From the NCBI GenBank assembly GCA_030426845.1, contig JAUHXR010000056.1:1-35999 (forward strand): a stretch of DNA of 35,999 nt, given 5' to 3'. Positions within the stretch are counted from its first letter, which is position 1; every line of letters starts with the position of its first letter. The translations under genes and the position numbers were made by a program. The notes under the pieces are model-generated. The model searched no databases. It saw nothing but the letters and a program-made list of their open reading frames with translations, and had not been told where the DNA came from. The stretch comes from Polyangia bacterium. Its GTDB lineage: Bacteria > Myxococcota_A > Polyangia > Polyangiales > Sandaracinaceae. Shown here piece after piece: positions 1 through 35,999 of this stretch.

Positions 1-172
1 TGAGCGGCTGCGCGTCCTTGTACTCCGCGCGGAGCGCCATGAGGCCGGGCATCTCGTTCTCCGCCATGCGGATCTCTTTGCGGCCCCAGTCGACCATACG
101 GTCCGACATGTCGGCGACCTTGTAGGGGACCTTGCCCGTCTTGTTGGCGTCACTCACGGTCTGGGTTTCCAT
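1..172 (-). CDS. ahcY: adenosylhomocysteinase, N-terminal part (cut by left edge)
   Basis: S-adenosylhomocysteine hydrolase splits SAH into adenosine and homocysteine, relieving product inhibition of methyltransferases. Only about the first 57 codons are in the window. The ATG is at 172-170. After a short polar leader come the hallmark N-terminal residues of the family: [17 protein letters not shown] and then a stretch containing [12 protein letters not shown]. The NAD- and substrate-binding parts lie outside. The gene starts 3 nt after the stop of the ArsR-methyltransferase gene, so the two are almost certainly co-transcribed. That supports a SAM-cycle role for the regulator. Confidence 0.93.
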
Positions 173-175
173 CGA

Positions 176-1153
176 TCATTCTCCGTTTCTCGTGCGCGCC
201 GCGAGGACCTGCCAGTCGAGGTGGCCGTCGGGGCCCTCCCCGCACCGCGCGGATGGGATGAAGCTCACTGTCGGTTCGACGAGGCCCGCGCCGCGCGCGA
301 GGTCCTCGAGCTCGGCCTCCGTGAAGCCGAGCCAAAGATCCGCCTGCTCTCGCATACGCTCGTCCTGATGGCTTGCGTAGTCGATGACGATCACCGCGCC
401 GCCCGGGCGCGCGAGCGCCGAGAGGGAGCGCAGCGCGTCGGCCGGCTTGGGCGCGTGGTGGAGCACGCGTGAGGCGAACACCGCGTCGGCGCCGCCGAGC
501 TCGACGACCCGATCGCGCAGCGCCGGATCCTCGAGCTCACCCGCCCGCAGCTCGACGTTGGCGTAGCGGCGCGCGGCGAGGCGGCGGCGCGCGCGCTCGA
601 GCTGCGGCGCGGCGCGATCGATCGCGAGGACGGTGTCGAAGATCGGCGCGAGCACCTCGAGGAGCGCACCGTCGCCCGTCCCCGCGTCGACCGCGAGGCG
701 GCGCGGTGAGATCAGCGGGGCGAGCGCGCCCAGGTAAGCCACCGGGAACGGGCCGCCCGGCTCCGCCTCGGCCGGCTCGCGGGCGAAGAACTCACGCGCC
801 GCCGCGTCGCGCGCGTCGATCATCCGGGGGATCGCGGCGAGGCTTCCGTCGGCCTCGCAGAGCGCGCGGCCCGCGTCGAGCGCGTCGCCGACCACCGGGT
901 CGCTCGCGACCCCGTTGTTGAGCTGGAGCAGCGCCCAGCGCCCCTGCTTGCGCAGCCGCAGGAGGCCAGCCTCACGCAGCGTCTTGGCGTGCTTGCTCAC
1001 CTTGGGCTGGCTCTCGCCGAGGAGCTCGGCCAGCTCGCCGATCGCGAGCTCTTCGGCGCTCGCGAGCGCGAGCAGCCGCAGCCGCACGGGCTCCCCCAGG
1101 AGCCGGTAGAGCTCCCAGCGGCGCGACGCGGGCGTGTGGGCAACGACGTCCAC
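176..1153 (-). CDS. ArsR-family regulator fused to a SAM-methyltransferase domain (SahR-like)
   Basis: 325 aa. Residues ~10-80 form an ArsR winged helix: RRWELYRLLGEPVRLRLL, then the recognition region ELLGESQPKVSKHAKTL. Residues ~130-320 are a class I SAM-methyltransferase fold, with motif I LAVDAGTGDG and then DTVLAID. The GTG start at 1153 is chosen because it gives a correct ArsR N-terminus and lies 6 nt from a -10-like hexamer. Known context: SahR proteins are ArsR-family, SAH-responsive regulators of SAM-cycle genes in Proteobacteria. Inference: the methyltransferase domain here is a SAM/SAH sensor rather than, or as well as, an enzyme, and the protein controls itself and ahcY 3 nt downstream. 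The alternative is a true methyltransferase of unknown substrate. Confidence 0.88.
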   Translation of the reverse strand: MDVVAHTPASRRWELYRLLGEPVRLRLLALASAEELAIGELAELLGESQPKVSKHAKTLREAGLLRLRKQGRWALLQLNNGVASDPVVGDALDAGRALCEADGSLAAIPRMIDARDAAAREFFAREPAEAEPGGPFPVAYLGALAPLISPRRLAVDAGTGDGALLEVLAPIFDTVLAIDRAAPQLERARRRLAARRYANVELRAGELEDPALRDRVVELGGADAVFASRVLHHAPKPADALRSLSALARPGGAVIVIDYASHQDERMREQADLWLGFTEAELEDLARGAGLVEPTVSFIPSARCGEGPDGHLDWQVLAARTRNGE

Positions 1154-1159
1154 AACCTC

Positions 1160-1188
1160 GATGTATGCCTATATTCGCATGAGTGCAA
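1160..1188 (-). promoter_or_regulatory. sigma-70-like promoter with ArsR-type operator in the spacer
   Basis: On the minus strand TTGCAC (1188-1183) is followed by a 17-nt spacer and TACATC (1165-1160), which ends 6 nt before the GTG at 1153. The spacer contains an imperfect palindrome at 1165-1180 of form ATGCnnATATnnGCAT, symmetric at 12 of 16 positions. A repressor bound there would block RNA polymerase. The -35/-10 assignment is by eye. Confidence 0.6.
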
Positions 1189-1227
1189 GCGTTGGCCCTC
1201 GGATTCGCAAAACCTCTACGATCTCGA

Positions 1228-1233
1228 TACGCT
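1228..1233 (+). promoter_or_regulatory. -10-like TACGCT, leaderless geometry
   Basis: TACGCT ends 8 nt before the GTG at 1242. A weak TTCGCA lies 18 nt upstream (1204-1209). The spacing predicts transcription starting at or next to the start codon, and it supports GTG 1242 over the in-frame ATG at 1179. Confidence 0.45.
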
Positions 1234-1241
1234 GCGGCCCG

Positions 1242-1760
1242 GTGAGCGAGCGGATCGCGTGTGAGGCCTGTGGCGGTGCGATCGATCCGCGGCCCGCGGT
1301 GTGCCCCCTGTGCGGCCACGCGCGGCGACCTCGGGCGACCGTCTCGCCCACCTCGCTGGAGACGCCGAGCGAGGACTCGGTACGGCCGCTGCTGCCGCGG
1401 TTTGAGACGCGCCCAGCCGCGATCCCGGTCCACGGCCCGATCGACGCGCTGCGGGCCGCGCTCGTCCCCGCGCCGCACACCCGCGGCTGGATGCGCTTCG
1501 TCGAGCTCGCCCTCACCCCCTTCGCCTCGCCGGTCTTCCTCGCGGCGACGCCGGTGCTCGCGCTCGTGGTGCGGCGATGGACCCGCCCCGGCCCCGGCGC
1601 GTGGCTGGCGGGCGCGGCGGTCGCGACGGCGGGGTGGATCGCGGTCGAGCGCGGCCTCGGGCTCGACGAGGTCCTCTCCCTCAAGCTGATGCTCGTCGCG
1701 CTCGGCGCCTGGGCGCTGCGCTCGGTCGTCCGGGCGCTGTCGGCGCGGCGCGACGCGTGA
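1242..1760 (+). CDS. small zinc-ribbon membrane protein, function unknown
   Basis: 172 aa from GTG 1242. The N-terminus carries two CxxC pairs (CEAC and, after 11 residues, CPLC), a typical single zinc ribbon. A polar linker follows (~25-75), and then hydrophobic segments at about 85-108, 112-128 and 138-158 that look like three membrane helices. I do not recognise a named family. An in-frame ATG at 1179 would add 21 residues upstream of the ribbon, but the -10-like hexamer at 1228 argues for GTG 1242. The gene is divergent from the ArsR-methyltransferase and is followed after 43 nt by another zinc-ribbon gene, possibly in the same transcript. Confidence 0.7.
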   Translation: MSERIACEACGGAIDPRPAVCPLCGHARRPRATVSPTSLETPSEDSVRPLLPRFETRPAAIPVHGPIDALRAALVPAPHTRGWMRFVELALTPFASPVFLAATPVLALVVRRWTRPGPGAWLAGAAVATAGWIAVERGLGLDEVLSLKLMLVALGAWALRSVVRALSARRDA

Positions 1761-1803
1761 CGGGCCTTTACTTCGCCGGCGACCGCGCGATCATGGGCGC
1801 CCG

Positions 1804-2253
1804 ATGGAGTGCCCCCGCTGCCGGTCCCCGTTCGTCGACGGTCAGATTCGCGGGCGCGGCGGCGCCTACCGCGGCTCCTACGTCCGGGTCCTCCGCTGCG
1901 ATCGCTGCAAGCTCTCGGCGCTCGACGTGAGCGCGATCGCGAACCGCCATGGGAGCTCGCACGTCCGGTTGTCGGCCACCCTCCTCTGCCGCGACCGCAA
2001 GCCGGCCGACATGCACTGCGCGAGCTGCATGCGCGGCCTGGACCTCGTGACGCTCTCGTGGGGAGCCACCTACATCGAGCTCGAGGAGTGCGCGGGCTGC
2101 GGCCTGGTCTACCTGGACCCTGGCGAGCTCGAGCGCATGGGCGGCCTCCTCCGCGTCGCCGAGCGCGCGCCCGAGAAGCTCGCCTGGGACACCGAAGACG
2201 AGACGATGGGCCAGACCCTCGACTGGCTGGACGAGCTCTTCGGCGAGCTCTGA
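1804..2253 (+). CDS. zf-TFIIB-like zinc-ribbon protein
   Basis: 149 aa, cytoplasmic, with no signal or membrane segment. It has four CxxC knuckles: CPRC at the N-terminus, CDRC, CASC and CAGC. The last is followed by GLVYLDPGELERM, which matches the end of the zf-TFIIB family (CxxCxGxWLDxGEL). The protein therefore looks like two degenerate ribbons. The first ribbon has a non-standard middle with several Arg/Tyr residues (GRGGAYRGSYVRVLRC). The role is unknown; members are small proteins of uncharacterised, possibly nucleic-acid-related, function. The TGA stop is the first base triplet of the 14-bp tandem repeat that follows. Confidence 0.8.
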   Translation: MECPRCRSPFVDGQIRGRGGAYRGSYVRVLRCDRCKLSALDVSAIANRHGSSHVRLSATLLCRDRKPADMHCASCMRGLDLVTLSWGATYIELEECAGCGLVYLDPGELERMGGLLRVAERAPEKLAWDTEDETMGQTLDWLDELFGEL

Positions 2254-2348
2254 GCCGCGAGCCCTGAGCCGCGAGCCCTGAGCCGCGAGCCCTGAGCCGC
2301 GAGCCCTGAGCCGCGAGCTCTGAGCCGCGAGCTCTGAGCCGCGAGCTC
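2251..2348 (+). repeat. 14-bp minisatellite, seven copies, starting at a stop codon
   Basis: The unit TGAGCCGCGAGCCC is repeated without gaps from 2251. Four copies end in GCCC, then three copies end in GCTC. The first TGA is the stop codon of the zinc-ribbon gene. In the GCTC copies, GAGC-CGCGA-GCTC can pair as a small hairpin. Fourteen is not a multiple of three, so the array does not code in one frame. It fills most of the gap before the convergent sulfatase-like gene. Confidence 0.97.
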
Positions 2349-2373
2349 GAATCCATGAGCCCGGCCGTGCGAC

Positions 2374-4521
2374 TCAGCGCGCGGGCTGCACCGCGTAGGC
2401 CTCGTAGGACTCGAGGCGCTCGGCGAGGCGCGCCCGGTCGGCGGCTCGCGCGCTCGACAGGTCGTCCTCCTCCTCGGGGTCCTCGGCGACGTCGTAGAGC
2501 GCGGTGACGTTGGTGCGCACGTCGCGGATCAGCTTGAGCGGCCACTCGACGATCGCGCTCGCTTGCTGGTGGACGTTGCCGCGCCAGAGGTCGGTGAACA
2601 TGAACAGCGAGCGCGCCGGGACGTCGTCGCCGAGCTGCGCGAGGAGGCTCCACCCGTCGTCGGCGCGCGGGGGGAGGCCCGCGACGTCGAGGACGGTCGG
2701 CGCCAGATCGGTCAGGAGCACCGGCGCCTCGACCCGGCGCGGCGCGACGCCTGGGATCCGCGCCGCGAGGAGGACGCGCACGTCGTTCTCGAACAGCGAG
2801 TTGCCGTGGTTGGTGAGCCCGTGCTCGCCGAACATCTCGCCGTGGTCGGAGAAGATCACGACGGTGGTCCTCGCGCGGTCGTCGCGCGCGTCGAGCCCGT
2901 CGAGGAGGCGCCCGATCTCGCGGTCGCAGTAGCTGAGCGCGCTGTCGTAGCGGTCGACCTCCGCGTCGCCGTAGGGGAACTCGTCGTACGCGATGTAGGG
3001 GTCGTGGGTGCAGCGGTAGTGGGCGAAGAGGAGGTACGGGCGCGCCGCGGTGTCGCCGACCGATGCGAGGTAGGCGAGGCTCGCGTCGGTCGTCCGCTCG
3101 GCCGCGACCGGGTAATTGGCGAGCCAGTCGTCGACCGGCCACGGGGTGACCCAGCGCGCGAAGCCCTGGCCCAGCCCCTGGTTGTGCTGGACGACGTAGG
3201 TGATGGTGTAGCCCATCGTCTGGTAGCCCGCGCGCGTCAGGATTTCGGCGATCGTCTCCGCCTCCGGGCGCATGCGGTAGCGGTTGCCCCCGAGGTCGTC
3301 GTGCGGGACGCGGCGCGGGTCGCGCCCGGTGAACATCGCGCTCATCGCGAAGCGCGTGCTCGGCGCCGGCGTGTAGGCCCGGTCGAACCACGCCGCCTCG
3401 GCGAAGAAGCGGTCCAGGCGCGGGGTCGTCTCACGCTCGTAGCCCGCGAAGGAGAGGTGATCGGGGCGCAGCGCGTCCATCTGGATCAGCACGACGTTCT
3501 GACGGCGCGGCACGCCCTCGGCGCGCGCGCGAGGCGCGGGCGGCGGCGCGTACCGCTGGGCGTCGGCGCCGGTGCAGTTCTCGTCGATCCCGTTGCCGGG
3601 CACGTCCTCCGCCCCCGGGTGGCGCGCGGGGTCGGCGTCGTCGCAGTCACCGCCGAGCAGGATCGCGGCGTAGCCGTCCCCGTCGGCGTCGGACGCCTTC
3701 GCGGCGGCCGCGAGGAGGTTGCCGGCCCAGGGCGATCGATAGAGCAAGGCGCTCTGCGCCGCGGACGGCAGGGCGTCGGCGAAGACCAGCGGCGCGGCGC
3801 TGACGAGGGTCGCGGCGGCGAGCGCGGCCGGTCCCCGCCAGCCTCGGGCGGCGCGCGCCATGCGCTGCGCGCGCGCCGCGAGGCCGAGGCCGAACCCGAG
3901 CGCGAACGCGGTCGGCGCGAAGGCCCAGGCGACGGGGAGCGTCGCGAGGGTGACCGCGAGCGCGGCGACAGCGACGACCCCGACGAGCGCCCAGCGCGCG
4001 CCGGCCGAGCGCCCGCGCGCCCCGAGGCGCCCTCCGATCGCGCGCGCCGCGGGGGCCACCGCGAGGCCGAAGAGCGCGACGCCGACCCCGGTCACCGCGG
4101 CGGTGCCGCCGGCCGCGAAGCGCGCGGTCATCATCGCCCCGAGCCGCGCGCCGACCACCGCGCCGAGCCCGACGCCAAGGCCGAGCGCGGTGAGGACGGC
4201 GGCCGTGGCGAGCGCGGGGCGGCCCCCGAGGGCGTCGGTGAGCCCGCGCCCGAGCGCGCGCGCGGCCTCCCGATCGGCGAGCCACCCCACGAGCGCGAGG
4301 GGCACCGCGGCGGCGACGACGATCGTGGCGGACGCCGCGAGGAGCGCCGCCGCGCCCGCGACCGCGCCGCCGCCCGAGTCCAGCGCGCCCACCGCCGCGA
4401 CGCCGCCCTCGGCGAGCGCGGCCGCGAGGAGCCCGCTCGTGATCGGCGCGAGGGCGGAGCTCGACTCTGACGTCGGCGCGGGCAAGGCGGGGTTGTACCA
4501 AGCGGCTCCGCTCGGTGACAA
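2374..4521 (-). CDS. membrane-anchored sulfatase-like (alkaline phosphatase superfamily) protein with MopE motif
   Basis: 715 aa. The first ~255 residues are Ala-rich and hydrophobic with several probable membrane helices. Residues ~275-318 hold a MopE-type motif: DADGDGY, then GGDCDDADP, PGAED and ENCTG. The catalytic domain (~340-700) has the sulfatase-fold start QMDALRPDHLSF and the metal site FSDHGEMFGEHG. The usual Cys/Ser that is matured to formylglycine is not seen: the aligned region reads PSTRFAMSAMFTG, placing a Thr (or adjacent Ser) at the nucleophile position, as in LtaS/EptA-like phosphotransferases. A phospho- or sulfo-group hydrolase or transferase acting outside the membrane is likely; the substrate is unknown. 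The start is uncertain: the longest frame begins with TTG at 4521 without a clear ribosome-binding site. Confidence 0.82.
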   Translation of the reverse strand: MSPSGAAWYNPALPAPTSESSSALAPITSGLLAAALAEGGVAAVGALDSGGGAVAGAAALLAASATIVVAAAVPLALVGWLADREAARALGRGLTDALGGRPALATAAVLTALGLGVGLGAVVGARLGAMMTARFAAGGTAAVTGVGVALFGLAVAPAARAIGGRLGARGRSAGARWALVGVVAVAALAVTLATLPVAWAFAPTAFALGFGLGLAARAQRMARAARGWRGPAALAAATLVSAAPLVFADALPSAAQSALLYRSPWAGNLLAAAAKASDADGDGYAAILLGGDCDDADPARHPGAEDVPGNGIDENCTGADAQRYAPPPAPRARAEGVPRRQNVVLIQMDALRPDHLSFAGYERETTPRLDRFFAEAAWFDRAYTPAPSTRFAMSAMFTGRDPRRVPHDDLGGNRYRMRPEAETIAEILTRAGYQTMGYTITYVVQHNQGLGQGFARWVTPWPVDDWLANYPVAAERTTDASLAYLASVGDTAARPYLLFAHYRCTHDPYIAYDEFPYGDAEVDRYDSALSYCDREIGRLLDGLDARDDRARTTVVIFSDHGEMFGEHGLTNHGNSLFENDVRVLLAARIPGVAPRRVEAPVLLTDLAPTVLDVAGLPPRADDGWSLLAQLGDDVPARSLFMFTDLWRGNVHQQASAIVEWPLKLIRDVRTNVTALYDVAEDPEEEDDLSSARAADRARLAERLESYEAYAVQPAR

Positions 4522-4585
4522 ACCGGCGGCCGGCGCGGCCCCTTGAAGAAACGTGAGGCGCGCTTCCCAAGCGGCCGGGGCGCGC

Positions 4586-4591
4586 TATGAA
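4586..4591 (+). promoter_or_regulatory. -10-like TATGAA, leaderless geometry
   Basis: TATGAA ends 6 nt before the GTG at 4598. An AAGGAG overlaps its end but sits only 2 nt from the GTG, too close for a normal ribosome-binding site. A leaderless transcript is therefore the simpler reading. Confidence 0.4.
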
Positions 4592-4597
4592 GGAGCC

Positions 4598-5443
4598 GTG
4601 CGCGCCCACGACCCCGCGAGCCCTCCCTCCCTGGCCCGCGCCGCCGCGGTGATCGCCGCCCTGGCGGCCCTCGCGCCCGCCGCGGCCGCCTCGGCGTCCA
4701 GCGCGGCCGTCCTGCCGCGGGTCGGCGGCACCGGCGTGAGCGAGGCCGCGATCGGCGAGGCCCGCGACGCGGCCGCGATGGTGCTCGGCAACGAGGGGTG
4801 GCGCGTGCACGACGCGTCCGAGGTCGAGTCGGCGCTCGCCGGGCACCTCGCCGCGTGCGGCCCCGAGGACGACTGCGCGCACGAGCTGCGCGCGACCCTC
4901 GCGGTCGACGTGGTCGTGGGCCTGCGCCTCTGGGGCGACGGCGAGCGGGTCGAGCGGCTCGCGGTGGTCGTGACGGGCGCGCGCGGGGTCGGGCACCGCG
5001 CCCTCGCCGCGGTGAGCGACGAGTCGCCCCTGCCCTTCGCGATGGCCGAGGCGCTGCGCGCGGCCCTCCTGCGCTGGTCCACCGGCGCGGTCCCCGACGG
5101 CGCGCGCGGCGTGACGGAGCCGAGCGAGCGGACGCCCGCGCCGATGCGCGAGGAGCTGAGCCCGCTCAACTGGGTCCTCGGCGGCCTCTTCGTGCTCGGC
5201 TCCGCGCCGATGCTCGGCTACGGCATCAACACCGCGGTGCGGGACGGCGACTGCCTCACCGAGGGGGCGATCCCGGGGACGTGCGTGGAGCAGGTCCGCT
5301 TCGGCGACGGCGCGGCCGTGTTCACCGCGCTCGGCGCGATCACCTTCGCCACCGGCCTGGTGTTCCTCATCACGCAGCCGATCCGCGTGCAGGTGCAGGC
5401 CGGCCCGGACTCGGCCTCGCTCACCGCGCGAGGGACGTTCTGA
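4598..5443 (+). CDS. exported membrane protein of unknown function
   Basis: 281 aa from GTG 4598. An Ala-rich signal peptide or N-terminal anchor (~10-30) is followed by a domain (~35-175) with the feel of a secreted alpha/beta domain that computes a summed or ranked quantity (GDGERVERLAVVVTGARGVGHRALAAV). Near the C-terminus come two hydrophobic segments (LNWVLGGLFVLGSAPML and AVFTALGAITFATGLVFLI) separated by a Cys-containing loop. I do not recognise a family. The layout (signal, soluble domain, C-terminal membrane segments) resembles the TPR protein at 13582-14316, but I see no clear TPR here. The next gene overlaps its stop by one base (TGATG), so the two are translationally coupled. Confidence 0.7.
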   Translation: MRAHDPASPPSLARAAAVIAALAALAPAAAASASSAAVLPRVGGTGVSEAAIGEARDAAAMVLGNEGWRVHDASEVESALAGHLAACGPEDDCAHELRATLAVDVVVGLRLWGDGERVERLAVVVTGARGVGHRALAAVSDESPLPFAMAEALRAALLRWSTGAVPDGARGVTEPSERTPAPMREELSPLNWVLGGLFVLGSAPMLGYGINTAVRDGDCLTEGAIPGTCVEQVRFGDGAAVFTALGAITFATGLVFLITQPIRVQVQAGPDSASLTARGTF

Positions 5444-5823
5444 TGCGGCGCCCCGCAGGCCACCGGTTCGCGATCGCTCTCGTCCTCGCCGCGAGCGCGC
5501 TGCTCGGCCCCGCGGTCGCGGGCTGCGAGTCGTTCGCCGAGCGGATCAGCTGCACCAGCGGCACCGTCCTCGCGGAGGACGGGAGCTGCGTCCGCCCGCC
5601 GACCCCCGACGGCGGCGTGAGCATCGACGACTGCGCGGGGCTCTGCGCGATGATCGAGGGCTGGACCGACGCCCAGGTGACCTGCCTCCAGGGCAACCTC
5701 ATGCGCGCGGGCCCGCTGCCGACCGAGTGCCAGACGCTCGACACCGAGGCCGACTGCGGGGCCTGCGTCACGGCCCTCGGCGCCACCGACGCGCAGTGCC
5801 AGACGAGCGTCAGCTGCCTCTGA
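5443..5823 (+). CDS. small Cys-rich lipoprotein
   Basis: 126 aa. A lipoprotein signal ends in the lipobox VAGC at residues ~24-27. The mature part has many cysteines (CTSG, DGSCV, CAGLCAMI, TCLQG, TECQ, DCGACV, QCQTSVSCL) and is probably disulfide-rich in the periplasm or at the surface. Such small Cys-rich lipoproteins are common in myxobacteria and have no assigned function. The ATG overlaps the upstream TGA as TGATG, and the 3' end is part of a shared hairpin with the convergent gene. Confidence 0.72.
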   Translation: MRRPAGHRFAIALVLAASALLGPAVAGCESFAERISCTSGTVLAEDGSCVRPPTPDGGVSIDDCAGLCAMIEGWTDAQVTCLQGNLMRAGPLPTECQTLDTEADCGACVTALGATDAQCQTSVSCL

Positions 5824-5843
5824 CGCGGCGCGCCCTCAGAGGC
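5816..5843. terminator. hairpin containing both convergent stop codons
   Basis: GCCTCTGA (5816-5823) and TCAGAGGC (5836-5843) are perfect 8-base complements around a 12-nt GC-only loop. The left arm ends in the plus-strand TGA and the right arm begins with the minus-strand stop. It is a plausible bidirectional terminator, with no T-tract. Confidence 0.5.
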
Positions 5844-6363
5844 ACGCGTCCTCGCACTCGGCGGGGAACGCGGCGCACGGGAGCCAGCGCCACTCGAACG
5901 GCGCGTGGGACCAGCCGGTCTCCTCGCCGTCGACCTTGACCACGCGGACCTCCTCGGGCGCGTCGCCGCTCCACGTGAAGCCGAGGACCACGGTGCGCGC
6001 GACCGAGTCGTCGCCGAAGCAGTCGATCGCGAGCTGCCTTGCGTCGATGCTCGCCCACGGGCCGGTGAACACGCACCTCAGGCCGTCGACCTCGCGCGTC
6101 ACGTGGCCGGTCGGGGTCCGCGAGGGCTCGCCGCCCGAGCAGACCTCGACGACCCGGCCGTCGGCCACGAGGTCGTAGATCGTGACCTCGTAGGTGGCGT
6201 GGGTCGGCTGGTCGACGAACCAGCGGCCCTGGAAGCGGGACAGCCCGGCGTCCGGGCCGCCGACCTCGCCGGCGTCGCGCGCCGCTTCGTGGGACGCGTA
6301 GCAGCCGGTCAGCGTGAGCGCGGCGACCAGCGCGCCCATCGGTCGCAGACCGCCGCGAGTCAC
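5836..6363 (-). CDS. lipoprotein, function unknown
   Basis: 175 aa. The GTG at 6363 gives a good lipoprotein signal, with Arg residues followed by GALVAALTLTGC (lipobox LTGC). The in-frame ATG at 6339 would leave no charged n-region. The mature domain starts with FQGRWFVDQPTHATYEVTIYDL, which reads like a small beta-barrel or lipocalin-like fold testing a deviation from baseline. It has paired cysteines (VCSGG, RCVF, DCFGD, PCAAF, ECEDAC). No family is recognised. It lies 58 nt downstream of the DsbA-like gene on the same strand. Confidence 0.7.
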   Translation of the reverse strand: MTRGGLRPMGALVAALTLTGCYASHEAARDAGEVGGPDAGLSRFQGRWFVDQPTHATYEVTIYDLVADGRVVEVCSGGEPSRTPTGHVTREVDGLRCVFTGPWASIDARQLAIDCFGDDSVARTVVLGFTWSGDAPEEVRVVKVDGEETGWSHAPFEWRWLPCAAFPAECEDACL

Positions 6364-6395
6364 GGGCGAGGCCGCCGCCCCGGGCGCCCTGGCGA

Positions 6396-6417
6396 CCGTC
6401 GACGAGGCTCGCGACGG
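6396..6417 (-). terminator. weak hairpin after the DsbA-like gene
   Basis: CCGTCG (6396-6401) and CGACGG (6412-6417) are perfect 6-base complements with a 10-nt loop, 5 nt beyond the stop of the DsbA/HCCA-isomerase-like gene. There is no T-tract, so this may be chance in GC-rich DNA. Confidence 0.2.
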
Positions 6418-6421
6418 CGCG

Positions 6422-7027
6422 TCACGCGTGGCGCTTCCCGACCGGGTCCCCGTCGAGCGCGCGCGCTACGAACTGCAAGCGGTCCTGCCCCCAGTAGAGC
6501 TCGTCGTCGACGATGAAGGTGGGCGCGCCGGGGACCCCGCGGGCGACCGCCTCGTCGGTCGCGGCCTTGAGCTGCGCCTTCACCTCGGGCTCCTGCGTGC
6601 GCTCGAGCAGCGCGGGGTCGAGCCCGACATCCGCGAGGCAGCGCGCGAGCACCGCCGGGTCCTTCACGTCCTCGTCGTCCACCCACGCGGCGCGCATGAC
6701 GCGGTGCACGAGGCGCGGGTCGTCGGCGACGAGCGCGAGCCGGAGCGCGGTGATCGTGTGGAGCGGGAAGTGGCTGTTCCACCGCAGCTCGACGCCCCAC
6801 CAGTCCGACCAGCGATCGAGCTCGCGCGCGGCGTGGGCCCGCTTGGGCTCGGGGAACGCGGCCATCGGGACGAGCGGCGTACCGATCTCGGTGAACAGCC
6901 CGCCGAGGAAGAACGGCCGCCAGCGGACCTCGCCGCCGTGCTCGGCCGCCACGCGCTCGATCTGGGTGGTGCCCAGGTACGCGAAGGGCGAAGAGAAGTC
7001 GTACCAGCACTCGACGATTCGGCTCAT
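6422..7027 (-). CDS. DsbA-like / 2-hydroxychromene-2-carboxylate isomerase family protein
   Basis: 201 aa, cytoplasmic. The N-terminus CWYDFSSPFAYLG is the signature of the HCCA isomerase/GST-kappa branch of the DsbA fold, with Ser13 in place of a CxxC pair. A cis-Pro motif GVPGAPTFIVDDELYWGQDRL-type region lies near the C-terminus. Known relatives isomerise 2-hydroxychromene-2-carboxylate with glutathione in naphthalene breakdown, or act as GST-kappa enzymes. A GGGAG ribosome-binding site lies ~7 nt before the ATG. It is divergent from boxC across a 102-nt gap, which suggests but does not prove a role in aromatic catabolism. Confidence 0.85.
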   Translation of the reverse strand: MSRIVECWYDFSSPFAYLGTTQIERVAAEHGGEVRWRPFFLGGLFTEIGTPLVPMAAFPEPKRAHAARELDRWSDWWGVELRWNSHFPLHTITALRLALVADDPRLVHRVMRAAWVDDEDVKDPAVLARCLADVGLDPALLERTQEPEVKAQLKAATDEAVARGVPGAPTFIVDDELYWGQDRLQFVARALDGDPVGKRHA

Positions 7028-7117
7028 GAACGCGCTCCCTGCGTGATCCGCGCCGAACTATGCCAGACCTCGTGAGAAGCGACACGAGCGGTCCTCTCGC
7101 GATCGGCGGCCGTGGAC

Positions 7118-7123
7118 TAGGGT
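7118..7123 (+). promoter_or_regulatory. -10-like TAGGGT upstream of boxC, leaderless geometry
   Basis: TAGGGT ends 6 nt before the boxC ATG at 7130. No ribosome-binding site is visible in that gap. No convincing -35 was found. Confidence 0.4.
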
Positions 7124-7129
7124 CCCGCC

Positions 7130-8767
<1,638 letters not shown>

Positions 8768-8817
8768 CAGCCCCGCGTAAGGTTGTGCATTCGCCTACGG
8801 CGTGGCAGCGGATCCCG

Positions 8818-9903
8818 ATGACGCGCGCGACTGCTGTGGTCACACTCGGCCTTCTGACTCTCCTCGGCTGCGACGGCGGAGATGGTGTCGACGCGGGCGG
8901 CGTGGTCGTGCGCGACGGCGGGCCCATCACCTCCGGCGACGGCGGCCCCAACGACGGGGGGTCGTCCCTCCCGGGCGACGCGGCCGTCGGCGACGCGGGC
9001 CTCGTCGACGCGGGGCCGCTCGACGCCTCGACCCGAGACGCGGGCCCGGGCGGGGGCGGCACCGATCCCTCGGCCGCCGGTCCGTTCACGGTGATGACCC
9101 AGACCGCCACCGTGATGCGCGGGGCGCGTCGCACGCCGGTCACCGCCCACGTCCCGATGGGCGCGAGCGGCGCCCCCCTCGTCCTGATGCTCCCCGGCTT
9201 CCAGCTCGAGTCGTCGCGCTACGCCCCGCTCTGCGACCGCGTCGCGAGCCACGGCTACGTGGTGGTGCGCGCCGACCCTCCGACGGGGACCTTCTCCCCC
9301 GACCACACCGCGATGCGCGACGACGGCATCGCGGTGCTCGACTGGGCGACCGCGAACCTCCCGGTCGGCGGCGGCGTCGCGGTCATGGGGCACAGCCTGG
9401 GCGGCAAGCTCGCGACCATGATCGCGGGGATGCGGAGCGACGTCGGCGCGCTGATCGCGTTCGACCCCGTCAACGGCGGCAGCCCGATCTCCGGCTACAC
9501 GCCCGAGCTCCCCGACATCGTCCCGAGCGTCACGCAGACGCTCACCATCCCCGTCGGCTACCTCGGCGAGACGACCAACGCGTCGGGCGGCACGTTCGGG
9601 ATGGCCTGCGCCCCGGCGGCGCAGAACTACGCGACGTTCTACGACGGCTCGACCGCCGCGCCGTGGGCCGCCGAGTGGACCTTCGCGGGGGCCGACCACA
9701 TGGACTTCGTCCCGAACGTCGCGGGGTGCGGCTTCGTCTGCTCGGCGTGCACCGCGGGCACCGCCGACCCGGCCACGGTCGTCGCCGGGATGCAGACGCT
9801 GACCGTCGCGTTCCTCGAGCGGCACCTGCGCGCGCGCGCCGACGTCGACGCGTACCTCACCGGCGCGCAGGTCCCGAGCGGCGTCACCACGCGCTCGCGC
9901 TGA
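8818..9903 (+). CDS. lipoprotein alpha/beta-hydrolase
   Basis: 361 aa. A lipoprotein signal with lipobox LLGC is followed by a ~65-residue Asp/Gly/Ala-rich linker (DAGPLDAS-type, typical of myxobacterial surface lipoproteins), then an alpha/beta-hydrolase domain. The nucleophile elbow is GHSLGG with Ser193. The oxyanion strand is LVLMLPGFQLESSRY, and a likely catalytic His sits in FAGADHMDF. Four cysteines cluster at GCGFVCSACTAG near the C-terminus. The fold and order resemble chlorophyllase/polyester-hydrolase or dienelactone-hydrolase-like esterases; the substrate is unknown. It separates boxC and boxB, 51 nt after boxC and 104 nt before boxB. Confidence 0.86.
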   Translation: MTRATAVVTLGLLTLLGCDGGDGVDAGGVVVRDGGPITSGDGGPNDGGSSLPGDAAVGDAGLVDAGPLDASTRDAGPGGGGTDPSAAGPFTVMTQTATVMRGARRTPVTAHVPMGASGAPLVLMLPGFQLESSRYAPLCDRVASHGYVVVRADPPTGTFSPDHTAMRDDGIAVLDWATANLPVGGGVAVMGHSLGGKLATMIAGMRSDVGALIAFDPVNGGSPISGYTPELPDIVPSVTQTLTIPVGYLGETTNASGGTFGMACAPAAQNYATFYDGSTAAPWAAEWTFAGADHMDFVPNVAGCGFVCSACTAGTADPATVVAGMQTLTVAFLERHLRARADVDAYLTGAQVPSGVTTRSR

Positions 9904-9994
9904 GCGCGCCGCGCGTGCGCTTCCTCTTATGAGGACGCGCACTTGGCGCCGGCGCGAGTGAGGCACCGCACGACCGCTTCGTGGGTTGCACCCC

Positions 9995-10000
9995 TACGCT
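9995..10000 (+). promoter_or_regulatory. -10-like TACGCT upstream of boxB, leaderless geometry
   Basis: TACGCT ends 7 nt before the ATG at 10008, with no ribosome-binding site between. It suggests boxB has its own promoter rather than only read-through from boxC. Confidence 0.45.
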
Positions 10001-10007
10001 TTGCGCG

Positions 10008-11423
<1,416 letters not shown>

Positions 11424-11460
11424 CGTGACGCGAGGGGGACGCGAGCCCCCACTGTCGCCC

Positions 11461-11514
11461 CGAGCCCGCCAGGCCCTCGACCCGAGGCACCCCGGCGGGC
11501 TCGGCACGTTTTCT
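11461..11514 (+). terminator. intrinsic-type terminator after boxB
   Basis: CGAGCCCGCC (11461-11470) and GGCGGGCTCG (11494-11503) are perfect 10-base complements. The loop carries a further stem, CCTCG/CGAGG. A T-run (GTTTTCT, 11508-11514) follows. It lies 37 nt after the boxB stop. Confidence 0.65.
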
Positions 11515-11519
11515 GCCGA

Positions 11520-11540
11520 GGACCTCCCTCGAGGAGGTCC
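11520..11540 (+). promoter_or_regulatory. hairpin sequestering the protease ribosome-binding site
   Basis: GGACCTCC (11520-11527), loop CTCGA and GGAGGTCC (11533-11540) form a perfect 8-bp stem. The 3' arm contains the near-ideal Shine-Dalgarno GGAGGT (11533-11538), 5 nt from the ATG at 11544. This would strongly limit initiation unless opened. The regulation is inferred. Confidence 0.6.
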
Positions 11541-11543
11541 CCC

Positions 11544-12689
11544 ATGCGCCCGCTCCCCACTCGCCTCGCACTCGCGCTCGCCGTCGCCTTCACGCTCGCG
11601 CTCGTCGTCCGCCCGGCCCTCGCGCAGCAGCGGGTCGTCCACGGGCGTCCGGGCGCGCTGGCCGATCTGCGCGCCACCGTGGCGCTCATCGACCCCGAGG
11701 GCGGGATGTTCTGCACCGGGACGCTGGTCGCGCCGGACGTGGTCGCGACCGCGGCCCACTGCCTCGCGAACGAGCTACAGACCGACTTCCAGCCGCCCGA
11801 GGCGGTGCGGGTCGCGGTCGGTCGCCTCGACGTGATCAGCGACCCGGGCGCGAACCTCGCGGCGTCGGTCGCGGTACGCGCGGTCCACCCCGCGTGCGGG
11901 TACCTCGACAACGGCGGCTACGGGCCAGGCCCCGCGATCGACCCGAGCGGGCTCGGGCGCGGCGACGACATCGCGTTCCTCCGGCTCGAGGCGCCCGTCG
12001 CGGCGCGGGTCATGACGCCCGTCCCGATCCTCCCCGCCGGGCGCCGCGAAGAGCTCACGCCGGGCACCCGCCTGACGGTCACGGGCTACGGCCTGTTCGA
12101 CCTCGCCGCGGACGCCGGGGGGCTCCTCTACACCGGCGAGACCGAGGTGCAGATGCTGAGCGAGCACGAGCTCCTGACGAGGCGCGATCCGAGCGGGCAG
12201 AGCACCGACAGCTGCTTCGGCGACTCGGGCGGCCCCCTCTACTACACCGACGCCGCGGGAGAGACGTTCCTCGTCGGCGTCACCTCGCGGGGCGCCGAGG
12301 ACTCGACCCACGAGTGCGGCGACGGCGGCATCTACACGCGCGCCGACGCCTACCCCGACCTCGCGTCCCGGGCGGCCGAGGGCGAGCCGGTGGCCTGCGA
12401 CCCCGGCCAGGGCGTGCTCACCGACGACTACGTCGACGCGCTCTACGGCCACGTCTGCGAGGAGGTCTGCGCGGACGGATCGACCTACGCGACCCACGCT
12501 CTCTGCCGCGCCTGCGCGATGGCCACCCCGGAGCCTCCCGCCGAGCCGACGCCGCGGGCGCGGGTTGGGTGCATCGAGGCGACCGACGAGGGCGGCTGCG
12601 CGGTGCGTCCCGGCCGCCGAGGCCCGCCCGCGGCCCTGCTCGCCGGTCTCCTCGCGCTCCTCGGCGCCGGCGCGAGGCGGCGGCGCTGA
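11544..12689 (+). CDS. secreted trypsin-like serine protease with MYXO-CTERM-like tail
   Basis: 381 aa. A Sec signal peptide ends near ALAQQ. The S1 peptidase domain has catalytic residues His72 in ATAAHC, Asp142 in GDDIAFL and Ser228 in GDSGGPL. A CxxxC/CxxC-bearing spacer follows (HVCEEVCADG, LCRACA). The tail has a short Cys-containing motif (GGCAV), then a hydrophobic stretch PAALLAGLLALLGAG and terminal RRRR. That is the arrangement of MYXO-CTERM sorting signals, which direct proteins to the cell surface in Myxococcota. It is preceded by the sequestered ribosome-binding site and followed after 50 nt by the four-gene signalling operon. Confidence 0.92.
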   Translation: MRPLPTRLALALAVAFTLALVVRPALAQQRVVHGRPGALADLRATVALIDPEGGMFCTGTLVAPDVVATAAHCLANELQTDFQPPEAVRVAVGRLDVISDPGANLAASVAVRAVHPACGYLDNGGYGPGPAIDPSGLGRGDDIAFLRLEAPVAARVMTPVPILPAGRREELTPGTRLTVTGYGLFDLAADAGGLLYTGETEVQMLSEHELLTRRDPSGQSTDSCFGDSGGPLYYTDAAGETFLVGVTSRGAEDSTHECGDGGIYTRADAYPDLASRAAEGEPVACDPGQGVLTDDYVDALYGHVCEEVCADGSTYATHALCRACAMATPEPPAEPTPRARVGCIEATDEGGCAVRPGRRGPPAALLAGLLALLGAGARRRR

Positions 12690-12726
12690 GCCCGGCGCGC
12701 GGACGACCGGCGGGGGCCCGGTTTGC

Positions 12727-12732
12727 TACGCT
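12727..12732 (+). promoter_or_regulatory. -10-like TACGCT for the signalling operon, leaderless geometry
   Basis: TACGCT ends 7 nt before the GTG at 12740. It is the same hexamer and spacing as at boxB. Confidence 0.45.
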
Positions 12733-12739
12733 GGCCCCG

Positions 12740-13585
12740 GTGCGCGCGAGCCACACAGACCAGACGCGCGAGCGCGCGGCGTCGATCCCCTCGACCCGGC
12801 GCCAGCGGTGCGCCGCGACGGCCGCGCGCTGGGCGCTGCTCGGCCTGCTCGCGCTCGGCTGCGACGATCCGCTCACCACGCCGAACGACGCCGGATGCGC
12901 GCCGCCGGAGTGCCACGCCGACGACGACCTCACGTTCTGCGTCCCCCCGGTGCGCGACTGTCCCGCGAGCTGCGCGGAGGCGCTGGCCCGTGATCCCCAG
13001 CTCGGATCGGGGCTCCAGTGCATCTGCCCAACCGGCCCGCTGGCGCCGGTCGGGGTGCAATGCGACATGCGCGAGGGAGGCTGGACGCTCGCGATCACGG
13101 GCCACGAGCCCGGGTACGCCGCGGTGCTCCCGGTGACCCCGCGCGCCGAGGGCTTGCCCCGCACGTTGACCGGAGCGGTGACCGGCCGCCTCACCGACGA
13201 CGAGATCGCCGCGCTCCTGGCCGCCTCGCCCGCGGGGACCAACAACGTCCGGGTCGAGGTCGGCGGCGACGCGCTCGGCCCGGCCTGGACGGTGTCGCTC
13301 CAGACCGGCGCCTCGGACCGCGCGATCTACCGCGTCGAGACGGACGCCAACGGCGACTGCTCCGCGAGCGATCCCGGGCCCGACCCGGCAGCGACGACGC
13401 CGGGCGGGTGGGGCTTCGTGAACGGCTCGGGCGGCGCCGACGTGGGGTTCGTCGACGGCGCGGTGCGCGCGCACGACTACGCAGGGTTCCTCGTGTCGGT
13501 CGAGGCGGGCGCCGACGCGTGCGACGGAGCGGCCCGCGGCGCGCCGAGCGAGGTCGCGACGCGCGGGAGGGTGTGGATCCGGTGA
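12740..13585 (+). CDS. lipoprotein with fibrinogen-like GGWTL motif
   Basis: 281 aa from GTG 12740. A long Arg-rich n-region (~30 residues) precedes WALLGLLALGC, a lipobox. Then comes a Cys-rich segment (CAPPECH, FCVPP, DCPASCAEA, CICPTG), and CDMREGGWTLAITGHE, which matches the start of bacterial fibrinogen-related domains (CDM..GGWTL). The remainder is less conserved and ends in a Cys-containing region. The name is a tentative fold label. It is first in an operon: its TGA overlaps the next GTG (GTGA at 13582-13585). It may be a surface sensor or ligand-binding component feeding the kinase two genes downstream (inference). Confidence 0.72.
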   Translation: MRASHTDQTRERAASIPSTRRQRCAATAARWALLGLLALGCDDPLTTPNDAGCAPPECHADDDLTFCVPPVRDCPASCAEALARDPQLGSGLQCICPTGPLAPVGVQCDMREGGWTLAITGHEPGYAAVLPVTPRAEGLPRTLTGAVTGRLTDDEIAALLAASPAGTNNVRVEVGGDALGPAWTVSLQTGASDRAIYRVETDANGDCSASDPGPDPAATTPGGWGFVNGSGGADVGFVDGAVRAHDYAGFLVSVEAGADACDGAARGAPSEVATRGRVWIR

Positions 13586-14316
13586 CCCGCCTCCTCGCCT
13601 CCGGCGCCGGGCTCGCGGTGGCCCTCGCCCTCCTCGCGCCGGCCGAGGGGCTCGCGCAGCCGCGCCTCGACGAGGCCCGCGAGCGCTTCTACGCGGCGCG
13701 CTTCGACGACGCGGCGGCCCGGTTCGATGAGGTCCTCGCGCGCCCCGACCTCGACGTGGAGACGGCGGTCGAGGCCCACCGCTACCGCGCCGCCCTGCAC
13801 CTGCTCGCCGGCGAGGAGGTCGAGGCGCGCCGACACGCGCGGGCCGCGGTCGCGCTCGACCCGGCGGTCCGCGCCCCCGAGGGGGTCAGCCGCGTGGAGC
13901 CGGTGTTCGAGGCGGCGCGCGCGAGCCTCCCCGACGCGCCGAGCCGCGTCTCGATCCAGGCGGGCGAGGGCCGCCAGGTGCGCGCGGTGATCGACCCCTA
14001 CGTCGCGGCGCTCTTCGCCGAGCTCGAGCTCCGCTGCGGGGACACGCGCGAGGTCGGCTCGGGGGCGCGGGTGAGCGTGGAGGCGCCCCCCGACGCGATC
14101 GACTGCCAGGCGCGCGCCCTGACCGCGGGCGGCGCCGCGCTCCTCACCGAGCGGCTCACCCTCGACGGCACGGCGTCGGAGGAGGACGTCACGCTCTACG
14201 CGATCCTCGGCGGCGCGGGGGGCGCGGTGCTCCTCGGCGTCGTGATCGCGGTGGTCGCCGCCGTCGCGTCCGACGACGGCGTGCGCTTCGATCAGGTGAG
14301 CGGCCCGTGGCCCTGA
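13582..14316 (+). CDS. exported TPR-like protein with C-terminal membrane helix
   Basis: 244 aa from GTG 13582. A signal peptide (LLASGAGLAVALALLAPAEG) is followed by helical repeats that fit TPRs: LDEARERFYAARFDDAAARF, then EAHRYRAALHLLAGEEVEARRH. A small beta-rich region (~115-205) and a strong transmembrane segment (LYAILGGAGGAVLLGVVIAV, ~208-230) come next. The gene overlaps both neighbours: 4 nt with the lipoprotein and 10 nt with the kinase if that starts at 14307. Position between a lipoprotein and a transmembrane kinase suggests an envelope adaptor (inference). Confidence 0.78.
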   Translation: MTRLLASGAGLAVALALLAPAEGLAQPRLDEARERFYAARFDDAAARFDEVLARPDLDVETAVEAHRYRAALHLLAGEEVEARRHARAAVALDPAVRAPEGVSRVEPVFEAARASLPDAPSRVSIQAGEGRQVRAVIDPYVAALFAELELRCGDTREVGSGARVSVEAPPDAIDCQARALTAGGAALLTERLTLDGTASEEDVTLYAILGGAGGAVLLGVVIAVVAAVASDDGVRFDQVSGPWP

Positions 14317-15871
14317 GCGCCTCGATGGAGGAGCCGAGCCGCGAGGGGCTGCGCCTCGGCCGGTACACGCTCCGCCAGCGGATCGCGCGCGGCGGGATGG
14401 GAGCCATTTACCTTGCGACCATCGAAGGTGCCGCGGGGTTCGAGCGGTGGCTCGCGATCAAGCTGATGCACGGTCACCTCAGCGAGTCGCCGAACCTCGT
14501 GAAGCGCTTCCACGACGAGGCGCGGGTCGCCTCGCGTATCCAGCACCCCAACGTCTGCGCGGTGCTCGACTTCGGCGAGGCTCCGGACGGCGTGCTCTAC
14601 CTGGTGATGGAGTACCTGCACGGCGAGCCGCTGACCGAGCTGTCGCGCGCAGATACGCCCATCCCGCCGTGGCTGGCGCTGCGGACGGTGGCGGACGCGG
14701 CGCGGGGCCTCGACGCGGCCCACGAGCTGCGCGACGAGGAGGGCGAGCCCCTCGGCCTCGTGCACCGCGACGTCTCACCGCAGAACCTGTTCGTGCTCTA
14801 CGACGGGCCGACCAAGATCCTCGACTTCGGGGTCGTGCGAGTCCGCGACCAGATCGCCACGACCACCGAGGGCAGCCTCCGCGGCAAGCTCGGCTACATG
14901 TCGCCCGAGCAGCTCGAGGCGGGCCCCCTCGACCGCCGGGCCGACGTGTTCTCCCTCGGGGTCGTGCTGTGGGAGCTCCTGGTCGGCCGGCGGCTCTACA
15001 AGCGCGACACCGCGGGGAACACCGTCAAGGCGATCCTCTTCGACACACCGCCCCCGCCGTCGCGCGGGCGCCCGGGGCTCGACCCGCGGATCGACGCGCT
15101 CGTGGGGCGCGCGCTGCGGCACGAGCCGGAGCTGAGGTTCCCGACCGCCGCCGCCCTGGCCGACGCGATCGAGGAGCTCCTCGCCGCCCTGGGTGAGCGC
15201 TCCGACCACGCCCGGGTCGCGGCCGAGATGACGGCGCGCTTCGGCACGCGGCGCGAGCAGAAGGAGGCGGTCCTCGCGGCCGACGAGCGCACCGAGGCGG
15301 CGACGGTGATCATGCCGGACCTCGAGCCGTCCCACGTGAGGCCCGCGGCGCGGCGACCGTGGGCCCTCGCGGCGGTCGCCGCTGGCTTCCTCGCGCTGGG
15401 GATCGGCGGGACCGTGCTCGCCATCCAGCTCGGAGCCGAGCCCGCGCCTCCGATCGCCGACGCACCGATCGCCGACGCACCGAGCCCCACCGCGCCTCAG
15501 CCCACCGCGGTCGCCCCGACGACGACGGCCGCCGAGACAACCGCGGAGCCGGAAGCGGGTGAGCCGGAGACCCGCGAGCCGGAGACCCGCGAGCCGGAGA
15601 CCCGCGAGCCGGAGGTCAGCCGACGGTCGAGCGCGCGGCCCGCGGCCCGCGCCGAGCCGGCCGCGCCGGGGCGGATCAACGTGATCGCGCTGCCCGAGGC
15701 CGAGGTGTACCTCGGCGGGCGTCGCCTCGGTCGTACCCCGCTGGTCGGAGCCGCCCTCCCCTCCGGACGCCAGCGGCTCGAGCTGCGCGCGGCGGATGGT
15801 CGCCGCGAACACGTGACGGTGCGGGTGCGCGCGGGCGAGACTACGGCGGTGTCCCATCGCTTTGGAGAACG

Positions 15872-15875
<4 letters not shown>
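14307..15875 (+). CDS. transmembrane Hanks-type Ser/Thr protein kinase with PEGA-like domain
   Basis: 522 aa. The kinase domain (~20-295) is complete: glycine loop RGGMGAIY, Lys52 in AIKLM, catalytic HRDVSPQN (His153-Asp155), DFG (Asp173) and YMSPEQ. A transmembrane helix at ~352-372 is followed by a repeat-rich Pro/Thr/Glu linker (three EPETR units), then a C-terminal PEGA-like domain (~455-520; AEVYLGGRRLGRTPL). The kinase is therefore cytoplasmic and the PEGA domain outside. The start is GTG 14307; ATG 14325 is a close alternative. The stop overlaps the ATG of the FHA activator (ATGA), a strong sign that the two act together. Confidence 0.95.
15451..15480 (+). repeat. 15-bp in-frame tandem duplication in the kinase linker
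   Basis: CGATCGCCGACGCAC occurs twice in tandem (15451-15465, 15466-15480) and encodes repeated ADAPI in the extracytoplasmic linker. Confidence 0.9.
15561..15614 (+). repeat. 15-bp in-frame tandem repeat in the kinase linker
   Basis: GAGCCGGAGACCCGC is repeated three times from 15561, followed by a partial fourth unit to 15614. It encodes EPETR repeats between the membrane helix and the PEGA-like domain, so copy-number change would alter linker length without breaking the frame. Confidence 0.95.
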
Positions 15876-17179
<1,304 letters not shown>

Positions 17180-17186
17180 GCCGCCG

Positions 17187-17217
17187 CGGACGGCCGTGCG
17201 TGGCTCACCGCCGTCCG
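17187..17217. terminator. hairpin between convergent genes
   Basis: CGGACGGC (17187-17194) and GCCGTCCG (17210-17217) are perfect 8-base complements with a 15-nt loop. It lies between the activator stop (17179) and the stop of the convergent lipoprotein (17224). There is no T-tract. Confidence 0.45.
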
Positions 17218-17223
17218 TAGTCC

Positions 17224-18360
17224 TCAACGTACATAGACGTCCATCGCGCAGCCGTCGTCGAACCCGTCGCAGCCCTCGGCGTCTCCCGGGAAGGGCGGGA
17301 GCCGAAAGCCGCGCGACGGGTCGTTGGTCGTGACCTCGGCGTCGCCGACCCCGAGCGCGTCGGGGCGCGGGCCGGCCGGCGGGGTCCCCGGGACGGCGGG
17401 TGAGCTCGAGAGCGTGGCGCACGGACCCTCGGCCGGGGCGGTGTGGGCGTAGCGGCAGCCGACGGCGGTGAAGCGATCCACGAAGCCCGCCTCGCCGAGG
17501 CGCCGGATGAGCACCTGCGGCGCCGCGCCCTGCGCCTCGGCCACGCGCGCGTCGGAGCGCTTGAACTCGTAGGTGAACTCGCCGCCCTGGTAGGGGCTCG
17601 GCTCGCCCCAGGGTCCGCTCGTCGACCAGCCGATGAAGACCGGCGCGAGGGAGTCGCCGTAGCCGCGCGCGACGAGCGTCCAGCCCCCCGGCTCGGTGTG
17701 CATGTCGCAGAGCATCAGCTCACCGTCGCCGCGCGGGTAGAGGCCGCTCGTGAGCCACCCGTCGTCGAGGTACTGCAGGCAGCTCACGTAGGGCTCGCAG
17801 CCCGCGCCGTCGCAGCGGAAGCCGGGCTCGACCTCGCACGCGGCCGAGCACCCGTCGCCGTCGAGCGCGTTACCGTCCGCGCAGGTCCCGTCGCTCCCCG
17901 CGCAGGAGAGCGGCCGGCACGCGCCCTCGTCGCAGGCGCCGACGCAGGGCAGAATGTGCCCCTCGGGCGAGCCGTCCAGCACGATCTCGAGCGGCCCCTC
18001 CGCGCCCGCGACCGCCGCGGTGCATCCCGCGACGACCGCGTCGCAGGCGTCGTCGAACCCGCGCGCGAGCGCGACGACGCTCGAGCCGGCGGGGAAGCGC
18101 GCGTCGTCACCGAGCGGCGAGGCGCTGTCGTCCTCTCGACCGAGGGTGAAGGCCAGGCGCGGCGCGAGCGCGGCGGGGAGCCCCTCGAGCCACACCGCGC
18201 CGTCGCACTCGAGGTTGGGGGCCGGCGCGATCTCGACCTCGACGCGTTCGACGAAGGCGTTCAGCGCCGGGTTGATGAACTCGACGACCACGGAGCGCGA
18301 GCGCCCGCACCCCGCGGCGACGACCGCGGCGGCGACGATCCATGCGCGACGCGCCTCCAT
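17224..18360 (-). CDS. lipoprotein with DUF4215 Cys-rich repeat and fibrinogen-like domain
   Basis: 378 aa. The lipoprotein signal ends VVAAGC. An N-terminal domain (~25-135) is followed by a Cys-rich region: CVGACDEGACRPLSC and then CADGNALDGDGCSAACE, which is the DUF4215 repeat common in myxobacterial surface proteins. The C-terminal half contains LMLCDMHTEPGGWTLVARG, the start of a fibrinogen-related domain, continuing with FIGWSTSGPWGEPSPYQGGEF. It has the same CDM..GGWTL motif as the lipoprotein at 12740. It is convergent with the signalling operon. A ligand-binding surface protein is likely; the ligand is unknown. Confidence 0.8.
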   Translation of the reverse strand: MEARRAWIVAAAVVAAGCGRSRSVVVEFINPALNAFVERVEVEIAPAPNLECDGAVWLEGLPAALAPRLAFTLGREDDSASPLGDDARFPAGSSVVALARGFDDACDAVVAGCTAAVAGAEGPLEIVLDGSPEGHILPCVGACDEGACRPLSCAGSDGTCADGNALDGDGCSAACEVEPGFRCDGAGCEPYVSCLQYLDDGWLTSGLYPRGDGELMLCDMHTEPGGWTLVARGYGDSLAPVFIGWSTSGPWGEPSPYQGGEFTYEFKRSDARVAEAQGAAPQVLIRRLGEAGFVDRFTAVGCRYAHTAPAEGPCATLSSSPAVPGTPPAGPRPDALGVGDAEVTTNDPSRGFRLPPFPGDAEGCDGFDDGCAMDVYVR

Positions 18361-18414
18361 GCGGGCAGCGTCGCACTCGGCCCGAGCCCGTGTCGAGAGG
18401 GCCCCGCGGCGCGC

Positions 18415-19425
18415 TCACTGTGGCCGGAACGACTCCACCGTGTCGACGGCGGCGAGGGACGGCGCGTCGCCGCCGCCGATCGCGTAGAGGCGCGCCCCGA
18501 TCGCGACGAGCCCGTGCCCGTGGTGCGGCGTGGGCGAAGGCGGCGCGGCGGACCAGGTCATCGTCGCGAGGTCGAGCCGATCCATCGTCGCGTGGACGGT
18601 CCGGGACTCCTCGCCGCCGTGCACGTAGAGGCCCCCGCCGAGGATCGCGGCCCCGAAGCCGCCGCGAGGTGAGGGCAGCGCCGGCCCGCCCCGCCACGCG
18701 TCGGCGACCGGGTCGTAGATCTCCACCTCGACGCGGGTCGAGTCGAGGCTGTTACGGCGCCCGGCGAGGACGTAGAGCTCGCCCTGGTGCGCGACCGCCG
18801 CGAGGTGCTCGCGCTCGGTCGGGATGGGCGCGCCGAAGCGCCACGCGTCGCCCGCCGGATCGTAGAGGAGCGTCTCGGACGCGAGGCGGCCGCTGAGCAT
18901 GTTGCCGCCGGCGAGGACGAGGACGTCACCGATCGACGCCGCCGCGCCGGCGCCGCGCGCATCGGGGAGCGACGCGATGGGCGTCCACTCCGACGCGCCC
19001 GCGCGGAGGACCCAGGCCGTGTCGAGGGGCTCGAAGGACAGCCCCTCCATCCCGCCGAGCGCGTAGAGATCGCCCCCGTGGGCGACGAGGCTCATGTGGT
19101 GACGCGGGGCGGGGAGCGCGGGCCCGTCGGTCCACGCGGAGGTGGACGCGTCGAAGATGAAGACCCGCGGGGTGACCGCGCCGCGGATGAAGCCGCCGGC
19201 GACGTAGACGCGCGTCCCGAGCGTCGCGACCGCGACCTCCTGCATGCGCGTCGGGAGCGACGGCTCGCTGCGCCAGCCCGGCAGATCGGGGCCCGCGTCC
19301 ACCGGGCCCGCGTCGGGGGCGCCGCCATCCGTCGCGGCGGGCCCGGCGTCGATGGTCGGCGCTCCGTCGCACCCACCGACCAGGCCGAGGGCCAGCGCCA
19401 GGGCGATCGTGGCGGCGCGCGTCAT
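18415..19425 (-). CDS. Kelch-repeat lipoprotein
   Basis: 336 aa. The lipobox is VGGC, followed by a DAG/DGG-rich linker of about 30 residues. Then come five or six Kelch blades with the Gly-Gly plus Tyr/Trp pattern: VYVAGGF, LYALGGM, VLVLAGGN, LYVLAGRR, LYVHGGEE and LYAIGGGD, each followed by an aromatic-rich strand such as AWTDGPALPAPRHHM. The fold is a beta-propeller used for binding or occasionally oxidation; no catalytic residues are obvious. It lies 54 nt upstream of the DUF4215 lipoprotein on the same strand, likely co-transcribed. Confidence 0.88.
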   Translation of the reverse strand: MTRAATIALALALGLVGGCDGAPTIDAGPAATDGGAPDAGPVDAGPDLPGWRSEPSLPTRMQEVAVATLGTRVYVAGGFIRGAVTPRVFIFDASTSAWTDGPALPAPRHHMSLVAHGGDLYALGGMEGLSFEPLDTAWVLRAGASEWTPIASLPDARGAGAAASIGDVLVLAGGNMLSGRLASETLLYDPAGDAWRFGAPIPTEREHLAAVAHQGELYVLAGRRNSLDSTRVEVEIYDPVADAWRGGPALPSPRGGFGAAILGGGLYVHGGEESRTVHATMDRLDLATMTWSAAPPSPTPHHGHGLVAIGARLYAIGGGDAPSLAAVDTVESFRPQ

Positions 19426-19431
19426 GAAGCC

Positions 19432-19437
19432 TGGATA
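19432..19437 (-). promoter_or_regulatory. -10-like TATCCA, leaderless geometry, Kelch lipoprotein
   Basis: On the minus strand TATCCA ends 6 nt before the ATG at 19425, with no ribosome-binding site between. Confidence 0.4.
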
Positions 19438-19494
19438 GCACGCGTCGGCCGGTGGGCGGTCGAGCGCGGCCGCAGGCCCGGCGCAGGAGGTCGT

Positions 19495-19659
19495 CTAGTC
19501 ACCCGGAACAGCGATTCATGGCACATCCCACCGGCCCTCGCCGCGCGACTCGGCGTCACTCCTCCTCGAAATGCCCTTGGCATTCCTCGTCGTCGTTCCT
19601 TGATTCGCACGGCGATGGCTCGCCGGGATGTGCCGTTCACTGCTGTTCCGGGTGACTAG
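19495..19659. repeat. 165-bp long-hairpin element bounded by CTAG
   Basis: Outer arms CTAGTCACCCGGAACAGC (19495-19512) and its exact reverse complement (19642-19659) are followed inward by a symmetric 7/7-nt internal loop, then GGCACATCCC (19520-19529) with GGGATGTGCC (19625-19634). Pairing continues with GGC/GCC, CC/GG, TCGCCG (19538-19543) with CGGCGA (19610-19615) and GCGA (19545-19548) with TCGC (19605-19608). The tip has AATGCC-CTT-GGCATT. It contains no plausible gene. The outermost CTAG occurs as a direct as well as inverted pair, so it could be a 4-bp target duplication around TCACCCGGAACAGC terminal repeats. A MITE-like element or a structured RNA are both possible. It accounts for about half of the 363-nt gap 19426-19788. 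Confidence 0.85.
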
Positions 19660-19681
19660 TCATGGACGCACGATTCGACGC

Positions 19682-19719
19682 GAGCCGGTCGCGGCTCAGA
19701 CGAGAGTGAGCAAGCTCTC
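19682..19719. repeat. two small inverted repeats next to the long hairpin
   Basis: GAGCCG-GTCG-CGGCTC (19682-19697) is directly followed by GAGAG (19702-19706) and CTCTC (19715-19719), with GAGC-AA-GCTC overlapping inside. Both lie between the 165-bp element and the next promoter. No function is assigned; they may be operators or remnants. Confidence 0.45.
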
Positions 19720-19775
19720 ATTCGCGCCATGGTGCGCGCCGCGCAACGTCCCGAGCCGCCACCCGAGTCAGGCGC

Positions 19776-19781
19776 TACCCT
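19776..19781 (+). promoter_or_regulatory. -10-like TACCCT, leaderless geometry
   Basis: TACCCT ends 7 nt before the ATG at 19789. It favours this start over the upstream in-frame ATG at 19729. Confidence 0.4.
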
Positions 19782-19788
19782 AGGCGTC

Positions 19789-21801
19789 ATGCGCTACGCC
19801 GCATTGCTCGCGCTCCTCACGGTCGCCTGCGACGGTGCGCCGCCGTCGGTGGACGGCGGCCCGCCCGACGCGGGGGCGCGCCCGGCCACCCAGGCGGTCG
19901 TCGGCTACAACACGCCCGACGATCTCTTCGCCGCCCCGTGGCCGGACGAGCGGCTCCGCCGCCCCGACGGGACGGTCGACGTGTCGGCCTTCCCCAACCC
20001 GCGCGGCGCGCCGATCGCCGACGACCTGCGCTCGATCCTCGAGGGCGCGCGCGGCTTCGGCGTCTCGAGCGGCATCTACTTCGCGCTCACCGGCCCGCTC
20101 GACCCGGCCTCGCTCCCGGACCCGGCCGGCTCGATCGGCGCCGACGCGTCGGTGTTCCTCCTCGACGTGGCGCGCGGCGAGCGCGTTCCGATCGACGTGC
20201 GCTACCTCGAGGACGCCGGCACCTTCTCGCCCGACCACCTCCTCGCGGTGCTCCCGCTGCAGGGGCGGCCGCTCCGGCCCGAGGCGCGCTACGCCGCGGT
20301 GGTAACGACGGCGGCGCGGAGCCCGGCCGGCGAGCCGCTCGTGGCCGGCGAGGGGACCCGCGCGATCGCGGCCGGGGAGCCGCCGCCCGGCCTCGATCCG
20401 TCGGTGTACGACGCACAACGATCCTTGCTCGACCAGCTCGACCGAATGGGCGTCGACCGAGACCGCGTCGCCGCCACCGCGCTGTTCACCACCTGGGATC
20501 CGACGGCCGAGCTGCGCGCGGCCCAGGCGCAGCTCGCGACGATGGATCCGCCGGCGCTCGAGGCCGACTTCACGGCGGCCGAGGTCTTCGACGAGCTCTG
20601 CGTCTACCACGCGACCGTACGCATGCCCGACTTCCAGGGCGGCGAGGCGCCCTACCTCGACGGCGGGGGCGCGTGGGTCTACGAGGGCGGCGCGCTCGCG
20701 GTCCAGCGAATGGCCCAGGCGAACCTCTGGGTCACCCTCCCCCGGCGACCGATGCCCGCGGACGGCTTCCCGGTCGCGGTGTTCGTCCGCACCGGCGGGG
20801 GCGGCGACCGGCCGCTCGTCGATCGCGGGCCCCGCGCCACGGCCGGCGGCGACGCGATCACCCCGGGCACCGGCCCGGCCCTGCACTTCGCCCGCGCCGG
20901 CTTCGCGGGCGTGTCGGTCGATGGCCCCCTCGGCGGTCTGCGCAACACGGACGGCTGGGACGAGCAGTTCGCGATCTTCAACATCAACAACGTGCGCGGG
21001 CTGCGCGACAACGTCCGCCAGTCCGCGCTCGAGCTCATCCACCTCGTGCGCCTGCTCGGCACCGTCGCGATCGACGCCTCGGGGTGCCCGGACCTGACGA
21101 CGCCGACCGCGGGCTCGGTCGCGCTCCTCGACCCCGACACGGTCGCGCTCATGGGCCACTCGATGGGCGCGACCATCGCGCCGCTCGCGGTCGCGCTCGA
21201 GCCGGCCTACGACGCGGCGATCCTGAGCGGCGCGGGCGCGAGCTGGTCGCGGAACGTCATCTTCAAGGAGAGCCCCATCGCCGTCCGCCCGGCGGCCGAG
21301 AACCTGCTGCGCTACCCGGCGGGCTCGCTCGTCGAGCACGACCCGGTGCTGGCGCTCCTGCAGTGGGCGGGTGAGCCCGCCGACCCGCAGGTCTACGCGC
21401 GCCACCTGCTCGAGGAGCCGATCGCGGGCGAGGCGCGGCACGTCCTCATGTTCCAGGGGATCCTCGACACCTACATCCCCCCGCCGGTCGCCAACCCGCT
21501 CGCCCTCGCCATCGGGCTCGACCAGGCCGGCCCGGCCCTCGATGAGGCGCTCAGCGACCGGTTCACGCCGCTGTCGGCGGAGCTGCCGCTCGCGGGGGGC
21601 GCGCAGATCGGGCTGCCCGCGTCCGCCAACCGCGCCGGGCGCGTCGCGGTCGTCGTGCAGCACGCCGAAGACGGCATCGAGGACGGCCACGAGGTCGTGT
21701 TCCAGACCCCCGGCCCGCAGCTGCAGTACCGCTGCTTCCTCAGCTCCCTCGCGGCCGGCGCGCCCCAGGTGCCCGCGACCGACGCGACCGACTGCCCCTG
21801 A
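19789..21801 (+). CDS. large lipoprotein alpha/beta-hydrolase
   Basis: 670 aa from ATG 19789. A short signal with lipobox TVAC is followed by a DGG/DAG linker. An N-terminal region (~40-330) carries Ig-like or lipase-N-like sequence. The C-terminal alpha/beta-hydrolase has nucleophile elbow GHSMGA (Ser458), preceded by ALMGHS, and a later LMFQGILDTYIPP segment typical of the acid-residue strand. The length and order fit large extracellular esterases or lipases of the bacterial virulence-factor-lipase type. The substrate is unknown. The next gene begins 61 nt downstream. Confidence 0.82.
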   Translation: MRYAALLALLTVACDGAPPSVDGGPPDAGARPATQAVVGYNTPDDLFAAPWPDERLRRPDGTVDVSAFPNPRGAPIADDLRSILEGARGFGVSSGIYFALTGPLDPASLPDPAGSIGADASVFLLDVARGERVPIDVRYLEDAGTFSPDHLLAVLPLQGRPLRPEARYAAVVTTAARSPAGEPLVAGEGTRAIAAGEPPPGLDPSVYDAQRSLLDQLDRMGVDRDRVAATALFTTWDPTAELRAAQAQLATMDPPALEADFTAAEVFDELCVYHATVRMPDFQGGEAPYLDGGGAWVYEGGALAVQRMAQANLWVTLPRRPMPADGFPVAVFVRTGGGGDRPLVDRGPRATAGGDAITPGTGPALHFARAGFAGVSVDGPLGGLRNTDGWDEQFAIFNINNVRGLRDNVRQSALELIHLVRLLGTVAIDASGCPDLTTPTAGSVALLDPDTVALMGHSMGATIAPLAVALEPAYDAAILSGAGASWSRNVIFKESPIAVRPAAENLLRYPAGSLVEHDPVLALLQWAGEPADPQVYARHLLEEPIAGEARHVLMFQGILDTYIPPPVANPLALAIGLDQAGPALDEALSDRFTPLSAELPLAGGAQIGLPASANRAGRVAVVVQHAEDGIEDGHEVVFQTPGPQLQYRCFLSSLAAGAPQVPATDATDCP

Positions 21802-21862
21802 GCCCGTCGTCGAACGCGCGCGCCGGCTCAAGTTCTGGCGCGGACGGCCGATCCCTACGTGG

Positions 21863-23110
21863 ATGTCCGCAGCCGAGGAGCTCGAGCCCGAGACCGCCCT
21901 TCGCCGGGCGTGGCTCGAACGCCGCCCGATCCTGGATCGCGAGGGCGCGACGTTCGGCTACGAGCTGCGGATCCGTTCGAGCCCCGCCGGCGCCGCCCCC
22001 GACGCCGGTGAGCGCTCGACGTCCGCCCAGACCGTGATGAGCGCGTTCAGCGAGGTCGGAGTCGACGACATCTGCGGGCCGGATCAGAAGCTCGCGTTCC
22101 TGCTCGACGACGCGATGCTGGCGGTCGATGGCCTCGACGCGCTGGAGGCGCTCCCACGCCACCGCGTCCTGTTCGTCGCGCCGCGCACCCCCGGCGCGGA
22201 CGAGCCCCTCGCGGAGACCCTCCGCGCGATGAGCGAGCGCGGGCTCCGGCTGGTCCTGCCCGCCGACGCGCCGGAGCACGACGAGGTGCTGCGCTTCGCC
22301 GAGCTGGCCACCGTCGATGCGCGCGCCCACTCGCCCGAGGGCTTCAGCGAGCGGATCGCCGCGCTGCGGCGCGCCGGCGTCCCCACGGTCGCGCGCCGGG
22401 TGGAGACCCGCGCCGAGCACGCCCGCGCGCTCGCGGCCGGCGCCGACTACGTGCAGGGCTTCTACTTCCAGGTCCCGGAGATGGTCTCGGGGACCCACAT
22501 CCCGGCGAGCCACCAGGCCGCGCTCTCGCTCCTCTCGAAGGTCCAGGACGACGAGACCCCGGTGTTGGAGCTCGAGCGCCTCATCGGAGCTGACGCCTCG
22601 CTGAGCTACCGCCTGCTCCGGCTGCTCTCGACCGGGCGCTTCGCGACGCGCCGCAAGGTCGACTCGATCAAGCACGCGCTGGTGCTCCTCGGGCGTCGCC
22701 GGCTCGCGCAGTGGGTGAGCCTGCTCGCGCTCGCCGGCATCGACGACCGCCCGGCCGCGCTCCTCGAGCAGTCGATCCTCCGCGCGCGGATGTGCGAGCT
22801 CCTCGGCGCGCGCCACCCCGAGCACAAGCCGGCCGCGTTCTTCACGGTGGGCCTCCTCTCGGCGATTGACGCGATGCTGGGCCGCCCCCTCGCGGTGGTG
22901 CTCGAGGGGATCCCCCTCGCGCCGCCCCTCGCGGAGGCGCTGCTGACCGAGCGCAACGAGCTGGGTCGGATCCTCGCCGCGGTGAAGGACTACGCGACGG
23001 GCGAGTGGCGCGCGGTGGACCTGCACGTGGTCGCCCCGCACGAGCTCGCCGACGCCTACTTCGACGCGGCGCGCTACTCGGTCGAGCTGATGGGCGAGCT
23101 CTCGCGCTGA
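21863..23110 (+). CDS. EAL-HDOD signalling protein (degenerate EAL)
   Basis: 415 aa, cytoplasmic. The N-terminal half has an EAL-type fold of the YuxH class. It begins RRPILDREGATFGYELRIRS and later has ADYVQGFYFQVPE, but lacks the EAL/ExLxR and metal-binding acidic residues, so c-di-GMP hydrolysis is unlikely. The C-terminal half is an HDOD domain: LIGADASLSYRLLRLLST, then VDSIKHALVLLGRRRLAQWVSL. Known relatives act as non-catalytic regulators of motility and c-di-GMP networks. ATG 21863 gives the normal family start. Its TGA stop is the first unit of a 13-bp tandem repeat. Confidence 0.92.
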   Translation: MSAAEELEPETALRRAWLERRPILDREGATFGYELRIRSSPAGAAPDAGERSTSAQTVMSAFSEVGVDDICGPDQKLAFLLDDAMLAVDGLDALEALPRHRVLFVAPRTPGADEPLAETLRAMSERGLRLVLPADAPEHDEVLRFAELATVDARAHSPEGFSERIAALRRAGVPTVARRVETRAEHARALAAGADYVQGFYFQVPEMVSGTHIPASHQAALSLLSKVQDDETPVLELERLIGADASLSYRLLRLLSTGRFATRRKVDSIKHALVLLGRRRLAQWVSLLALAGIDDRPAALLEQSILRARMCELLGARHPEHKPAAFFTVGLLSAIDAMLGRPLAVVLEGIPLAPPLAEALLTERNELGRILAAVKDYATGEWRAVDLHVVAPHELADAYFDAARYSVELMGELSR

Positions 23111-23156
23111 TCCATCGCGCGGATCCACCGCGCTGATCCATCGCGCGGATCCATCG
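23108..23156 (+). repeat. 13-bp minisatellite starting at a stop codon
   Basis: The unit (T/G)GATCCA(T/C)CGCGC runs 3.8 times from 23108. Alternate copies differ so that a 26-bp higher-order unit is seen twice. The first TGA is the stop of the EAL-HDOD gene. The unit length is not a multiple of three. Confidence 0.95.
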
Positions 23157-23194
23157 GGACGGGAACATCGAGCGGCGCGCGCGGTCCACGCGCC

Positions 23195-23881
23195 ATGACC
23201 CGATGGACCGAGATCATCATCCCCGTCGAGCGCAGCCCCGACCCCGCGCTGCTCCTCGACGTCGCCGTGCCGCTGGTGGAGGCCGTCCGGCCCGCGCTCG
23301 CCGCCTGGCACTACTTCTGGGAGCCGGACCTCCACCTCCGCCTGGGCTGGCGCGGCGAGGCGGACGACGCGGCCGCCCGGGCGTGGCTCGACGCGGCCCG
23401 AGCGCGCGGCGCGCTCGGCGCGTGGTCCTTCGGGAGCTACGACGGCGACGCGGCGATGCTCGGCGAGGAGGTGTGGGACCACGCCGCGCGGGACTTCGAG
23501 GGCGGGGCCGAGTACGCCTCGGCGCTGCTCGCGCTCGAGCGGAGAGGAGCCCTCGGGTCGACGCGCGACTTCTTCTGGGCGCGCCACGTCCATTGCTTCA
23601 GCAACCAGCTCGTCGGCACGTGGAGCGAGGAGGCGCGGCTCTGCGTCCTCCAGGCCCGCTACCGCGCGGCGCTGCTCGCCCGGGCGCGGGTCAACGCGGG
23701 CCTCCGTCCGCGCCTGCGCGCGCTCGTCGACGCCCTCGACGGAGTCCTCGCGGACGCGGGGGCGATCCAGGAGGCGGAGGCCGCGCTGCTCGACGCGTGG
23801 CGGAGCCAGGGCCGGCCAGACCTCGCGACGATGCTGGAGCTCCCGGACGACTTCGCGCGCGATCCGTCCGAAGAGGTGTGA
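23195..23881 (+). CDS. stand-alone SpaB_C-like protein (lantibiotic dehydratase C-terminal / thiopeptide-type family)
   Basis: 228 aa, cytoplasmic. The order of motifs fits the SpaB C-terminal/thiopeptide-type bacteriocin biosynthesis domain. The start is WTEIIIPVE, then AAWHYFWEPDLHLRLGWRG (family pattern of an aromatic followed by PHLRLRF), a middle helical part and, near the C-terminus, WARHVHCFSNQL, matching the VHMHxNRL signature, followed by LQARYRAALLARAR. In lanthipeptide LanB enzymes this domain eliminates glutamate; relatives form the thiopeptide pyridine ring. No LanB N-terminal glutamylation domain, precursor peptide or cyclase is visible nearby. Its partners and product are unknown. 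Confidence 0.68.
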   Translation: MTRWTEIIIPVERSPDPALLLDVAVPLVEAVRPALAAWHYFWEPDLHLRLGWRGEADDAAARAWLDAARARGALGAWSFGSYDGDAAMLGEEVWDHAARDFEGGAEYASALLALERRGALGSTRDFFWARHVHCFSNQLVGTWSEEARLCVLQARYRAALLARARVNAGLRPRLRALVDALDGVLADAGAIQEAEAALLDAWRSQGRPDLATMLELPDDFARDPSEEV

Positions 23882-23931
23882 GGGCCCGGGACGGCGGCGC
23901 GAACGGCGAGCGGAGGCACGGGGCCGACGAA

Positions 23932-23951
23932 GAACGCCCTTCGGGGCGTTC
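23932..23951. terminator. bidirectional hairpin with UUCG tetraloop
   Basis: GAACGCCC (23932-23939), TTCG, GGGCGTTC (23944-23951): a perfect 8-bp stem closed as C(UUCG)G, an unusually stable tetraloop. It lies between the SpaB_C-like stop and the convergent amidase stop at 23960. Confidence 0.65.
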
Positions 23952-23959
23952 CTCGCCAG

Positions 23960-25441
23960 CTACGGGGTCCCCGGGATGAAGGTGCGCCTTGGGCCGTAGC
24001 GGCTTCGGTGAGGCGGCGGGACCCAGCCGCCCAGCGCGCGCTCGAGGTGCCCCGCGACCGCGATCGTCAGGTGGTCGTTGCCGTGCGCCGCGACGACCTG
24101 CACCCCGAGCGGGAGCCCGCGCCGATCGAGCCCCAGCGGGACCTGGGTCGAGGGGAAGCCGAGCACGTTCACGATCGCGGTGTAGACGAAGTCGAAGGGC
24201 CGCCGCAGCGGGCCGCGGTGGCGCGGCGCGGGGCGCGAGTAGGACGGGTAGAGCATCACGCCGTCCGCGCCCAGCGCCTCGCCGAGGGTGCCCCGCAGAT
24301 CTTGGAGCTCCGCGATCAGCCGGTCGGTGCGCGCGGGGAAGCGCTCCGGGACACGCTCGAGCGCAGCGAGGGTGAGCGCCGGGAGGGTATGCGGCGAGCG
24401 GCGGAGCGCCCAGCGCGCGAGCTCGGGGATCACCGGCACGCGCCGGCCGTTGCCCATCAGCACGCCGAACGGCGTCCCGCCCGCGCGCGAGAGCGACGCG
24501 CCCCAGTAGTGCAGCGACCGGGCGAGCCCGGCGAAGGCGCGCGGCTCGACCCTCGCGCCGGCCGCGGACAGCGACCCCGCCGCGCGCTCCTGCGCCGACC
24601 GCAGCGCAGGGTGTACGCCGATCCAGTCGTTGTCGGGCACGTCGAGGACCCGCAGGGCCCCGACGTCGACCTCGGAGGGATCGCCGAGCGCGATCGGGCG
24701 GCACGCCTCGCACTCACCGTCGGGGCCCGCGAGGACTCGCAGGACGGGCCAGAGGTCCTCGGCGCGCCGCGCGAGGGGGCCGGTGCAGAGGAAGCCCTCC
24801 GTGTCGCGCTCCGCGGTGGGCCACTGGCCGGTGCTCGGGACGAGCCCCGCCGACGGCTTGTGCCCGAACACCCCGTTGAAGAACGCGGGCCCCCGGATCG
24901 AGCCGCCGATGTCCGCGCCGAGGCCGAAGGGCACGATGGCCGCGCCCACCGCCGCGCCCTCCCCGCCCGAGCTGCCGCCGACGATCCGGCCGAGGTCGTA
25001 GGGGTTGTTGGTCCGACCGTAGAGTCGGTTGTCGCTCTCGACCCACATGAGCAGCTCGGAGACGTTCGTCACGCCGATCGGGATCGCGCCCGCCTCGCGC
25101 AGGCGGCGCACCGCGGTCGCGTCCCGCGGCGCGCGGTGCCCGCGGCGCGAGACGAGCCCCGCGGTGTGCGGCATGCCCTCGAGCTGGATGCTCTCCTTGA
25201 TCGTGCAGGGCACCCCGTGGAGCGGCCCGACGCCGTCCGGGCCTCGCTCCGCCAGCGCGGCGTCGGCGACCCGCGCCTCCGCCTTGGCCTCGCGCACGCG
25301 CGCGCGCACGACCGCGTTGAGGAGCGGGTTCACCGAGCGCATGCGCTCGATCGACAGCTCGACCAGCGCGAGGCTCGTGGTCTCGCCCGTGCGGACGAGG
25401 CGCGCCAGCTCGGTCGCCGACTTGAGGAGGTAGGGGTGCAT
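23960..25441 (-). CDS. amidase signature family enzyme
   Basis: 493 aa. The Ser-cisSer-Lys triad of the family is visible: Lys82 in CTIKES, Ser157 in GGSSGGE and nucleophile Ser181 in GADIGGSIRGPA. The spacing (75 and 24 residues) equals that of GatA-type amidases. The substrate cannot be read from sequence; fatty-acid-amide-hydrolase-like or other amidase activity is possible, but GatA function is unlikely without gatB/gatC neighbours. The ATG overlaps the upstream TGA as TGATG (25443-25439), so it is translationally coupled to the membrane-anchored protein, and through it follows the acyl-CoA dehydrogenase. Confidence 0.93.
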   Translation of the reverse strand: MHPYLLKSATELARLVRTGETTSLALVELSIERMRSVNPLLNAVVRARVREAKAEARVADAALAERGPDGVGPLHGVPCTIKESIQLEGMPHTAGLVSRRGHRAPRDATAVRRLREAGAIPIGVTNVSELLMWVESDNRLYGRTNNPYDLGRIVGGSSGGEGAAVGAAIVPFGLGADIGGSIRGPAFFNGVFGHKPSAGLVPSTGQWPTAERDTEGFLCTGPLARRAEDLWPVLRVLAGPDGECEACRPIALGDPSEVDVGALRVLDVPDNDWIGVHPALRSAQERAAGSLSAAGARVEPRAFAGLARSLHYWGASLSRAGGTPFGVLMGNGRRVPVIPELARWALRRSPHTLPALTLAALERVPERFPARTDRLIAELQDLRGTLGEALGADGVMLYPSYSRPAPRHRGPLRRPFDFVYTAIVNVLGFPSTQVPLGLDRRGLPLGVQVVAAHGNDHLTIAVAGHLERALGGWVPPPHRSRYGPRRTFIPGTP

Positions 25442-26190
25442 CAGCCACCCAGAGGGTCGAAGGGATCGCGCTCGCCGATCAAGTCGTAGATCGTGGCCGC
25501 TCCCTCGACGTCGGTCAGCTCGAGCGTCACGCCGATCGCGGTCTCGTGCCGCGTCGAGACGCGCGCCCCGGTCGAGAGCTCGACCCAACCGCCCCAGCCC
25601 ACCTCCACGCCGCCGATCGGGAGAATGCTGACCCACATCTGCCACGCGCTCGGCAGGCCGTCGTCGCCCACCCGCCAGAGGTAGGCGTCCCCCGGGGTGA
25701 GGCCGCCGGACGCGTAGCTCACGAGGAGGCCCTCTGCGCCCCCCTCGAGATCGACGACCGAGAGCGTGACCCCGTCGTCGCGGAGCTTCGCGAGCGGGTT
25801 GAGCCAGAACGAGTCGTTGATGAACGCCGCGTAGGCCTGATCGGCGAGCTCGCTCGCCTCGCCGCCCTGAACCACCGCGCCCCCCCGGGTCACCAGGGCC
25901 GCGCTGCGGTCGAGCCGCTGCAGGACGACGACGTCCCCGAAGGCGACGCGCGACAGGTCACGCTCGCGGTCCCAGAGGTGCTCGTTGCGGCCCGCGAAGG
26001 TCCACCGCACCGCGCCCGTCCGGGCCCAGGCGTCGACGTCCACGGCGGCCTCCACGCGCGCGGCGAGCGCCTGCGCCGCGGGACCCTCGCGTCCGTCCGG
26101 CCGCGGCTCGTGGGCGAGCGCGAGCCCCGCCCCGACGAGGAGGACGAGGACGAGCAGGCTCGCCCCCGCCCACTTCGCGAAGCGCTTCAC
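25441..26190 (-). CDS. membrane-anchored or exported protein of unknown function
   Basis: 249 aa. MKRFAKW followed by ASLLVLVLLVGAGLALA is an N-terminal anchor or signal. The mature part is beta-rich with many Trp/Gly residues (WTFAGRNEHLWDRERDLSRV, GDAYLWRVGDDGLPSAWQMW, VEVGWGGWVELSTG) and no cysteines. I do not recognise a family, although the shape fits an outer-membrane or periplasmic lipid-binding barrel. It sits 9 nt after the acyl-CoA dehydrogenase and overlaps the amidase start. It is thus the middle gene of a likely three-gene operon and may share its lipid substrate (inference). Confidence 0.78.
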   Translation of the reverse strand: MKRFAKWAGASLLVLVLLVGAGLALAHEPRPDGREGPAAQALAARVEAAVDVDAWARTGAVRWTFAGRNEHLWDRERDLSRVAFGDVVVLQRLDRSAALVTRGGAVVQGGEASELADQAYAAFINDSFWLNPLAKLRDDGVTLSVVDLEGGAEGLLVSYASGGLTPGDAYLWRVGDDGLPSAWQMWVSILPIGGVEVGWGGWVELSTGARVSTRHETAIGVTLELTDVEGAATIYDLIGERDPFDPLGG

Positions 26191-26199
26191 GCGATCACG

Positions 26200-28041
<1,842 letters not shown>

Positions 28042-28087
28042 CTGTGGACTCCTCGGTGCAATCACGGAGCGCGGGCAGTGAGCGGGT

Positions 28088-28109
28088 TCACTGAATGGCG
28101 CTTCAGTCA
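28088..28109 (-). promoter_or_regulatory. operator palindrome at the acyl-CoA dehydrogenase promoter
   Basis: ACTGAA (28090-28095), a 6-nt spacer and TTCAGT (28102-28107) form a perfect dyad, with 7 of 8 positions symmetric when extended to 28088-28109. It covers the predicted transcription start of the promoter at 28115-28142. The form resembles TetR- or FadR-type fatty-acid-degradation operators. The regulator is not in the window. Confidence 0.65.
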
Positions 28110-28114
28110 CCGGG

Positions 28115-28142
28115 ATAGTAGGCCCGCGACGCGGTGCGTCAA
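28115..28142 (-). promoter_or_regulatory. sigma-70-like promoter for the acyl-CoA dehydrogenase operon
   Basis: On the minus strand TTGACG (28142-28137), a 16-nt spacer and TACTAT (28120-28115). The expected start (~28108) lies inside the adjacent operator. This is the best -35/-10 pair in the window. Confidence 0.65.
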
Positions 28143-28156
28143 GCGCGCAGGGAGCG

Positions 28157-28162
28157 TATCCT
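28157..28162 (+). promoter_or_regulatory. -10-like TATCCT, leaderless geometry, giant kinase
   Basis: TATCCT ends 8 nt before the ATG at 28171, with no ribosome-binding site between. It overlaps nothing else and is divergent from the acyl-CoA dehydrogenase promoter. Confidence 0.4.
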
Positions 28163-28170
28163 CTCGGCCG

Positions 28171-31100
28171 ATGGGGGCGCAGCGGGAGGGCGACCGCCGG
28201 GGGACCGGTGGGGCGGGCGACTGGGTGCTTGGCGAGACCCTCGGGCGCGGCGGGATCGGCGTGGTCTACGCGGCGACCCACGCGGTGACCGGCCAGCGCG
28301 GCGCGCTCAAGGTCGCGCACCCCGAGGCGGGAGCGGTCGGCGACCACTGGTTCCGGCGCGAGCGCGACCTGATCGCGCGCCTGCGTCACCCTCACATCGT
28401 CGCGCTGCTCGACGCGGGCGAGCTCGAGGGGGAGCGCCCCTACCTCGTGTTCGAGCGCGTGGACGGCTGCACGCTCGAGGAGGCGGCGGAGCGGCTGACC
28501 CTCGACGAGATCGTCGCGATCGGCGGGCAGCTGCTCGACGCCCTCGGCTACGCCCACGACGCGGGGGTCGTCCACTGCGACGTCACGCCGGCCAACGTCC
28601 TGCTCGAGGAGGGCCCCGATCACGCCAAGGTGACGTGCGTCGCGCGGCTCACCGACTTCGGGCTCGCGCGCGCGAAGATCGACGCGCACGCGCGCCTCCG
28701 CTCGAGCATGCAGGTCAGCGGGACACCCGGGTACATGAGCCCGGAGCAGGCGAAGGGCGCTGGCTCGCCCGGCCCGGCGAGCGACCTCTTCAGCTGCGGC
28801 GCGCTCCTGTTCCGGCTCCTCACCGGCTACGCGCCCTATGGAGGCAAGACCGCCATCGAGGTCGTCCAGCACACCCTCGGCGCGAGCCCGCTGCCGCTGC
28901 GGCCCCGGCAGGGGCTGCGCGCCCCGGTGAAGCTCGCCGAGGTCGTGCAGCGGCTCCTCGCGCGCGACCCGGAGGACCGCTTCCCGAGCGCTGCGCGCGC
29001 GCGGGCGGCGTGGCTCGCGGCGGCCGGCGGCACCACCCCGGCCACCGGGACGGTGAGGCCGCACGCGCCGAGGACCGCCGGGCTCCAGTCGCTCGAGACC
29101 ATCCTCGTCGACCGCGTCCGCTCGACGCGCCAGGCGGCGGTCTCGACGCTGCGCGAGACGCCCGCCGCCGGGCTGCGCCGCGACGGGCTCCCCTGGCGGC
29201 GCCCGCGCGAGGAGCTCTACGGCCGCGACGCCGAGCGCGCCGAGCTGGTGCGCGCGCTGCCTCCGTGGGGGGCCGAGCCGAGCCTCGTCGCGATCTGCGG
29301 CGAGCGCGGGGTCGGCAAGAGCGCGCTCCTCGAGGCGGTCTGCTCGGAGGCGCGCGGCTCGGGCGCGCGCGTGCTCCGGGCCCACGGGCGCCTCGCCGGC
29401 CCGTGCCCGCCGATGGAGGTGCTCGCGACGATCGCGCTCACGTCGATCGGGGCGGGCCTCGTCTACCCCGCGCGCCTCGCCGCCGAGCGGCTCGCGCGCG
29501 AGCTCGCCGACGGCGCCCTCAGCGACCCGGCGGGCGCGACCGACGCGCTGGTCGGCGGGCTGCTCGGCGTCGGCCCCCGCGGCGGCGGTCCGACCGCGGT
29601 GATGGAGGCCTACGAGGGGTTCACGCACCTGCTCGGGGTCGATCACCGGCCGGTCGTGATCGTGATCGATGATGCACAGGGGCTGGACGCGGGGACCTGG
29701 GAGGTGCTCCGCGCGGTCGCGCTCGAGCACCCCGGCCACGTGGGCGTCGTGTGGTGCGGCGCGGGAGAGCCTCCGGAGGACGTGACCGCGCGCGCGGAGC
29801 TCGAGCGACCGGGCGAGGAGGTGCTCGACGCGATCTGGCGCAGAGACGCGCCCGAGGGCGCGCGCCGGGACCCCAGCCTCACGCTGCCCGCCGACGTAGC
29901 CGCGCTGGCGCACCTCGCGACAACACACGGCGCGACGGTGCACCTCACGAAGGGCGGCTGGACGCCTCGCTTCGACGCGGTCGTGGCCGCCCTCAAGTCA
30001 CCCGAGCGGCTGATCCTCGAGGCGGCCGCGGTCTACGGCGACGACATCCCGCGGCGCGGGCTCCCCAAGGTCGCGCAGGTCCTCGGCGCGCCGCTCGACG
30101 AGGCGCACGCGGCGCTCGACGCCCTGCTGACGCGAGGCGCGCTCAGCGAGGTCGGCGAGGCCGCGGCGCGCCTCGAGCGCTGGCTGCGCTTCGACTCGCC
30201 GGGCCTCCGCGCGGCCGCGCTCGCGGGCTGCTCCCCGGAGTGGCGGCGGCACCTGCACGCGGTGGCCGCCCAGTGGCTCGCGCGCGACTGCCTCGACGAC
30301 CACGCCCCGAACCGCGCCCGCGTCGCGCACCTCGCGCTCGAGGCGGGGCTCGAGCGCAGCGCCGCCCACGCGCTGACCGAGGTCGGGCGGCTCGAGCTGG
30401 AGGCGGGTCGACCGGAGCGCGCCGGCGCCTCGCTCGATCGCGCGGCCGAGATCGCTCAGGGCGCGGACGCGGACGCGATCGACCAGGCGCGGGTCGGCGC
30501 GCACCGGGCCGAGGTCGCGCTCGCGGTCGGGCTGCCCGTGCGCTGCGTGGAGCTGGCCGACGAGGCGCTCCGCGTGATCGAGCCGGGGCGCGAGGTCCTC
30601 ACCGCGCGGCTGCGAGGGATGCGCGCCGAGGCGCTCGCCCAGCAGGGTCAGCTGGAGCCCGCCGCGCGCGCGCTGGAGGAGGCGATCGAGGCGCTCGGCC
30701 CCGAGGGCGATCCGATGGAGTCGGCGCGGCTCCACGCCTCCCTCGGGTGGATCCTCGGCTACCGGCTCGGCCGGAACGCCGAGGGCATCGAGCACGGACG
30801 CCGCGCGCTCGAGGTCGCGGCCCGGATCCACGCGCCGGCGTTCCGCGCGTCGCTCTGCGGTCGGCTCGGCGCGAACTACCTGCGCGCGGGCGACTGGGAC
30901 GGGCAGCTCGAGACGAACCGCGAGGACCTCCGGCTCTCGACCCGCGCGCGCGACCCGCGCGGCATCGTGCGCGCCAACATCAACCTCGGGGTCTGCTTCC
31001 ACAACCGAGGCGCGCTGGCGCTCGCCGACGAGCACACGAGGCGCGCGCTCGACCTCGCCACCCGCTGCGGCTCGGACGGCGCGGCGCAGATCGCGCACAA

Positions 31101-31575
31101 CAACCTCGCGATGATCGCGCTCGACGACGGGCGCGACGAGGACGCGGCGCGCCACGTGGACGCGGTGCTCGAAGCCTCCGCGCGGAGCGGCTACCGGCGC
31201 GCGCTCCCCGAGACCTGGATCACACAAGCAAGGCTGCACATCCGCGCCGGCGCGCTGGACGCGGCCGATGAGGCGCTCGGGCGCGCGGAGGAGGCGGGCG
31301 ACGTCTCCGACCTCGAGATGGTCTTGCGCACGCGCGCCCTCTTGGAGCTCGCCCGCGGCGACGGGGGAGCCGGTCGTGCGCGGATGGAGGGCGTCTGCGC
31401 GGGCCCCGAGCACGACCCCTACGAGCGCGCGCTGAGCCGGGTCACCCTGGCCGCAGTCTGCCGCGCCCTGGGCGACGCCGATGCCGCCGCGGAGCAGGAG
31501 GGCCGGGCCGACGCGATCCTCGAACAGCTCGGCGCGGACCCCGCGGTCGAGCGGCGACGCTGGGGCGGCGCGTAG
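28171..31575 (+). CDS. Ser/Thr kinase-ATPase-TPR multidomain protein
   Basis: 1134 aa, no membrane segment. The kinase domain (~17-285) has GRGGIGVVY, Lys47 in ALKVA, DFGLA and YMSPEQ, but the catalytic motif is HCDVTPANVLL (His135-Cys136-Asp137): the usual Arg of HRD is Cys. A P-loop ATPase follows, with Walker A GERGVGKS (377-384) and Walker B VVIVIDD (~496-502), of the AAA_16/STAND kind. About 400 residues of TPR-like helices (~730-1110) come next (EHGRRALEVAARIH, RANINLGVCFHNRGALALADEH). This kinase-ATPase-TPR order is known in myxobacterial PknB/MalT-like signalling proteins. The ATG follows a -10-like hexamer. The frame stays open far upstream, but only as antisense of the acyl-CoA dehydrogenase. 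Confidence 0.92.
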   Translation: MGAQREGDRRGTGGAGDWVLGETLGRGGIGVVYAATHAVTGQRGALKVAHPEAGAVGDHWFRRERDLIARLRHPHIVALLDAGELEGERPYLVFERVDGCTLEEAAERLTLDEIVAIGGQLLDALGYAHDAGVVHCDVTPANVLLEEGPDHAKVTCVARLTDFGLARAKIDAHARLRSSMQVSGTPGYMSPEQAKGAGSPGPASDLFSCGALLFRLLTGYAPYGGKTAIEVVQHTLGASPLPLRPRQGLRAPVKLAEVVQRLLARDPEDRFPSAARARAAWLAAAGGTTPATGTVRPHAPRTAGLQSLETILVDRVRSTRQAAVSTLRETPAAGLRRDGLPWRRPREELYGRDAERAELVRALPPWGAEPSLVAICGERGVGKSALLEAVCSEARGSGARVLRAHGRLAGPCPPMEVLATIALTSIGAGLVYPARLAAERLARELADGALSDPAGATDALVGGLLGVGPRGGGPTAVMEAYEGFTHLLGVDHRPVVIVIDDAQGLDAGTWEVLRAVALEHPGHVGVVWCGAGEPPEDVTARAELERPGEEVLDAIWRRDAPEGARRDPSLTLPADVAALAHLATTHGATVHLTKGGWTPRFDAVVAALKSPERLILEAAAVYGDDIPRRGLPKVAQVLGAPLDEAHAALDALLTRGALSEVGEAAARLERWLRFDSPGLRAAALAGCSPEWRRHLHAVAAQWLARDCLDDHAPNRARVAHLALEAGLERSAAHALTEVGRLELEAGRPERAGASLDRAAEIAQGADADAIDQARVGAHRAEVALAVGLPVRCVELADEALRVIEPGREVLTARLRGMRAEALAQQGQLEPAARALEEAIEALGPEGDPMESARLHASLGWILGYRLGRNAEGIEHGRRALEVAARIHAPAFRASLCGRLGANYLRAGDWDGQLETNREDLRLSTRARDPRGIVRANINLGVCFHNRGALALADEHTRRALDLATRCGSDGAAQIAHNNLAMIALDDGRDEDAARHVDAVLEASARSGYRRALPETWITQARLHIRAGALDAADEALGRAEEAGDVSDLEMVLRTRALLELARGDGGAGRARMEGVCAGPEHDPYERALSRVTLAAVCRALGDADAAAEQEGRADAILEQLGADPAVERRRWGGA

Positions 31576-31595
31576 GGCGCGGCCCAGACGGCGCC

Positions 31596-31612
31596 GGAGC
31601 GCGACGCGCTCC
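31596..31612. terminator. hairpin between convergent genes
   Basis: GGAGCGC-GAC-GCGCTCC: a perfect 7-bp stem with a 3-nt loop, between the kinase-TPR stop (31575) and the DUF1552 stop (31615). There is no T-tract. Confidence 0.45.
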
Positions 31613-31614
31613 TG

Positions 31615-32952
31615 TCAGACGATCGGGCCGCCCTGGAAGCGGCTGTCGCCGAAGCCCTCCTCGATCCCGAACGCGTGGTTGATCGCGGTCAGGAGGTCGC
31701 AGTGGCTGCGGTTCGAGAAGGAGAGGTAGCGGCCCATCTCGATCGCGCCGCCCGCGCCGCCCGCGAGCACCCACGGGATCCGGTTACGCGTGTGGCTGTT
31801 GCCCTTGCCGAGCTCGTTGCCCCAGACGACCAGGGTGTTGTCCAGCAGGGTGCCGTCGCCCTCGGGGATCGCGTCGAGCTGGGTGAGCAGCGCCGCGAAG
31901 CGCTCCGCGTAGTACTCGTTGATGCGGATGATCTTCTCGACCGCGGCGCCGTTGCTGTCGCCCTCGTGCGAGAGATCGTGGTGGCGATCGTTGAAGCCGA
32001 GCCACGGGAACGTGCTCTGGCCCACCGAGTTGTTCCACTGGATCGAGGCCACGCGCGTCAGGTCGCAGGCGAAGGCCATCGTGACGAGGTCGGTCATGGA
32101 CTGGATGACCGCGGGGTTGCTCGCGTCCTGGTTGAGCGGGCCGGGGTCGCCGACCGTCGGGATCTCGCAGGCCGCGCCCACGTTCGGCGTGTTCTGGAGG
32201 CGCATCTCCAGCTCGCGCACCGCGGTGAGGTGGCTGTCGAGCCGGCGGCGATCCTCGCTGCCCAGCCGCGGGCTCAGCCGCTCGAAGTCGCCGCGCGCGT
32301 AGTCGAGCACGCTCTGGCGCAGCAGCCGCCGGCGCTCCGCGTCGCGCGGGTCGCTGTCGAGGTTGCCGAACAGGCGGTCGAAGGCCTGGCGCGGGTCGTC
32401 CTCGGGCGGCAGCGGCTCGCCGGGCGCGCGGTAGATCATCCGCGTCCAGACGTTCTCGTTGTTGCCGTTGTCGACCCCGAGCTCCACCGAGCGGAAGGGC
32501 GACTCGTTGCCGATGTGCAGCGCGACGCGCTGGTCGATGCTCATCCCCGACGACCAGCTCACCGGCGGACACGAGTCGCAGCCGCCCATCGTCCCGCCGG
32601 GGAGCAGCTCCACGCCGGTCCAGAGGCAGCCCATGCCCTTCTGGTGTCCGTCGCCCGGGCCGACCGACGTGATGCGCTGGTCGACGCCGTCGAGGATCAT
32701 CACCTTGTTCCGAAGCGGCTCGAGCGGCGCGAGGATCCGCCGGAAGGTGAAGTCGCGCTCGCCGCCGCTCGGGAAGAACTCGTCCGGCCAGGTCCCGTTC
32801 GGGCTGAAGACGAGCAAGAGCCGCTTCGGGAATGACGTGACCTGGGCTTCGCCCTTGAGGCTGCGCCAGAACGGCAGGGTGATGGCGCCTGCGCCGACGG
32901 CGCCGAGGAACGCGCGGCGGCGCCAGCGGCGGGGATGGTCGAGTGAGCTCAT
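31615..32952 (-). CDS. DUF1552 family protein, Tat-exported
   Basis: 445 aa. The N-terminus RRWRRRAFLGAVGAGAITLP is a twin-arginine signal. The body is DUF1552: FPKRLLLVFSPNGTWPDEFFP, GDGHQKGMGCLWTG, FRSVELGVDNGNNENVWTRM, MAFACDLTRVASIQWNNSVG, DRHHDLSHEGDSN, and near the end TLVVWGNELGKGNSHTRNRIPWVLAGGAGG. Several sulfatase- or phosphatase-like metal-ligand patterns (DxH, WGNELG) suggest an alkaline-phosphatase-fold hydrolase, but the family has no proven activity. It overlaps the upstream DUF1587-1585 gene by ATGA; this pair is widespread in Planctomycetes and Myxococcota. Confidence 0.94.
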   Translation of the reverse strand: MSSLDHPRRWRRRAFLGAVGAGAITLPFWRSLKGEAQVTSFPKRLLLVFSPNGTWPDEFFPSGGERDFTFRRILAPLEPLRNKVMILDGVDQRITSVGPGDGHQKGMGCLWTGVELLPGGTMGGCDSCPPVSWSSGMSIDQRVALHIGNESPFRSVELGVDNGNNENVWTRMIYRAPGEPLPPEDDPRQAFDRLFGNLDSDPRDAERRRLLRQSVLDYARGDFERLSPRLGSEDRRRLDSHLTAVRELEMRLQNTPNVGAACEIPTVGDPGPLNQDASNPAVIQSMTDLVTMAFACDLTRVASIQWNNSVGQSTFPWLGFNDRHHDLSHEGDSNGAAVEKIIRINEYYAERFAALLTQLDAIPEGDGTLLDNTLVVWGNELGKGNSHTRNRIPWVLAGGAGGAIEMGRYLSFSNRSHCDLLTAINHAFGIEEGFGDSRFQGGPIV

Positions 32953-34604
32953 CGGTTCGCTCCCGAGGGCACGGTCAGGTACCTGAAGCTGTCGGAGACG
33001 GCGATCGCGACCATCAGCTCACGCAGGTCGTAGTCTGCGCCGCGGAAGCGATCCTGGATCTGCTGCACCGCGCAGAGGTCGCGGTTGGTCTCGGTCCGGC
33101 CCATCGCGAAGCGGAAGAGCTGCCGCCCCACGCACTCGCGGACCTGCTCGCTCTGGGCGAGCTGGGTGGAGAGCTCGGCGACGCCGTAGAACGGGCCGTC
33201 GGCGTCGTAGGACTGGAACACCTCGCCGCTCGCGTCGACGTCGGCGCCCTCGTCGGTGTCGCGCCAGCGGCCGACCGCGTCGTAGTGCTCGAAGCCGAAG
33301 CCGATCGGGTCGATGAGCTGGTGGCAGCCCTGACAACGCGCATTGCTGGAGTGCTCCGCGAAGCGCTCGCGCGTCGAGAGGCCAGGCGCCGGGTCGGGCG
33401 CGACGACCGCGATGTCGTCGGGCGGCGGCGGGAGGTTCTGGCAGAGCAGCCGGGTGCGCACGAAGACGCCCCGGTGGATCGGGTCGCTCTGGTTGGGCTT
33501 GGCGAGGACCGTGAGGAGGGCGGGCTGCGCGAGCAGGCCGACGCGCTGGGTCGGGTCGAGCTCGACGCGCTGCATGCCGGGCTCGGTGACGCCCTCCACC
33601 CCGACCGCGGTCGCGAGCTCCGGGTCCAGGTAGCCGTAGGTGCCGGTGAGCAGCGTGTCGACGTGCGTGTCCGGCCCGAAGAACGCCTCCTCGACGTAGC
33701 CGAGCATCGACTGGCGCATGCGGTCGCCCATCGTGGCGTCCCACGCCGGGTAGCGCTCCGGGTCACGCTGCATCCCCGCGAGGTGATCGAGCCCGAGCCA
33801 CTGGCGGGCGAAGGACCGGATCCCGTCGGCGGCGCGATCGCTCTCGAGCATCCGCCGCGCCTGCGTCTCGAGGCCCTCGGGCTCCGACAGCTCGCCGTTG
33901 CCGGCCGCGATGAACAGCTCGTCGTCGGGCATGCTGCCCCACAGGAAGTAGCTGAGCCGGCTCGCGACGGCGTAGTCGTCGAGCTCCACCACGTCGCCGC
34001 TGCGCGACCCCTCGGGGCTGAGCTCGAGGTGGTAGAGGAAGCTCGGCGCGCTGATCGCGCCCATCACGACCGCCTCGATGCCGGTGGCGAAGTCGTAAGC
34101 GGCCCCGACGCGGTAGAGCGCGAGCAGGCCGTCGCGCTCCTCCTGGGTCGCCGGGCGGCGGAAGGCGCGCGGCGCGAAGGTGTCGATGAAGGCGACCGCG
34201 CAGGCCTCGTCGCCGCTCGCCGGGTCGCAGGGCACCAGGCCCGCGAGGTTCTCGGCGACCGCGCGCTGGGCCAGCTCCTCCGAGGCGTCGACGTACTGCT
34301 CGGCGAGCAGCGGAGAGACGCGCGCGCCGACCTCGTAGCCGTCGGTGTCCTCGTCGGGCGCGAAGCCCGCGGCCACCCGCGACTCGATCCCGAGGAGCTC
34401 GCCGACCGTCCGGTCGTACTCCGCGCGGGTGAGGTGGGTGAGCGGCGCGTTCTCGACCTGAGGCGCGTCGCAGGTCGTGTCGGGGCCGGGCGGCCGATCG
34501 GTCGGCCCGAAGGCGCCGCCCCCAGGTGGGAGCACCGATCCTTCGCAGCCAAGGAGTATCAGGGCCGCTCCGAGTGCTGCTCGCGGTAGAGGGTGAGCGC
34601 GCAT
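32949..34604 (-). CDS. DUF1587-DUF1595-DUF1592-DUF1588-DUF1585 lipoprotein
   Basis: 551 aa from ATG 34604, which gives a clean lipoprotein signal (GAALILLGC); an in-frame start at 34712 would bury it. Domains in order: DUF1587 (LTHLTRAEYDRTVGELLGI), DUF1595 (DTFAPRAFRRPATQEERD), DUF1592 (SRLSYFLWGSMPDDELF), DUF1588 (SDPIHRGVFVRTRLLCQNLPPPP) and DUF1585 (VRECVGRQLFRFAMGRTE). Inside DUF1588 lies CQGCHQLIDPIGFGFE, a CxxCH motif seen throughout the family. Function is unproven; an outer-membrane enzyme or redox role with the overlapping DUF1552 partner is inferred. Confidence 0.93.
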   Translation of the reverse strand: MRAHPLPRAALGAALILLGCEGSVLPPGGGAFGPTDRPPGPDTTCDAPQVENAPLTHLTRAEYDRTVGELLGIESRVAAGFAPDEDTDGYEVGARVSPLLAEQYVDASEELAQRAVAENLAGLVPCDPASGDEACAVAFIDTFAPRAFRRPATQEERDGLLALYRVGAAYDFATGIEAVVMGAISAPSFLYHLELSPEGSRSGDVVELDDYAVASRLSYFLWGSMPDDELFIAAGNGELSEPEGLETQARRMLESDRAADGIRSFARQWLGLDHLAGMQRDPERYPAWDATMGDRMRQSMLGYVEEAFFGPDTHVDTLLTGTYGYLDPELATAVGVEGVTEPGMQRVELDPTQRVGLLAQPALLTVLAKPNQSDPIHRGVFVRTRLLCQNLPPPPDDIAVVAPDPAPGLSTRERFAEHSSNARCQGCHQLIDPIGFGFEHYDAVGRWRDTDEGADVDASGEVFQSYDADGPFYGVAELSTQLAQSEQVRECVGRQLFRFAMGRTETNRDLCAVQQIQDRFRGADYDLRELMVAIAVSDSFRYLTVPSGANR

Positions 34605-34655
34605 GTCCGCGCGTTGCGCAATCGCGGTTCCAGCCTCAGCGGTGGGGATTGTCGC

Positions 34656-34669
34656 CCGAGAGGCCTCGG
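34656..34669 (-). repeat. small inverted repeat
   Basis: CCGAG (34656-34660), loop AGGC and CTCGG (34665-34669), beside the larger palindrome at 34673-34693. It is only 5 bp and common in GC-rich DNA. Confidence 0.25.
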
Positions 34670-34672
34670 TTG

Positions 34673-34693
34673 GCGGAGCATCCGATGCTCCGC
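34673..34693 (-). terminator. palindrome between SGNH hydrolase and the DUF1592 gene
   Basis: GCGGAGCATC (34673-34682) and GATGCTCCGC (34684-34693) are perfect 10-base complements around one central base. As RNA it folds as a 7-8-bp stem. It lies 32 nt beyond the SGNH stop and ~69 nt upstream of the next start. It may be a terminator of the first gene or an operator of the second. Confidence 0.4.
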
Positions 34694-34724
34694 GCGAATT
34701 CGCACGCGACAAGGTGGCACGATC

Positions 34725-35999
34725 TCAGCCCCCGTCGGCGGCTCCATCGACCGCTCCATCGGCCGCTCCATCGACGGCGAGGAGCAGCGCGCGTGTCAGG
34801 GCGTTTCCCCACGCCAGGTAGCCGTCCCGCGTGAGGTGCTGCCGGTCGTCGCGCATGAGCGGGGGCTCGCGCGCCATCCAGTCCGCCCCCACCCCGAGCC
34901 CGCCCTGGAACGCGAGCGTGTCGAAGAAGGCGCAGCCCCGGTCGGCGGCGACGCGGCGCTGCATCTCGGTGATCTGGGTGACGACCTCGAACGGCTCGAG
35001 GCCGCCGTCGTCGCGCAGGCGCGGTCGATCGGTCGGCCCCACGAGCGCGCAGCCGGCGTCGGGCGCGGCGGTCGCGATCCGATCGAGGACCTCGCGGAGG
35101 TGCGCCTCGTGCTCGGCGAGCGTGAGGTGCGTGTCGGTCGTCTCGTTGTTGCCGTACGCGAGCATCACGAGGTCCGGCGCCCGACGCGTGAAGAGCGCGC
35201 GCCACTGCTCCTCGTCCCACAGGAGCTGGTGACGCGCCTTGCTCCCTACGAGCCCGAGGTTGTCGACGATCACGCCGGGCCCCTCGCGCTCCATCACCAC
35301 GCCGTAGACCGTGACCTCGCCGTCGCCGTGGACCCGGACCTCGAGGCGGTGCGGGCCGTCGTTGACCTCGTAGACCTGGACCCCGACCTCCGCCGGATCG
35401 CGCGCGGTGGCGATCGTGTCGACCGTCGCGCCGTCGAGCATCACGTCGAAGCGACCGCCACCGGGCGCCCGGTCGTAGAGCAGCTCGAGCCGCGAGGCGA
35501 GCCTCCCGTTGCCCCAGTGGTCGGCCTGCACGGCCGCGAAGGCGCCCGGCTCGTCGGCGAGGAACGCGACGCCCGCCAGGCCGTAGCGCGCGACCTCGCG
35601 CCGCTTGAAGCCGACCTGGAGCACCTCGAAGCCCTCCGCCGCGTCGATCGCGACGCCCCAGGCCCAGTGCTGATGGACCACCGGCACGAGCGGGACGAAC
35701 CCGTGGCCCGCGTCGCCGTAGCGCGCCTGCAGCAGCTCGCGCATGCGGCCGGTGAACAGGTCGCCGGCGGTGTGCGAGCCGCCGTAGACGAGCACCCGCG
35801 CGATCCCCTCGCCGCCCTCGACCCGCGCGAGCGCGCGGCGGAGCGGGGCCACCGCCTCCGGCTGCTCGAGCACGACGTCGTGGAAGGGCCCGCCGGCCGG
35901 CGGCGCGAGGGCGGCCGCGTAGGCCTCCAGCGACTCGCCGCGCGCCGCGGGCGGGACCCGCGTCAGCGCCGCGTCGGTCGGGCGCGTGAGCCACCAGGC
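34725..35999 (-). CDS. SGNH/GDSL-type hydrolase, N-terminus cut by right edge
   Basis: About 424 codons in the window; the frame is open to the edge, so the start lies outside. After an N-terminal stretch comes block I, VLVYGGSHTAGDLFTG, with GGS in place of GDS, followed by GDAGHGFVPL, which recurs in SGNH esterases of the cell-wall/exopolysaccharide O-acetyl type. Then LVMLAYGNNETTD (block III-like Asn) and, near the end, DDRQHLTRDGYLAWGN (block V Asp-x-x-His). The protein ends in a repeat DGAADGAVDGAADGG, encoded by a 12-bp tandem repeat. A polysaccharide or peptidoglycan deacylase is likely. Confidence 0.86.
   Translation of the reverse strand, partial: AWWLTRPTDAALTRVPPAARGESLEAYAAALAPPAGGPFHDVVLEQPEAVAPLRRALARVEGGEGIARVLVYGGSHTAGDLFTGRMRELLQARYGDAGHGFVPLVPVVHQHWAWGVAIDAAEGFEVLQVGFKRREVARYGLAGVAFLADEPGAFAAVQADHWGNGRLASRLELLYDRAPGGGRFDVMLDGATVDTIATARDPAEVGVQVYEVNDGPHRLEVRVHGDGEVTVYGVVMEREGPGVIVDNLGLVGSKARHQLLWDEEQWRALFTRRAPDLVMLAYGNNETTDTHLTLAEHEAHLREVLDRIATAAPDAGCALVGPTDRPRLRDDGGLEPFEVVTQITEMQRRVAADRGCAFFDTLAFQGGLGVGADWMAREPPLMRDDRQHLTRDGYLAWGNALTRALLLAVDGAADGAVDGAADGG
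34741..34776. repeat. 12-bp tandem repeat at the 3' end of the SGNH gene
   Basis: Three copies of GCTCCATCG(A/G)C(C/G) on the plus strand (34741-34752, 34753-34764, 34765-34776) encode the C-terminal Asp-Gly-Ala repeats of the minus-strand SGNH protein. They end 13 nt before its stop codon. Confidence 0.95.

Follow-up and report, generated by a model that had tools for sequence, protein, structure and literature searches.

The conserved unit upstream of the sahR-like gene is a 24-bp palindrome with the consensus TTGC-N4-ATGCGCAT-N4-GCAT, which extends from the −35 hexamer into the −10 hexamer of the gene's own promoter. At the sequence level, the SahR-like reading of this locus was well supported, and the element is quite probably the promoter-operator through which a SahR-type repressor regulates its own gene.

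The window, i.e., the whole stretch of DNA analyzed, is 35,999 bases long and corresponded to one entire contig (C101). The genome it belongs to, designated G000 (9.40 Mb, 538 contigs), is that of a bacterium of the myxobacterial phylum. The coordinates of the relevant features are summarized in Table 1.

Table 1. Features of the sahR-like locus in the window and of the second regulator gene in the same genome.
Feature	Position	Strand	Basis or remark
ahcY (adenosylhomocysteinase), 5' end, cut at contig end	2..169	-	PF05221 (E 4e-12), TIGR00936 (E 3.5e-8)
sahR-like gene, 325 aa	176..1153	-	PF01022, PF08242 and other methyltransferase profiles
GTG start codon, 6 nt past −10	1151..1153	-	sequence reading
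−10 hexamer TACATC	1160..1165	-	17-nt spacing to −35 kept ungapped
16-bp palindrome ATGCGAATATAGGCAT, operator positions 9-24	1165..1180 (read 1180-1165)	-	
24-bp palindromic operator TTGC-ACTC-ATGCGAAT-ATAG-GCAT	1165..1188	-	conserved ungapped across orthologue promoters
−35 hexamer TTGCAC, doubling as outer left half-site TTGC	1183..1188	-	aligned promoters
metH-linked ArsR-methyltransferase (L080)	G000:C221:1281-2096		directly before metH

Several other features of the window were recorded. A 14-bp unit (GCGAGCCCTGAGCC) is repeated 7.4 times at positions 2243–2346, in an array that overlaps the end of a gene of the zinc-ribbon-like kind. On the minus strand, positions 2374–4521 encode a sulfatase-domain protein with a membrane-like N-terminus and a MopE-type metal-binding repeat, and positions 6422–7027 a DSBA-like protein. 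The latter is divergent from a 545-aa protein of the enoyl-CoA-hydratase family (7130–8767, plus strand), which presumably resembles BoxC.

The Promoter and Its Conserved Operator

Direct reading of the minus strand from position 1200 to 1130 gave a region containing gcTTGCACtcATGCGAATATAGGCATACATCgaggttGTG. An earlier note on this DNA had placed a palindrome inside the spacer between TTGCAC and TACATC. The palindrome was found to be real and the spacer to be 17 nt long; however, base 1165 is both the last base of the palindrome and the first of the −10 hexamer, and the palindrome therefore does not lie strictly within the spacer. In the window, the 16-bp palindrome gave a single, exact match, compared with 0.09 expected from shuffles with up to two mismatches. 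At the same tolerance, 12 places were found in the 9.40-Mb genome and 5 with the reversed-pattern control, the window palindrome being the sole match with fewer than two mismatches.

The −10 hexamer of the window matches the consensus at three of six bases, so that the promoter is weak on its own, and a strict sigma-70 consensus scan found nothing at this promoter. Most relatives carry TATATA or TATAGA at this place (65 aligned promoters). A divergent zinc-finger-like open reading frame (positions 1134–1760, plus strand) has the intergenic region in common with the operator and could be affected by it.

Conservation was evaluated on upstream regions gathered by protein and not by motif. From 68 orthologue loci (L011–L078), L078 (G085, 41% identity, weak site) and L075 (no upstream sequence) were dropped, leaving 66 upstream regions. 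By the earlier note, a lack of conservation in related promoters would have refuted its reading. The motif proved to be part of a larger conserved element: the same 27-bp block recurred, without gaps, in 65 of the 66 promoters scored. The remaining promoter (L059) carries a weaker element with 9 of 12 scaffold positions, which was overlooked at the script's edge.

Across the 65 promoters, the counts were T1 65, T2 65, G3 65, C4 64, A9 60, T10 65, C12 59, G13 61, A15 65, T16 54, G21 62, A23 65, T24 64, A25 63, and A27 62. Spacer positions A9, T10, C12, G13, A15, G21, and A23 were invariant or nearly so, and the flanks were unconserved. Little information was carried by positions 17–20 and 30–35; positions 11 and 14 varied, strict pairing being absent. 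Position 1 is T instead of A because the −35 hexamer requires T. Two details of the first description had to be revised accordingly: the conserved unit is not the 16-bp palindrome but the 24-bp one including the −35 hexamer, and the central ATAT (positions 15–18) is conserved in the 65 promoters at its first two bases alone.

Of 100 upstream regions of the ahcY-linked type (A type), some of which had been gathered by motif, 97 matched 13 or more of the 15 core positions, compared with 3 of 20,000 Markov-resampled upstream regions; L059, L075, and L076 fell below the threshold. Conservation in the orthologues places the palindrome far beyond chance. A self-regulating operator, as originally suggested, thus gains support from a conserved palindrome over the gene's own promoter.

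Among 98 A-type loci, 89 have their first in-frame start codon 5–10 nt past the −10 hexamer, and in 63 the distance is 6 or 7 nt. By chance, about 9% would carry a start codon at either of two in-frame positions. Since the start codon follows the −10 hexamer so closely, the sahR-like mRNA is probably leaderless. A literature search on this leaderless arrangement found nothing relevant.

Genomic Distribution of the Site

Orthologues of the sahR-like gene were detected in 68 of 96 order-level genomes, the own genome included, mostly with 46–75% identity. When the 27-bp pattern was searched with up to three mismatches in the own genome, one site was found, that of the window, and the reversed control likewise gave one match. 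With at most one mismatch, 137 of 289 class genomes contained a site, compared with 4 containing a reversed-pattern match. Out of 67 sites in genomes G000–G095, 60 were located upstream of the sahR-like gene on its strand and 7 elsewhere. By a count made by eye, 62 of the 65 genomes carrying the gene had the site, compared with 2 of the 28 lacking it (Fisher p ~2e-17, related genomes not being independent). Most gene-bearing genomes had one strong site, located at the sahR-like gene.

Additional strong sites were inspected in 20 regions, with gene names assigned by eye. In G358 (L214) and G364 (L216), a second strong site precedes a gene for a stand-alone class I methyltransferase, whose domain was confirmed, and in G304 a strong site precedes a gene that appears to encode a glyceraldehyde-phosphate-dehydrogenase-like protein. 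None of the other unlinked sites in these regions was closely followed by a clear gene start, and they were regarded as chance occurrences. A one-mismatch site in G086 (L217, G086:C46:22113) lies before a gene named by eye as CoA-lyase-like, followed by a cystathionine-synthase-like gene.

A pattern scan of named genomes yielded 119 stretches, of which 80 were examined as listed. Among these 80 of 119 matches, at least 26 were Myxococcota loci with the sahR-like gene, from genera such as Sorangium, Polyangium, and Labilithrix. At five loci from other groups (L302, L305, L312, L315, L316), the site adjoined the gene for a more remotely related ArsR-methyltransferase or for the HTH portion of one. 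Of the remaining listed matches, 22 were inspected by eye, and 12 of these had an ArsR-family gene without a methyltransferase domain at the site. In Alphaproteobacteria, the scaffold TTGC-N4-ATnCGnAT-N4-GnATATA occupies the promoter spacer beside ArsR-type genes. Because ArsR-family regulators of other kinds share this scaffold, it does not by itself identify SahR. It is general to ArsR-type operators, and it is the letters together with the gene that make the window site a predicted SahR-like one.

Two loci with other arrangements were also recorded. In bacterium RI_285 (L305), the operator is flanked on one side by a divergent ArsR-methyltransferase gene and on the other by metK-ahcY. In plasmid p1 of Leptospira interrogans (L235), ArsR-methyltransferase, ahcY, and metH are grouped together, and upstream of them lies a 24-bp palindrome that is perfect and spelled in other letters.

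The Predicted Sensor Protein and Its Linkage to ahcY

The sahR-like protein consists of an ArsR winged HTH (residues ~9–78), linker helices, and a class I SAM/SAH-binding methyltransferase fold (residues ~135–323). Its AF2 model reached a pLDDT of 86.7, and the C-terminal fold gave Foldseek matches to SAM- and SAH-bound methyltransferases, with VIA-align Z values of about 19–21. The initial assignment of an ArsR DNA-binding domain joined to a SAM/SAH-binding fold was thus borne out by profiles, model, and structure matches alike. The SAM-binding motif D156-x-G158-x-G160-x-G162 was invariant in 23 of 23 proteins.

The ahcY gene is situated directly downstream in the same direction, and it follows the regulator gene in nearly all loci with enough downstream DNA. 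The proposed adjacency to ahcY was confirmed both by the profile matches in the window (Table 1) and by this linkage in relatives.

These features also bear on two other conceivable functions of the protein. The SAM-binding residues are intact, as would be expected if the C-terminal domain were a working methyltransferase, with an operator that merely autoregulates and sensing through the substrate or some other molecule; this is considered very unlikely, given the fusion of the domain to a DNA-binding domain and its linkage to ahcY across families. A metal- or arsenic-sensing regulator is suggested by NCBIfam, which names the HTH 'metalloregulator ArsR/SmtB'. Metal sensing was rejected because the cysteine metal site is missing from the HTH: the only cysteines, 99 and 304, both lie outside it, leaving no CxC there. 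The neighboring gene is moreover ahcY and not an ars gene, and practically no weight is given to this function.

A Second ArsR-Methyltransferase and a Possible Recognition Code

The own genome encodes a second ArsR-methyltransferase (Table 1), 34% identical to the window protein. Of 23 genomes examined, 13 had such a paralogue, deeply separate from the ahcY-linked type, immediately in front of metH, and 12 of these 13 also had the ahcY-linked gene. Its operator, ATCC-N4-ATCCGGAT-N4-GGAT (ATCC-N4-ATCnnGAT-N4-GGAT), is likewise 24 bp long and has the same geometry with different half-sites. In most cases a TTGAC-type −35 precedes this operator, which overlaps the start codon or sits near it.

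Sites of the ahcY-linked operator (A) scored at most 16.9 on the matrix of the metH-linked operator (B), and B sites at most 0.7 on the A matrix, the true minima being 25.4 and 21.6, respectively. These cross-scores fall below the true range. The two operators are distinct, and the two paralogues would be insulated from each other. In a tree of 61 proteins, the ahcY-linked and metH-linked types each formed a clade with 100/100 support, and the two may or may not be sister clades.

The relation between protein and operator was analyzed with all specificity positions masked, and 100 full mask matches were obtained. The residue in question is the third letter of the Q-P/S-x motif opening the recognition helix (residue 51 in the window protein, K). 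Where it was N, K, Q, S, or G, operator position 22 was a base other than G in 79 of 79 cases; with R it was G in 16 of 16, and with T in 4 of 5. The clades entering this correlation are not independent, at least one of the R rows, L235, has a differently built operator that may match the mask by accident, and six proteins without a matching helix pattern had been left out of an earlier residue/base count.

One independent co-change was observed inside the ahcY clade, in L047 (QPT with CGGAT), and ahcY-linked proteins of other phyla (L302, L312, L315) combine T with GGAT. Both point to more than simple clade history, whereas L066 (QPT with GCAT) contradicts this as a counter-example. A tentative model, given somewhat less than an even chance, is that the SAM cycle is split between the two ArsR-methyltransferase sensors by a one-residue/one-base code: N, K, or Q at residue 51 would read ATGC/GCAT at ahcY, and R (or T) would read ATCC/GGAT at metH, with the ahcY sensor acting in a leaderless, promoter-filling operator on essentially one operon. 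The correlation between residue 51 and base 22 would represent a short DNA-recognition code that lends itself to testing, and it illustrates a way in which two related sensors could divide one cycle without cross-talk.

The correlation is also relevant to whether the conserved block is an operator at all. Its two ends fall on the −35 and −10 hexamers, which have the standard 17-nt spacing, as they would in a strong sigma-70 promoter and nothing more. The spacer positions, however, are symmetric and conserved as much as the hexamers, position 22 changes its base in step with the recognition-helix residue from clade to clade, and other ArsR-family loci use the same scaffold, which makes a promoter without an operator extremely unlikely.

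Search for a Wider Regulon

The earlier note had proposed looking for the motif upstream of further methionine-cycle genes. Position weight matrices of both operators were used to scan 330-nt upstream regions of metK, metF/bhmT-metF, and metH. No A or B site was found upstream of metK (0/21), upstream of metF (0/19), or directly before metH (0/25). The best scores were 2.6 (A) and 7.0 (B), whereas the sites from which the matrices had been built scored at least 21.6 and 25.4, respectively; a wider regulon was therefore rejected. The background quantiles of the scan were contaminated by true-site loci (99% quantile for A, 35.8) and were left unused. The metE gene is absent from the own genome and was present in only 3 of 23 genomes. 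A riboswitch was considered as the real regulator; none was found in window positions 1–2400 or in the metK, metH, metF, and par2 loci of the own genome. In this lineage, the ahcY-linked sensor appears to serve essentially the sahR-ahcY operon alone.

Proposed Mechanism

From these features we infer DNA binding, repression, and a role of SAH as the effector. A dimer of the ArsR-methyltransferase protein, or two dimers, would bind the 24-bp palindrome spanning the −35 to the −10 hexamer and block RNA polymerase, so that sahR and ahcY would be repressed together. Accumulating S-adenosylhomocysteine would bind the methyltransferase fold and cause the protein to leave the DNA. AhcY would then be made and hydrolyze SAH, and the falling SAH level would restore repression. 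The sensor would be dedicated to ahcY in this lineage, with metH under the second ArsR-methyltransferase. The promoter-filling operator with its adjacent start codon would constitute a small, complete candidate SAH switch.

Some points speak against this SahR-like reading: the −10 hexamer of the window is weak and was missed by the strict promoter scan, the wider SahR regulon is absent, the operator letters are unlike ATC-N10-GAT, and ArsR-family genes of other kinds in Alphaproteobacteria have the same scaffold.

The same repressor and operator could respond to SAM or to the SAM/SAH ratio instead of SAH alone, in a SamR-like manner. Methyltransferases with bound SAM and those with bound SAH are both similar to the fold, and SamR, which has a palindrome of the same 24-bp length, is suggested to be SAM-responsive in the excerpts of PMC4239095 drawn on here. 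Such an effector is nevertheless unlikely, as the sole conserved target, ahcY, consumes SAH, and metK, which makes SAM and is a SamR target, has no site.

Comparison with Known Systems

In the same excerpts of Leyn et al. (2014, PMC4239095), SahR is described as a SAH-responsive ArsR-family repressor of SAM-cycle genes in Desulfovibrio and other Proteobacteria, with a core regulon that also takes in metH, metF, and metK. Its motif is given as a 20-bp palindrome that differs between taxa, ATC-N10-GAT being common to gamma SahR and SamR; since the motif varies by taxon, ATC-N10-GAT is not strictly defining. SamR of Xanthomonadales appears there as a distant SahR homologue with a 24-bp palindrome and a gene adjoining metH. 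Work on Ensifer supports SahR autoregulation.

A 24-bp palindrome is thus common to SamR and the window gene, but the latter is ahcY-linked and has ATGC and not ATC half-sites. The metH-linked paralogue of the own genome, likened to SamR by features, fits better, with both a 24-bp palindrome and adjacency to metH.

Among other ArsR-type operators, those of the SqrR/BigR type in Alphaproteobacteria use the same promoter scaffold, with regulators lacking a methyltransferase domain. We take L238, L245, L250, L256, L306, and other alphaproteobacterial loci to be SqrR/BigR-like, with neighbors that by eye are of the sulfide-oxidation type. Operators of the SmtB/CzrA type have AT..-N8-..AT half-sites over 16 bp and a metal effector. 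This 16-bp half-site geometry is the same as in the window, whereas the half-site letters differ and the effector there is a metal.

With SahR itself, whose sensor domain is reportedly methylase-like, the window system has in common an ArsR HTH joined to such a domain, ahcY as linked gene and target, and a palindromic operator at its own promoter, i.e., predicted autoregulation. It differs in the operator, which contains ATG-N10-CAT in a 24-bp promoter-filling palindrome of the ATGC type, unlike the consensus described for SahR in the excerpts of PMC4239095, and in a regulon that is essentially sahR-ahcY, with no metH, metF, or metK sites. The suggestion of a SahR-kind regulator therefore held for the domains, the ahcY linkage, and the conserved own-promoter operator, and failed for the wider regulon and the 16-bp unit. 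Among the papers listed in literature searches, none dealt, to judge by the titles, with SahR in Myxococcota, which is not one of the groups named for SahR in the same excerpts. Since SahR-like domains, linkage, and autoregulation are combined with another operator code and a one-operon regulon, the window system may, on these features, be regarded as a lineage variant of the SahR kind. It would extend SAH-type repression to a group beyond those named for SahR in this part of PMC4239095.

Follow-up and report, generated by a model that had tools for sequence, protein, structure and literature searches.

A dispersed CTAG-flanked hairpin element in a Sandaracinaceae genome and its core conserved as structure on one strand

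MITEs are usually defined by ends common to one transposase, and REPs depend on Y1 transposases. REP/BIME and REPIN sequences are dispersed palindromic repeats, the REPs spanning 20-40 bp and bearing GTAG or CGTC tags (PMC3733652, PMC3116915). ERIC, Correia/NEMIS and RUP, the enterobacterial and neisserial MITEs, measure 100-170 bp, lie between genes, duplicate TA and lack a transposase; TA ends and long hairpin transcripts have been described for them (PMC2229807). YPAL/RU-2 of Yersinia is a mobile hairpin of 167-168 bp whose structure has been reported with compensatory changes (PMC2267715; also PMC2759123, PMC2229807). Among transposons, IS1272 inserts by replacing a target stem-loop and leaves no duplication (PMC5678879), and the CTAG target preference of IS630 is that of Tenzen and Ohtsubo (1991), as entered in the reference list of PMC2170065.

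The element considered here lies in a stretch of 35,999 nucleotides (the window, meaning the whole of the DNA analysed), which lies in contig C101 of G000, its own genome, a draft in 538 contigs. Like the IS630/Tc1-mariner transposons and the MITEs derived from them, its family combines a TA duplication with a CTAG preference, and IS630 elements from its order have termini matched by several sibling families; unlike them, it has no transposase gene, and it has a one-strand structured core common to families with unrelated termini. ERIC, Correia/NEMIS and RUP, which it resembles in the features listed above, are each tied to one host group, whereas this core occurs with many termini in several phyla, and no common core sequence was seen between them and it. 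YPAL differs in its target duplications of 3-26 bp beside dyad symmetry and in having no TA termini. Identity with YPAL/RU-2 was rejected given the TA duplication here and a printed YPAL sequence (PMC2759123) that, compared by eye, is without the CGACGA / GAGGAG tip motif. IS1182 transposons of the order are CTAG-bounded and have termini in common with some hairpin families; in contrast to IS1182/IS1272, the hairpins here duplicate TA and carry no transposase.

The hairpin in the window

The mobile element proper is 159 bp long (19498-19656, G...C) and is without any gene, its limits being those common to the copies in its own genome and those of a filled/empty comparison for a sister copy. 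CTAG is present at either end, as the first-pass annotation had said, and the putative TA duplication, placed by analogy with that sister copy, occupies 19496-19497 (inside C-TA-G) and 19657-19658. The left terminal inverted repeat GTCACCCGGAACAGC (19498-19512, plus strand) is complementary over 15/15 bases to the right one (19642-19656, minus strand), and occurs as a terminus only in G000, G005 and G008. With the flanking bases included, direct reading gives outer arms of 18/18 complementary bases (19495-19512 / 19642-19659). These are followed by a 7/7 mismatch, GATTCAT at 19513-19519 against GTTCACT at 19635-19641 (both plus strand), by 10 paired bases and by imperfect pairing up to the tip, where a stem (19568-19575 / 19579-19586) encloses the loop 19576-19578. 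An inverted repeat search returned 19495-19529 / 19625-19659 at 86%, and the fold energy of 19485-19670 is -100.9 kcal/mol versus -66.2 +- 4.5 for shuffles (n=200; z -7.8). Hence, the near-complete self-complementarity noticed at first sight is borne out.

The same first reading had confined the compensating divergence of the arms to the 7/7 loop; this detail needs amending. The internal mismatches are not neutral divergence: on the minus strand most are purine-purine (A.G, G.G), and their positions are conserved between families. In the self-alignment, the left side of the 7/7 loop can form G.T, T-A, G.A, A.G and A-T on the minus strand. It is on this purine-rich strand that the structured core (19525-19627) matches our covariance model R1 with 107 bits. 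Near the tip it carries the two strands of a tandem G.A motif, minus-strand GAGGAGGAG (19559-19567) and CGACGACGA (19587-19595), recognised from the self-alignment and from invariant alignment columns; between them lies the tip stem-loop GGAATGCC-AAG-GGCATTTC (19568-19586, minus strand), supported by the fold and by pair covariation.

The element sits between two divergently transcribed genes, one for a Kelch-repeat protein (18415-19425, minus strand) and one for an uncharacterised 670-aa protein (19789-21801, plus strand).

Copies, target site and termini

Near-complete copies number about 10 in G000, with identities of 91-97%; besides these, there are five half copies, one copy with an internal deletion and relatives at greater distance. 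G005 and G008, of another genus in the same family, hold similar copy numbers at 82-90% identity. In G005, the site orthologous to that of one G008 copy (L061) is unoccupied, with 96% identity over 344 bp: the empty site (G005:C87) reads ..GACG-C-TA-C-GAGCCG.. and the filled one (G008:C137) ..GGCG-C-TA-[GTCACC...GGTGAC, 159 bp]-TA-C-GAGCCG... From this alignment it follows that the target duplication is TA. We conclude that it is the 2-bp TA inside C-TA-G/C, seen on the sister copy and carried over to the window copy by analogy; a 3-bp CTA duplication is formally possible, but would break the perfect terminal repeat. Many dispersed copies and an empty site in a sister genome thus uphold the earlier proposal of a non-autonomous mobile element, while its 4-bp YTAR duplication of IS5-like type finds no support: what is duplicated is TA, with CTAG as the context preferred for insertion, and an IS5-group MITE was rejected on this ground.

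The complete genome G315 (8.05 Mb) carries 18 copies of three core types, with TA in a YTAR context; therefore, the repeats are not assembly artefacts. At L339-L379 of G315, two different cores stand under the same termini AGTAACTGCAC..; at least nine copies are almost identical and represent a recent burst. No replication-strand bias is visible there (8 leading, 10 lagging, by a GC-skew estimate from 20 samples). The five half copies of G000 (L011, L013, L015, L016 and L017, on contigs C215, C378, C12, C297 and C417) all keep the same half and end within ~2 nt of the tip loop, which is suggestive of breakage at an extruded hairpin tip, with n=5 in a draft assembly.

Across 66 loci scored with a crude home-made gene finder, almost no copy lies inside a gene, and many insertions are at places where the TAG of CTAG serves as a stop codon; the intergenic location is explained by the rarity of CTAG in genes and its frequent use as a stop. 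At the same loci, the direction of the copies with respect to adjacent genes is random (upstream 23:21, downstream 18:27), which makes a cis-regulatory role unlikely. Other CTAG-bounded repeats abut the elements L004, L008, L012, L013 and L017 in G000, one being a hairpin whose termini (AGCGCCNATCGGTTTG) resemble those of IS1182, another a repeat bounded by GGAGTGTCTTCAAAG; CTAG sites therefore collect several element types in tandem. A stretch of 1.7 kb in G005 (L060, contig C93, 33-1635) contains three hairpin elements that belong to different families, one of them at the contig end.

The outer ~30 bp differ between hairpin families, and the terminal repeats of the superfamily match either those of IS630 transposons, which target TA and prefer CTAG, or those of transposons of the IS1182/IS5 type. 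In the order, transposons of the IS630 family, as confirmed by NCBIfam, are CTAG-bounded with hairpin-type ends, and their transposases carry the hairpin termini CTAGTGTCCTGAGT, CTAGTGCACCGCC and CTAGTACCTCG.CACAG. The ends CTAGTGTCCTGAGTC of L302 match hairpins L132 and L092, the ends CTAGTGCACCGCCCCCGAGATGTGATCAAG of L305 match L103 and L231, and the CTAGTACCTCG.CACAG ends of L303 and L308-L310 match L240, L263 and L291. IS1182-type transposases carry CTAGAGCACCGATC..TTTGAA and CTAGCAGCCYGTTGA; ends of IS1182 elements (L139/L197 and others) and of the IS1182/IS5-like L134 match hairpins L122 and L060B. For the window element itself, derivation from IS1182/IS1272 was rejected, its termini differing from all IS1182 ends read, while L122 and L060B do have the termini of an IS1182 element. 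One core class in G000 occurs with two sets of termini (L001 and L014); taken with the two cores under shared termini in G315, this means that core and termini are exchangeable modules.

A search for an insertion sequence with the same terminal repeats, which the first-pass annotation had recommended, thus succeeded for the sibling families, some of whose termini are identical to those of IS630. Among 184 genomes it found no transposon with the window termini GTCACCCGGAACAGC, the pattern giving only hairpins (ends in G000, G005 and G008) and chance matches; the element's own genome, a 538-contig draft, gave no IS630, IS1182 or Y1_Tnp match.

A core conserved on one strand

Beyond close relatives, genomes at greater distance match the window element in its centre only. 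We aligned 24 diverse cores (A1) and built R1 from them. The inner ~100 nt are conserved as structure, on one strand only. Invariant columns of A1, numbered on the minus strand, are C37 G38 A39 C40 G41 A42 G43 and G62 A63 A66 G67, which amounts to a [C-G, G.A, A.G] unit occurring twice in a row at the tip. Compensatory double changes affect 16/21 consensus pairs, and the covariation score of the core is 0.543 versus 0.192 +- 0.020 for shuffled alignments and <=0.126 for slid structures. Evidently, the element is multi-copy, has homologues and covaries strongly, rather than being a single-copy sequence with neither homologue nor covariation.

The strand on which this structure exists is apparent from its mismatches. 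A strand-neutral self-alignment of 45 elements counts 391 A.G versus 30 C.T and 105 G.G versus 20 C.C, a bias that is slightly conservative because L079 was entered in reverse orientation. With one representative for each of 11 families, purine-purine mismatches stand to pyrimidine mismatches as 38:1 at the tip, 33:2 in the mid arm and 7:2 in the outer zone; the bias recurs in a second sample, drawn from further orders, classes and phyla, at 80:3, 55:9 and 30:6, respectively. Mismatch counts share ancestry and the second sample was picked with R1, so that p-values are indicative only.

Within G000, where copies are 92% identical on average, broken pairs (164 cells) outnumber double compensations (14). 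Between families compensation prevails, with 59 compensated versus 30 broken pairs among three families of G057. Resident copies thus lose pairs without compensation, and compensated changes are what separates families, so that the role of the structure probably lies in propagation and not at individual sites. Once inserted, copies appear free to decay, and it is in those that spread that the fold seems to count. The structured RNA that had been offered as an alternative is half retained: the core does form a single-strand structure, conserved and strongly covarying, but the random orientation to genes makes a cis-acting mRNA element unlikely.

Matches to R1 occur in 59/184 genomes of the order and in 64/379 genomes drawn from the phylum, and presence is patchy among related genomes. 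With each GTDB species represented by one genome, the tip pattern matched 47 loci, most of them in MAGs of Deltaproteobacteria, Binatia and Gemmatimonadetes; no match was found in IMG/VR viral contigs or phage records, so a phage link was dropped, and none in E. coli. Complete elements of the superfamily are 160-181 bp long, the majority 164-168, and their tip lies centrally. Elsewhere, it was found singly in Gemmatimonadota, Binatia, Novosphingobium and Subdoligranulum, the R1 matches to Novosphingobium and to a Subdoligranulum plasmid locus scoring 56-57 bits. A covariance search of Rfam 15, which takes in the skipping-rope motif if Rfam includes it, returned no family, only unrelated sub-threshold matches. 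That motif is mentioned in PMC8501573.

In G068, four hairpins (L230, L254, L255 and L256) have the conserved core and outer arms that vary from copy to copy, each almost fully complementary; the arms are G-rich in 2/4, and TA/CTAG ends are absent in 3/4.

Probable transposition in trans and its alternatives

The dispersed short copies without a transposase gene, the 15/15 terminal repeats and the TA at the empty site of the sister copy make the element a MITE, and the TA duplication with CTAG/YTAR preference places it with the MITEs of the IS630 family. We consider it likely that a transposase encoded outside the element, most probably one of the IS630 (Tc1/mariner) type, mobilises it in trans as double-stranded DNA; aid to spread would be the likeliest reason for keeping the fold. 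For the window's own family the type of transposase is inferred by analogy, from TA duplication, CTAG preference and the termini of its siblings. The transposase would cut at the terminal repeats and insert the element at TA inside CTAG or YTAR, duplicating the TA. The inner ~100 nt would be an old module, one strand of which folds into a hairpin containing tandem G.A pairs; since this core is common to families whose outer ~30 bp match different transposons, it would be the termini that were exchanged and the core that stayed. The fold may help spread, for example if a hairpin or cruciform joins the ends of the element, as it could in one about as long as the persistence length of DNA; alternatively, the folded strand might be recognised directly during transposition. 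Four points count against this explanation: the draft of G000 gave no IS630 or IS1182 transposase, and the genomes searched gave none with the termini GTCACCCGGAACAGC; the TA duplication was seen on a sister copy; some members of the superfamily, in G068 and G001, are without TA or CTAG ends; and ordinary transposition of double-stranded DNA, which needs no folded interior, leaves the structural selection unaccounted for.

A rival account takes the element for an ordinary IS630-type MITE, its core being only inherited ancestry and its arms being kept mechanically by template-switch correction of quasi-palindromes with no selection for the fold. Template switching is a known means of correction in long imperfect palindromes, and the outer-arm mismatches of the first sample show little strand bias, as expected of double-stranded termini. 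However, mechanical copying would erase A.G and G.G mismatches, yet these persist at fixed places beside covarying pairs, and young copies diverge mainly by uncompensated changes, so that correction is not fast; we regard this account as unlikely. Strong covariation, strand-specific structure and an almost wholly intergenic distribution would also suit a host-beneficial structured RNA or regulatory hairpin repeated by chance. Against it stand the random orientation, the free decay of resident copies, the patchy presence, the lack of an Rfam match and the sufficiency of CTAG rarity and stop codons to explain the intergenic location, which together render it very improbable. A strand-specific fold with a conserved tip, and Y1_Tnp genes in some genomes, could instead suggest a Y1/HUH or REP-type (RAYT) transposase that recognises the folded strand and moves the element as single-stranded DNA. 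But TA is duplicated at insertion, and to our knowledge Y1 transposition makes no target duplication; moreover, G000 has no Y1_Tnp match, no hairpin lies beside the Y1 genes in the loci inspected, and G315 lacks a replication-strand bias. We therefore give this mechanism hardly any credence, and a REP/RAYT identity was discarded on the TA duplication and the Y1_Tnp result.

Returning to transposition in trans with a fold that aids spread, each ingredient has precedent: MITEs with TA ends (PMC2229807) and, in the case of YPAL, a hairpin repeat showing compensatory changes (PMC2267715). In the literature covered, which is partial, we found no description of a cross-phylum core with exchangeable termini of unrelated transposases. 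A bolder reading, which we hold tentatively and with more doubt than belief, is that of a cross-phylum mobile module, a folded single strand with a tandem G.A hairpin that adopts the termini of unrelated DDE transposases (IS630, IS1182/IS5) and needs its fold for transposition. If true, structure and not terminal sequence would define the element. In the superfamily it is the ends that vary, whereas a one-strand structure is conserved in the middle across several phyla. Two questions thereby become testable: does a fold in the interior aid the transposition of very short elements, and by what route does a non-autonomous element come to use another transposase? G315, with its recent burst, would be a good genome for such experiments. 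With R1, it also becomes possible to annotate intergenic hairpins that are otherwise anonymous, in their thousands.

A related abundant hairpin repeat occurs in 49 places of 11 Gammaproteobacteria records, including Pseudoalteromonas and Catenovulum plasmids (L402, L403, H6-H16). The repeat of Pseudoalteromonas chromids has the CAAGGC...AACGC frame in common with the elements above but scores below the R1 threshold; repeats of this type carry CAAGGCAAATTT...AAATTTAACGCAG, with CTAG ends in the copies read.
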